The translations under genes and the position numbers were made by a program. Of a stretch of 64,000 nucleotides of DNA, positions 1 through 64,000 are shown piece by piece. Below the pieces are notes generated by a model, which had not been told where the DNA came from, searched no databases, and saw nothing but the letters and a program-made list of their open reading frames with translations. Every line of letters begins with the position of its first letter. Within the stretch, counting starts at the first letter, position 1. The DNA comes from Sipunculus nudus (taxonomy: Eukaryota; Annelida; Sipuncula; Golfingiida; Sipunculidae): the NCBI GenBank assembly GCA_026874595.1, contig CM049307.1:77972643-78036642 (forward strand), given 5' to 3'.

Positions 1-483
1 ATTTCGGGAATGGGCATTTCGGATTGTGGATCAAGCGTATTCTCCCCATTCAGGGCTTTATCAAGTAATATTTACAAATGCACGAATGAACAACGGAATC
101 TTGGCAAAAAATAAGTGAATGCAGAAAAGGTCCAGCCTCATGCTCCGCGCAGTGTGGCCTTGCCATCTTTTCAAGTCACGGTCGAGCACTCAGAACCTGC
201 AAGTGACATTGTCTAATGGTTATCTGCAATATGGCTTGTGCACACCAGCAATTTCAAATTATAGCACACCTGCAGAGTAACTCTAAGAGTTACATATATA
301 ACCTACGAAATTTAACAATTCGTCAAAAAGTTTTGAACCGACTCAAAGCTAACATCGATGTCTTCGTATCGGGGGCCCCCATTCGTAGAAGTGTTATAAT
401 CATTGCGACTCATTTACGACTCGGTTGCCCATTGGTTGGACCTGTGTCCAAAAGGTATCGTGTCTAGAATTAGTCAAACAGAT

Positions 484-486
<3 letters not shown>
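1..486. other. Unassigned AT-rich DNA at left edge
   Basis: I find no exon, repeat or RNA signal here that I can name. It ends in the (TA)n tract into which the first miniature LTR element is inserted. Missing amino-terminal exons of the glutamate receptor would have to lie to the left of, or hidden within, 1-5588. Confidence 0.4.

Positions 487-522
<36 letters not shown>
487..522. repeat. (TA)n microsatellite
   Basis: Uninterrupted AT dinucleotides directly abut the first base of the miniature LTR element at 523. Another TA tract begins at 946, just past the element's other end, so the insertion appears to lie within a TA array. Confidence 0.9.
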
Positions 523-526
<4 letters not shown>

Positions 527-678
527 ACGAAGACATATTGCTCAGGGGAAAATACTGGGCCAATCTGGGATTCGAACCCATGTCGGTGGCGCACATGTCC
601 GGCGTTCCAACCGCTTCGCCAGAAAAGCTAACTTCACTAGCGAGACAGTTCGGTCCGCTTTTATGTCACCCCGTAACA
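523..678 (-). repeat. 3' LTR of miniature element A
   Basis: 156 bp. On the minus strand it begins TGTTACGGGG and ends CTTCGTAACA, giving the inverted hexamer TGTTAC/GTAACA. It contains CATAAAAG about 15 nt in and a complete tRNA-like block. It aligns with 798-938 apart from a gap over the B box. Confidence 0.82.
567..621 (-). ncRNA. tRNA-like Pol III promoter block inside the LTR
   Basis: On the minus strand TGGCGAAGCGGTTGG (607-621) fits an internal A box and GGGTTCGAATCCC (567-579) contains a perfect B box. They are about 28 nt apart, as in a tRNA. The B box sits in a T-arm-like hairpin (TGGG, seven-base loop TTCGAAT, CCCA). A three-pair D-stem (GCG/CGC) can form around the A box. No acceptor stem or convincing anticodon stem is visible, so this is tRNA-derived rather than a tRNA gene. 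A TTTT run about 15 nt after the B box could terminate Pol III. Confidence 0.7.
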
Positions 679-776
679 TATACCCTCTTAAGAGCGTTCT
701 GCTATCAGAACAGGACCAATTATCCCAGGAGTCACACTTTGGTGAGTTAATTCCCTGGGCCACAAAGTTTACCGTC

Positions 777-794
777 ATCCTGGACGAGCCCCCA
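777..794 (-). other. Primer-binding site, tRNA-Pro type
   Basis: The + strand reads ATCCTGGACGAGCCCCCA. The 3' end of animal tRNA-Pro is ATCCCGGACGAGCCCCCA, so 17 of 18 bases match, including the terminal CCA. It lies 3 nt inside the 5' LTR, as expected for a reverse-transcription primer site. Confidence 0.82.
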
Positions 795-797
795 TTT

Positions 798-938
798 TGT
801 TACGAAGACAAATTGCTCAGGGGAAAATACTGGGCCGATTGTATACGGTGGCACACATGTCCGGCGCTCCAACTGCTTCGCCAGAAAAGCAAGCTTCACT
901 AGCGCAACAGTTCGGTCCGCTTATGTCACCCCGTTACA
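798..938 (-). repeat. 5' LTR of miniature element A
   Basis: 141 bp. It shares the start TGTTACGAAGACA and the A-box half with the other LTR, but the stretch holding the B box is replaced by an unrelated short sequence. It ends CCGTTACA, next to a second TA microsatellite. Confidence 0.78.
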
Positions 939-942
939 ATAT

Positions 943-945
<3 letters not shown>

Positions 946-1001
<56 letters not shown>
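946..1001. repeat. (TA)n microsatellite
   Basis: About 28 TA units immediately downstream of the miniature LTR element. Confidence 0.9.
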
Positions 1002-1002
<1 letters not shown>

Positions 1003-1005
<3 letters not shown>

Positions 1006-3502
1006 GTACTACATTCGAATCAATCTGGGTATATAGCTCAAAACCTCTCTTTCCCTAACACACACACACCCTCACACATAATCTTGCTTGTTGTATTAGC
1101 AACACATTCATACTTAAACAAAAACACTATTCCTTTCAGTGACAAAGAAAAATAACTTTGTATTAGTCTGTATATGTTTCAGGCATTTTTAATTGTAAAC
1201 AATTTTTTTTTGTATTATTCTTTTCCCAAAGCCAAACTCAGCTGTACAAAATCGGTTTACTTCGGCTTTATGAAACATCGGCGGCGCCTCCTGATAAACT
1301 CGGCTCGGCTTGTTCTTAGCTCTGCTGGCGGCGGCGTCTGGCTCTGCTTTATTTGTCATATACAAAACACCTGCATGTTCCGTTTTATATGTTATAAATC
1401 ATAAGTTTTATAGTGGTACATACTTTAAAAAAACTTTGGTATAACTGATTGCCAAACAATGAAGCTATTTTAAATCCACAATAACATCAACTGATCATCA
1501 AAAGGGATTAAAGGGGAAACATTTGTAAAACAAATACAAAATAAACAAAGTGTACACTGCATTAATCATGTGACCTGGTCGGTCATTGAAATGCAAACAC
1601 CTCCTTATGAAATACCTGTAGTGTATATGTGTATGTATTTCAATCCGTACGAATTAATATGTTTACCAAACTATTTTGTTTTATATTATATGCAATGTGA
1701 TGCTGCATTCAGGTGTTTTCAATTTCCAAGTTAAAAATCCAATCCTGTTACCTGCTTTTATTATTTCAGCAACATTTTACTAGTCCTTTTATCCGAGCCA
1801 TAATCAACCTAGCTTTTTAACTAAACCATGTGGCAACAAATGGTATTATACAGTGTTATACTTCATCTTTTATACATTATTAAAATATGGATGTGTTAAT
1901 ATCAGAACTGGAAAAATATTAAGTGTATGTATATACCTTGACAACACAAGAGCATGGAAAATCATTTCAAGCGTTGACGGTTGCCCAGACACTACCATAT
2001 TTATTTTTTAATAGAATACATATACAAAGACAAGCACGCAGTTTACAAATCCATGTATGTATATATTTAATGTTAGAGTCTAGAGCCTAGCCTAAAATAC
2101 GCTCTTTACAAAGCGCTTTACCTATAGGCCTACTACCTATATCATAAGCGCTGTTTGTTTTGACATCGTATCCTGAATCGCTACACCAGAGGGGAGCACT
2201 ATATTTTGATTCAATCAGATTAGACCCCGTACTGGAAGACACGACCTTTATGTGCAAACGCTTTACCAGCCAAACGAGGAATACACGGAGTCAATGTTGT
2301 TCATTTCTTTTTAGTGACAGCTCATCGGCCCAGCAACCGTTTGAACAGGCCACAGGCTCAGAGAGGATGGCACCACATATGGTTTGCACCGGTCCTTGGG
2401 CACATAGGATGCCCGGCCGGTGAGATGTTATTCAAACGAAATGTAACAACATAGGCTCCGTGCACACCTCGCTGACTGTTTTCAGTTTTGCAGACAACAG
2501 ATACATGGCGAAGCTAACATAGTCGTAATGTCATAATCGAATCGGTCGATGATGCGAGAATGCAGAGGGAGCAATTAAAATTCGACTTTTCTTTACTAAG
2601 TGTAACCATAATAATGTCATGAAGCGGCGCTTCAGCGCAGCTATGGGCGGAGCCAGGATGCCTGTCGAGTGTTTGTTAGTTGGCATCTGCTTGTCACATC
2701 ATACGCACGTTTTCAGCAGACAACCACCCGCCACCTGGTGTCTAAGTGTATCATAAACGGTCAAACCAGGCAGCGGGAAAATCAGTTGCTTCTTTAGAAG
2801 CGCAAGATTTCCGCTGCCTCGGGAGCGTAAGCCTAAAACCAGGTAGATACTTGCACACTACACAATCTGATGCCTTTCTTTTTAAATAGTAAATATTTAC
2901 ACTCTTATATTGGAACTATAGATATGGACATTATACATGGGTAAAATTGAAGAATATAAAAAAGTTCCAATTAAAAAAAATGACAGGGGGAGGGTAGGGT
3001 TAGAGCAAAATATAGATTTTAATTTCATATGTAAAATAATACAAAATTTTACATCTTTTTAATTGGCTTTATCATACAGACACATTGAGTCCATCTTCTA
3101 AAATCATCTCTGCAGTTTGAGTCCACTCTATCCATGGAACAGGCCGACTCCCAGAGGAAAACGGGCTCACTTGATAAAATTTTGACTTCAGTCCTGAGTA
3201 CGTTCTCCGTCTGCCATTCAATCATAATAATATGGCTACAGTGGTCTCTGGATAATTACAGCAGTTCTGTCAGTGCTTATGAAGCTTTCACTAATTAAGA
3301 TTAACGCCTACAGTGGCGCCCTGCCAGTAACCAGCATTCAGGGTAACGTCACCTGGGATCATCTGTCAAACCGAGCGAGCCAACGGGAATGTGACACGGC
3401 GCTTTCATGTACAGATTACCTAATCGCTGAAGCGGTCAGAAATCGTGAGAGTGATCTAAGGAAATCCGATACACCGTGAAACCGACTGCAATAAATTCCC
3501 TG

Positions 3503-3503
<1 letters not shown>
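1003..3503. other. Non-coding stretch, one strong hairpin
   Basis: Two GC-richer patches (about 1260-1345 and 2150-2840) stand out from AT-rich DNA, but I find no splice-bounded exon or family motif. The short open frames lack any recognisable domain. The one structured element is the hairpin at 2769-2818. A GC-richer block at 3110-3480 is also open over short distances and remains unassigned. Confidence 0.4.
2769..2818. other. 50-bp near-perfect inverted repeat (hairpin)
   Basis: Left arm GGCAGCGGGAAAATC plus AGTTGCTTCT, right arm AGAAGCGCAA plus GATTTCCGCTGCC, separated by TT. The arms pair over about 23 bases with a few mismatches. No poly-T terminator or TA target duplication is evident, so it could be a small structured RNA, a cruciform or a MITE core. 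Confidence 0.6.
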
Positions 3504-3551
<48 letters not shown>

Positions 3552-3650
3552 TATATATATATAGTGTGTCGGTGTTTGTACATATCCATGGACTTTATAT
3601 ATATATATATGTATATATATATATTTATATATATATATATTCAGTGGAAC
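3504..3650. repeat. Compound (TA)n microsatellite
   Basis: Several TA runs interrupted by GATATA, GTGTGTCGGTG and similar short pieces. Confidence 0.85.
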
Positions 3651-3800
3651 ATCTCCTTACGGGCACCTCTGTACTAAGGCCACCTCCTATTTACAACCAC
3701 TTACGGACAGTCCCTTGAAAGTAGGTCCCGAAATCTATGACCTCCCTACTAAAGGCACCTCTCTGTTGCGGGCAAAATGTCAGGTCCGTGATATATATAT
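3640..3800 (+). mobile_element. Tigger/pogo-like terminal fragment
   Basis: The segment begins CAGTGGAACATCTCC and continues with short phrases (GGGCACCTCT, AAGGCCACCTCC, GACCTCCCTAC, AAAGGCACCTCT) of the type found in the ends of pogo/Tigger elements. TA microsatellites flank both sides. There is no transposase. Related ends lie near 40815, 41690 and 51380. Confidence 0.45.
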
Positions 3801-4321
3801 ATATACACATGTTACGTATCCTGGACAATAAACTACAGATACTATGATTGTCATTGCTGTTTGTGTGTTGACTAAGAGAGCCTTTAGTTCTTTTATAATG
3901 TAATGTTAAGACAGAAATCACGAACAATATGGCTTGGGACTGTATTACAACAACCGGTCCTTATTTTCTGTACATACTACATTGTTGGTTACGTATATTA
4001 ATTTCGTAAAATCACAGGCAAAAATAACTTAACACATTTGTAATGGTAGAAGTTATCCACGGCTATCGGGAATGGATAACTGGGTGTGCCGCCAGAAAAA
4101 AAATCTTAAACAATTACCTCAATGACTGGACAAATACATAAAATTCTATTTAAGCACATTTAGTCAATAATAACTGAAATGAATGTCGTATGTTATAAAT
4201 CAGTTTATGAATGTTTCGTTCATTTTTTAAAGTTACCCGGAATTTGAGAATTAAGCGCCAGATCGACCCGATATCAAAGAGGAATTTCAAGTTCACCACA
4301 ACGAGGGTATGATCATTATCC

Positions 4322-4339
4322 CCTCCCCCCCCCCCCCCC
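4322..4339. repeat. Poly(dC) run
   Basis: 18-bp C homopolymer broken once by T. Confidence 0.8.
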
Positions 4340-4419
4340 ATTATTTCAACATCAGATTTTTTTTTTACATGTCACAAACGCTATAATAATGCAACTGAGT
4401 TTTCACGTCTGTTACATTG

Positions 4420-4620
4420 AACAGATGGCGTTATGTAGTTGATAACAGAATGAACTCCAGATGGCGTTAACCATTCGTTAATCGGATGAACAGCAGGTGC
4501 CGTTATCTATTTGTTAATAGGATGAACACCAGGTGGCGTTATCCATTTATTAATACGATCGACACCAGGTGGTGTTATCCATTTGTTCATATGATGGAAG
4601 CTGGGTGGCGTCAACTTCCG
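4420..4620 (+). repeat. 36-bp tandem repeat, six units
   Basis: The phrase GGTGGCGTTATCCATTTGTT, or close variants, recurs with its key base at 4424, 4460, 4496, 4532, 4568 and 4604. The spacing is exactly 36 bp each time. All frames are closed, so it is not a protein repeat. A lone diverged unit occurs at about 5220-5250. Confidence 0.85.
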
Positions 4621-5588
4621 TACTGGGTCAAAGGTCTATTGAGCCTATGATAGGACCCTGCCATTTGATACGGACTTAAGCATGTTTGACCTGATATTTG
4701 ATCCAGTCAAATCCTCAGTTAGGTGATCAGTAAACAATAACAACAAATGACTCTCGATCCTTAGGGATTTATGTCTTATTTCAGCAGGCAATAATGGTTA
4801 ATCTCCCAATTTATGCAGGTAATCCTTTTGCATAATTTTGAAAAGACCACAACAAATGTCCCTGCACTATCATTTTTGTCTGCAACGGTTCTGGCAGCAG
4901 TTGTATCACGTTAACTATTAATGGTAGCATGTACACAAGTTTCTGTTTATATTTACAACACCGCGTCACAGATATTATCCCGCAAATAGGTCCGCAGGTT
5001 TATCAATATAAAAAATATGTTTCACGGACAAATGCCGTTTCTTTTGTTAAAGTTTAAATGGATTGTGTCGAAGTGTACCTTTTATTTGCTATTTGTCTGA
5101 ATTATTGTCATTTTCAATTGCGGGTGATATAGCTTGCATCGACTGGATATCGTACCCTGTGCACATTGAATGGCAAGAGATCTATCCCCTTTATAGACGA
5201 GATCTCGCTTGAGGAGAATGCGGGTGGCGTTGTCCATTTTATTAATAAAAGGAATCAAAATGATTTGTTAAAATAATGAATATTTATGAAGCTGTTGATA
5301 GCTTTCATAGATTGATCACCTTCGTGAAGACTATTTATTTTAATAATGAAAAGCTATTTGCAGCAGATTTATTCTTTAATCAACACCAGAGAACGTCGAT
5401 AGTTAGAAAGTCGTTTGTTAGAATGAACACAAAATGGAGTTTATGTTTCTTTTATGTGAAATGAACAACCGACCATGAAGATGTTCCGAACTATTTAAAC
5501 CGATCTATTCCACGAATGCTCCGTTAAGATGTATCTCTGATAAGCAGTGCCTGCCATTAACTATATATTGTTTGTCTGTTTTCATCAG

Positions 5589-5807
5589 GCTGAACCTTAC
5601 TTCATGACTAAATCACCTGCGCGGAGTTACCGAGGAAAGGAAGTGCCACTTTCACAGTGCTATGGATTCATTCCCGATCTGATTCGGGAACTGTCGGACG
5701 AGATCGGCTTTACATATTCCTTCCAGATAGTTTCTGATGGCAGATATGGCCAAAGACTAAGGAACAGCACCAAATGGGACGGCATGATCGGGGAAGTCAT
5801 TGACGGG
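5589..5807 (+). CDS. iGluR exon: start of S1 ligand-binding lobe
   Basis: 73 residues, phase 0 to phase 0, acceptor TTTCATCAG, donor GTAAAG. It begins AEPYFM, the position of the E(S/E)PYVM strand that opens S1 in kainate and AMPA receptors, so an upstream amino-terminal domain exon must splice here. It contains GFIPDLIREL, the helix after the ligand tyrosine (Cys24 here), then SDGRYG, an N-glycosylation site at Asn59 (NST) and WDGMIGEVIDG. Confidence 0.92.
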
Positions 5808-6007
5808 GTAAAGTCCGATATATATTTGGAGATATGTTCATACCTCATATGTAAGAGTATATATCTCTGTTTTATTATCTCTAATTTAATACAGAGTAGA
5901 GATAGACCGACAAAGAGAGAGAGAGAAAAAAAAAAAGAGAATATTGAATAAAAACGAGAAGTGGCAGACAGACACACAAGAAGAAACAGACACACAGAGA
6001 CAGTGTT

Positions 6008-6080
<73 letters not shown>

Positions 6081-9000
6081 TTTTCATGGATATGACGACA
6101 GTCCTGTATTGTTGACTGTTTCTGTCAGAAAGCGGACATCGCTGCTGCTCCACTGACTGTCACAGCTGAGCGAGAAAAGTTCGTTAACTTTATCCGTCCG
6201 TTTGAGAACTTCGGCCTGACAGTTCTTGTACAGAAGAAAGCCTTCATGGGCCATTCAAAGACCTTCCCGATTGGCCTTGATATTTTCAGGCCACTCATGC
6301 CGGAAGTGTATGGACTGGTAATCCTTGCCACTGTAACAGTGAGTCTTTATCATTGTTTTTGTTAAAAGCGTAACACAGGGTACCAATTTTAATGAACAGT
6401 CAGATATTATATAATGCCAGACATTGCACTTATCCTTCCACACGAATTTATGCTCAAACATGATCAAATATCAGAAAAATAATAATGACATATATTTTTG
6501 TAAGGTGATGTTTGCGGTTGTTTCAAACAAAATTGATTTAAATTTACACGTCCTGCATATCTTGACTAGTTATTTGGAATTCTGGAATTTGGAAATCTAG
6601 TTAACAAATCGTCTTGCACAAGGTATTCACTCTCTGAATGTTGTGTGTTTATTCTTCCGGATAGTGGTGATGATGATGATGTTGGTGATTATTATTTATT
6701 ATTACTATTACTGCTCTTATTTTTTCTTTCTTTTTCTTAGTCTTATTCCACTTATTATCATCTACAGACTGCGATTCTGCTCTGGATAATGAACCGGTTT
6801 AACCCCTACGAATGGGCAGGCCGCTGCAGGATAGGACTTGCAGATCGCGAAGAGGCGGAGCAGTTCAATATACGTGGCTCCCTCTGGTTTATATTTACAA
6901 CACTACAGAGGCAAGGTGAGTTGTTTTAGTGGTATTCTTTATTAAAGTGATAAGTACATTTAGATACATATAATACATATCAGTGCAACTGGTTTCATGG
7001 GCCTATTAGTCACAACATATTTTGTATCAGATTAAGTGATTCGCATACCTTAGACATACAATTGCTTGTTCCTTATTTCATAATATTGCAAAGACATTTT
7101 GCTCGTTTCTAGTTTAATTTTTTCACAACCAAGATATTTTATCATTTTCTGTTGAAGTAGATGTTGACCAGTTTGTACCAGAAAATAATATATGACGCTT
7201 TTGCTCATACAAAGGACAATGAAAAGGGAAGTGAACTCATTTTTAATACACTAGTTACATTTAAAACAGACTCTTTGTTCTATAGTAAAGAGACAAAATC
7301 TGCCTGCTTCAATTGCCAAAGTTAATACGCCCATTCTAAACTGAGCCTAACAGGATCTTTCTGTTTCACAAAGGATTGACCTTAAATATATTTCAGTACT
7401 GAATGGATTTTTGTACAGCCTATAATTCCTACGTTTCGATAACAGTATTGCTCTCCATTCAACAATCATAACATGTTCTATTTTATTGTATAATTTAGTC
7501 ACTGAACATTGTTTTATTGTCAAAACTTGTTTTACACCCACAATCTTCAAAATTTATTTTATTGGAACTCTAGTGGTTTTCTAATAAAGCATAATTCCAT
7601 GAAAATATATAAAATAATTTTTAATCATCGGATTTGATAATCCTTTTCCATAATATCACCATATTCATAATAAACAGGTATTTACAGAGTATTCAACCTA
7701 TTCCGGAGCATATCTGTTTATTCCCCCCAAAATATTCTGCCCTTTCACGTTTGAACATTTCTTATCTGGGACATTTATCGCCACAATATAATACTGAACC
7801 ATATTCTATAATTTGCAGTAACAAGCACGAGAAAGATTTTTCTAAACTTTAAATGGGCCCAATCACATATAAATCATGTTGAATAAACACGAAAAATAGC
7901 TTCTTCCCTTAAAAATAATTTTGTACCTGCCAAAATATTCCCCTGAAACCGTTTGCTGACTACTGTAAACGACCGAGGCGCAATCACATCTGTCAAAAAA
8001 TACAATATTGGGGAAGTAAGCTCCAGGCAAGATTTATTTTCCCTAAATCCATTATTCTTCTCAACTAAGATCTCATGAACATCGAAGTATTTCATAAGAC
8101 GTCTATTAAAATGCTCCGATAGACCTTTGCCTCACAGTATTAGAAACTGACACCCCTATAATTCATTGTCACCCTAGGGTCATCGGCACTAGGCTTCAAG
8201 ATCGGAAATATCATTGAATCAATCCATACGAAAGGAACCTTTCCATAATCATATATTATATCAAAGAAACCGATCATTTACGTGAGACTAATTTATACCC
8301 GCATAGATTTTTTTTCAAAATCAGATTTTCATTTGACACTCACCTGAAGGACCCAATCGTTAATATTTTGCCAAAATACCTAAGAACTGTGTAACTGTAA
8401 CTCCTCAATCCTAAATATTATGTCCCTATGGTACTGTCTTTCATAATATCTGAATTTTCTTACTGTAACTCCTGAATCCTAAACATTTTTTCCTTATGGT
8501 ATTGTCTCTCATAATATCTGAATATTCTAACTGGAACTCCTCAATCCTAAACATTTTGTCCTTATGGTATTGTCTCTCATAATATCTTAATTTTCTAACT
8601 GTAACTCCTCAATGCTAAACAGTTTTTCCCTATGGTATTGTCTCTCATAATATCTGAATTTTCTGGTTGTAACTCCTCAATCCTAAATAATTTGTCCCTG
8701 TGGTATTGTCTCTCAATATATCTGATTTAAACAACAATATTTTTCATAAAAGCTTATACAGTTTCTATCTGCTGTTTTCCAGCACTAACAGATTTTTTAT
8801 ATTCCTTTTCAGTTTTTCTTTGATCTTCAAACGATGCATCTATTTCACAACTACAAAAAGGTTTCACCCTCCGTTTGTCCTATACTATCAATGCATAACA
8901 GAAGGTCATTCATTTCATCAATAACTGGACGTTCTTACTAGTTCGTGCCGACTCTTTTCGTAACGTGAGCGTAGCCCTGCATTTTAGTTTGAGTCGACTC

Positions 9001-10988
9001 GAAACATTTTGGCCACTGCTGCAAATTTTCAAATTTCGTAAGTCATATGCTACTCAGAAGCTCATAATGCATCCAAAGATCAGTTATTGGAAGTGGAAAC
9101 GCCCCTTAAGGAGCCATTCAAGAACTACCAGATGCATACACACGTAATTTAAAAATTATACTTCGTTTATTTTGCCACATGGTTTGTCTGTATTACCGAC
9201 TGTAAACATCTTCCCCTCAAATTATATGAACGGGATTTGATGAGTTTTTCCTTCAGGTTAGGGTAATATCCCAGGAAGAATCAATTGATTTTAGGTAGTG
9301 GGGTCGATGCACAGTATTTTTATTTGAATGGATTCTTTTTCATTGTTACGCATTTATTGGTACAAGAGACTGGTTTTGTGAAGTCACCAGTTCACTGATT
9401 TGGTGAACCGTTACAACGTGTGATGCCACCTGTTACTTGGGCTAGTACACCGTTACAAGGTGTGACGTCACCTGTTACCTGGGTTGGTGTTTCGTTAGGT
9501 GTGCACGGGAACACATGACAGTTTAATTACAGGAGACTGGCGGAGAAATCCATATAGGATCCAACTACAGTTCAACTTTATTATGATCCCGCATGAAATG
9601 TGGTGCCCAATATTGATCACATTGTCCGTCCGTCTTTCCGTCTGTAAGTCAGTAACGCTTCCTTGCAATTTTCCTCCCAATCCCCAGAAAACAATATATA
9701 TAAAAAAACCTGTCCAAAGTCCAATATGGTTGCCACAGAATAATCGATAATTTTCTTCCGCATGTTTTCGGAGGGGCTATGTTCGACCTTTTTTAAATTC
9801 ATGGGGGCAATTTGTGCCTACAAAGGCTCGAGCCGTATCAAATTCCAAACCTGCCTAATATCCTGTATGGCAGCCAGAAAACAATCACTGATTTTCTTCT
9901 ACGAATATTTGACAGAACATTGACACCGATGAGGGGTCAGTGCTTTCAAATTTCAGACCGACCCCAGGGGCGGATCCAGGATTTAGGAAAAGGGGGGGTC
10001 CAACCCAGGAGGACTAATGAAATTCCTAAAAAAAAGGTCATCAGGTTTGGAAAAGGGGGGGGGGGGGTCCAGGCCGCAAAATTACGTCCAAAACCCCTTA
10101 AAAAAGGTTGCTTCGGGTGAAAAAGGGGGGATCCGGACCCCCTGGACCCCCCTGGATCCGCTTCTGGACCCTGTTGAATCAAATATGGCTGCCATTAAAG
10201 GATATGGCATTCGCGGGGCCCTAATTGAGGACCTGAAAGTTCCTAAACCTTAAGTTTACATTATCATATTGGAGCATGGTGGTGTAACGCAGTGCTAGAT
10301 TTTCAAACACAAGATTATATGTTAGCTCCCCGCTTGTTCTCGGCGATGGAAATATATGTAACTTAAAATGTGGTCATGGCAACGGAACTAGCCCCATCGC
10401 ACCCTAAGTGTTATTAGTAAATACGCATATATTTCATTAAACTTGACTTGGTTTCCTTGTTTGTTTATCGCTCGAATTTGGAGCGGTCTTTCATCTGAGT
10501 GAACTATAATTCGATGGCGCAACATCTGTTGTTCACTTTCAAACTTTACATGAGCTTTGCGTGCTCAGTTGCGGCAATGCAGGAAGCAAATTCTCAGAAG
10601 CAAACGCCGAAGCACAACTCAGGTGTGAACTGCTTAATTCTAGGTCTGCCAACACATCAAAACCTTATTCCATATATGTTTGTCGGACGTGCACCAGGCC
10701 CTTACATGGCCAGACTGGGCACACCCCTACCCCAACCTTGTCTTACAGTCTGTGACCAAAAAGGGACTTAAAATTTGATTTTATTGCACCCACGTACAAC
10801 ATAAGTTTGTTGAAGTCATTTGTTATACCAATATTTTAGCTTTCATAGGGAACCGTATGTCGCTTTATAGCATTACTTTTAAGGGAGTCACATGCAATTT
10901 TACAAAATTACACCTTGATTTCATTAAGTTGCTAACAGTATATTATACCATGAACAGCCATAAACAACAGCCATGAACAAGTCATTTC

Positions 10989-11024
<36 letters not shown>

Positions 11025-14000
11025 CACAGAAATCGGAATAAAGTGATAGAAAGCGATTTGTAACATAAACATTATATATAATAGCGATAATTATTAATTA
11101 CATTATTAAATGCCTTCTTCAAGTTAAATCCATGAACTTATGTGAATATCAGTAACATTTAACTCTTAAAAACTGAAAAAAAAACTGGGAAAAATAGCAT
11201 ATTGGAATTATATGTTCTAAAATCTCGGGTCTTAATCAAAATAACTGTAAAGCTGAAATGTTTTACAGTCATACATTCAATTAAGGAATTTCAATTAAAG
11301 ATTTCAGTTAAACCATTAAGATAAGATAAGATAAGATAACATTTATTAGCCTTCAGTTCCAGGAATTTGTTGTTGACTTGCAATTCATTACATAAAAAAA
11401 AAAAAATAAATAAGTAAATAGATAGATAAATACATAAAAATAATACAAAAATACATAAAAATCACACATAACATATTGATGCATGTAAAATTAAGCATGT
11501 AAAAATGATAAAACAGATAATTCTGCAGGTAAAACACATAATTCAAAACATTAAATTTCTAAGAGGGTTGTGAGTTAAAGTGTTTAATACTGTGTGGTAC
11601 GAGAGATTTTTTAAAACGAGTTGTTCTGCAGAATATTGTATCTAGGCGTTTACCTGAAGGTAAAAAACGGAACTCTGAATATAGGGGATGTGTTTTGTCA
11701 TTCATGACCTTAGATATGAAGGCCATTGTTTTGGTTTCACAGATTTCCTGGTGTGTGGCAAGAGAAGTACCAGTTATTCTACTACTTCTCTTCCTGGTAT
11801 TATTCAACTGTTTCTTTAACTTATCAGATATATTTGTAAACCAGCAATCCAGTGAATAAGTAAGGACACTGGAAATTACTGAATTATAAAACATGGTAAT
11901 TATGGTTTTGTCAATATTAAGCTTTCTTAGATAATAAAGGTAATATAATCTTTTGTTTGCTTTCTTGGATTGATTCAACACATGTTCTTTCCAATTCAGA
12001 TTTCTGTCAATAATACATCCTAAGTATTTATAATTTTCTACAATATCAACATCTTCATTTTTGATAGCAACTGGGGTAATTACAGATTTTGATCTCCTAA
12101 AATCAAATACTACTTCTTTAGTCTTCTTTACATTTAACTGAAGGTAGTGTTCCTCACACCAACCAGTCACATATTGAATGGTTTTCCTGTAGAGCGATTC
12201 ATCATTCTTGTGTATCAGGCCTAGAATGACAGTGTCGTCTGCATATTTGATAATTTTACAATCTGAAAGGCTCACAGACAAATTATTTGTATATAGAATA
12301 AAAAGGACTGCTGACAGAACACATCCTTGTGGAGCACCAGTATTTATGATTATATCTGAAGAAGTTTCTTTGCTTGTTCTAACATGTTGTCTTCTATCCG
12401 AGAGAAAATCTAGAATCCATAGACAGTAGGAAAGAGGAATGTTATATCTACAGAGCTGATTGATCATAATGTGTGGCTGTATTGTATTGAAGGCTGAAGA
12501 ATAATCAATGAAAAGTGATCTGGCATAATTTCTGGGGTCCCTGTCTAAGTGTTGATAAATATAATGAGTTAATGTGGCAATTGCGTCGCTTGTGCATCTG
12601 TTGGATGAATATGCAAACTGATGTTGATCTAGCATTGGTTTAACAATTGGAAGTAATTTATTAAGAACTATTCGCTCCAAAGATTTTGCAAGAATAGATG
12701 TTAGTGCAACAGGCCTAAGATCATTCATCACTTTAGGAGAGTTATTTTTGGCGACTGGAATTATTTCTGCGGTCTTCCATAATTTTGGTAGTTTACATAA
12801 GGAGAGAGACAATTGAAAAATGTAATGTATGATGAAGGACAAACTATTTCTACAGGTTTTAATTAATCTGCCACTGATTTTGTCGGGTCCACAGGCTTTC
12901 TTTACATTAATCTTACTTAACACTTTGTTTACATCAGTTACATCAGTAAGGATGCTATCATCACATGATTCTAAATTTGCTCTCAGACTGCTCCAAATGT
13001 CATCTTTTTCTTTTGAGAAGTCACTTTCATCAAAACGTGCATAGAATGTATTTAATTTGTCAGCATAGCCATTTTCAGCAAGCAGTGAGCATTCTTTCTT
13101 GCTTTTAGTTATACCAGTTAATTCCTGATTTGTAAAGCTAGCGTACTTTTCGATTGATACAGCTTTGCCGTTATACCTGGTAACAGACAATATAAAACCA
13201 CTCTGAGAGTTGATTCTCCTAGATCTGCAAGAACACACATCAACTGAGAGGGTAACCTGAACATAATATGTAGCGATATGGGGTTTCATTTTTAGTTGTT
13301 CTACATCAGAACTGAGACAGGCTCCAACTCAGTCATGCACGCTACATAAGGGAAATCATCTGCAGCCCGACCCTCAACCAGGGTCGTACATAATGAAAGG
13401 AAAAACACAAATATTCTGAACCGTTTAGACTGTATAATTTACTGTGATGGAAAGACCAAATAGTGTATGACATTTTGGTGGTTAAATAACATCTTCATAA
13501 AACGCAGTATTTAAGATACCTGCCTAGAATATATGACATGTCTAGCGTATCATTTTGTTTCTAATAGTGCCAACCCCTTTACATGGGTCCTCCGTTTACA
13601 TGTATAACGATGGAGGATTTAAGGGAGTTTCGAAGCGCACACTCAAGTAGTGTGTTTTATGATTTCTTAAATAAAGCCACATTTGACCTTTTGCGTGTAT
13701 TATGTGCACAGAAAAATCTTGTTTTCTGTCATTCCGTTCCTCGTTTGCGCGAGTGCCTGCAGACATCCATGGTCCACTTGTCCACGACTTGCATGGATGT
13801 AACTTGTACAAGGAATGTCAACTCGTGACCACGACAATATTTTTAGGAGATAAAAAACTCACGGTCTCTGGCAGAATAGTATGGTTCGGCTTTGTAATAA
13901 CATTTTTTTTTTCTTAATGTGGGCAGACCATTCAACTATTTAGGTGATTTAAAACTAAATTGTCAGGTTGGTTATCTTTTGAAGAAATCCTTCATGCTGA

Positions 14001-14658
14001 TGGAACGTCTTATACATGAGCGATTCGTGTTTGCTTTACTATCCGTTTCGCGAATATCGGGAATTTGAAATCAGCGTAAATATAAAGCTATAGGCACAGT
14101 AGCATAACATTACAGGGTTCTAATATTAGAATTTGATTATTATTATTTTATTATTTGTATTTTTAAGGAATGAATTGTTTCTTTTGAGTTCCAACATATT
14201 GCAGGATACGACCGTGCCCCACGGGCCTTGGCTTCTAAACTGATCGCATGCTGCTGGTTTGTGTTTGTGACGGTGGCGCTGATCACCTACACCGGAAGTC
14301 TGATGAACCATTTATACTGGGCCAGTCACGGGCATGGCGTCCATACGATCAAACCACCATTCCGTGACCTGGAGCATCTCGTCACCTCAGGCACCTACGA
14401 CTACGGTGCATTAAAAGTAAGCGTATACTTTATTATACGGTAAGTAATCCTCATTAATCCGAACTATAATAAATCGACAGGAAAGCTTGAAAATCCACTC
14501 TTCAATCCAGAAAGACATCCGTAAATAGTCGTAAATCATGAATTCTTGCTCAACTGATGTTGGTCATCGTGATTTTTACAGCGTCTGTCCTTCCGTTAAT
14601 AGGACACAAATTGTTACCGCTGGACATAAAAACATCTGACATAAATCCAAAGAGGTCT

Positions 14659-14715
<57 letters not shown>

Positions 14716-17700
14716 AATATCACATTTTTAAAGGGGCATAATCAAGGGCAATATTTAGTTTTTTCACACTATCAGTTCTGTTTTGCTTTTTCCAAGCAAA
14801 ACCGCCCAGTACACAGTCTCAGTATCTCCCATATGGCTGTTTTAACACCTTTGTTAACACAATGGTTTTGCTTGCAGTCCACTTCCATCTCTATACCATA
14901 ACAAGGCCGCGTGACCGGAAGTCAGAATTTGCTCATGCTAAACATATTGCAAGCAAGGACTAGTCCATACACATACATAAACATTCATGGTTTCTTATAT
15001 ATCTCTGCGGGTTGGACATTACGATCCATTGGCCGAATGTAGAGCCTTCCACAATAGATCTGTACGATAGATCCAGAGGCCTCAGTTGAAATGACCCGCA
15101 TTTGTGAGCCTGTGTATCAGGTCGCTGAGCCACCGCAACATACGATGGTTCAGTCAGCTGGAACATGTATCACATTTTTGGGCCAAGACAGTCAAGGCAA
15201 GGAGTTTATAGTCCTATAAACTCCTTGGTCATGGCATCTCCTGATTGACAGGTGTTTTGGCCACGCGCTGTGTTTATATTAACGCTTTGGTTCGAGCCGC
15301 TCCACTTTTTTAACATTTGTGTACAAGAGTAAGCCATCGCATAAAGGGCAATATTTTGGCCTGGACCAATTTATTTAAAAGAGATGACCTTATTTTTCTT
15401 ATTAATTCAACATGATTTATAGATGATTAGGCCCTTTAAAATAATAAACTACCTAAAATTTCGACATCCGACCTGTGACATCCTGGTGTTTGTGCGACGC
15501 AAAATGAGAGCCTCCAAGAGCGGTTTCGAGAAACATGGAGAATAGCATCTGTCAGGGTAAAATAATGGGGCGGGGATGCGAGATGAAAGTACTCAGCGTC
15601 AAATCGAAAATCTATTTTTGTGGCAAGGGAACGTGCATAGGCAAAGATTAATATAACGCTTTAAACTTAAATTAATAATACTATTCAAACCTCGACCTTA
15701 TCATCAAATTGATTTAGGATTCACTAAGAAATTCTTGTGTTTGTGTTGTTCTGGCTACTTTTTTCTTCACCAGTGCTGGTATCAGTCCCACTTGAATATA
15801 CATTTTTTCTTTTACTCTTTATTTGCATTATTTTTAATTTATATAAATCCACACTAACATTATACGTAAGAGAACTGCGAAATATACATTGATTTCTATT
15901 TTTAATCAGGGTAAGAAAATTGAATACATTTTAAAAACTCTGGCGACGGGTCCTTTGTACAACCACATGAGAAGCTATTGGGCCAACAACAAGGACAGGA
16001 ACTTGTTTCCCGCCACAAGAAAGGAAGGATTGGAAAGAGTCCGACAGGAAAATTACGCATTCATTGTACAGTCTTCGTCTGCTAACATTGAGAAGGGTAA
16101 ACGCCCCTGCGATCTGACAACTATTGGTGAGATCATGCACCCTGGGAGCTACGCCATGGCGGTATCGAAAAAGTTTCAGGTCAGGAAATTTCTTTCAAAG
16201 GACACATCATCACTAAACTGCATTTAATATAGCCTTGAATGTCAGATAATTAATAGACGTTTTCCAAGCGCATGCACGTTTAAAGCTTTTTAAAAATTCA
16301 TATAAGGTCAGAGAATCTTGAGAAATTTGTTAAATAAGAATGAATACAAGCAACAGCAACAACTGGAACTTTGAATTATAATTTTAATGTAAATTTTCTT
16401 CATTTGATAAATAATCATTTGTCAAAAAATGGAACCAGTTATTCCAGTGGCGTCAATTTATCTTCCAGGGTTGGGTAAGGATGACTTGCAGACACACACC
16501 CACGTATCTGTATGACACTTAATCACCTTTCATATAATATAACGGGTTGTTACGGAACCTAATAACAATAGATCACGTAGTCGTGACGAGCACAAATTTT
16601 GTCATGCAGATAAAAAAATAAGATTCTGTAACACTAGGCAGCGTGAAATGTCTAGGGTGATGTATAAAGAAATCAGTGGTTTTTTGTTAACGAATAATTC
16701 TAATTTATTCTTAAAAAAACTAACATCACAATACACTAAATCAATACAATTACACAGTATAACAAATGTACAACAGCAAATCAATACAATTACACAATAT
16801 AATAAATAAAGTGTACAGTACCTGGATACCACCACTGTCACAGCGACAACAAGTCCTTTAAAACCAATAATCCACGTAAAAAGTTCAGATAGTCCAAAGT
16901 AAAGCTCTTGTAATAATCTCGAAAGTAAACTGTAGACAGGCCGCAATAAATCTGCATAGAGTTCGTAGAATCCCTCACACTACTGCATATAATGGATAGG
17001 CCTAAAACTGACTCACACTCTTCCGTGTCCGCTGGAATATTTCTCTCTCCCCTCTCGGCTCTAAACAGAGCCCCATATTTATAACTTGTCACCCCAAGCC
17101 GAGATCTTTCCATTTCACGAACAATCCAAAAGAACCCAAGAATACGTAATACACAAGCCCAAAGAACATACTAGAACAAAGAACGCTGTGTTTCTACACG
17201 TCAGACCCCACACGTGGGCCGAGCCAGCCCGCGCGTCTCCCATGGCAACGGTCAATGCTAGCGCTACACAGACACATGTGAGACTGCTGCACACAATAAA
17301 ATAGACATCTGTAACACTCCCCCTCCTGTAAGAAAAAAAGAAAGTTTTCTAAAAAAAACTTTCTTTTTGCGATCACAATCACTTTATTTTTACAATATTT
17401 CATCAATCATCTTATTAACAATATTACATAAACATCTCGTTACAACAGTTCATTATCATCTCGATAAGCAATCAGCAATTACATTGTCTTTCCCTTTATT
17501 GTGTCTGATTTCAAGATTGTAATCCTGTAAAAACAAACTCCATCTCAACAATCTTTGATTTTTACACTTCAACTTGTCCATGAACGTGAGGGGATTGTGA
17601 TCACTGAAGACAATGATAGGCTTGACTGATGAAGTAACATAAACCTCAAAATGTTGCAATGTCACACTCAAAGCCAAACATATTGTTTTAATAATGGAGT

Positions 17701-20700
17701 AGTTATTCTGGTTTGCATTAAATTTTCCTGAAAAATTACAAATTGGATGATCTATGCCATCACTGCCTTCCTGTAACAACACAGCACCAGCAGCCGTATC
17801 ACTAGCATCTACAGCTAACTTAAAATACACAGAAAAGTCCGGAGCTGCTAAAACTAGTGAACTTTGCAGAATTCCTTTCAGATTCTGAAATGCATTTTCA
17901 CACTAAACATTCCATACAAACTTTTATTTCTTCTTTAATAAAATAGTCAAAATTTCAGTTACAGCAGAAAAATTTTGACAAAACTTCCTGTAGTATCCAA
18001 GCATACCAAGAAAACGCATTATTTGAATTTTTTCTGGCCTAAGAAATGCAGAAATAGCACTTATTTTAGCATCACGGGTTTTACTTGATCCTGCCCTACA
18101 ATATGACCTAAAAATGTTACTTGTGCATGACAAAACTGAGATTTGACTAAGTTTATGGTCAGACGGGCTTCACTTAGTCTTTTGAAGAGGTCGCGAAGAA
18201 TTTGCAGGTCTTTCTCCCAGGAATCGCTGTACACGATAAGGTCATCATTATATGCGTCGCAGGCCTTAATGTCCTTGACAAACATATGGATGAGGCTCTG
18301 GAACGTGGCTGGCGAGTTCTTCATGCCAAACGGCATAACTTTATACTGGTACAGACCTTGCGGCGTCACAAATGTGGACACTTCTTTCGCTCGTTCTGTC
18401 AGCGGAACGTGCCAGAATCCTTTTAACAAGTCAAACTTGGAAACATATCTGGAGCTACCGACTCTATCAATACAATCATCGATCCTCGGAATTGAGAACG
18501 TGTCAGTCTTGGTGACAGAGTTCAGCTTTCGATAATTTGTGCAGATACGGTAACTTCCATCAGGTTTTTGCACAAGAATACATCTTGCAAATATTGAACC
18601 TCATCTTGTGGATACTTTTGCTTTTCTGGATTCAGTCTATAAGGATGCTGCTTGACTCGCCAACAACGACGTCATGGCACAATATGTTAGTTCTGGAATG
18701 TCACTAAACAAATGTTCATAATTCCGTAGCAGGTTCTTTAGGTCTTGTTGTTGTGTGGTAAGGTGTGACAGTTTGGCATCAAGTTTGTTAAGTACATCTG
18801 AGCACAACTGGTACTGTTCCACACTGAATGTCTACATCACACTTACAATCAGTATCTACTTTAACTGGGTCAGGGTCAGTTTTTAAACAAATAAGAGAAG
18901 TAACATTATGTACAACATCTGATGTGCTATTTCTGTCATAATATGGTTTCAACATGTTAACATGGCACAGTTGTTTTTCTTACGCCTATCTGGTGTTAAC
19001 AGTATGTAATTTCAATCACTGACTTTCTTGTCAACAATGCCAAAATACCTAGCTTGCAGAGGTCTGACAGGAATAGGTAGTAAGGCAAGGACCTTTTCAC
19101 TAGGCTCAAACTTTCTACATACAGTGTGCTTGTCATACTGTTTTCTTTTACTTTGTGCAGATATTAAATTAGACTTTGCAATTTCACAAGCATTGTGTAG
19201 TTTAGTACGAAAGTCTGACACATACTGAAATAAACTAAGAGAGTCAGGATTTTCACACAAGAGTTTTTCTTTAAGCAGTTTTAATGGACCGCGAACCGAG
19301 TGTCCAAAAACTAGTTCAAAGGGACTGAAACCCAAGGACTCTTGAAAGGATTCTCTGACAGCAAACAGCAATTGGTGGATTCCTTCATCCCAGTCTTTCT
19401 GTGTGTCATAGCAATAAGTCCTAATCATGTTTTTAATGTCTGGTGAAAATGCTGGAGCGCGCCCTGACTTTCAGGACGATATGGCCAAGAGCTGTACTGT
19501 TTTATACCTAGCTCAAGCATAACTTGCTGGAACAAACCAGACATAAAATTAGACTCTTGGTCAGACTGGGCGGATTTTGGTATTCCAAAAGTTTTAAAAA
19601 AACTTTGTCAGAGCTTTGACAATATTTTTGTCAGTTATTTTGCGCAATGGTATTGCCTCTTGGATCCTGGTAGATGCGCACATAATTGTCAGCAAGTATT
19701 CATGACCAGATTTTTTTGGGCAGTGGTCCTAAGTGGGCTTTAGGAGGATTCTCATTGGGCTTGCCTATCATCTGGCATGTGTGGCATGATTTACAATATT
19801 GTACAACATCAGTCCTGAGGTTAGGCCAATAGAAGTGTGTACTAACTTTCTGATAAGTTTTATTTATACCTAAATGGCCTGACAAAGGAGCCTCATGTGC
19901 CATGCTTAAACTTTCATTGCGATAACTTTTGCGCATTATTATTTCATTTTGATGGCCCACTCATCATCAGCGCATACATGAGGTGGTCACCATTTACGCA
20001 TTAGCACTCCATTTTTAACATAGAAACAAACTGGGTTCTGTGGCAGTTTATCTATAGAAACTGCCCTGGGAAACAAACATGATATATCAGGGTCCTTGAC
20101 CTTGAAAATGCTGCGTCCTGTACGGCGAGTCGACAGACGAGTCATTAGTGACTCCCAGAGTGTTATTATCTGGACCATTATCCTCATGTTTGTTTTTCTT
20201 TGCCATTGATCTAGTTACAGCACATGAAGAATACAAACCAGGAATTTCCTGACTTTCATGGTCAGTGTCATGATCAAGTGACGGTATTTCTGTCACCATT
20301 GGTACAGGCTGTTATTGGTCACCTGCAACATCATTGCCTACTAGCAACCTAATTCCCTTTAAGGGTAAAGTATTTCTTATGCACACAGTAATATTCCCAG
20401 AAATCAAATCTGTATCTAAGAGTATACTGTGAAGTGGGACTGAAATGTGCTCGTCTGAAAAACACCATTAGAAAATGGCAAAGTGTTTGTGTAGGTGTAG
20501 AATCTGAAAAATCACTTGAAAGTGACACAAAACCATCATGTATGAATGGCTCAAATCACTCCATTTCAGAGTTAGGAGAGGAATCTACTACCTCAGTTTC
20601 ATCAAACAAAGAACTGACACAGATAGTGCCAGTCATCAACTCTTTTTCTGAGTCATTTAAGGAATCTACATCCTCATTACAATCCAACTCCTCATGGGAG

Positions 20701-22839
20701 TCAACAGAGGAGTTTTCCTCAGCAGAAACAAAATTCTGTTTCTCATAAGAGGACCTGGCCTCATTTGAAATATTCTCGCAGGAGTCTTGAAAGGACCTAG
20801 CCTTATTAGATTCCTCGGAGGAATCAAATGAGGTATTTACCTCGCAATCTAGGGCTTCTTCTTTAGAGTCAGACGGCACGTTGGCCTCCGTAGCATCAAA
20901 CCCTTTATTAGAGTCTATAAAGGAGTTGTACCCCTCAATTACATGAAAAGAACCTGGATTTTGTACTATGCTATGCATAGATTTTGAAACAAAACCAGAG
21001 GGTTTACCCTTTGGTTTATTTGCAAGTTTCCAGCGGTCAGATATTAGATGACCTTCCTTTTTGCAGAAAATACAGATTTTATGGACTTTGTTGTACTATC
21101 AGGACTACTTGTACTGGGTAACTGCGCTTTAAACTTCTTTTGACCATACTGATTTCCGTTCTTGTTTGTGAAAGACTGGTTTGATTTGCTAGTAAAGGAC
21201 ATTTTATGTATTAATGAATAATCATCAGCTAATTGAGCTGCAATGTCAAGTGTTTCAGGACTCTTCTCAACAAAAATGTTAACATCTGCGTTAATGCAGC
21301 GCTTAAATCCTTCAAGCAAAATCAACTGGCGCAAATTGGCATAATATTTCATTACATTTTAGCGCTACACCAGCGATTAAACAACTGCTGTTTTGTCCTA
21401 GCAAATTCGACATAGGCCTGTCCTTTGCGCAATTTCCCAATTTTTGAATTTCTGGCGGTAAGCCTCCGGAACTAACTCATAACCTTTTAGGATTAACCGT
21501 TTAACCTGGTCATAATCAGCAACGGTTTCTACTTAAAGCTATGTATTTTCGCTGGCCTTGCCAGTCAATACACTTTGTAATACATAGTCTAATTTTCCTT
21601 AGGCCATTTAAAATTTTCAGCAACCTTCTCAAGGTGTAAGAAATATTCATCAAGCTCTTTTTCTTGAAAAGGTGGGACAAGTTTAATGTGTTAAGTAATA
21701 TAAAAACTCAAGTTGGGGCAGCAAGTAGGTCATATTGTATTTTAAGTCTTTCTAACTCCAGTCGTTTTAACTCAATTTCTTTTTCTTTTTCTAGTCTTTC
21801 TTTTTCTAACCTTTCATGTTCTTTCCTCTCTTTAAATGCTAGCTCATGTTACATTTCTAACGTTTATAATTCTAACTGCATAGCAAGGCTGTCATTTTTT
21901 TTATGTTTCCACTTCACTCTCTAAAATTAAACCCATGCTTACCAGATCTTGCATGATTGTAGCAATGATATCAGGCTTTCTCAAAGCGTTTTACACACCT
22001 AGCCCTAAGTGTTGTCCTAAACGCAACAACTGATCTTTTGTCAACTGTTCAAGTTGATTAGGGTCGGGATCGACAACAAATGTCTCAGGTTTGGAATCTG
22101 CCATGTTAAGATGTTAAAACAATAACAAAAAAACACTGAGATAAATCCTGTTAAAAATGTATTTCAAACAATATGTAATCTTGTAAACAATGTATGATAA
22201 AACAATATGTCTCGGTCAAGGCCTGATAAAGTTTCAAAACTATTAAGCTTCCCGGACGAGCCCCCAATTTTTATGTTACGGAACCTTATAACAACAGATC
22301 ACGTAGTAGTGACGAGCACAAATTTTGTCATGCAGATAAAAAAATCAGTTTCTGAGAAATCGGTGTTTTTTTGTTAACAAATAATTCTAATTTATTCTTA
22401 AAAAAATACTAACATTACAATACACTAAATCAATACAATTACACAGTATAACAACAGTACAACAGCAAATCAATACAATTACACAGTATAATAAATAAAG
22501 TGTACAGTACCTGGATACCACCACTGTCACAGTGACAACAGGTCCTTTAAAACCAATATTCCACGTGAACAGTTCAAATAGTCCAAGGTAAAGCTTTTGT
22601 AATATTCCCGAAAGCAAACTGGAGACAGGCCGCAATAAATCTGCATAGAGTTCGTTGATTCACTTACACTACTGCAATTATCGGATAGGTCCAAGACTGG
22701 TTCACACACTTCCGTGTCCGCTGGAATATTTCTCTCTCCTCTCTCGGCTCTAAACACAGCCCCTTATTTATAATTTTTCACCTCAAGCCGAGAACTTTCC
22801 ATTTCACGAACAATCCAAAAGAACCCAAAAATACATAAT

Positions 22840-22903
<64 letters not shown>

Positions 22904-24008
22904 CACTGAAGAAAAACAACACTGTAAATTCAGTTCCGACTGTTTCACGGGATGCGACCCGATCATCAGGTGAATGTTGTTAGAATCATTTATATATATA
23001 TATATATACTAGCTGATAAACCCGGTATACCGGGCTTATTACCTGGGTTGTGAAGATATATTAACTGAGATGTGGAATGTTGGCTCATTTTATTTTTTTA
23101 TTCTAAAAGTTAACGAAAATACAGGTTTTCAGTGGGAATCTGTTTCAATAAGATATGTATAAATAATTTTACATTTATTTTGTTGCGCTGTGCTCGTGGC
23201 ACGAAGTTCATACCCCGGTGTGTTTACCTTGAAGACCTAGTCTGTGATGATGTTTACATTGCAAAACGGAATGAGACGGGGGGCATTCCGGTTTTCGATG
23301 ATATTTGACTGGATTCTATCGTTGGACGTATAAAGAAAAGGTTCATGTGAGGAACACATGAAAGATTTATCAAATATACGTTGCAAGGAAACTGTTCCTG
23401 TAGAAAGAAACAGAAATATGCATACTTCGTAAGTAGCAGAAGTGGACCCAACAGGACTCCATGCAGAGGGTCCGTATCCCTTTTTCAGCCACCGCAACCT
23501 TTTTCTTCATCGTATCAGACACATTTTAAGGCCTTAAACCCCCGCCACCCCTACCCAACCCTGTTCCTGAAATTAGGACCTTGAATTAGGTCATTAATCC
23601 TCCTGGGTTCAACTCTCCATTTCATAAAGCGAGAAACGTGGTTTTCTCTTTTACTGACCATGCACGTGGGTGAGAGCCTCGTACAAATGTAATGCCCGAC
23701 ATGCTCAAATCCCTCAATGAAAGCTAGCGTTATTCGTATGAACAATAGTCTGAGGATGAGTGACCACGTTGCACGCTTTCCGGTCATTGCCGAAGGCAGT
23801 TCGGCTGTGCTCGGTCTAACCTCAGTGCAAGTCAGTAAAAACGGAAAAAATCACTCAAAATTATATGTACATAAAATTTTTTTTATTTTCATATCGCCTA
23901 TGTCACTACGGGGATAATAACCTTTAAAATGATGTATGGCACAGTATTGTACACATCGTGGTTTTAGAGAACATTGCGAACAAACGTGAACCGAATTCCT
24001 TTTATAAG

Positions 24009-24074
<66 letters not shown>

Positions 24075-25136
24075 TTTCCTCAACAGTAGGGACCATTGTG
24101 GTGTAGCATTATTCTGAAATAACCTGTTTACTCAGAAGATAATTTTTTTCTCCACAGGACATAGAGCATTTCCACGTGGCCATCATGGCATTACACGAGT
24201 CAGGGGAGATACAGAGGCTCCGGGATAAATGGTGGAAGTACAAGAGTGAGTGCTGGAACGTCACTCAGGCTGAGGAGAACCGCATGAAGAACATGTATTA
24301 CAGTCTGAAAGATTCTCCTAAACGTGTTGGGCTTGACAGCTTTTGGGGGCCACTGGTTTTGATGGCCGTTGGAATCGTGCTGGGAATCATCGTTGGTGTC
24401 ATTGAAGTCCTGTATTACAAGCATCGCGGCAGGGTAAGCTGATAAACCAGGGAGGGAGGGAGGACCCCGGGGAGCGAGTACCCCTTCCCCCCTAAAAGTC
24501 TTGGGCACAGCAAAACTTCAGCTTATTATCGAAAATCACATCAAGATTTTGTCCCATCGAAGTTGAAAACCAGCACATCTAATACGCCCCCCCCCCCCCC
24601 CCGGGTCAGGCTGTTGGGGTGCCCCCTATGATTGTTCAAATCTGTTGGTAAAAGAAATTTTTTTTTCAATCTCAGGAGGAAAAAATCACTCTTGCTAATG
24701 AACAAGCTATTTCTACCTCCACATACTTGTTTTGGTTCTTTAGATTGTTCAGGTATAGATAAAATGCGTGACATCCATGATTAGAAACTTAATACAATTA
24801 CTCGGGAGACAAACAATACTTATTCATGTTTTAAGCTTTACACATTTTGTACATTACACATGTACGCAAATTTTACATGGAATTTTATATAATATCAATG
24901 TAGGGCCAGAAGAAAATAATAAATATGGGACAATGTTGTTTGTCTGACTTCCAATACTCTTGTTGCTATATTGTTTAAATCGAGGTCTAACTGATCTTTA
25001 TCCACTAAATGGAAATTCATGATTATTCTGAAATGTTTTAATTAGTTATTTTTTATATCTTTAGTATCACGCAAGCAACGGCCATGTTGACCGACAGTTG
25101 GCCAACCAAATGGACGAAGATGATGGCAGGATTTAA
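5589..25136 (+). CDS. Ionotropic glutamate receptor, 3' part of gene (7 exons, 468 residues)
   Basis: Join 5589-5807, 6129-6338, 6768-6915, 14205-14416, 15910-16179, 24158-24433, 25065-25136. Every intron is GT-AG and the phases agree (0,0,1,0,0,0). Order: S1 ligand lobe (residues 1-110), M1 (about 134-162), pore loop (about 182-193), M3 (about 198-230), S2 (about 250-388), M4 (about 415-440), 24-residue tail. A receptor of this family is a tetrameric ligand-gated cation channel in the plasma membrane. Ungapped alignment with AMPA/kainate receptors places it in the AKDF group. Retained: APLT and Arg88 (alpha-carboxyl contacts) and Cys330/Cys385 (S2 disulfide). Lost: the acidic alpha-amino contact (Gln317), Ser/Thr of S2 (Lys265-Lys266), the S1 Tyr (Cys24). 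The pore carries Arg191 at the Q/R site and M3 reads TYTGSLMNHL instead of SYTANLAAFL. Frame conservation argues for a functional gene. Ligand and conductance cannot be assumed. Confidence 0.93.
6005..6078. repeat. (GT)n-(GA)n compound microsatellite
   Basis: A GT run (6008-6024) passes into about 27 GA units, 50 bp upstream of the exon at 6129. It lies in the short intron between the first two iGluR exons. Confidence 0.9.
6129..6338 (+). CDS. iGluR exon: S1 arginine site to M1
   Basis: 70 residues. Acceptor TCTGTCAG, donor GTGAGT. KADIAAAPLTVTAEREKF contains the Pro-Leu-Thr and Arg (residues 81-83 and 88) that grip the ligand alpha-carboxylate in this family. The exon continues through the pre-M1 linker (FRPLMPEVYG) into the first half of M1 (LVILATVT). 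Confidence 0.94.
6768..6915 (+). CDS. iGluR exon: M1 to pore loop
   Basis: 49 codons plus one base; acceptor TCTACAG, donor GTGAGT. It ends M1 with the family signature RFNPYEW, then carries a linker and the re-entrant pore segment SLWFIFTTLQRQ. Aligned without gaps to the kainate WFGVGALMQQG loop, the AGG codon (Arg191) occupies the Q/R editing site, so arginine is fixed in the genome. Confidence 0.94.
6916..8393. other. Intronic AT-rich DNA
   Basis: No exon, repeat family or RNA identified in this part of the 7.3-kb iGluR intron. The short open frames here have no domain. Confidence 0.4.
8394..8733 (+). repeat. 68-bp tandem repeat, five units
   Basis: ACTGTAACTCCTCAATCCTA and its variants start at 8394, 8462, 8530, 8598 and 8666, exactly 68 bp apart. 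Each unit continues to CATAATATCTGAATTTTCT. The units are mostly alike, which suggests recent amplification within the iGluR intron. No coding frame. Confidence 0.88.
9366..9500 (+). repeat. 42-bp imperfect tandem repeat
   Basis: The phrase CCGTTACAAGGTGTGACG recurs at 9408 and 9450 with a partial third near 9488, each followed by a CACCTGTTAC(C/T)TGGG phrase. Confidence 0.6.
9965..10166. mobile_element. GC-rich MITE ending CAGGGGCGGATCCAGG
   Basis: 202 bp with inverted ends CAGGGGCGGATCCAGG and CCTGGATCCGCTTCTG. The interior is G-rich in its left part, with several CCCCTTAAAAA-like phrases. GACCC directly repeats at 9960-9964 and 10167-10171, a possible 5-bp target duplication. Relatives occur at 23450-23612, 25305-25514 and about 63700-63866. 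Confidence 0.65.
10166..10980. other. Intronic DNA, nothing recognised
   Basis: Moderate GC. Short overlapping open frames at 10499-10771 have no family motif and no splice-site support. Confidence 0.4.
10993..11022. repeat. Poly(dA) run
   Basis: 30-bp A homopolymer in the iGluR intron, upstream on this strand of the minus-strand LINE. Confidence 0.85.
11318..13310 (-). mobile_element. 5'-truncated non-LTR retrotransposon (CR1/L2/Rex1 group)
   Basis: On the minus strand the element ends in tandem TATCT units (11318-11338 on the + strand reads AAGAT repeats) rather than poly(A), a known trait of CR1/L2/Rex1-type LINEs. It carries the RT frame at 11559-13289 but no apurinic endonuclease domain, so the 5' half is missing. 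It lies antisense within an iGluR intron. The 5' boundary is approximate. Confidence 0.8.
11559..13289 (-). CDS. LINE reverse transcriptase, 576 codons, open throughout
   Basis: The linker motif NTFYARFD (about residue 80) and ACGPDKI (about 133) lead into the RT domain: fingers motif WKTAEIIPVAK (171), IDYSSAFNTI (motif A, 261-270), NTGAPQGCVLS (motif B, 316-326) and KYADDT (catalytic YADD, 349-352). Thumb and C-terminal region follow (ENYKYLGCIID, WKEHV, TYSLDCW). The product would prime cDNA synthesis at nicked target DNA. No stop or frameshift across the whole domain implies a recent insertion. The missing endonuclease means this copy is not autonomous. The Met at 13289 lies near the truncation and is probably not the original start. 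The group assignment is by motif resemblance. Confidence 0.88.
   Translation of the reverse strand: MKPHIATYYVQVTLSVDVCSCRSRRINSQSGFILSVTRYNGKAVSIEKYASFTNQELTGITKSKKECSLLAENGYADKLNTFYARFDESDFSKEKDDIWSSLRANLESCDDSILTDVTDVNKVLSKINVKKACGPDKISGRLIKTCRNSLSFIIHYIFQLSLSLCKLPKLWKTAEIIPVAKNNSPKVMNDLRPVALTSILAKSLERIVLNKLLPIVKPMLDQHQFAYSSNRCTSDAIATLTHYIYQHLDRDPRNYARSLFIDYSSAFNTIQPHIMINQLCRYNIPLSYCLWILDFLSDRRQHVRTSKETSSDIIINTGAPQGCVLSAVLFILYTNNLSVSLSDCKIIKYADDTVILGLIHKNDESLYRKTIQYVTGWCEEHYLQLNVKKTKEVVFDFRRSKSVITPVAIKNEDVDIVENYKYLGCIIDRNLNWKEHVLNQSKKANKRLYYLYYLRKLNIDKTIITMFYNSVISSVLTYSLDCWFTNISDKLKKQLNNTRKRSSRITGTSLATHQEICETKTMAFISKVMNDKTHPLYSEFRFLPSGKRLDTIFCRTTRFKKSLVPHSIKHFNSQPS
13320..14204. other. Intronic DNA, nothing recognised
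   Basis: Some moderate-GC stretches with opposing short open frames (13583-13917), none with a domain. The region ends in the branch/polypyrimidine context before the exon at 14205. Confidence 0.4.
14205..14416 (+). CDS. iGluR exon: M3 and M3-S2 linker
   Basis: It completes the split Gly193 and adds 70 codons. Acceptor ATTGCAG, donor GTAAGC. M3 (LIACCWFVFVTVALITYTG) leads to TYTGSLMNHL in place of the near-invariant SYTANLAAFL gate. The exon ends in the S2 entry (DLEHLVTSGTYDYGALK), which corresponds to the YGTLDSG/YGAVKDG region. The preceding 7.3-kb intron holds the LINE at 11318-13310. Confidence 0.93.
14662..14706. repeat. (TA)n microsatellite
   Basis: TA run followed by ACACACAC. Confidence 0.88.
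15199..15226. other. 28-bp palindrome
   Basis: AAGGAGTTTATAG, spacer TC, then CTATAAACTCCTT: 13-bp perfect arms. Outer matches (GGCCAAGACAGTCAAGG and a GACAGG...TTTTGGCC side) suggest the core of a small inverted-repeat element in the iGluR intron. Confidence 0.65.
15910..16179 (+). CDS. iGluR exon: S2 ligand-binding lobe
   Basis: 90 residues, phase 0 to 0, acceptor TTTAATCAG, donor GTCAGG. GKKIEYIL replaces the GSTKEFF loop, removing the Ser/Thr that contacts the ligand side chain. NYAFIVQSS has Gln317 where AMPA/kainate have Glu and NMDA has Asp. KRPCDLTTIGEIMHPGSYAM keeps the conserved Cys and the fold of lobe 2. Confidence 0.94.
16180..16547. other. Intronic DNA left of the LTR element
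   Basis: AT-rich, no features recognised. It ends in AACGGGT directly before the LTR terminal TGTTACGG. Confidence 0.4.
16548..17316 (-). repeat. 3' LTR of the Gmr1-like element
   Basis: 769 bp; on the minus strand it starts TGTTACAGATG and ends GGTTCCGTAACA. It has a TATAAATA box (17076-17083) and an AATAAA near 16703. Compared with the other LTR it has about 50 extra bases near its end (around 16622-16670). Confidence 0.85.
17076..17083 (-). promoter_or_regulatory. LTR TATA box
   Basis: TATAAATA on the minus strand within GTTATAAATATGGGGC. The matching position in the 5' LTR (22765-22772) retains TATAAATAA. Confidence 0.6.
17317..17327 (-). other. Polypurine tract
   Basis: AGGAGGGGGAG on the minus strand directly abuts the 3' LTR, where plus-strand DNA priming occurs in LTR elements. 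Confidence 0.75.
17456..17900 (-). pseudogene. Gypsy-type RNase H
   Basis: Begins after an in-frame stop near 17900 (a TAG within the WNV-CENAF phrase). LAVDASDTAAGAVLLQEG is the first RNase H Asp motif; FSGKFNANQNNYSIIKTICLAL and FSDHNPLTF carry the next conserved blocks, and KGKDNVIADCLSR ends the domain. Fused to RT in intact relatives; here separated by stops and a frameshift. It is the last domain before the 3' LTR, confirming that integrase is not distal. Confidence 0.85.
17924..18822 (-). pseudogene. Gypsy-type reverse transcriptase
   Basis: The leading segment (18822-18637) is the spacer before RT. MQKPDGSYRICTNYRKLN (18573 onward), SKFDLLKGFWHVPL, FVTPQGLYQYKVMPFG and AYNDDLIVYS (catalytic Asp pair kept; usual YIDD is YNDD) identify RT, and FLGMLGYYRKFCQNFS the connection domain. 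The frame shifts near 18100 and 18600. It lies downstream of integrase on the minus strand. Confidence 0.9.
18990..19960 (-). pseudogene. Gypsy-type integrase (catalytic Glu lost)
   Basis: A zinc-binding HHCC region starts with HEAPLSGHLGINKT and CKSCHTCQMIGKPN (19960-19700). The core follows in broken frames: a SDQESNFMS phrase holds the second acidic site, and RPESQGALQHFHQTLKNM (around 19455-19490) has Gln where gypsy integrases have the third catalytic Glu (normally ALERFHQ). The C-terminal part (19428-19012) contains LLFAVRESFQESLGFSPFEL. At least two frameshifts. Its position before RT defines the Gmr1-type order. Confidence 0.87.
20290..20540 (-). pseudogene. Retroelement protease region, degenerate
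   Basis: The phrase LPLKGIRLLVGNDVAGD resembles the C-terminal half of gypsy proteases. A TAA follows, then the junction segment ending AVTRSMAKK. I cannot find a clean D(S/T)G active site. It sits between the gag-derived acidic region and integrase. Confidence 0.5.
21000..22104 (-). pseudogene. Gag polyprotein, degraded
   Basis: ATG at 22104 opens with a leader containing QLTKDQLLRLGQHLGLGV and then a stop; frames are broken through the capsid-like middle. 21352-21044 includes LILLEGFKRCINADVN. The zinc knuckle at about 21043-21078 reads CIFCKKEGHLISDRW, where the final Cys of CCHC is Arg. An acidic Ser/Glu-rich segment (20978-20556) follows towards protease. Gag would form the particle in an active copy. 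Confidence 0.72.
22249..22266 (-). other. Primer-binding site, tRNA-Pro type
   Basis: + strand TTCCCGGACGAGCCCCCA matches the tRNA-Pro 3' end at 17 of 18 positions, 7 nt inside the 5' LTR. It is the same primer type as the miniature element at 523-938. Confidence 0.87.
22274..22842 (-). repeat. 5' LTR of the Gmr1-like element, truncated
   Basis: It matches the 3' LTR from its TGTTACGG edge to about 22842 (…ACCCAAAAATACATAATACACA), where a (TA)n tract replaces the outer 220-230 bp. The original target duplication is therefore lost on this side. Confidence 0.82.
22846..22902. repeat. (TA)n microsatellite at LTR breakpoint
   Basis: About 28 TA units separate the truncated LTR from the Penelope-like end. 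Confidence 0.9.
22903..22985 (-). mobile_element. Penelope-like element end with hammerhead-like core
   Basis: Minus strand: CTGATGA (22963-22969), a short stem II (CGGG/CCCG), then GAAAC (22942-22946) and CAGTCGGAACTG, a 4-bp stem III hairpin. AACAAC/GTTGTT (22915-22920 with 22976-22981) can form the outer stem I. CUGAUGA-stem-GAAA is the hammerhead ribozyme core, which occurs in Penelope-like elements. Weak points: a U·U pair at the base of stem II and no canonical cleavage triplet after stem III. Confidence 0.5.
22995..23075 (+). repeat. Dispersed repeat start (AGCTGATAAACCCGG)
   Basis: After a TA tract the sequence ACTAGCTGATAAACCCGG, then TATACCGGGCTTATTACC, forms a small CCCGG/CCGGG hairpin typical of the ends of a dispersed repeat. 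No coding part follows that I recognise. Confidence 0.4.
23450..23612. mobile_element. Fragment of the GC-rich MITE family
   Basis: Shares phrases with 9965-10166 and 25305-25514: CAGGACTCCATGCAGAGGG, the CAGCCACCGCAACCTTTTTC middle, AACCCCCGCCACCCC and a TTAATCCTCCTGGGTTCAA end. Confidence 0.5.
24012..24069. repeat. (TA)n microsatellite
   Basis: About 29 TA units, 90 bp upstream of the iGluR exon at 24158. Confidence 0.9.
24158..24433 (+). CDS. iGluR exon: end of S2 and M4
   Basis: 92 residues. Acceptor TCTCCACAG, donor GTAAGC. Contains ALHESGEIQRLRDKWW, the KWW motif before the S2 disulfide Cys (residue 385, in SECWN), an N-glycosylation site NVT, and a hydrophobic M4 (PLVLMAVGIVLGIIVGVIEV) followed by basic YYKHRGR. 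The preceding 8-kb intron carries the gypsy-type element. Confidence 0.94.
24587..24602. repeat. Poly(dC) run
   Basis: 16-bp C run in the last iGluR intron, within a GC-rich patch (24440-24630) containing GGGAGGGAGGGAGG. Confidence 0.8.
25065..25136 (+). CDS. iGluR terminal exon
   Basis: Acceptor ATCTTTAG; 23 codons plus TAA. It encodes a short hydrophilic tail ending DEDDGRI. I see no classical class I PDZ ligand. Candidate AATAAA signals downstream are at 26838 and 27238, but the true polyadenylation site cannot be fixed from sequence alone. Confidence 0.85.
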   Translation, partial: YHASNGHVDRQLANQMDEDDGRI

Positions 25137-25304
25137 AACCTGCGCATGCGTATCAGCTTCACCGGCACAACAAGAAAAGACTGGTCTCCAGGGTCTTCCT
25201 TTGCAATTTGGAGCTGAGAGAGGGATTTATCTTTATTATAATGACAATATACATAATCCTTCTTCATTTATTAAACTAAACCCCTCCATCCGAATGAAAG
25301 AATT

Positions 25305-25514
25305 CAGAAGCGGATCCTGGGAAGGGGTACAGGGGTTCCGGACCTCCTACACCCTCCTGCCCCTGTTCAGCAGCCGCAATAATTTTTCAGGGTTTCAGAC
25401 CCTTTTTGCGGTCTGGACACCCCTCCTCCTCCTCCTCTGGATCTGGAACCTTTAATTCAGGTTTTGTCATTAGTCCTCCTGGGATGGACCCTCCTTTTCC
25501 TAAATCCTAGATCC
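25305..25514. mobile_element. GC-rich MITE copy in the iGluR 3' region
   Basis: Left end CAGAAGCGGATCCTGG and right end AATCCTAGATCC, with the shared middle CAGCAGCCGCAATAATTTTT. It begins 169 bp after the stop codon, so it may be part of the 3' UTR. Confidence 0.6.
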
Positions 25515-25559
25515 TTTCCTGTATTTACATACATGACGTGGCTGGCGCTTCAAGTTTAT

Positions 25560-25561
25560 CG

Positions 25562-25614
<53 letters not shown>
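25560..25614. repeat. (TA)n microsatellite
   Basis: TA run interrupted once near its start. Confidence 0.88.
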
Positions 25615-25618
<4 letters not shown>

Positions 25619-27346
25619 GGGAATATTATTTTTCGAAACAGGTTACTGAACTCTCTGCTTGATTGTTCCTTATAACGAGGGATGGTTATTTTTGTATATA
25701 TATATATGTTAACAGGAACTATATCTCGGCCGTTTTTGTACGGCAGTGTGTCGTTATGTATAATGCCATCGATAGTCGCAGTAATATCGATATACCCCAC
25801 CAGTCTTGACTGATTAACACATTCTGTCTTTTCTAGCAGCGTTCACCAGTGATTTCACCAGCACAATAAGGCCTCCTTTAACAGTCCCCACTCACTGTAT
25901 ATATAGGAGACAATGGAGAGGTAAGAATGGTTCAATGTTCTACATGTTTAGGCCGGTTCTATCAGAACTGCGTCTCAGTTAAAAAAAAGAGGTCTTCAAA
26001 ACCCATTACCTGAGCAACCAGTGGAAATGCAGAACCTGTCCATCTTCTGTAAACTAAATGATTTATACACAATGTCTTTATTCAAATTAAAGATATCATC
26101 AAAGTGGAATAGAGATGGTGAGCTACAACTGCCAAGTAACCAAAGCAACAACACTTGCAGTTACCACTTGCATGTGACATATAAACAACAATGATTGTAT
26201 GACATGCTCAAAAACAATACGTTCCCATTCTTGCGCAGGAACAGCAGAGAAAGGAGGACTGTGTAGTGCGGGTATATATGGGGGTTCAAATGACCACATC
26301 TGGATTTTACCACAGCTAGCTTTATTGTTAATTTAGAATATATCTATATTTTTCAATTTATTGTAATAATTTTCCCACATTTTTTTACATTGTTATGAAT
26401 GTAATACTAATTTGTGACGTGGGAAACTTTTGAAGGTTTTATGAAATGATGTGTAATGTGTATACTAAATATTGTTGTTCATGGAAAAGGAATCCATGCC
26501 GGTTTAGTTCTTGGCACATTATTCTTTATGTGGCTGACAAGTATGTGTTCATATGATTTTGTATCAACATGCTAGTGCAGCGGTTAACGGCAAAATTCAG
26601 AAGAATTGTTCAGATTGTGATAAAAGTACCAAATTTGGTGGAGATGAAGTTTGGATAATGCATTTTCATTTTTTTATTAGTTCCACCATATCTTCTCAGT
26701 GTAACGGGGGCGGATCCTATGTTAAATTTTGGGTACTGAAATTTATATGAAAAATACACGGAAGATCATCATAGTTGCATTACATCTTATACATTCCTTA
26801 TAGATAGGGTAAAATTTTAGAATATTTGGTTCTATTTAATAAACATCATCATGAGAAATGTAAAATTACCTTTTTGGTCTCATTAATGTAAACATTTGTA
26901 ATTAAAAGATGACAATTTGCTATTCAACGATATGTAGTTAACTGAAGTTAATTTATTGTTAAATATAACATTAATCTTCTGTTTTAAAGTAAGGTATAAT
27001 CACTATTCTCAATTCACATCTCTTCGATGTCTCCTTTGATGAATATAGGAGACAGTGGGGGAGGGGGGGGGGGGGACTACTCATGTATTATGGGTTCACT
27101 GTATAAACATTACATATTTCATCATACAATGTGTATGTTGCGCGTGCTTAAAAATCATTTACAGTTTTATTGTTCTTAGTGCAAAATATCTGTTGTTTGT
27201 ATTAATGAGCTTATGGACATTTCTATATGAGCACTGAAATAAACCACTGAATTTCTAGGGGCGGATCATATTTAATAATCAGGGTACATTCTTTTAAAAT
27301 GTTATCGTAAATGTACAACTAAACAGCGTTTAAAAGTTTTATTTCT

Positions 27347-27724
27347 TCAAACAAATCTTGAAAACCAACAAACTCTATCCATTTGCGTATAAGTTCCCTT
27401 TTCAATCATCAAATCATGATATGAACATCTCAACCTGGCTAGTGCTTGTTTATGCTTGGCATTAGTCCGCACAGCAAATATTTCTCCATTAATTGAGACC
27501 ATGGATTTAAAAGTACCATATAAATTTAATTTAGTATTTACTTCTACATCACAAGACCAGTTTTGTTCTGCCATATCAATAATTCTTTCCTTTATTTTAG
27601 CCAAAAATATTCTGTCTCCTACTTCTTGATTCATCCACACATACCCAAAACCTGCGCTGCATATTTTGCTTCTTATATGAGTAACCCATGTTTGTTTTCC
27701 ATTCATATCTAGATTAAACAGCAT
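27347..27724 (-). pseudogene. LINE C-terminal region
   Basis: 125 codons. Phrases GFGYVWMNQEVG, FLAKIKERIIDMAEQNW and ALARLRCSYHDLMIEKG followed by YTQMDRVC match the region after RT in the same LINE type. It is separated from the RT block by about 500 bp with several stops. Confidence 0.65.
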
Positions 27725-28247
27725 GTTATATATACGCTTTGGATATCTGTTATTACCGGTATGTACTAGTTTTGTCCAGTATTTTACACATCTTAATAAC
27801 TAACCGACATACATTGGTTGCCTTCCAAACTCTCCCAATGATGTTGCGTTCGGAGCTGAAGAGCTAATTTTTTTAATGTACTCACAAAATTTATATTGTA
27901 CCTTTTAAATTATTTCACATCTTTCATAGCCCCACAGTTCTGAACCATATAATAATACCAAAAATAATACCGGTGTATCCATACAATCAAATAGATAAAA
28001 TAGCTGGCTCACTAATAAACAACTATATTTCCTATAATTTTTGTATGAGAGTCACTGCTCTTTCAGCCTGCACTGCCTGCGCTTTCTTTGCTATATACCA
28101 CGACAATTTACTTGTAAATATTACCCCAAAGTATCTATAGTCATTTACCGTTTCATTTTGAGTATTTTTGATAGTGCCATTTCTCTAATCTTTTTAATTA
28201 ACCCCCGTGGCTAAAAACCATAATTATTGTCTTTCCTAAATTAACTT

Positions 28248-28808
28248 TTAAGCCATAATTGACAGAAAAACTTGCAACTGGTTTATTTGTTCTATGAGAC
28301 GTCCTATTGTTTCGCTGAAGCATACTAAATCATCGGTGTACATTAATGTCATTACCTTTGGCAAATATTCATCAATATTTATACCATGACAATCTGTTTC
28401 AGTAATTTGTTCATAAAATTCAACTATGAATAAAGAAAACAGAAGGGGACTCACCATGCACCCTGGTCGAGTTCCGTTAGTACATTCAAAATAAATTGTA
28501 AATCCTTCCTCTGTAAGAAGACATGATTTCATTTGACTAAATATTGACTGAAGTGTCTGAAGGTGTTTCCCTTTTATCCCAGATTTAACTGAAACATACC
28601 ACAATAAATCATGTTGTACACTATCAAAATCAGTTGAAAAATCAATAAAAGTGTAATAAAACCTTCTTTTCTTTTTTGTTAAATATTTCTGCACACACCC
28701 CATTAAAGAAAATGTATGGTCTACTGTTGAATAACCTTTCCAATAGCCAGCTTTTGCTTCACATAAGAATCCAGCTTGACCAACATAATTTTGAATTCTG
28801 TTTACCAA
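28248..28808 (-). pseudogene. LINE reverse transcriptase fragment
   Basis: Contains STVDHTFSLMGCVQKYL, motif A FIDFSTDFDSVQHDLLW, motif B GTRPGCMVSPLLFSLFI (usual GTRQGC) and LMYTDDLVCFSE (usual YADD now YTDD). The frame then breaks; the continuation in another frame reads YGLKVNLGKT and NDYRYFGVIF. Reading on upstream, HYRGISLL-like and PVSSSKALIVPIHKK phrases lie in broken frames near 28860-28960. Confidence 0.82.
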
Positions 28809-29829
28809 TATTTTTTTAAAATTAGTTTACCCATGGTATGAAGTAATGAAATACCTCTATAATGTTTTAGGATCTATGGTGGAAGCCTTTTTGTGAATTG
28901 GTACAATAAGTGCTTTGCTCGAAGAGACAGGGAAAAATCCATTTTCTAATACACTGTTAAATAATTGTTATATGTGAGACGATATGTGACTATAAGTATC
29001 TTTCAATATATCTACCGTTATCCCGTCAGGCCTGGTCTTATCAAGCTCTGTATCATTTTCAATTTCTAATACATTTTTTTTAATATTCCAGAGTATGATT
29101 CTTAAACTCTTGATTAATTTCATGTGTTGATGAATTCAAAAGTTCCTTAAAATGTTTGTACCAACGTACTGGTTCTACTCTTGTAACAATTTTCATTTAT
29201 ATAAACATCTCATGTTTTTCCACATGGAATCAGTGTCTTTTGCACCAATCACCTTTTGCACCTCTGAGGCTTGGATAATTGCCTTCTTTTCTTCACATAA
29301 TTTTTTAAACCTCTGTTTTGTTTGCTAATAATTCGGTAAGTTGCCATCTGATATTGTACATCTATACTTATTCAAAGCTATATATTTTCATTTTCCAAAA
29401 TTCGCATTCTTTGTCCCACGATTTTGTTTGCTTTAGTTTAATGTTGTCTCGGAAGTTTTGTTTATTTCTGTAGGATATATTTTGATAAATACTAACCAAT
29501 GCCTCACTTACTTTGTCCGGGTATGTTTCTAAGGTTTCATTAAATGTGTTGAAAAGTAACGCACGTTCTATTTGTTCTAATGATTTTGAAATATTGGTTT
29601 TATCTTCATCAGTCTGAGAAAATTTTACCCATTTTGTCAGTTCGCATATGTGTTCCTTCGAAATCTTTTACCTTGGTCTGATAAGATTAAGTGAACAGCC
29701 CAAAGGAAAGTGATCGGACGGATCATCTGATAATACACAGGATCCATCTACCTTATGAAGTAGACTATTATTAATTTGGTAATTTAGTAATACAATTCAC
29801 TATGTGGACCAGAGGTGTGAGATGAGAGA

Positions 29830-30640
29830 AGAGAAAACAAGGTGATTTCACCAATTGTTTGTAACTAAATGCCTGTCTGAATAAAATAAGGAATCAAAAC
29901 TTGATTCATACATAAATATAACTATAACTTTCTTGTTTAGCTAAACATGTATGCACTACACTGCATGTTGTTTCTCAAACTGGATTGAAATGCACCACTT
30001 AAGTATAAATGTAAGACCTTTGTTCTTGTTTGTCTTAATACTGGTTGTGAAACTCCCTTTGAAGAAGTATGGAAGATTACGAATGCGGGAATGAAAAGTA
30101 ATCCAGAAATCAAAACAGCTTAATCTTGATGAGAAAGCACAGATAGAGCGCAAACCTCCACCAACGCCTACACCAACGTCATGATCTTCCCCATAATTTA
30201 ATCTACCCGTTGTTCATCATGTAACATTAATTCATTTAAATTCATTGAATATATTGTGTTTTAATGACAACAAACATAAACCACGAAATAGGAAAATGCC
30301 TATATTGACCATCCTTCTACAAAATTTCGAATAATAAGAACTTTGGCAGATTATAGTGTATGTTATGACAAACTTAAAACTTTGTACCGTGCAGATTGAC
30401 TTATGGTGAGTGCCGAGCTGTGACGTTATGGAGGGGACTTATCTGAGACCCGCCGCCAGCCCAGCTTCGAACACTCAAAAAAGTTATGACTGACACCTAA
30501 ATACGACACAGTGACAGCGTTCAGTCATTCAAAAAAATATGTCTTTATAAATGGTAACAATGATATAAAGTGTTTCTATCCCACGGGACCTTGTTATAAC
30601 GTAATTGTCATTTATCTCACATAGCACCCACCTTGCATGA
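29830..30640. other. Unassigned AT-rich DNA
   Basis: I see no supported gene or repeat between the LINE and the inverted duplicated block. Confidence 0.4.
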
Positions 30641-31960
30641 TGAAGATTTCACCGGCGTGACCATGACAAAGTCGTACCGACAAAGTACAACAATTGCTTG
30701 CCCCCCCCCCCTCCCAAAAAAAAAAAAAAAAAAAAAAAAACTCGTATATTCTAGAGGGTTTATTCGGAAATGGATTTGTTTAGCTGGACTCGAACTCAGA
30801 TTGAAATTCCAAATTTAAATTTAAATCCTTCCACAACAAATTCACCAGTCAAGCCGAGAAAAATTTGAAATCGAAGTGCAATAAAGCATGGATCGCCGTA
30901 TGACTTTCAGAATAGTAGTCATCATGTCTGGATCTTGAGCAAGATCCTTTGAGTTCCATGGTTTTTGTATCAGTTTTCGAGATGGCGTGTTCTCGCTCAT
31001 ATGATGCAATCTTTTGATTTGACTTGGATATAACGTCGCACGATAACACTTCAGATTAAAAAATCATATAAAACAGATTATCTCCGTCATATTTGATAAG
31101 CTTATCACAATTTTCGACATAACATATCATTAAGTAACATTTCACATGACATTTCGTAAAATGACACAGTCGCATTTAACATCACATTACCTAGGATTTT
31201 CACGTCATGACATTTCCTGATCAGCATCACATTTTACAACATAACAATTTTCCCGCATCATTTAAAAGTATATGTATAAAACAGATGGATAATAATCAGA
31301 CATTAAAAAGGAATGTTTCCATTTGATATAAATATGACATGGACCCATGACCTAAGAAAGTGAAATAAATTTAATGAAACAAGTAATTGATAAAATCAAT
31401 ATTGATAATTCGGGTAATTTTTGGCGGTTTCTTGCTTCTTTAAAAAAGATGGGCTTTGGGGCAAAACTATAGCACACATGATGTATATATAAAATTTCCT
31501 GCTCACAGAGAACGAATTTATATTTAAATTTTCAACCGCAAGATGTCGCCTTTCACCCCCCCCCCCCCCCCCCAAATAAAGAGGTTTTTTCTTTTCTTTA
31601 AAAGAGTTCTTTATAATCGTTTTTAAATTAGCCAGTCTGAACTTATCTGTTCCATACCTGTGTTACCAAGACAGGCCCGTCCTGGGTGTAAATGTCAGGT
31701 ACACAATTAGATAACAAAAGCACAATTCTATTCCCCAGGGAATGGAAATACCTGTGGTCCTCTTGCGGCTCACAGTTAAAGATATCCATGACGCGGCGTG
31801 CGTCCATGGTGCGCCCTCTGTCGGTAGTTGTGCGCCCTCTGTCGGAAGATGTCTTTCTATCAGCAGCTTTTCTCAGGTGTGGCTGGTCGTATTCTCACGA
31901 AATATTGTACAGTGGGTATGTTTTTTCCAAGAGCGAAGCAGAAACCATATTGTGGCGCCA
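30640..31960 (+). repeat. Dispersed repeat, arm 1 of an inverted duplication
   Basis: Reverse-complement of 57550-58960 with moderate identity. Matching landmarks: a poly-C/poly-A block and CTGGACTCGAACTCAG (arm 2: GAGCTCGAATTCAG, opposite strand), a GATCCATGCTTTATAG-type phrase, GAGATGGCGTGTTCTCGC, a poly-C run at 31555, CTTATCTGTTCCATACCTG, and GACGCGGCGTGCGTCCATGG. No open frame shared between arms, so probably a non-autonomous or decayed element. Confidence 0.7.
31555..31574. repeat. Poly(dC) run
   Basis: 20-bp C run. The same position in the other arm (57969-57989) is a 21-bp G run, so it was present before duplication. Confidence 0.85.
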
Positions 31961-32254
31961 CCTGTTTGTATGACGATGTTTAGGTCTTTCTCATATGTTG
32001 GTCACATCAAAATTATAAATCTCAAATATTTCAACATATATCCCTGTCATCATGCAACTTGTAACTTCTTAACAGAACTGTGGTAGATACATTTGAGAAC
32101 TGGACTGAAGAGAGTTTTTTTTTTTTAATTTAGAAACAACCAACAGCAATTCTCAGCCATAGAATTGCATTTTTTTAACGCTTTTAGCTTTTTTTTGGGG
32201 GGGGGGGGGTGGGAGAAAGCCTGCTGATTACAAAAATGTGACTTTAAATTGTGA

Positions 32255-32545
32255 TTAGTACCTAGGATTGCCAGTAGGGGCCGATTTATGATCCAGGGCG
32301 GCTTGTAGAGGGCGCTGAAAGTAGGGCAGCGCACTTTTTAGAACCAGGGAAGGAGGCCATCTCTTGGTATGACTTGAATAACCTTCCATGGTGACTTCGT
32401 GTTCATATATGTCACCCCTAATAAAAATCTTTCTCTTCTTTGCTATTCCTATTAGCAGAGCGCAAAAGCAACCACCCCCTTCTCTCTCCCTCTCTCTCTC
32501 CTGATACCCTTCCGCTAGAGGTCGTTTCGAATCTGTTCCCAGTAG
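32255..32545 (-). repeat. Dispersed repeat, uninterrupted copy
   Basis: Reverse-complement matches 39385-39590 plus 39988-40035: shared GGTGACTTCGTGTTCATATA side, TTAGCAGAGCGCAAAAGC, CTCTACAAGCCGCC, and CCCCTACTGGCAA. It lacks the foldback present in the other copy and so marks the empty site. Confidence 0.7.
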
Positions 32546-32889
32546 GCACTGTTGGACGGCCAGGACTACTTCTCTCAACTGTCAAATTTCAAAATCATTT
32601 TTGTTTTCGTTACATTTTCAGGAAATATTTCGTTTTTATTTCGCACGAGCATAGTTACAATATATTACTTATACAGTGAAATCCTTACAACATTTTTGTG
32701 TAATTTTCTTAAAAACAATTCTAACCCAACATATTGGACCCGACTACATTAAACTCTTCACCACATTTTTACCTATACGGCTGGTGTATATAGAAGCGGC
32801 AGTGCATTTTGGTGTTCAGGAAATGACGCCCATAATCCCTAAACAGCAGAGTCCTACCTGTGTGAATGTGGTTCTGCACAGCAGTTTGT

Positions 32890-32970
32890 ATGGATGATGC
32901 AATGTCCATGAGATTTAGGAAACGAATGGTAGACAAAGTCGAAAGCCTTGGAAAAGTCTAAAAATGACAT
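32890..32970 (-). pseudogene. LINE RT motif A scrap
   Basis: Minus-strand translation includes SFLDFSKAFDFVYHSF, the RT motif A context. Nothing contiguous on either side; a relic. Confidence 0.5.
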
Positions 32971-33379
32971 TCGTCAATGGTTATTCTCATTGAGAAAATG
33001 CATTCTCCGAACGTTGACACACCATAACGAGTAGTGTGAACGCGTCCGTGACAGTAATCCAATCGCACCACTCCGCGTAGGATTTGTGCAGGCACGCGAG
33101 TCATTGTATTGGTTCAATTGCTTTGTCCTGTGAAAACGTAGCCATTTACATGAGAGTCTATACTGGGCAACCATATGGATTTCATTAATAGCAGGACAAT
33201 ATAAATAATTTTCTTGAAATTCTAGAAAAACGTCATGTAGAATATAGTTTAATGTAATTGGAAATAAGAAAAAGTATAACATGATTAGTTATTTATATTT
33301 AGAGAGCACAATTTACTTTTGCTACATTGGAACACAAGATGGTGAATTTACTTCATGACGGTGATCATCTACGAAGCGT

Positions 33380-33440
33380 TTTCACGTTTTTGATTTTTCC
33401 CAAGGCATTTGATATTGTCTATCATAATATATCAGGCCAT
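33380..33440 (+). pseudogene. LINE RT motif A scrap (opposite strand)
   Basis: + strand reads TFLIFPKAFDIVYHNI, again motif A (normally F.DFSKAFD.V.H). About 400 bp from an inverted counterpart at 32890-32970. Confidence 0.5.
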
Positions 33441-34124
33441 CCATAAAATAATAATGTTCTACGGATTTGCCAAATAAATTATCTTTTGCAACTGAAGACC
33501 GACCAGGTCCCTGGTTATGTTCCCAATTTTTGCTGGGTTATAAATTCCATTTAATAATTCCTGAGGGTATTGGTGAAAGGACTAAATTTGTGTTGATCAT
33601 AAATACACACCATTTCAAGAATTGGAGCCAATTGTTTTTAATTTGTAGGCAATTTCGCAAAATTTTACTTATTGTGTCTCGATAAAATACAATTTGACGG
33701 CTCGCAACCGATTTTTTCTTTGTCTCAGAGTACGAGTTATTTATTTATTATTTTTTTATGGCCTTACAACGCGCGCGTGGACATTGAGCCAAGACAGGAT
33801 AAATGATATTATATGCAATTAAATTTTGCACAAAATATATATTCATATATATAAATCTATTAATTGAATATAAAGTCAATATTTCAGATTCTTGGAAAAA
33901 TTCATGATATTGTTCAATTTAATGAGAATTTGTCAGTTTTTAACCAGTTGTGTAATTAGCTGGCTCATGGTTGACGATTGCTTGGTTTATGCTTACTGTA
34001 ATTTTTCAATGGGCTGAAACGTGACATGTGGAGAAAAAATAAATTACTGTTGTCATGCATGTCGCTTATGTATATAATATACAAAAAGGATCAACTTTGT
34101 CGTATTAAAGTAGTTTCTGTGCAT

Positions 34125-34265
34125 GTGTTGTAAAAGGATTTAGTAAAATCGACAAATGAGACCCTGTTACAAACCTCCGTGATCCCTGAATACCATATAA
34201 TTCGATTTATCTAGTATATCATGGTCAAATGTGTCAAACACAACACATTGGACATAAATTTGATA
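34125..34265 (-). pseudogene. Two adjacent LINE RT motif A scraps
   Basis: Minus strand: FDTFDHDILDKSNYM (about 34205-34255) and VSFVDFTKSFYNT (about 34130-34175). Short and out of context; I infer relics of jockey/RTE-type RTs. Confidence 0.35.
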
Positions 34266-34306
34266 TAAAGCAAAACAATGGACGAATATTTGTGGTTTAT
34301 ACCAAT

Positions 34307-35640
34307 AACTAGATGTGTCGGAACGACACGAATGCCCCCGCCTTGAGCAAATTAGAAATATTTGTTAAATTTTGTAAAAAAATTTAGGTTCAGGAGCTGT
34401 CATAAGGTCAAAAGTCGGTCAACGGGGGCAAAATGCAAACGCGATCTGTAACAGGTCATTATCAAGCAAGACGCCAAAATCAGGCCAGTATCTGCAGGCA
34501 TTGAGGCAAGTCCATACATGTGCAATTCTTCAAAAAAGTTTCTGTTTTTCATGAAATTTTCTATGTTCAGGATCTGTCATTGGTCAAAAATAGGTCAACT
34601 GGGACGAAACGCGAACTCGATCTGTAAGTGGTTATTATGTGCCCACAGACCAAACATTAGGCCAGTATCTGTAAGCATTGCATTGCGAAATTAGAATATT
34701 AGCAAAAGCTGATAATCAGTTATAAATTTAAATTGGAGAGGTATGTACCATACTTCATTACAATCCACCAAATGCTTCCTGAGAAATAAGCTCCTAAGTT
34801 TTTTTTTTTATTCTAAGCTCTGTGACCTTGAAAAGTAGGCCAAGATCACCCATCTTTGAACTTGACCAAGATTGTGTAAATATGAAATAGCACTGAAGAA
34901 ATGAAGTTCCTGCGTTGAATACCTTTGGAGATATCTCCACAAAAGGCCAAAGTTGAAAAATCCGATAAAAATTCATTAAAAAATCAGAAATTGTAGGTTT
35001 TGCCACCAAAATTGTGCAGCTCGTACAGACCATCATTCCCTATGAGTTTTGTGAAAATCCACACAATGCTTCCTCAGATATAAACTTCTGAGTGTTTTTG
35101 TATAATCAGCTCTAAAACAAAGAAAAATAGCTCAAGGTCACCCATCTTCCAACTTGACCAAGATTTTGTTGATATATATCTTCACTGATTAAATAAAATT
35201 TCAACAGTGAATTCTTTTAGAGATATCCCACTCACAAGGCCAAAATTGAAAAATCCGATAAAAATTGATTAAAAAATCAGAAATTGCAGGTGGCATCACC
35301 AAAATTGTGCAGCACGTACATACGATCAGTCCGAATGATCATAGTAAGTTTTGTGAAAATCCACACATTGGTTCCTCAGATATAAGCTTCTGAGTGTTTT
35401 CTATAATCAGCTCTAAAATGTAGAAAAGTGGGTCATGGTCACCCATCTTCAAACTTGACTGAGATTTTATCGATATACATCTTCACTGATGAAATAAAAT
35501 TCCAACGGTGAATCCTTTTAGAGATATCCCGGTCACAAGGTAAAAGTTAATGGACGCCAGACGGATTGACGGACAGACAGACGGACAGCTTGGGTGACGA
35601 CAATAGCCCATCAGCCTATGAGCTGATCGAGGGCTAAAAA
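34307..35640 (+). repeat. Composite repeat element with GACGGA tail
   Basis: Starts about AACTAGATGTGTCGGAACGA and ends with GACGGACAGACAGACGGAC, then TGAGCTGATCGAGGGCTAA. The first part has two units of the 181-bp family (34350-34700), the second three units of a 302-bp family (34760-35560). I associate this start and end with a repeat common in bivalves; a database match would be needed. Confidence 0.6.
34760..35560 (+). repeat. 302-bp tandem repeat, three units
   Basis: AATCCACACAATGCTTCCTC-type phrases start at 34762, 35056 and 35358 (spacing 294 and 302 bp). Each unit continues with CACCCATCTTC.AACTTGAC and GAGATATC. Confidence 0.75.
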
Positions 35641-35670
35641 GGCTGTACATGTACATATCTGTTAAAAATT

Positions 35671-36240
35671 TCTATTTTTCATGAAATTGTCTATATTTAG
35701 GAGCCTTAAAACGGTCAAAAGTAGGTCAACCGGGACAAAACGCGAACTCGATCTGAGACTGGTCATTATCTGCCAACACATAAAAAATTCAGGGCGGTAT
35801 CTGCAAGTATTGCGGAAAAAAGTCCGTACATATGCATTTATAATGAAAATTTCTATTTTTCATGAAATTTTCTATGTTCAGGAGCAGTCAAACGGTAAAA
35901 AAATAGGTCAACTGGGACAAAACACGAACTCGATCTGTAACTGGTCATTTTCTGCCCCCACACCAAAAATCGGGCCCATATCTGCAGGCATCGCGAAAGG
36001 AAGTCCCTACATGTGCACTTGTCATGAAAATTTATATTTTTCATGAAATTTTCTATGTAAGGGCACCCTCAAACGGTCAAAAGTAGGTCAACTAGGACAA
36101 AACGAGAACTCGATCTGTAACTGGTCATTATCTGCCCACACACCAAAAATCAGGCAAGCATCTGCAGGCACTGCGGAAAAGAACTCCGTACATATGCATT
36201 TGTTATGAAAATTGCTATTTGTCAGTGCGCCTGCACTTAT
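35671..36240 (+). repeat. 181-bp tandem repeat, three further units
   Basis: TCTATTTTTCATGAAATT starts at 35671, 35852 and 36033, with a degenerate start at 36214, exactly 181 bp apart. Shared core GGTCAACTGGGACAAAACGC and GAACTCGATCTG. Related to the two units at 34350-34700, so the 302-bp array lies between two parts of one array. Confidence 0.82.
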
Positions 36241-36578
36241 AAACCTGACTTATCAAACCAGCTGTTACACTGAAATATACAAGGTGAGATTTGTTCATTT
36301 CAAGCCACTTGACGCACCTGGATGAACTCAGTAAAGGCGCTTAGAATTTTAAGGGAAACTTTTATTAAATTCAGAGAATATATGTCCGCGTGTTTCGGAT
36401 TATTGTGTTATAACAATAATGAGAATAAGGAGAAGAAGAGGAACAGCTGCAACAATAAAAACAACAATAATGATAACATTGTACATTATAATTACAGTAT
36501 TATACATTGCAATACATAACTCGTTGCCATGGGTTATAACTGAAACGGAGGAAGAGCAAGTATAGTAAATAATAGTCA

Positions 36579-36677
36579 AGAACTGGACTGTTTTGGGCCT
36601 ATTTATAATCAGATAGTTTATGTGACGGGGCAACATAGACTATCAGATAATAAATAGGCCCCGAACAGGACAGTTCT
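36579..36677. other. 99-bp hairpin-forming inverted repeat
   Basis: Left arm AGAACTGGACTGTTTTGGGC then CTATTTATAATCAGATAGT; right arm ACTATCAGATAATAAATAGG then CCCCGAACAGGACAGTTCT. Arms about 42 nt with few mismatches around a 12-nt loop. Either a tiny MITE or a structured transcript. Confidence 0.7.
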
Positions 36678-36794
36678 GGACTAATTAAATACAAAAATTA
36701 CAAGCTGTGGAAAATTTCATTTTTCTTCTAATGGTATGAAAATATATATATCAAAGGCTATATTGTTACATACTCCCATATATACAGACAAAGA

Positions 36795-36796
<2 letters not shown>

Positions 36797-36830
<34 letters not shown>
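36797..36830. repeat. (ATT)n microsatellite
   Basis: About eleven ATT units; followed by TTTA- and ATT-rich DNA to 36870. Confidence 0.85.
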
Positions 36831-36869
36831 TTCATTTTTATATTTTTATTTTTATTACTATTATTATTA

Positions 36870-38130
36870 TTATTTTCATTTCTTAACGGCGGTAAGAAAA
36901 AAAAGTGATCTAAAGATAACCTTTTTATTTTTATTTTTCTACCACCAAAATTAAAAAGAAATATAAAATCACAGATCGTAATGGTACCGAATATTTCGCC
37001 AGATGTCTGGGCTTATAACACATCCAACAGTTTATGTATCACATTATTCTTTTTAAGAGCCCGGTTGGAAAGAAAAAAAAATCATTCTTTTAATTGGTTA
37101 TGTTGTATGAATAAAATTACTTGTAACCAGCAGGACACAAACAACAGCAAGGTTTTTGTGCTAATAGCTGGAAACCTTGCAAATTTACGGGTCACAATGA
37201 AATGAAAGACTTTCAATAAAAGTCAAAAGGTCATGAGATTTTCCCCATGCCCAAAATCTAAAAACTGAGAAACTTATTTTTCCTGTGCATGGTGGAATCA
37301 AATGGTCAATTTTTGAAAAATTACTTGTTTGAACTGCTTGAAGGGGAAATTTTGACTTGACTGCATTCGGACCAGAAAAGTGAGATACACAAGCCCCGAA
37401 TTTCTTGGTCATGCTTGTCCAGGGGGTAAAAATTAATATCAGAATGTATTTTGAAAACTGTTTAAAAGAAGGTCCAAACCTCAGGTGTTTTACAGATATT
37501 ATAAAGGGAAAACAAAAACAGCCACGTGTCTTGACAGAATACCAAGCAGCCGGCTTTGTAGATCACAACCTTTCATGTACTGATGTTAAGAGTGACCATC
37601 GCACACTCTTTGTTAACATTTCCCTTTCAGAGAAGGATGCGATTTGACCAGGAAGTTTTTGTTTGTTGTGTAGACTGGCCCAGTCGATGAAACGATTGAG
37701 ACATAATTCCTCCTACTAGCAGAGCAATCAAACTTACTCTTGCTGTATCGCAACGCTTAGGACATGGTACTACAACCTCGCGGCATAATAACGAAAGTAT
37801 GGCTCTCTGGCCGACTTTTCAGATATGACCGGACTCTGAGTTACGTCTTTCGGTACATGGAATCTCATTTATTTTACGCATTTTAGTGGCAAACTGCAAT
37901 ACTAAAGCCCAGGCAGGGCTATTTGTTGTGTATGAGAACTGATATCAGGACGCGCGTATAACTGTTCTACATCATCCAGCATCACGAGGGACAGAATTGG
38001 TTAGTTGTTATATTGTCAGAGAACTTGTGTTGGGAAACATTAAAATGTTGTCATATATGAAAATAAAAATGAAGATTAGGCAATATAAAAACTTTTTTTT
38101 TTTTCTTAGGTTTGATTTTGGAATGGAGCA
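36870..38130. other. Unassigned DNA
   Basis: A few short open frames, none with a domain. No TE signature recognised. Confidence 0.4.
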
Positions 38131-38480
38131 AAGTTGTTCTGTGACACTGCCCTGTGTATATAGCTTGTACAGCCCTACAAACCATGACCACTGGCCTGCT
38201 GTCCTGAGACCAGACCCTGCTGTCCTACGACTCTGGATTGCAGTGTACTTCTGTTCGGCAACACTGTCCTGGAACACTGTCCTACGACTATAGCCTTTTT
38301 CTGTCCAACAAGCCTAAGACACTGCCCTGCTGTCCTTCGACCGGGCCCTGTTGTCCAACGACTCTGAATTGTAGTGTCCCTCTGCTCGACCACACTGTCC
38401 TGTGACACTGTCCTGTTACTATAGCTTATTGTGCCCTATAAACCTAGGACACTGCCCAGCTGTCCTTTTGGTGTCCTAAA
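38130..38480 (+). repeat. 131-bp tandem repeat, about 2.5 units
   Basis: GACTCTG(G/A)ATTG at 38229 and 38360, and ACTATAGC at 38287 and 38418, each 131 bp apart; ATATAGC at 38158 marks a preceding partial unit. The unit itself is built of shorter CACTGTCCTG phrases. Confidence 0.78.
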
Positions 38481-39004
38481 TCCTGTCCTTCCAAGTCAAC
38501 GGAAGAATTGTGTGGAAATTTAATTATTTTTACTTTATTTTGCAAACTTTTAGAAGGAAAATATACTTAGATGGAAGGTAAGAGTGAAACATTTCTTCAG
38601 AAAATGTTCTTCAGTGCATCTGCTGATTTTCTGTTGAGCTGTAAACCTGAAGATATTAAGTGTGCTGAAATTATTTAATAAAAAGCAAGTAAATACTTGT
38701 ATTTTAGTCTGTGATAACCCATAACACTCCCCTTCTAGCAAATAAACTGAATTAAGTCATACCATCAGAATAAAAAGGAAATGCCTTCCACTCACAACAG
38801 AAAAGTCTTTGCGGGTTGAACTCGCTTTTAGGGGTGAACAATTGCGGAGCAGGGCGGGACGAGGCTTTTCTTCGTAGGTGCGGTTCGGTAAGGGGCGGGA
38901 TTTTTTCCCCAATTTCGGAGCGGGTGCGAGGTCTTAATCCCGGGGTGCCCTGGGCTCTAGTGATCTGGCAAGACAGCGGCGGTTGTGACTCGCATCCATC
39001 ATAC

Positions 39005-39073
<69 letters not shown>
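39005..39073. repeat. (TA)n microsatellite
   Basis: About 34 TA units, the longest in the window. Confidence 0.9.
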
Positions 39074-39075
<2 letters not shown>

Positions 39076-39384
39076 TTATTCTTTCATTTTCATAATAATA
39101 ATGTAAGCTCATTCCCTGAAAATATTAATGAACGAATCAAAAATGATTTAAGACGTGATATTGATGACTTATATTTAGTGAACCTTTCTAGTGACAATAT
39201 CTATCACGTGTACGCGTTACCAATGAATCGTTACTAAAATATGTTATAATAATAATCATAATAAAAAGTAATAATAATAATAATTTGCACCCATAAAACA
39301 AATAGAGTATTTTGTTAGTTTTTAATTTATGATAATATTTTCGATACATTTTCTAATCAGCAACAGTCAGTGGCTTACAAGACA

Positions 39385-40035
39385 TACCAGGAGAGAGAGT
39401 GGAGTGGTTGTCTTTCCGCTCTGCTAATAGGAAAAACAAATAAGAGAAACATTTTTATTAGGGGTGACACTTATCAATACGAAGTCACCATGGAAGTTAA
39501 TCAAGGCATACCCAGAGCTTGGCCTCCTTCTCTGGTTTTATAAAGTGCGCCTGCCCTACTTGCAGAGTCCTCTACAAGCCGCCTCTGAGTCCATTCACTA
39601 CGCTTCGGCCTTTTGAAATCAGTTCGGCAAAGTCAAAACGAAAGGCCTCACTCACACTTCCTGGGGGGTCTTCCGGGGCAGCCCTTACACACGGAATGGA
39701 ACGGAACATTAAACGCGGTACAAGGGCCTAATTTACGGAACGGAACGAACCAAGATATAAAAAGTGTCAAAACTTTTAAATGGATGAATGTTTCATGACA
39801 TAATTTATAGTAATAAACGTATTTCAACAAAAGCGATTTGTTATTTTTATTATTTTTTAGCCCCTGTTCCGCGTTCCGTGTTTTATGGCAGCCCCGGAAG
39901 ACCCCCCAGGAGCTGCGAGTGAGGCCTTTCGTTTTGACTTTGCCGAGCTGATTTCAAAAGGCCGAAGAGTAGTGAATGCTCTGAGTCCAGCATCATACAT
40001 CGCCCCCTACTGGCAACTCTGGATACTAATCACAA
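39385..40035 (+). repeat. Dispersed repeat, copy interrupted by a foldback
   Basis: Outer parts 39385-39592 and 39988-40035 match the reverse complement of 32255-32545. The foldback 39602-39978 has split it, leaving a 9-bp duplication. Confidence 0.72.
39602..39978. mobile_element. Mutator-like foldback MITE with 9-bp target duplication
   Basis: 377 bp. The left end CATTCACTACGCTTCGGCC matches the reverse complement of the right end (CATTCACTACTCTTCGGCC), and the arms continue to pair for about 115 bp (…AAAGGCCTCACTC…CTTCCGGGGC…). CTCTGAGTC is duplicated directly at 39593-39601 and 39979-39987. Long terminal inverted repeats with a 9-bp duplication are the hallmark of Mutator-like elements. 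There is no transposase. Confidence 0.82.
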
Positions 40036-40813
40036 ATTGTCAGTGGGCTCCATATCGTCATTAAAAAAAAAAAAATTTAAACACATGGAATTCACATTAC
40101 ATGTCGGGGAGGAGGGGCTCAGTTCTTGATGATAGTTACTAACATGAAAGTATATGTCACAGAGTATTTTTTTTAAGTTGACACCCTACATTTTTGTTAT
40201 CAGTTGGCCTTAACCTTTGCAAAATAATATGGTGCAAATTTTTCTAAAGAGGTTTGGTTATTTTTGCCGGTCAATTTTCATTTTAAAGCAAGAATGGAGG
40301 GCAAATATGTACAAATGTATACTTTATAGGAAAGTCTTGCAACATATCACCTCAAAATGGCCAGTGTGATACATTTACTCATAACATACACTTGTCTTAT
40401 GTCACTGAAGCAAAGAAATTGCTAAAGTCAGCACCATGAATTGATGCCCTCGATATTTACCCATCTACTTGGTACTCTGTGATGAGGTAATAGTATTACG
40501 TCCCTCTGGCACAGTGCAATGTTTACTTACGTACCACTTAATAATAAACACCAAACAGTGGTCATTCACATGCATCCTGTGCATATTCACTATTACTGTC
40601 CGCTTATAAAATGTCAACCCCAAACTGAAAAAAGTTATAAAGGTTTAGCATAGCTATAAAGGTGTACCTGTTAAAAGATTCTTAGAGTGGCTTATCTAAA
40701 AGAAGTTTTGTAGAATAGTATGGTATATCTAAGGAAGGTTCATTGATAACTTATGTCCATCATTATATGTTACAACACACACCCACACGTGTAATTATGT
40801 ACCTATATATATA

Positions 40814-41460
40814 CAGAAGAAGCCGCTTAATTGCAAGAGGCTTTTGTCAAGCAAATTTGTTGCAATTAACCGAAGTTGCATTTAGGCGAAGTTCACCGTC
40901 TACCATGTGTAAGGGGAAGCCGAATGATCGATTGGACCTCCGAATATCTAATTAACTTGTCATTTGTTTTGTAACACTATTCGCATTGTGATATAGAATA
41001 AAAACACCAGTATTAGATAACTTTTATTATAAATAAAAATATATACAAGAGAACACAATAAAAGCCAAGCCATAGAGAGTTATTAAAGATCACATATATT
41101 AACAAAGGCAATATACTTTTCTGTGTAATCTTGGATGAGTGTCTCCCTCTGAGCGATTATTCGAGAAATCTGTGTCTAAGACACGGCAAACTTCTTTGAA
41201 ATGTCGACTTGTGGAACCCTTAGGTCTTTCATCTTGATTTCTTTATACTTGTCAGCCAAGGAGAGATCGTTGCTTATACACTTGCCACTCATGACTGAAT
41301 AGTGACATGATTCGAAATTTGCTGGTCTTTTATAGAAGAGATGTTTTGACATGACATAACGAACATAAGGAGTGAAAGATGTAAGTTTATATAAGAGCCT
41401 TTGACAATTCTATTAAGAGTATCATCAAGGGCACAAACTATGGGACGGCTAGCACACACA
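40814..41460 (-). mobile_element. Tigger/pogo relic
   Basis: Left end CAGAAGAAGCCGCTTAATTG after TATATA fits a pogo-type terminal repeat at a TA target. Interior holds the start of a CENP-B/Tigger-like transposase (41083-41292). The opposite terminal repeat is not visible, so it is truncated. Confidence 0.6.
41083..41292 (-). pseudogene. Tigger transposase N-terminal helix-turn-helix, broken
   Basis: 70 codons on the minus strand from ATG at 41292. SLADKYKEIKMKDL and VDISKKFAVS, then an in-frame TAG at codon 39, then TQISRIIAQRETLIQDY. This is the CENP-B N-terminal DNA-binding pattern (helix, 'ia..f.vs.stvs.i...r'). The remaining transposase, including the DDE catalytic core, is absent. Confidence 0.7.
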
Positions 41461-41486
41461 GATTGTGAATATATATATTCACAATC
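41461..41486. other. 26-bp perfect palindrome
   Basis: GATTGTGAATATA followed by its exact reverse complement TATATTCACAATC, at the junction between the Tigger relic and the host repeat. Confidence 0.8.
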
Positions 41487-42261
41487 AAAACTTATTTATT
41501 ATTAACCTTCATGTTTTAAAACAGGAATATCATATTAGTGCAAGCATCAATTTAATGAAGTACTCTTAAAACAGGAGCAACTATAGAAATATTTCAAAGA
41601 AGGTGGCAGCACAGAATGTGGCAGCTAATAACTCATTATGGTGGGCACCTCTATAAAGTGAGCAGTTTTGTCATGTCCCAAAGTCGCCCACATTATAGAG
41701 GTTCGACTGTACTTGCAATAAGTTTTGGTCTTTATATTTTAATTTTTTTTCATATATGGCAGCTGTCCAAAATCATGAATAACACACTCATTTAACGGTA
41801 CTTTTTCATCTATTTCGTAGAACATAATGTTGATATGTGAGGCGTGATATGTCTGTATACATTATAGTACACGGTTACACGTTCAAACGTGCATCTTTTC
41901 TCAACACTTTTTATACGCCCGTCAGTGACGGAACGAATTATGGTATACACACTTTCCGCCGTCTGTCCGTTCATTTCCCAGGGTAACCTCTAAGTCCTTT
42001 TTTTCAATATATGAATAAAAAGTTCTTTAAAATTAAAATGCTCTTTGTTTGATCTTGTCCGTTTTCACTGCAAAAGCATTATACAGAACTATACATCTTG
42101 AAGAACATGTCTTTCAGTATATTATACAACGCAGCACACGTCTCAGGTACTATCCTACTTATGGTGTTATCCAATCATAATAATACACTGTTTGGTGTGA
42201 CCACCTACTCCTACTTAATCACAATAATTACTGTAGGCCTTGGTACAAGTTCATTTCCGAG

Positions 42262-42672
42262 TAGGGCTGAAACGGGTACAAAATTTTGGAATCGAGTACC
42301 CGATAGGCATCACCCGACTCGGACTCGAGTACTCGTTACCATGGCAACGCTGTAAAGTTAAACGGATATCTGTTTATGCAAAACATACATAAATTTGACT
42401 CCAATCGAAGGAATAGATATAGATACTAAAATTTTACAGAGTGGAAAAATCCATTCGAATGCATATAAATAATATATGTGAGTCTCTTCGAAATAAATTG
42501 TACACTATGATTATTACATCGATAATGAATAAATAGGTCCAGACTGCCAGTAAATTTGCAGTTATATTCATATATGCATGTACATACACGAGTACTCGAG
42601 TCCGAATTTTGGACTCGGGTACTCGGTAAGTATTACCCGGACTCGAGTACTCGAGTACTTCTTTCAGCCCTA
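42262..42672. mobile_element. hAT-type MITE with 8-bp target duplication
   Basis: 411 bp. Ends TAGGGCTGAAA and TTTCAGCCCTA. TTTCCGAG is directly repeated at 42254-42261 and 42673-42680. Subterminal motifs ACTCGAGTACTCG and CTCGAGTACTCG are repeated near both ends, likely transposase-binding repeats. 8-bp duplication plus TAGGG-type ends is the hAT pattern. Confidence 0.85.
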
Positions 42673-42790
42673 TTTCCGAGGGTAGTCCTTTTAGGATGAT
42701 AAGGTTTTTCATGTCTCTGCTCTCTTTCCCACTCGACCAGTAGTAGAATGTTTTTTAGTTTGCTGAGAGGAATAGACTGCAATATGGATA

Positions 42791-42824
42791 AAACAAGGGA
42801 CCCATGGGTCACGGCGCTCAGCTG
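42791..42824 (+). repeat. 34-bp motif identical to 47201-47234 (copy 1)
   Basis: AAACAAGGGACCCATGGGTC followed by ACGGCGCTCAGCTG. The flanks differ between the two copies. I associate this motif with the end of a bivalve repeat family. Confidence 0.75.
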
Positions 42825-43029
42825 TTATATATGATAAAAAATATGATTTGGGAAGGAGGCATATGCTTGTTTTGTGTGGTAATAAATATAAGCTCTATTA
42901 TGAGTTGTTGGTGTTTAGCTTATGTACGATTTTGATAGTATCTTTGGAGACAGGGAAGAGGATTAATTTCATTTATTTTATTAACAAATGGAGTGCTATT
43001 GTCACACAGATTTTGACTTGGCCATATAA

Positions 43030-43740
43030 CTTATAAGCAGCACATATAATAAAAGAGTTTAACTATTTATTAACAATTAATAACAAATATTGTGCCAATA
43101 TAATTTTTATTAAAAAATATAATAAGAAAATAATATGTTTTTTTTTAAATAAAATATAACTGAAATGATTATTGAAATAATATTATAGAATATATTCATG
43201 AATGCATTCATGAATACAATTTGAAAGTATCTGCACTGGTATTCAACTACTCTATCTGAATTCCAATTCTAATGCAATGAAATTTTTTAATGCAGAACAT
43301 ATTCATATTCGTATTCAAATACATTTGCAAAGCATTCGCACCATGTCTATAGTATTTATTCAGTTTTAGCCAAACAATGATGTTGAGAATCCAGAATATA
43401 CAAAATTCACAAATTTAAATAATGATCATAAGTACCTGGTTTAATGGCTTTTATTTATGTTAAAAAAAATAAATGTAAAATATTCACTTTGGACTACTTT
43501 CACATCAATCTACACACTAGACACAGTAGGAATCTAAATTAATATTAGCAATTTGTTATAAAAAAAAACAATACAAAATTATTAATTTATTGTTTATTGT
43601 TATGTTGATTTTCAAAACAACTACTAGATGAGTTGGGTTGGACACCTGGATCAACTGTGGCTAGGCATTAGCTGCCTGGCTGCCCCAGTGTATGCTTCGC
43701 TCAAGCATGCATAATCTGATGAGAGGTCAACAAGGTCAAC
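43030..43740. other. Very AT-rich DNA
   Basis: Long A/T-rich stretch with no exon or repeat named. Ends where the 680-bp repeat pair begins. Confidence 0.4.
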
Positions 43741-45185
43741 ATACAGGTGACTGAAGAGGGGCTGGATTAAGCCTGGGTCTGACATGGTCTCATAAAAACA
43801 TTAATAAAAGCTACAATATTTGGCCAATTTCTTTCAGCTTTCTAAACTACAAAGATGAAATCCTAATGTGTGCATAATATGAAAATTATGTCAACAGTGC
43901 TCTCAGGAAACAAACGTGCCATGGTCAAATTTTGGGAAAATTTGATACTAATTTTATATTTATATTAATAACTTATAAAATTTGAAAAATTCAGAACTAA
44001 TTTTTGGTATTCAATTGAATCTTGATTAAATAATGTTACATCCCTGACAAAATATCTCTAGCTTCTGCAATCCTCTTGTTAAGTGAATAAATATATTTCT
44101 TGATTTTTTAAAAAAGTGCATTATGTTTGGGCCCATAACTTTAAACAATTACGCAATACTGACATCATTTCTGGCATGTGCATAGTGAATGTATAGACAA
44201 ATATGTATATTATATATGATCAAAGTCAGATCAGTGGTTTTGATATTAGGCAGTCTTACAATGGAACAATGTTTTTAAATGGAAAAATGAAGTTTTTCAT
44301 TAATATTTCAAAGGAATTAAGTCCTAGTGATCAAATTCTTGGCATGGTAGGGGATTTTGGAGACATCTAACTGTATGCTAAATTTAAGGAACTTAGAGCT
44401 GAAGCTGGGGAGGTGAGCTCTAGCAAACTGCATAACACTAGCTTGATGTAAACTTGATGTGACACGGTGCTTGAAAACTTTAATAAAATCTATCAGTTTT
44501 TGATCAACCGGTTTCAAATTTTTGGTGTTAACAGACAAAATGCTAACAAAAACATGCTGTGAAAATTAAATTCACAGTACTTACAAGAAAAAAAAGTGCC
44601 ATGGTCAAACTTGGGCAAAATTTAAGCTACCAATTTTATATTTTTGCCAATATTTTAAAACATTTAACAGATTTTGATCTAATTTTTGGTATACAATAAA
44701 ATTTTGATTAATTAAAGTTGTATTACTGAAAAAAAGTCCCTACCTTTAACACTTTTGGTCTTAAGTGACCAAATATCTTTCCTGATTTTTTACAAAGTCC
44801 ATTATGTTTGGGCCCATAATTTTTAAAAATTGAATAATACTGACTTAATTTATGGCATGTACATAGGAACTATATAGAGAAATATTTATGGTAAATATGA
44901 AGAAAACCAGATGAGTGGTTTTGATATTCGGCAGTCCTGAAGTGTGAAAATAGATTTCTAATAAAAAAAATGAGGTTTTTCCTTAATATCTCAAAGAAAC
45001 TAAGTCCTATTGACCCAATGTTCGGCATGGTAGGAGATTTTTGGGACATCTAACTGTGTGGAGTATTTCAGATTCGTAGGTCTAATGGTGTCGAAACGTG
45101 CCAGTCTTACGGATGGACATCCGGACAGACGGACGGACGGACAATGGACCACGACTATAGCTCAGTTGACTTATAGTCAGCTCAG
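43740..45185 (+). repeat. 680-bp tandem pair with GACG tail (locus 1)
   Basis: CATTATGTTTGGGCCCATAA at about 44116 and 44799, 683 bp apart. Each unit has TGAAAATTAAAT.CACAGT, TCTGGCATGT.CATAG and a GTAGG.GATTTTGG.GACATCTAA phrase. Unit 2 ends with GGACAGACGGACGGACGGAC and GGACCACGACTATAGCTCAG. Confidence 0.78.
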
Positions 45186-45458
45186 CTAATGATCCTCCAT
45201 GGGAGTAACCCATTGTTTGATTTCATCAAGTCTTCCTGCATTGAAAGATTTATAAGTGAGGTCAGTTGTCTGCTTCAGTGTTGACCTGGCAGACACCAAG
45301 AGATTTCTCATTTTGTTTTGCCTGACAGGTAAATCTGCCAGGCATGAATTTTGGTTTCCCTCTGACTGAATGTATTGATCAGGCAAGTCCTCTCCAATTA
45401 TCACATCCTGAGTTGAGAGAAAAGGTCCTGAGATTCTGTTATAGGGGTCAAATTTACT
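45186..45458 (-). other. Open frame of unknown nature
   Basis: Open on the minus strand for about 90 codons, including FLSTQDVIIGEDLPDQYI and NLLVSARSTLKQTTDLTYKS. Composition looks coding-like and it directly abuts the end of the 680-bp repeat. I do not recognise the family; it could be an exon of a decayed gene or of a transposon. Confidence 0.3.
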
Positions 45459-46219
45459 AAGCTCTATATAATATCACAGTCCAGGTAAAGGATAACAGGT
45501 TCCCTGCAAAGGGGGCTGACACCCTTCTATTCACACCTTACGCCGGCTTTCATGATAACAAAGAAGTGCTTGTGTTACGACCAATATTGTAATAACCGGC
45601 CCATATTGTAAATGGCTCAAATATATTGTGTTAATTTTTCACATTTGGGCCATGCGGCATTCCAAATAAGTGATGTTTATAGCTGAATACACAGAAATAG
45701 TAAGGCAAAAATCAAGAATTTATGCACAAACATATAATATAAAAATTACATTTTTTTAGAGCAAAACTTGAACATACTGCTGAGCAAGTCTCATGGTTAT
45801 CAAATGCTCGTTTCTTCTTTCTCTGTTTTTATACCTAAAGTTTCCGGCCCAGCTGTAGTTTAATGATAACTCGTAACCTAACACATAAGAAATGAGTCGT
45901 CTCACGATCCCCTTCATCCCGCTGCAGTCAATCAACTTACTTTATTATATTAACGTATATTGTAACAACATCATTCCTGATTCATTAGCTACACTGTATT
46001 CTTTTAGATGTACATAATATACTAACAATTAATTATCCTTTTAAAAATGTGTTAATGTTTTATAAGAACCTTAGATTATCATTATTTTTTATCGAAATAA
46101 TACTTTTGAACTCGAGAAAGCTATACACAATCCATATACATACTGTTCTTTCAAACTAGCAGGAAGCTAGTTGGTAAGTGGGATCATTTTATGTTATACT
46201 GTTGTTATATTCTTCTCAC

Positions 46220-46483
46220 CACTCTACTTTTAATCGCCTTGTCCTTCAGTTAAATTTCCAGCTCCTCAACCTGGTTCACATTCGTCAGAGGAAACTGAAC
46301 CTCGACTGACATTCCAGTTTCTTGTGATCCCTCTCCCTTCCAAGCAAGCAGCTTCAGCAGGAGCTTTCTATTGGCAGCCTGTTCATTGAGGATGTCACCG
46401 AAAGTCCCTTGGACTTTTTTGACAGCTTTTGGAAGCTCTTTTTCAAATGCTGTAAAATTGTTGTGAATATCAGTGAAGTACTC
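46220..46483 (-). pseudogene. DUF4806-like exon with in-frame stop
   Basis: Minus strand, 88 codons, phase 0 to 0, donor GTGAGAAG at the low end. It reads FGDILNEQAANRKLLLKLLA, then VQFPLTNVNQVEELEI, a TAA at 46250-46252, and LKDKAIKSRV. The 'FPL..v..leeLE..Lkd' pattern resembles DUF4806, a domain often seen in TE-associated animal proteins. The stop inside the domain suggests a pseudogene. The acceptor is weak. Confidence 0.45.
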
Positions 46484-46854
46484 CTTAAATTATATACAGC
46501 AGGTAATAGTTTAAATCAAAATACAAATACTTCCAGAACAAGTTTAATGCTTAATTTTTATACAAATGTATTATCAATGGATATCATATGATCCTTTCTG
46601 GGCATAGCCGCTGCATATGTTTATAGGACACAAGTAAAAATGCAGAAATTACGTCGTAATAAGTATGTTATGGCATTACTGAAAACTTTTTGTACTTATA
46701 ATATACATATAAGTTAATCTAATTACAGTTACACAACATGCTAACTTTAACTGAAGTTAATTGGGTAAATCATTTACTTTAATATTAAAACATTGCTCTA
46801 TATATATATATATATATATTAAAAATATTTTTTTTTTTATAATTATTAATTTAC

Positions 46855-46960
46855 CTTCTTGTGCTGCACTTTTGCAGTTACAATTTCCTCACACAATTCC
46901 TCATTCAGATATGAGTCTTCGGCAGCTTGTGATGGAACCTGACGCTGACACTGCGTGTCT
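46855..46960 (-). pseudogene. Upstream exon of the DUF4806-like pseudogene
   Basis: Minus strand reads QAAEDSYLNEELCEEIV then TAKVQHKK and a donor GTAAAT at 46851-46854. Phase 0 fits the exon at 46220-46483. Its 5' boundary is not certain. Confidence 0.35.
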
Positions 46961-46979
46961 TCTATCCATATTTATTTCT

Positions 46980-48200
46980 TGACTTATCCCTGCAGCAACA
47001 GCTTTCTGCCTGTTGTTTTCCTTTCTCTGTAACCCGATGTGATTAGTTAGCTAAACACATAGGTATACTTAATTTTATGTATAAATTATTTCAGTTCTGT
47101 CCCATTGAATAGTTAGTCATTAATTACTAAAAGTTATTCATTTATTAAAACAAATTAAGTGCTTAATGGAATTGTTACATAAAACATTTGTTTTTAATTA
47201 AAACAAGGGACCCATGGGTCACGGCGCTCAGCTGATCGTGATTGGACTATTAATGTTTCTCAACGGTGATACTATATCGAGTCGATAAAGCTTATGAATA
47301 TCATGGACATGTTGGGCTATCATAAAGGAATGTAATGTAATATGTGAGTAAATAATAAATGAAATTACCTGACTGATGGATTAATAGAGTCAAATATAGT
47401 GGTTTATTTTTTATTTATTTAGGAGGGGTTAAAAATTGTGATATATTTGAGCAAATATGAATGCAATGAAAGCAGTAATAAGCAGTAGTAGAATGATGAT
47501 AAGGCTATTTGTTGAAGGATCTAAAGTGTATGGTATTCTGCAAGCTTTCAATTTGACAGATATGATGTTATGATTAACCATGCTGATGAAGTGATTTATG
47601 ATTTTGTGACTGTATGACACAATATCTCATTAGTCTTGACAAGGTACATTATTGTGATGCCCACTATGTCTACATATTACACACTATTGACATAACTTCT
47701 GGCATGTACATAGGTACCTATGGACGAATGGTTATACAAAATATTAAAGTATGAATATATCTGATTCATCTTGTTCTTGCTTACTGAGGCTGATTTTGGG
47801 ATGGGGTTCGGAGAAGGGAAAAGTGAGGGCAGCACGAAGGTGGATGTAGAAATATTCTATTGTAATGTTTTTCATTTATATAAGAATATGAATAGCTAAG
47901 AGGAAAGGGGCCCTCCTACTTGGTTATAGTGAAGTTCTAAATATATGATTGCAAACTAATACTCTGACAAGACTGCCATGAAGAAAAACAGTAAAAGTTT
48001 TGAGATACTGTGATGCATATGAAAATTTACAGATGGACAGGCAAGTGGACAGAATGGACTAATACCTTTATTTCACTTTCGAGGGAATAATGCATTTAAG
48101 TTTATATTTAATCCTATTTTTCTAAGCATATCCACTTTTTCCATTAAGAAGTTTTTATCTGAATCATTTTTTTATTTACAGGTTTTATAATTTTTAATAA
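46980..48200. other. AT-rich DNA without recognised genes
   Basis: Contains only the second 34-bp identical motif (47201-47234) and short domainless open frames. Confidence 0.4.
47201..47234 (+). repeat. 34-bp motif identical to 42791-42824 (copy 2)
   Basis: All 34 bases identical to the copy 4.4 kb upstream, with unrelated flanks. Confidence 0.75.
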
Positions 48201-48204
48201 AAAA

Positions 48205-48345
48205 GCCTGAAAATATATGTTAAAATATTAGAATTGTTGCAAAAGTTGCAATCATTATATATACAGAGTAAAAAACTGAAACTATAAGTTAAAATATTAG
48301 AATTGTTGCAAAAGTTGCAATCATCATATATCCAGAGTGTATCTC
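48205..48345 (+). repeat. 69-bp tandem duplication
   Basis: GTTAAAATATTAGAATTGTT followed by GCAAAAGTTGCAATCAT occurs at 48219 and 48288. Confidence 0.8.
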
Positions 48346-48859
48346 ATATTGGGTCATATTATGCATACACATATATTTTATTATTTTTAAATCATAAATA
48401 TTTAAACTGAATTTAAAAGAAAATAATGCCACAACATGGCATCTACAAGAATATTACTTGAATCACTATCAAAAAGTTTTGCACATTGGAGTTTTCAGTA
48501 CATGCTTAATTTTATTCACCAAAATAAAATAAAAGATTAAGTAAATTTGATAAAATAAAACATCTTTTCAAATAAAGTATACACACTGTTGGTTTAATGA
48601 GGGCAAACTATATCATTGTGCTAATTACTATCCCAGTTTTAATTTATTACTGGAATTAATAGTCAATTTCACACCTGGTGAAGTTTTTACTCTTCTGAAG
48701 TAAGGAATTACTTATCTCATGAACATCCACACTTTCATAGCAATACACCACTTTGTGGACACAATTAAATGTACACTTTAATCATTGTATCCCTGGTGGT
48801 ACAATACAAAATCTAAAATGTAGCATAGCCTAGAATAAGAATGAATCAAATACAGAAAA

Positions 48860-50410
48860 TTATAACATTCATCTAGTTTATGCACCATCTGGGGGGGGGA
48901 GTGCGGGGCAGAGGGGAAGCCTGCTGGTAGTGGCCAAGCTGACCCAAGGCGAGCTGCCTGGGGTGGGTTACATAATGCAAGTGAAGGCTGTACTACTAGG
49001 TGGGCTAGATGTAAACAACACTTGACATGGTGTATGAAAACATGAATAAAAGCTATTCTTTCCAATCAATTTCTTTGAAATTTCAGATTTTAAAAGATTA
49101 AATCCTTATGTATATATATGCTGTGAAAATTAAATCAACAGTGCCAAAGTTGGACAAAATTTAAGGTATTGATTTTTTATTTATGCTAATAACTTGAAAA
49201 ATTTGCAAAATTCAGATCAAATTTTGGGTAAACAATTGAATCTTGATTAAATAAAGTTATATTCCTGAAAAAAAAGTCTCTAGGTTCAGCAATTCTCATG
49301 TTAGGTGAGTAAATATATTTCCTGATTTTAAAAAAAATTGCATTATGTTTTGGCCCATAACTTCAAAATAATACCCAATACTGACCTAATTTTTGGTATG
49401 TTCATAGAAAATGTAAGAAAGAATGTGAATACTAAATACGATCAAAAACAGATCAGTGGTTTATATTAGGCAGCCTTGAAGTGTAACAATGGCTTTTTTT
49501 ATGGAAAACGGAGTTTTTTCCTTAATATCTCGAAGAAACAAAGTCCTAATGACCCAATTTTCGGTTTGGTAGGAGATTTTGGGGACATCTCAAATTATGC
49601 CAACAGCCTGGGGAGCATAGAGATGTGCACTGAATGACCTACAGTCATCAAAGTGGACTGCTTGACAATGTAATGGAATACAACAAGAGCCTCCAAAAAA
49701 ATTCAATAACTAGCCTAATTGTGCAGCTTTTATTTTCAATTTTCAGATTTTAAAAGATTAAATCCTTATGTATACATGCTGTGAAAATTAAATCCACAGT
49801 ACTTACAGGAAAAAAACGTGCCGTGGCCAAAGTTGGGCAAAATTTAAGGTACCAATTTTATATTTTAGCCAATATTTAAGAAAATTTAACAGATTTTGAT
49901 CTAATTTTTGGTATACAATTAAATTTTGATTAATTAAAGTTGTATTTCTGAAAAAAAGTCCCTACCTTTAACACTTTTGGTCTTAAGTGACCAAATATCT
50001 TCCTGAATTTTTTACAAAGTCCATTATGTTTTGGCCAATAACTTTTTTAAATTATATAATACTGACTTAATATCTGGCATGTACATAGGAACTATATTGA
50101 GGAATATTTATGGTAAATATGAAGAAAACCAGATGAGTGGTTTTGATATTAGGCAGTCCTGAAGTGTGAAAATAAATTTCTAATAAAAAATTGAGGTTTT
50201 TCCTTAATATCTCGAAGGAACGAAGTCCTATTGACCCAATTTTCGGCATGGTAGGAGATTTTGGGGACATCTAACTGTATGCCTAATTTCAGATTCGTAG
50301 GTCCAACGGTGTCGAAACGTGCCTGTCTTACGGACGGACATCCAGACGGACGGACGGACGGACGGACAGATAGACGGACGGACGACGGACAATGGACCAC
50401 GACTATCATC
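48860..50410 (+). repeat. 680-bp tandem pair with GACG tail (locus 2)
   Basis: Same family as 43740-45185. CATTATGTTTTGGCC phrases at about 49341 and 50020 (679 bp apart). The tail has GACGGACGGACGGACGGAC (50345-50395) and GGACAATGGACCACGACTAT. Confidence 0.78.
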
Positions 50411-50948
50411 GTAGAAGGTTATTGAAGATATATGAAGTTAAGTGATAGAGTTGAATTGTTTATGTTTGTTATTAATAATTCATATGGAATGTTGGAAAAC
50501 TATCTCAATAGGCCTATACTTGGACACTTTCCCGTCTAGTAATAGAAGTTCATCAGCGCTCCTGTTGCTGCATCCTCCCAGGAAATTATATTTGAGGCTT
50601 AGGATGAAACTTGCAGGAAAAAGAACAAAACATTATTGGTAAATCTGAGAGAACAAAAATATTTTATGACAGTTTTGTATCTCAGAGAGTACAAAATAAT
50701 TTAGTATCATGAAGTCAATGATTTGCCTCACAAAAGGATTTTGTATATATCAGGGATTAAAAAAATGTCAGACTAAAGAATTTTATGCTTAATAGATTTC
50801 AAGTATGCTTAGTTAACAGACTGAATGTTCAGCATTTTGTTATATAATATGTTCTCTCTTTTTATACAAATATTAGATTTTCAAAATAAATGTCACTATT
50901 TCAATATTGTTCAAGGAATTCTCCTTTCTACCAAATTGTTGGTTTCTT

Positions 50949-51271
50949 GCAAGCTTCACTAGCGAGATAGTTCGATCCGCTTTTATTTGCACCCCGTAAC
51001 ACGCCCCCTCTTGAGAGCATTCCGCTATCAGAACAAGACTAATTTTCCCAGGAGTCAAACCTTTGTGAGCTTTGTGAGCCCTGGGCCACAAAGTTAACCA
51101 TCACGTTTGGCGAGCCCCCATTTTGTCACAAAGACAAATTTTTCAGACTGTGCCGATCCGGGATTCGAACCCACGTTGGTGGTCCACAAGTCCTGCGTAC
51201 CAACCGCTGATCCAGCCAACAAGTTTCACTAGAGGGACAGTTCGGTCCGCTTTTATGTGCTCCCTATAACA
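50949..51271 (-). mobile_element. TRIM-like miniature LTR element (copy B, 3' LTR truncated)
   Basis: Same structure and orientation as 523-938. It has only the last 53 bp of the 3' LTR (50949-51001, GCAAGCTTCACTAGCGAG … CCCCGTAACA), the whole internal region (51002-51123, including GAGAGCATTCCGCTATCAGA and CCTGGGCCACAAAGTTAACC) and a complete 5' LTR (51124-51271). The primer site is diverged but keeps GGCGAGCCCCCA next to the LTR. Divergence from copy A shows that this is a family, not a local duplication. Confidence 0.78.
51124..51271 (-). repeat. 5' LTR of miniature element B with intact tRNA-like block
   Basis: 148 bp. On the minus strand ACATAAAAGCGGACCGAACT, then A box TGGATCAGCGGTTGG (51200-51214) and B box in GGGTTCGAATCCC (51160-51172). 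Both boxes survive although the rest has many substitutions relative to copy A. Confidence 0.78.
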
Positions 51272-51359
51272 ATATATTTTGCCATTGGAGACCCCATTAA
51301 CCTTTAGTAAAATTAAAAACATCACAAAATATACATGTTATTTTACAATACTTATTTTT

Positions 51360-51475
51360 TCCAAAAGACAGTGCCAATTAAGTGTCTACCATATACTAAG
51401 GGCACCTCTCAATTGCGGCCAAATTTTTGGTACCGTCAGTGTCCGTAATTTACAGGTTCTTCTGTATGTACCTTG
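51360..51475 (-). mobile_element. Tigger-like terminal fragment
   Basis: Contains ACTAAGGGCACCTCTC and, on the minus strand, CAGAAGAACCTGTAAATT at its outer edge, similar to the pogo-type ends at 3640 and 40814. Confidence 0.4.
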
Positions 51476-51499
51476 TGTCCTCTCTCTTCAGGGATGCCT

Positions 51500-51842
51500 T
51501 CAGCCAGGTTTCTTCTCTTATGCTGTCGTTCCAGATGACGCAGTTCGACGAGAAGCATGTCGTTGCTAAAGCTTATATCTAAATAAATTACAAAACACGT
51601 TAAATAAATCGTGGTCGAGCAGAATGGCATATATAGGTAATATTTATAAATATATTTAAATTCTGGACCAGCTTCTGCGTCAACGTATAAAGGAAGTACA
51701 ATATTATGAATATAAACATGAAATCAGAACGGGTTTTCCCCTTGCTCATCATTATCGGCATTACGACTTATCATGAAAAATACAGAAATGGGATCATTAA
51801 ACTACAAAAGTATACATCAGAAGAAACTGTATTGTATTATTC

Positions 51843-51876
<34 letters not shown>

Positions 51877-52790
51877 ACTGTTCAATATATATGTATGTGT
51901 GCTCATTTATCAATTTTATAACGTATTATGTATACGGCGGTAGTGGGGACAAATAATAAACATAAAACAAATATGAGACCACATGTATACCAGGTAATTA
52001 AACACAAGCTAAAACAGTAAAGGAAACTCACTGTACCCCACTGTGGGGGCCTTAAAGAGTATAAACTTCCATATCTGCTAAAGCTCTTGAACACCATTCC
52101 CTCCCCATAATCTTCACCTCTGGCTCCCTTGCATAAAGTTTTTTTTTTTCGTATCTTGAATCGAATTGAGAGTGTTGCGGAGAATTTAACCTCTGAGGTG
52201 AAACATGCATATTCATCTACTTGTAATTTAAATGCATATTCTGAACAGATTAAAAACGTACTGGTCTACATGAATCTCCATTTCAACAACAGAAAAACAA
52301 CATTGAACAAATAAAACCTAATGACCAGTTATGCAAATACATGAACTTTAAGTTACCCATATAATACTAAGCACTATATGGTAAAAGTAACAAGTGAAGT
52401 ACGTTCGCAGATTTGCTTAATTTACAAATATCTCCAGAGTTGTTAAGTACGGTAACCTTTACAACTCCAACAAATTAACAGAAGCGATAAAGTCCTGCTT
52501 GTAAAAAAAAAAAGCGTATATTTTCTGAAAAACACTCTGGAAAGAATCATAACAATCAATGCATTAGTTATGCAGATACAGGAGCTTTTGTATCAAAGTT
52601 TTAGTTATTGTGGAATGCAATAACAGGCCCATCGAATATAGGTCGCAGTGACTTAATTTAAGGTGATCACGGAGCTTTTTATGGGCTTCCATGGATGTAT
52701 AGAAGTTAATAGCCATTGATGAAATGGCTAAATGGTCAATCAATCAAGATCTCCTGGAGATGGTGCGCTTATATCATTTTAGCCAGATAA
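51500..52790. other. AT-rich DNA with (ATT)n
   Basis: An (ATT)n run at 51845-51871; otherwise no recognised gene or repeat. Confidence 0.4.
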
Positions 52791-53079
52791 AATCTTAACC
52801 TAGACCTTCATGCGATGTATAAATAGTGTGAGTATAATTACTGTGTCTGTAATTCTCTCGAGTTTTTGTGAAAGTCGAATGGTAAAACACTCCTTGCTCA
52901 TTACCGACGACCGGATGTAATCCTCCGTGTAGCTATCATTTCGGCAAGATAGTTTCGTGACCTTGAAAAATGCGTTTAGGTCGTCCATATTCTTACTTGA
53001 CCTAAACATTCAGGAGACGCACCAATGATTAAAGTACAGCGACTGCGCCTGTATATCTCTAGTGTTATCATGCTAACAT

Positions 53080-53558
53080 TACTCTTGCAAGATCGCTTAT
53101 TTGACCTAGAAAATATGGCAAGGTTATCCATATGCGCACTTAACCTAGCTCTCTCTCTGTTACATCAACTGTGTGAATGTGGTGAATGTATTTCAATTTC
53201 TTTAACTATTATTGTAACACCAGCATCTTGACAGTCGAGGAATAAAATGCTCGGAACTCTCCGCTGAAGACCCAGATTCAATTCTAGGCATAGTTATCAA
53301 TTAAGCAGGATCGAATCTGTGACCTTGAAACCAATGGTTATAGTTTAGTGACGGTGCCTGTAATTCCCCTGAGTAATTGACTCAACATCACTTTTACATT
53401 ATCACATCTTTGACTTTGAAATATGCGTCAGGGTCATCCATATGCATATCTGACCTAGCTCTCAACTTGGTGCATCACAGTGTGTTGAATGTATTTTAAT
53501 TTGTTTTAAAGTTATTGTAACACCAGTGCCTGGACAGTTGAGGGGTAAAACGCTCGGA
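53080..53558 (+). repeat. Roughly 300-bp imperfect tandem pair
   Basis: Shared order CATCCATATGC.CA, TGACCTAGCTCTC, GAATGTATTT.AATT, ATTGTAACACCAG, GGACAGT.GAGG and AAAACGCTCGGA in 53080-53262 and 53385-53558. A weaker related unit lies at 52800-53010. Confidence 0.6.
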
Positions 53559-53560
53559 CC

Positions 53561-53582
53561 CCCCCCCCCCCCCCCCCCCCCC
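53561..53582. repeat. Poly(dC) run
   Basis: About 22 C, directly after the 300-bp repeat unit. Confidence 0.85.
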
Positions 53583-53619
53583 GCTGTTCAAGGCGCGTTG
53601 TTTTCTCCAGGTACTTTTT

Positions 53620-54700
53620 ATTCCTTCACCTGAGTTCTCGTTGTGACTGTATGCTTTAAAATGACACAGAAAATCGTTTTCGGAATAATATCGGAATCTC
53701 AATTTGTTAATTATCAATTCGACAGAAGTGTTGGATGGGAACAAATATACAAGATACAACTGATCATTATTGATGATTCACTACCTTCCTCAAACTTTAC
53801 ATGCAAATGGCCGCCCAAGACGAACTTCCGGTTACGACTCAGAATGCAGCTGGACATATTACTAGCCACTTATATCAAACATTGATATAATTTTTTTAGC
53901 GAACTTGTTAAATACTTTATATTGTTTAATCTAAAACAGATCCATTGACTATTAGACAGATCCATTAATTTTCGGAAATTTACTCTTGTTATATGTATGG
54001 AAAATGCAGAACCCCAGGTGGTCATTTATGCACCTTACCTATAAAAGAATTTAGAACTGTTCTTTAAAATATAAAAAAAATACACATTCCAATGATTCGA
54101 GAAACTAATTTTGTAAATTAAAAGAAGTGAAAATAATCTTAGATGGTGACAATTATTCAAGATTTAAATGGATTCAAATTGCTGATCACAGACTCAATAC
54201 AGATTTGCAACGACGGCCCCATAACATTTTGTGATATATTCCACTGAAAAAAACATAATATAAAACATTTAATAATAATACAACTAAAAGTTTAAAATGA
54301 AACCTACACGTTTATATTTTTTGTTTCATGCATATTTTTAAGTAATTAAAATTAATCGTTGATCAAACTTACCTGAACACCCGGCTGTTTTCATTCACAA
54401 TCAAACTCTTCCCATTCTGAGAATCGACCTTCATATTCTGCAGTCAGATGGTGCTATACATCACAAAGATACCTCGCTTTCCCACATCGTACAGTCTCTA
54501 GCTGAAAATAGACCAATGATTTAAAAAAAAAAATTCTAAATAAAACTGTCAAATGAAATATTAATCCTATTTAAACAAATATCTGTTTGTCAATAAGTTA
54601 TTTTAAAATATTAGTCCAGTACGGATTAAACTGAGAGTGCAACACGTGGCCAGCCATGGGCGCTACAACACGAGTTACGCCCGTGTCACACAAAAAAAGG
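53620..54700. other. Unassigned AT-rich DNA
   Basis: No exon or repeat named; 53643-53885 is open but has no domain. Confidence 0.4.
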
Positions 54701-54708
54701 GCATCTGT

Positions 54709-54711
<3 letters not shown>

Positions 54712-54748
<37 letters not shown>
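54712..54748. repeat. (TA)n microsatellite
   Basis: About 18 TA units. Confidence 0.88.
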
Positions 54749-54751
<3 letters not shown>

Positions 54752-54779
54752 CAGTTGCATGGAAGGTTAGGAGAGTCCT

Positions 54780-54900
54780 ATCTAAAAGAAATTTTGTAGA
54801 ATAGTATGGTATATCTAAGGATGCATTTGGTAACTTAGGTTATGTCCATCATCATATGTTACAATACACACCCACACGTGTTATTATGTACCTATATAGT

Positions 54901-54954
<54 letters not shown>

Positions 54955-55300
54955 CAATCAAAACTTATTTATTACTAACCTTCATGTTTTAAAACAGGAA
55001 GATCATAGTAGTACAAGCATCAATTTAATGAAGTACTCTTGGCAGCACAGAATGTGGCAGCTAATAAATCCGTATGGTGGGCACCTCTATAAAGTGAGAA
55101 GTTTGGTCAAGTCCCAAGGTTGCCCATATTATAGAAGTTCGACTGTACTTGCAATAGGTATGGGCCTTTATATATTATTTTTTTTCCATATATGGCAACT
55201 GTCCATAATTATGTAAAACACACTCATTTAACGGCACAACATAATGTTGATATGTGAGGCGTGAGATATCTGTATACATTATAGTGCACAGTTACACATG
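54780..55300 (+). repeat. Dispersed repeat, copy without the Tigger relic
   Basis: Matches 40700-40812 plus 41470-41890. A TA microsatellite (54902-54951) lies at the Tigger insertion point. Confidence 0.72.
54902..54951. repeat. (TA)n microsatellite
   Basis: About 25 TA units inside the dispersed repeat. Confidence 0.9.
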
Positions 55301-55606
55301 ACGGAATGAGAATTCTTATTGCTTAAGCATGTTGTTAGCTTAATAAACAAACACAAGGAGAAATATTATGGATAAATTACGAAGAAAAGGCTACACGCTG
55401 TAGTTTGCTAGGGTGACCGAGCTGAAAGGACCCAAATCGACCCAAGTCGAATAAGAGACGCACTCGATCTAAACATGTAGCGGCACCTGGCATCTGTTGA
55501 AGAGACTATCATAAGCTTAACTTAAATCAACAATATCCAGACAGATGGCGCTTCTGGAGCAGATATCCCAGACTGATGTGTGTCTTTACCTGCACATCGT
55601 GGGCCC

Positions 55607-56243
55607 AACTCGAGAGTGTGAAACTGGTTTCGGTTCAGTGAAACCATTCACTTACTAATATCGAAACCGAACTGGGTTTGGCGAAAGTGCGAAACCATCT
55701 CCGGAGATGGATTTGGTTTCGGTTTCGCTAAAACCGCCCACCCGATTATAATACTGGAAACATGGCGGAGGTGGGCCAAAGTAGTGCAATTTTGTTAATT
55801 ATTTTATAAATGGAAACTGTTTATGCCTGTTAGAGTTAATTGAGCAATGAGTGAGATAAAAACATTCAATAAGTGTTTTGAATTCAATAATCCCTACTAT
55901 AACCATGTATAGCTAAAGATGAACCGCACGTTTCCTGTGCGTCCATGCCGTCTGACACATGTACATGTTGTAAGATGGAGAGAAACAGTCTATTTTCACC
56001 ATGATTTAATATATATTTCCAGTCACAATAAATCATGCTCTCATTTGGGTCTCAAAGTGCCAAGGCAAGGATCTCTAGCGTTTGAGAAAATTTTCATCAT
56101 TAGTTTATTTAATTAATAATAAATAATTTAAAATTTTATCAATATTTTCTATTAAAACCGAAACCGTCCACTTAAAATACAAGGTGAAACTATACAGAAC
56201 CGGTTTTCCCGGAACCGAAACCAGTTTTGAATTTTCGAGTGCG
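55607..56243. mobile_element. Inverted-repeat element (foldback MITE)
   Basis: Left end ACTCGAGAGTGTGAAACTGG then TTTCGGTTC; the right end in reverse complement reads ACTCGAAAATTCAAAACTGG then TTTCGGTTCC. Further GGTTTCGGTTTCG/CGAAACC-type inverted phrases lie inside. I could not find a convincing target duplication, so the superfamily is open. Confidence 0.6.
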
Positions 56244-56399
56244 CCGGTGATTTCGACAGTGGAATTGATCACCTCTTTTGGACACGAGTCACATACGTCC
56301 GCATGTCAAGGTTTATCTATGAAAATATTACACACTTAAGTAATCTGTAAACTGTATAACAAACATAGACGTCGAATGGTTGGTTGGTTGGTTGGTTTC

Positions 56400-56420
56400 G
56401 GGGGGGGGGGGGGGGGGGGG
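56400..56420. repeat. Poly(dG) run after (TTGG)n
   Basis: Four to five TTGG units followed by about 20 G. Confidence 0.85.
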
Positions 56421-56451
56421 CGGGTTTTATATACCTGAGTATATTTATAGA

Positions 56452-56457
<6 letters not shown>

Positions 56458-56502
<45 letters not shown>
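56458..56502. repeat. (TA)n microsatellite
   Basis: About 22 TA units. Confidence 0.9.
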
Positions 56503-56504
<2 letters not shown>

Positions 56505-57015
56505 CTAGAGCTTATTCAGCATTCGAAAATACACCAAGCGTCATTTAAGACAATATAATTTTTAGGTTAAAGCAGTACTTTTTTTATTATAAATACCTGG
56601 TATTAAAATGAAATGAAATAGAAAGGGGCCTTTTCACAAACATGAACAAAATTAATAAAATAATTCCTGGAGACCGATTGTTTAAGCGTAGTCTAAACGT
56701 GACTAAAAAGCGAATTTACACTTTATATGTTACCCTTCCCCGAGAAACAGTTGGGATGAAGTTTGTATTTTCCCCCGCCCCCCCCCCCCCCCCCTACATT
56801 CTGACACCCATGAATTAACAGAAAATACATAACATCTATATTTTGATATAAGTTATAAAATATCTTTCAAGGATAAGGCTGAATGGATTTTTATTTGCCA
56901 GACAGAAATTTACAGAAGCTTCGTAATTCAAAATTTACTGATCTCGATTTAATGACCGTTTCACGTGTTATTCAATTCTGCGATCCACACCATATATATA
57001 ACTGCATTTTGACAG

Positions 57016-57219
57016 GTATGTGTAGTGATAGTGATGAGCGGCCTTGCTTTCATCGAAAGACTGTTTTCTCCAAGAGAAAAGGCTAATGAGGCAAAGAGCG
57101 CCGAAAATACATCTTCACACGAAAGTCCGGTCGACCAGGCAAAGCGCGCCATAACCAAATTGTGTCAGAAACATTTTTATACCATACAATTCGTATTTTC
57201 ATATAAAACATGCAAATAA
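57016..57219 (+). CDS. Possible terminal exon of an unidentified gene
   Basis: Follows acceptor ATTTTGACAG, open for 67 codons plus TAA. It starts with a hydrophobic stretch (VCVVIVMSGLAFIERLF), then a charged tail with SPREKANEAKSAENTSSHES. Higher GC than its surroundings over the first 130 bp. No family recognised and no partner exon found; the layout (membrane segment then tail) would suit the end of a membrane protein. It may also be chance. Confidence 0.3.
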   Translation, partial: VCVVIVMSGLAFIERLFSPREKANEAKSAENTSSHESPVDQAKRAITKLCQKHFYTIQFVFSYKTCK

Positions 57220-57549
57220 GAAAATAATTGATTTTTTGTTAAAGTTATTTCATACAAGATATATTCATATAGGTATTAAATTCGATGGCAATATTTGTAC
57301 ACAATGACTTCTTCTGAATGAACTCTTAGTTATATTGAGATGGCACAATAGGGTCTGCGTAACTAATTTTTGCCCCCCCCCCCCTCACCCTCCCCAAGTC
57401 AAGTTCTCAAATGTGTCTACCACAGTTCTGGAAAAATATTGATACATTCGATCCTCATAACAAGCTGCATGGTGACAGGGATATATGTTGGAATAATTGA
57501 GATTTTTTATTTTTCTTAATCAGTGACCAAAGTGTGAGAAAGAACGAAC

Positions 57550-58960
57550 AAACGTAAAACATACAGGTGGCGCCACAATATGCGTTTTACTGCGCTTGGT
57601 ATAACATACCCACTTTCGTGAGAATACAATTACCCACTCCTGAGAAAAGCTGCTAATAAAACAGACGACTATACCGACAGAGGGCGCACTGACGCCGCGC
57701 CATGGATATCACTGACTATTGGCTTAAAGTGGACTACATTAATATCTCACTGGGGGAATTAAATTGTGCTTAGGGTATCTTTTTGTGTACCTGATTTTTT
57801 AGAATAGAATGAACTTATTCATGAAAAGGCCATTGTGTACCTGACATTTTCGCCAAGGACGGACCTGTCCTGGTAATACAGGTATGGAACAGATAAGTCC
57901 AGGCTGGCTGATCATAAACGATTATAAAGGCAGTATTTTTAAAAGAAAGAAAAGAGCTCCTCATTTCCGGGGGGGGGGGGGGGGGGGGGTACAAGACGAT
58001 ATCTAGCGGTTGAAACTTAAATATCAAGTTTACCGTTCTCTGTCAGCAGGAACATGTATACAACTTGTGAGCTTTAGTTCTGCTCCCACGCCCATCTTTT
58101 TGAAAAAAAGCAAGATAACGCCCAAAATTACCCTAATTATCAATATTGATTTATTTATTAATTATTAATTTATTATTTCATTAAATTTATTTCACTTTCT
58201 TAGATCTTGGGTTGATTCCATTCTTATTTCAAATAGAAAAAAAATTCCTTATTAATGTATGATTATTATCCTTCTGTTAAATACATATACTTTCAAATGA
58301 TGCGGGAACTTTGTTATGTTGTAAAAATGTGATGCTGATCATGAAATGTCAAGACGTGAAAATCTTGGGTAATGTGACGTTTAACGAAATCTCATGTGGC
58401 ATCTTACGTAATATTATGTTATGTCGTAAACTGTGATAATCTTATAAAATATGGTGGAGATATTCTTTTTTTATATGATGTTCGAACTGACGTGATACCC
58501 CAAGCAAATTAAAAGTTTGTGTCATATGAGCGATAAAATACGCCATCTTGAAGACCGAAAAGGGTAAACACCAAAACCATGGAACTCTAAGGATCTTGCT
58601 TAATATCCAAACACGGTGTCTACTTTTCTGAGAGTCATACAACGATCCATGCTTTATAGCACTCCGGATTTAAAACTTTTCACGGCGTGACTGGTGAATT
58701 TGTTTATGGAAGGATCGGCAATGACCAAACGTGATAAAAAAAACACATTTTGGGACCGAGCAGTGAGATTTAAATTCGGAATTTTGATCTGAGCTCGAAT
58801 TCAGCCAAACCTGTCCAATTTTCCGTATAAGCACTCTAGAATATGTCAATTCGCCCCTGAATTAAATTACTTAAAATACATTAAATAATTCAGAAATTTC
58901 GAGATTTTTCTTTTTTTTTGCGGGGGGGGGGGGGGGGGGGTGGCAACCAATGTACCTGAA
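57550..58960 (-). repeat. Dispersed repeat, arm 2 of an inverted duplication
   Basis: Reverse-complement counterpart of 30640-31960, 26 kb away. Includes two poly-G runs (57969-57989 and 58922-58940) at the places where arm 1 has poly-C runs. Confidence 0.7.
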
Positions 58961-60227
58961 AATCATGATATCCAATCAATAGTGCACAAGATGTTCTTGC
59001 TTTAATTTCATATTCATGACTGAACAAGCCAGCATGATTATATATGTTACTAAGAGCCCGCTTTTCGAATGTGATTGGAGCATCTTTGCCAGCTATGTTA
59101 ATGAGAGCTTTGACTGGTGAATAAAGTTACGGAGATATATATGACCGATTCACAACGATAATCAGACAAGCACTCAGAGCGTCTACCCCGAGACGTGATG
59201 GATATATCATGTATTTGTCTACTTTAAGTAGGTAAGGTCTTATTATGTTATTTTTCAATCGCTTGTTTCCACACCCTATATTTCCTTAGTGAAAGAAAAT
59301 TTTATTTTAATTTCAAATAACTTCGTGTAAACAAGGGCAATTTCCTTAGTTATTTTATTAAGCCATGGAACTGCCGTTTGGCATCGGTCATATTGCTCAA
59401 AATGAAAATGGATTTTTCATGTTTTATTTGGACTGAAGTCTATTCCAAGGCCTGTGGATTTATGTTCATCGAACGATAATTGGATTTCATTCATTGAGTA
59501 ATAGTTGGATTTTATCTGAATGGAATTTAATTGATTAAATTTAGGAGAACTAAATACGTTACTCAACGACACGTTGACTAGCTCTCGTCTGACATTGCGT
59601 GAATAAAGATAATATCTTAACTTTATTACTGCTGTTCAGAATTTCATTAAAATGTACCCCTAAATTTTCTACCTTTCAAACCTAAACATTTCAAACAGAC
59701 AGAACTCCAACATGTCTTTCGATAGAGTTCAAATCCAAAAATGTATCAAATCCTTCCAACAAGGTTCACAAGTCCTACCATTTCAGCTAATCAAATCAGC
59801 TTGCGCTGGAATTATCTAACACTGACATCTGACTATTTTGATGTTTTTGAATTATTTGTATTCCAGGAATACAGATAACATTCAGTTCAGTGATTGTCCT
59901 GTACTAGAATGTTGTGAAACTAAAAAATATATTTATTTGTATGTTAATTGCTGTTAATGCGGTCCCAGCAGAGCTGAAGGTACTGTAGGCATTAGGTGCT
60001 GAATGGTAACAACAGAGAATTCCGGCGGGAGACTTAATAAAAAAAGTGATCTTGCAGATATCTCTGAAATATACATCCTGATTCAAAGTGCCTGATGAAG
60101 TTGATATTCTAAATATATCAGCCATTTCATTACCTAGTTCTATCATAACTAGTATACCAATCCCCATTCAACATGACACATGATTTTTGATAAAGTTTAT
60201 ATTGATTAGTATACTTAGTAAACGTAC
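58961..60227. other. Unassigned AT-rich DNA
   Basis: No coding, RNA or repeat signal that I can name. Confidence 0.4.
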
Positions 60228-60440
60228 CGGCTTCTGTGGTCTACCAGTAAAGGGATGAACCCATAGCCGAGTTCGAATCTCAGCCGAGATGGTGAGATGT
60301 TTAACGGTCTGCCCCCGCTAAGGGTGAGCACTCTGCAAGTTTTAGGGGACGATTACACACCCAGGGCCCGCAAGTGCGAAACGTGCTGCTGCCCTGTTAT
60401 ACAGTCCGAAATCGGAATGGAATTCTTCAGGTGTGCATAC
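60228..60440 (+). mobile_element. tRNA-derived SINE
   Basis: A head with GGCTTCTGTGGTCTACCAGT (A-box-like, 60229-60248) and GAGTTCGAATCTC (B box, 60269-60281) about 25 nt apart, followed by a GC-richer body (CTGCCCCCGCTAAGGGTGAG, CAGGGCCCGCAAGTGCG). There is no poly(A) tail. The 3' boundary is approximate. Confidence 0.55.
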
Positions 60441-61413
60441 TAAGCATTAAAATTAAGGCGAATACCTCTAACAAATATTTAAAAAATATACCTAAAACGT
60501 TCACATTTAGATATTAAGTATTTTCCACTGATTCATATTACAGATAATATTTATGTGAAAGAAGCAAACACACTTCTGAACATGTTTCACTTCATCATTC
60601 GAATAAGCCCCTCACAGTATGACATCTGCCAAATAATGTTATCCTCTACAGTGCCAAAAAAAATAATCAACATATAGCATAAACTATTCTGAGGTGGAAA
60701 AAGGGAAATCTGTTAAAATCTTTTATTTGTGGTTTACAAGAAAAAAAATGTGACATTATCCCACATGAGTTAAAGCCCATCATGGCATGAAATCTGTCTT
60801 ATAATGTTTATGATTATCAAAAAATATATTTAAACAAAATATAGCATGTACAATAATGAGGTATAATAAGGACAATTTGTGAAATCATAGTATCTGTCTG
60901 AAAAAAAAAAATTACAAGTATTCTGCATGACATCGAGATATCGGCCAAGTCGAGCTTATTATGTTGACATGATACCCAATGTATTGTCTTATTGCAAATA
61001 AAAGTGTGAACAGCCTGGTTGTATAAATAAATTGTACGTATGGTATCTGTGTATAACCACGTAGTCCTGATCCTTATTTTGCCCAACTTGCCTAATCTTT
61101 TATGCAACTGTATTTATTTAATATTCTTGGTAGTGTGTATAAATGTTGTGTATCTTTGTATAATTATCTTTTGTTAACTGTTTTACATCTATGGTCTCCA
61201 TTGGTGCATTCGAGCCATAACGTTACAAAATAAATACAAGGTTACACATGATTAAGTTTTCTGTTCATGATATCCAGTGTTGCGACTGAGGAAGAATTAA
61301 GAATAATACATGATGAACAGCCACATGATGTAACAATTGAATGAAAGCCTTCTTCATAGTGCTGTTTTATAGTAAGATTAAAATGTACAATATAAATACA
61401 TATTTCTCTTCAG
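60441..61413. other. Upstream flank/intron of the GPCR exon
   Basis: AT-rich. The GPCR's first coding exon and promoter are not recognisable here. It ends in a polypyrimidine-AG acceptor (TATTTCTCTTCAG). Confidence 0.45.
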
Positions 61414-62437
61414 GGGCCTTCAAAGCAGTGCTGCCTTGGAGTATGTTGGTGTCAATGAAAATTTCACTATAAATCCAAGCACCATTCAGTATGATCCGCA
61501 GACCAAACACCCCTTCCTCGTTACGCATGGAGTCACGGGGGTCGCTTTTGATGTTTCGCCGTCAACCTTTGTTGGTGTCCATGGCATCAAGATAGAGGAC
61601 ACTTTACAAATCGTCACAACAACCTTAAGGTGTGCTTCGCTTCCCCTAAACCTGCTCGCTATATTGGTAATATGTCTAACAAGCATGATCTCAAAAGCGG
61701 TATCAATATACTATATTGCTTTGTCTGTGTGTCTGATATTACGCAGTGCTAACCATCTGGTTTTAATTGAGTATGGCTATGTTTTTACCCAACCAGGGCA
61801 TATTTGCCCCTGGTTTCTGCTTACATCTGCATTTTCCAATGACTGCGTCATCTTTTTTATCACGGCCATAGCATGTATGCAACTTGGAGCAATGGCTGTG
61901 CCATTTTCGGCAGCTAGACTTTGGTCACGTAAGAGGATTGCAATATCTACCGCTTTTATCATTACGTTCAATCTAATTGTCGGTGCCGTTATTCTTACAC
62001 TACATGATTACAAGAGTGAGAAGTGTACACGGTTTGCTGTGCGTGTAGCTATGATAATCATTGCCGCTTTTTATTTTATAGGTACGGTAACCTTGATAGG
62101 TTGTAACACTGCGATTCTGATTTTTCTTGTTAATGCCAAAAAGGCAAGGCCGGGGTCGTCATGTAATACAGATTGGCAAAGCGTCATTTCCCGATTTAAA
62201 GTAACAGCATTCGTCACTACTACTATGTTTATTGTTTGCCATGTTCCTATGGTGATGGGTCGATTTATAAGTATAGTGTTTCAAGATTTTGTTCAATCCC
62301 GGCAAACACTTATGCTGTTAGAAATGCTCTTGTCATTTTATGACATAATCCCGTTTTCCACATTCATATTAACAAACAGCAAAACCAGGGACGAATTGTA
62401 TCAAAGACTGAAATGTAATGGTGATTCTTCAGATTGA
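61414..62437 (+). CDS. Divergent rhodopsin-family GPCR, single large exon (5' end missing)
   Basis: The frame is open from the acceptor TTTCTCTTCAG; the first in-frame Met is inside TM1, so the start codon must come from an upstream exon (one base of the split codon is at 61414). Counting from 61436: N-glycosylation NFT (9), TM1 about 60-84 with Asn72 in SLPLNLLAI, TM2 89-111, TM3 126-152, TM4 168-188, TM5 202-232, TM6 256-277 with CHVP (268-271), TM7 292-312. Cys124 and Cys197 can form the usual TM3-loop disulfide. Missing: the TM2 Asp (Cys), the DRY motif after TM3 (MQLGAM region) and the Asn and Tyr of NPxxY (IIPFST). The family is inferred from topology; ligand unknown. Possible signal AATAAA at 63309-63314. 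Confidence 0.82.
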
Positions 62438-63308
62438 GTTTCTAATATTTAAATGTGTTTGTTCACTTTCATGTATTAAACATTCATAAATTAATATTAC
62501 TCAGTGGATGTGTACAAATGTATAAACGTAAAAAAATAATATGTTAATACGTAAGATTAGGTTATCGTAAAAGATTACTGATATGTTACATATAACTGTA
62601 TGCATATCCATACACTTCACCCATCGTTATTTATTGTTTTATATTACTGGCCGTACACTATATAAAAAAAATTGATAAAGCCGGAGTCACACTTTCAATT
62701 TATACTCTTTTATAGAACGTTTACCTGATGTAAAGTTAAAGAAGTTAATGCAAGTCTTTGCTAATGTATAAATATACAAACATGATATTTCTGCAATGCA
62801 CGTTGTTACTATAGATCACTGGTATGTGCACGTATACTCTGTAAACAATGCAAACAAATTTCCCTGATCATATGTTATTAAAATAACTTCATTGGCAAGC
62901 GCAGTAAAGAATTGTTTTGAAAGATGAGAATTGAAGTTTATTGACTGATAATATTAGAATATCTATTTCACTTTACAAATGTCATATCGGTCTTGATGTT
63001 GTATATTATTGATGGCAGACATTGTACGTATATTAAGAATGCTTCATACGTAAGCGAATAATATCAATATAATACTTTATTGATGAGCATTAGTAGTAAT
63101 TTAAATTAATATTTAAATGTCCCATTATAAAATGTAATGGAATTATGTTGCATTTGAATATGTGATAAGAATTAAAATTAATTATATAAAAATTATCTTC
63201 TGATACACATCAGTATTTTATGTATTTTTGTTTTTTTTTTATGTGCAATTTAAATGTGATTGTATACAGTGCCACACAAATGTGTAATATACTTATGAAA
63301 TACGTGAT

Positions 63309-63314
63309 AATAAA
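63309..63314 (+). terminator. Candidate GPCR polyadenylation signal
   Basis: AATAAA 872 bp after the GPCR stop. Closer weaker variants exist, so this is only the first canonical hexamer I see. Confidence 0.35.
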
Positions 63315-63699
63315 GCTAGAGAAATTGATAAAAAGATTTAATTTCAGTGATTGTTTTGCAAAGGAAGTCTTAATATGAGTTCGTGTGTGTGTGTTGAATT
63401 TATATCTGAAAAACTATTTTATATTTAAATAGGTAGGGTAAAAAATTCAGAATTTTTTGCAGCCTTTTGCAGCCCGTACCGAACATTTTCATGTCTGTTT
63501 TATGAGAGAAGAATTTCCCCAATGTAAGATATACACGTGACTGCTGTATTTGTTATTCGACATGATTTTTGTCGGATCCAGTTGGTATCATTCTCGCCGC
63601 TAAAGTCGATAGGCAAAAAAAACAAGCAAAAAAACTCCACCCACGACCGAAGGAGCACTGTTCCTGGAATTAAGAAAATCTGAAAAAGATACTTTTCGA

Positions 63700-63866
63700 T
63701 GGGGGGGAGGGGGGGGGGGTAAACCCTTTTTAGCGTTCCCCCTTATTTTGATCGCTACACCCCATTCCATTAATGAGTTTTAGAGTATTAGGGTATTAAC
63801 CTTATAGAGTCTTAGCTTTCATGGTAAATTTTAATACCCTATTACATAATCCTAGATCCGCCCCTG
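63700..63866. mobile_element. Fragment of the GC-rich MITE family
   Basis: G-run followed by CCCTTTTTAGCG and ending CCTAGATCCGCCCCTG, the complement-type end of the family at 9965-10166. Confidence 0.5.
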
Positions 63867-64000
63867 TCTTCTAATGTATATTATAGAAGTCATAGAGAAA
63901 ACTGAATGAGAAAACTGGCCGACTGTTAAATTATCGATGAAAGCTTTAGTAAATAAATACATGTGAATGATAATAGTTAACGGGTCTCATATGGCATTGC

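Follow-up and report, generated by a model that had tools for sequence, protein, structure and literature searches.

A Helenus-type miniature LTR retrotransposon in Sipunculus nudus and inverted-LTR insertions at its tRNA mimic

Miniature LTR elements (TRIMs) that carry tRNA-derived A and B boxes within their LTRs were named Helenus by Kojima in 2024, with a range covering fungi, plants and six animal phyla (PMC10886601). They are non-coding, 311-1263 bp long and equipped with a primer-binding site (PBS) and a polypurine tract (PPT), and one zebrafish family is found in tandem arrays (PMC10886601). In animals, Helenus elements generate 4-bp target duplications, are primed by tRNA 3' ends (tRNA-Pro among those of bivalves) and depend on Gypsy elements (PMC10886601). 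The box A motif given for most Helenus LTRs is TRGCY plus YGG, and that of box B is GGTTC (PMC10886601). In the accessible portion of this founding paper the tRNA-like sequence makes no contribution to the initiation of reverse transcription, a SINE insertion is proposed as the ultimate origin of the group, and Pol III transcription is left unproven (PMC10886601). Beyond it, we found no further Helenus papers except a meeting report that cites it.

The element studied here lies in a 64,000-nucleotide stretch of S. nudus DNA, which as a whole we call the window. A sequence-only reading of this DNA had supposed that no animal family of the kind was described; the Helenus TRIMs published from six animal phyla in 2024 show otherwise (PMC10886601).

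The 416-bp element and its copies in the genome

On the minus strand of the window, at 523-938, we found a 416-bp TRIM in which two LTRs flank a 119-bp internal part (Table 1). Read along this strand, the element consists of the 5' LTR (938-798), the tRNA-Pro PBS, the internal sequence, a purine run and the 3' LTR (678-523). Both LTRs start with TGT and end with CGTAACA, and the 156-bp and the 141-bp copy are identical at 128/141 ungapped positions, with an alignment score of 203 versus a shuffle maximum of 19 (n = 200 shuffles) and a BLAST E-value of 7.5e-41. The PBS that follows the 5' LTR, TGGGGGCTCGTCCAGGAT, matches 17/18 bases of the tRNA-Pro site, as counted by eye against the host 72-nt tRNA-Pro plus CCA. 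Two stop-to-stop frames overlap the unit, and neither has a Pfam family match. The non-coding LTR-PBS-LTR unit that the sequence-only reading had proposed is thus real.

Table 1. Features of the focal TRIM, its second copy and the Gypsy element, in window coordinates
Feature	Position	Strand	Details
3' LTR (element sense)	523..678	-	156 bp, TGTTACGG...CGTAACA
B box GGTTCGAATCC	568..578	-	3' LTR
A box TGGCGAAGCGG	611..621	-	3' LTR
TATA-like ATAAAAG	658..664	-	3' LTR
Internal domain	679..797	-	119 bp
Polypurine tract AAGAGGG	683..689	-	precedes 3' LTR 523-678 in element sense; family tails
Primer-binding site	777..794	-	17/18 bases complementary to tRNA-Pro 3' end with CCA
5' LTR (element sense)	798..938	-	141 bp; B box deleted, TATA-like motif shortened
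A box TGGCGAAGCAG	873..883	-	5' LTR
Degenerate Gypsy-type element	16548..22844	-	LTRs about 16548-17154 and 22274-22844
Gypsy RNase H	17459-17902	-	
Gypsy RT	18064-18600	-	
Gypsy integrase zinc domain	19703-19960	-	upstream of RT
Gypsy PBS core	22257-22266	-	same tRNA-Pro site as TRIM
Second TRIM copy	50949..51271	-	5' LTR 51125-51271 with A and B boxes; internal 51002-51124; truncated 3' LTR 50949-51001

The same reading had placed tRNA-type boxes in the LTR. In the 3' LTR this stands: the A and B boxes start 43 nt apart and are accompanied by a TATA-like motif, and a strict A...B motif occurred once in the whole window, versus never in 60 Markov resamplings. In the 5' LTR it stands only in part, as a small deletion removed the B box and the TATA-like motif is short by two bases. 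From these losses we infer that the focal copy is probably a dead, inactive template for Pol III. An ATAT duplication flanks the element (519-522 / 939-942) and carries little weight because it lies inside AT repeats.

We rejected the focal block as a functional tRNA: its fold signal was absent (z -0.11), an Rfam scan gave it no tRNA match, and ARAGORN (bacterial setting) called 0 tRNA genes in the window. The second copy was rejected as a functional tRNA as well, having just 13-base matches (E-values of 2 and 4.6), and a 17-base match to a viral contig (L001) was set aside as chance, with 17-18 bases in common with the element. A TTTT stretch is missing between the A box and the 3' LTR of the second copy, as it was in 44% of resamplings, so that its absence is uninformative.

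The eight closest copies, the focal one included (L002-L009), were all located on one contig, C2, at 77.0-80.2 Mb, and had about 3 kb of flank in common, 92-99% identical where aligned. Judged by these flanks, the C2 copies in this interval (at least 8) are segmental duplicates of one insertion. Two further close copies of the second copy also occurred on C2 (L129, L130).

Dispersed copies were sought in the whole genome (1.43 Gb, 153 contigs), where the junction between the LTR end and the PBS of the TRIM family had 1,194 sites (<=1 mismatch) and a reversed-pattern control had 0. We examined 32 dispersed loci (L010-L041) and another 27 retrieved with the second copy as query (L131-L157), after leaving out that copy and its close copies (L128-L130) before counting. 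One place was found twice (L144 = L027), so that the 59 loci are 58 places; it was counted once among the 54 testable for duplications. The LTR-internal-LTR order was observed in 59/59 of these loci. Target duplications of 4 bp flanked 22/31 testable loci in the first set (0.86 expected) and 15/24 in the second (0.48 expected), or 37/54 distinct testable places overall; 10 of the 37 are weaker as evidence because they read ATAT. Two-LTR copies with 4-bp duplications, for which the sequence-only reading had proposed a genome search, are thus borne out. The LTR pairs at 30 first-set loci were 84 to 100% identical, arrays of three to five LTRs occurred at several loci, and the PBS core GGGGGCTCG was present in 31/42 internal domains. 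Two forms of the PBS tail, TCCAACG and TCCGGGA, were seen in the internal domains of L010-L041; the latter matches tRNA-Pro further, as expected if the primer is sometimes recopied into the site.

As a side observation on the assembly, COX1 matches with long open frames occurred on the bacterial-looking contigs C60, C61, C62, C66, C72, C74, C75, C89 and C123, and a short weak one on C5. The C60 protein (577 aa) had none above 58% identity among the best 80 relatives kept from other genomes' contigs. For C123, 112 kb long, inspection covered the first 10 kb. These contigs possibly come from a symbiont or contaminant of a little-known lineage, C60 alone having been compared with other genomes.

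The tRNA-like block and its candidate polymerases

By loose patterns, the A and B boxes were both present in 46/72 first-set LTRs and 37/62 second-set LTRs, as compared with 0.0006 in shuffles of the latter. The sequence-only reading was right in describing a TRIM whose LTRs contain tRNA-type boxes. The commonest A box was TAGCGAAGCGG (38/72 LTRs), and the T-arm mimic ATCCCGGA was kept exactly in 24/72 and 10/62 LTRs. These counts bear on the possibility that an ordinary element received a SINE insertion in one of its LTRs and that everything else is chance. A SINE insertion is what Kojima proposes as the ultimate origin of Helenus (PMC10886601), and the focal copy does have its B box in one LTR only. 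However, the block sits at both element ends across loci, and LTR 798-938 lost its B box through a small deletion in a block that matches otherwise. We therefore consider this explanation very improbable, and a SINE in one LTR only, the situation that the sequence-only reading had named as contrary to its claim, is rejected as a description of the present element by the 46/72 and 37/62 LTRs with boxes.

The conservation of the boxes gave a weak sign of function. As wholes they were not clearly above the rest of the LTR (B box 0.920, A box 0.947, LTR average 0.929). The 13 fixed A and B box positions held 0/13 subfamily sites (1.1 expected) and varied less than other LTR positions (permutation, 0.07), and the fastest-changing stretch of the LTR was that between the boxes. 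One dispersed copy with identical LTRs, L041 (C7:2327642-2329050), has lost the 11 nt that directly follow the B box and form the acceptor portion of its tRNA-like block, and retains both boxes and the TATA-like motif. The dual Pol II and Pol III transcription envisaged in the sequence-only reading would have its evidence in motif content and in this weak conservation.

Possible Pol III stops were frequent, with TTTT found just past the B box in 66/72 and 50/62 LTRs and ahead of the A box in 59/72 and 31/62. The stretch behind the B box in most LTRs would speak against a full-length Pol III transcript. The best-conserved part of the LTR was located elsewhere, in windows starting at LTR positions 16-26, where it begins at the TATA-like motif; this motif was exact in 56/72 and 61/62 LTRs.

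In another reading, Pol II would transcribe the element as a conventional TRIM from its TATA-like motif, and the tRNA-like block would be carried along passively or give rise to no more than a short (~80 nt) Pol III RNA. This reading would fit both the conservation peak and the position of TTTTCCCC after the B box. It would fit less well the absence of subfamily sites and the fewer changes at the fixed box positions, the fast evolution of the stretch between them, and the L041 copy, in which 11 nt are gone after the B box yet both boxes are kept. We regard it as a real possibility that falls somewhat short of being probable.

Primer tRNA, Gypsy partner and B-box junctions

The window also contains a degenerate Gypsy-type element (Table 1), which has in common with the TRIM its tRNA-Pro PBS and the LTR end CGTAACA. 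Chimeras between TRIM and Gypsy sequence were found at L163, L169, L177, L181, L186, L187 and L255. The window Gypsy is likely a relative of the mobilising partner, and the chimeras suggest an encounter of the TRIM with this Gypsy family in the course of reverse transcription, which falls short of proof that this very family supplied the proteins. Mobilisation by Gypsy, a Helenus trait, is in this way seen indirectly, through the common PBS and the chimeras.

Other repeats were observed in the window. At 11562-13328, on the minus strand, a 589-aa open frame contains RVT_1 followed by an ALKBH8_N-like stretch and looks like the remnant of a non-LTR retrotransposon. Two diverged repeat pairs join 43780-45142 with 49023-50363 (80%) and, inverted, 30825-32106 with 57397-58715 (72%), and tandem arrays with 181- and 301-bp units occupy 34385-36224.

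A search for tRNA-Pro of the host, made to verify the primer, brought up a set of junction loci in which a TRIM LTR runs up to its B box and continues into GGACGAGCCCCCA, which is followed by an LTR end in reverse. GGACGAGCCCCCA is the CCA-tailed end of tRNA-Pro and also the complement of the PBS. A pattern of T arm, acceptor and CCA had 118 genome sites (<=3 mismatches; control 0), some of which are tRNA genes. From 37 loci taken by tRNA-Pro-end patterns we dropped 5, namely four tRNA-Pro genes (ARAGORN; L161, L164, L167, L173) and a tRNA cluster in which ARAGORN calls tRNA-Ser and the tRNA-Pro-like end is cut at the edge of the stretch (L176). Among the remaining 32, a TRIM LTR was joined at the B box in 26 (24 events, with L159 and L184 scored as duplicates of L158 and L172), and in 20 of these 26 the LTR was present from within its first 8 bases; the other 6 of the 32 have a longer tRNA-Pro copy upstream. 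The flank check also flagged L178/L169, through TRIM internal sequence, and L181/L174, through AT repeats, which we judged to be non-duplicates. After the CCA came an inverted TRIM LTR in 22/26 loci and an LTR of the window-Gypsy family in 4/26 (L169, L181, L186, L187).

Some of these junction molecules integrated. Duplications of 4 bp were found at L158 (GCCA), L162 (ATAT), L166 (AAGG) and L191 (ATAT), two of the four thus being ATAT, and forms folded back twice, ending in U3 and U5, are flanked by TGTT (L172), CTTT (L188) and TATT (L194), as read by eye. At L171 no matching flank duplication was present (TTTA/TTCA), L168 runs into an array and has no matching duplication either, and L182 was excluded from this count as an AT run.

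Longer copies of the tRNA provide what we take to be better evidence on the primer than the 26 junction loci, in which the portion derived from the tRNA may be no longer than the ordinary PBS. At L160, L163 and L241, tRNA-Pro sequence reaching well past the PBS, with CCA, lies directly before a TRIM LTR end, and at L185 it lies in the same way before a Gypsy LTR end; L165, L177 and L193 have extended tRNA-Pro sequence but no clear LTR end after it. The longer copies in L160 and L185 start at gene positions 38 and 37, adjoining tRNA position 37, a methylated site in tRNA-Pro, although two cases are no proof. We also noted clustered tRNA-Pro-like 3' ends at C14:19.08-19.32 Mb, in part in steps of ~3.6 kb, and at C5:41.59-41.81 Mb, with steps of 1.8 kb and longer and with tRNA-Ser also called (L176).

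Since the T arm was built into the pattern, the pattern could not show how frequent junctions are elsewhere in the LTR, and we therefore sampled LTR-end/PBS sites as a control, taking 60 of the first 100 exact ones (5 known junctions skipped, 35 left out). Two of the 60 were already among the 118 pattern sites, one with a tRNA-Pro body (L241) and one with an LTR joined at the B box (L253). Of the other 58, 53 are followed by the internal domain (weakly in 4 cases) and the remaining 5 are weak or of another kind; 0/58 showed a clear sense-orientation LTR join at a different point. Over all 100 listed sites, 7 were shared with the 118-site list, two of the 7 being one duplicated event. One of these 5, L207, resembles a Gypsy leader; in a longer stretch of it (L255), the PBS of a TRIM is separated from the remainder of the internal domain by ~150 bases of Gypsy leader.

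We asked how finely the switch can be placed from tRNA base 57, which is G, the LTR base, in 22/24 events (P = 0.0007, taking 60% as expected on our own estimate from the shared bases). Host tRNA-Pro genes carry either base, by ARAGORN, with A57 in the AGG gene (L161) and G57 in the TGG and CGG genes (L164, L167, L173). Base 57 therefore cannot place the switch, and we rejected it as evidence for a stop at m1A58. As judged from the junction sequences, the strand switch fell within the shared T-arm stretch, base 57 giving no finer placement. The same difference among host genes could reveal the isoacceptor used to prime an individual copy.

Retroviral plus-strand strong-stop DNA normally stops short of m1A58 in the primer tRNA (PMC13191261). 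For the TRIM, we propose that an RNA, made by a putative polymerase, would start in the 5' LTR near the A box and that tRNA-Pro would prime its reverse transcription, as supported by the PBS and by the few loci with a longer tRNA-Pro-CCA copy at an LTR end. The enzymes would come from a tRNA-Pro-primed Gypsy related to the window element at 16548-22844, as supported by the chimeras, and integrase inserts the TRIM copy with 4-bp duplications. Plus-strand DNA copied from tRNA-Pro would end in ...TCCGGGAT and, to judge from the junctions, could pair with ATCCCGGA in the T-arm mimic of an LTR. Extension from there would proceed along the LTR template as far as its first base, yielding a molecule with two U3 ends, and the products would be inverted-LTR or TRIM-Gypsy molecules, some of them integrating. 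The B-box junctions in this way suggest mis-priming on the tRNA mimic during a reverse transcription common to TRIM and Gypsy.

These junctions might instead reflect conventional DNA rearrangement or a switch from one genomic copy to another. The family does have tandem arrays and segmental duplications, the L168 and L178 junctions lie inside arrays, and the stretch common to the LTR T arm and the reversed PBS would serve homology-driven exchange too. However, L158, L166, L172, L188 and L194 stand alone between 4-bp duplications, and the longer tRNA-Pro-CCA copies beside LTR ends are not explained by DNA exchange, so that we find rearrangement, in place of plus-strand mis-priming, an unlikely source.

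Turning back to mis-priming, we lean towards seeing the tRNA-like block of the LTR as a decoy that the element carries for the tRNA that primes it. Plus-strand DNA ending in a copy of tRNA-Pro would mis-anneal to the T-arm mimic in a different LTR copy, within the TRIM or between TRIM and Gypsy, and repeatedly yield integrated inverted-LTR elements and hybrids. The explanation as a whole, a Helenus-type TRIM that is primed by tRNA-Pro, uses Gypsy enzymes and leaves side products of T-arm mis-priming, we hold to be quite probable. Inverted-LTR insertions at the tRNA mimic were unexpected and are absent from the accessible part of the Helenus description (PMC10886601). We found no literature on inverted or hybrid products of such elements, a weak negative, with most subscription journals outside the search.

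The inverted junctions at the T-arm mimic suggest that a tRNA mimic in the LTR has a cost. The extended tRNA-Pro copies next to LTR ends indicate the primer, and fused Gypsy pieces the mobilising partner. Should the decoy reading apply generally, such products would be expected from each Helenus family that uses a tRNA 3' end as primer, every product marked by the primer concerned. The same footprints could be searched for in oyster, zebrafish and wasp genomes, giving a direct test of the autonomous drivers of Helenus.

Comparison with known systems

The Cassandra TRIMs of plants have an LTR-borne Pol III promoter, of which the boxes in the S. nudus element are a candidate counterpart, share with that element miniature size and tandem LTR arrays, and differ from it in being plant elements with 5S rRNA in place of tRNA (PMC7215508). 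A Cassandra-like 5S origin was rejected, with no 5S match in the Rfam scans. The biv-TRIM of bivalves is likewise a miniature LTR element of animals, occurs in solo and tandem forms, and differs in that, in the available part of its description, it is without a canonical PBS and has a conserved TGATCCCAAAGGAC motif (PMC6934838). Identity with biv-TRIM was rejected, as this motif had 0 matches in the window (<=2 mismatches) and a canonical PBS is present. The window Gypsy, with its integrase zinc domain upstream of RT in a Copia-like order, is similar to Gmr1-type Gypsy elements (PMC8220671), a likeness in domain order, drawn for a degenerate element.

With Helenus the agreement extends over most described features: a 416-bp TRIM with two LTRs and no Pfam-matching frame; A and B boxes in the LTR, with GGTTC in the B box, the focal 5' LTR being without the latter; a PBS and a PPT at the ends of the internal part; 4-bp duplications at 37/54 places (10 of them ATAT); and a tRNA-like part that is not a functional tRNA. 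In the box A motif, CGG is present and the commonest box, TAGCGAAGCGG (38/72), departs from TRGCY at its Y. The inverted-LTR insertions at the tRNA mimic and the chimeras with a given Gypsy go beyond what the accessible part of the Helenus paper describes (PMC10886601). Compared by described features, the S. nudus TRIM is of the Helenus type, either as a new family or as one already named.
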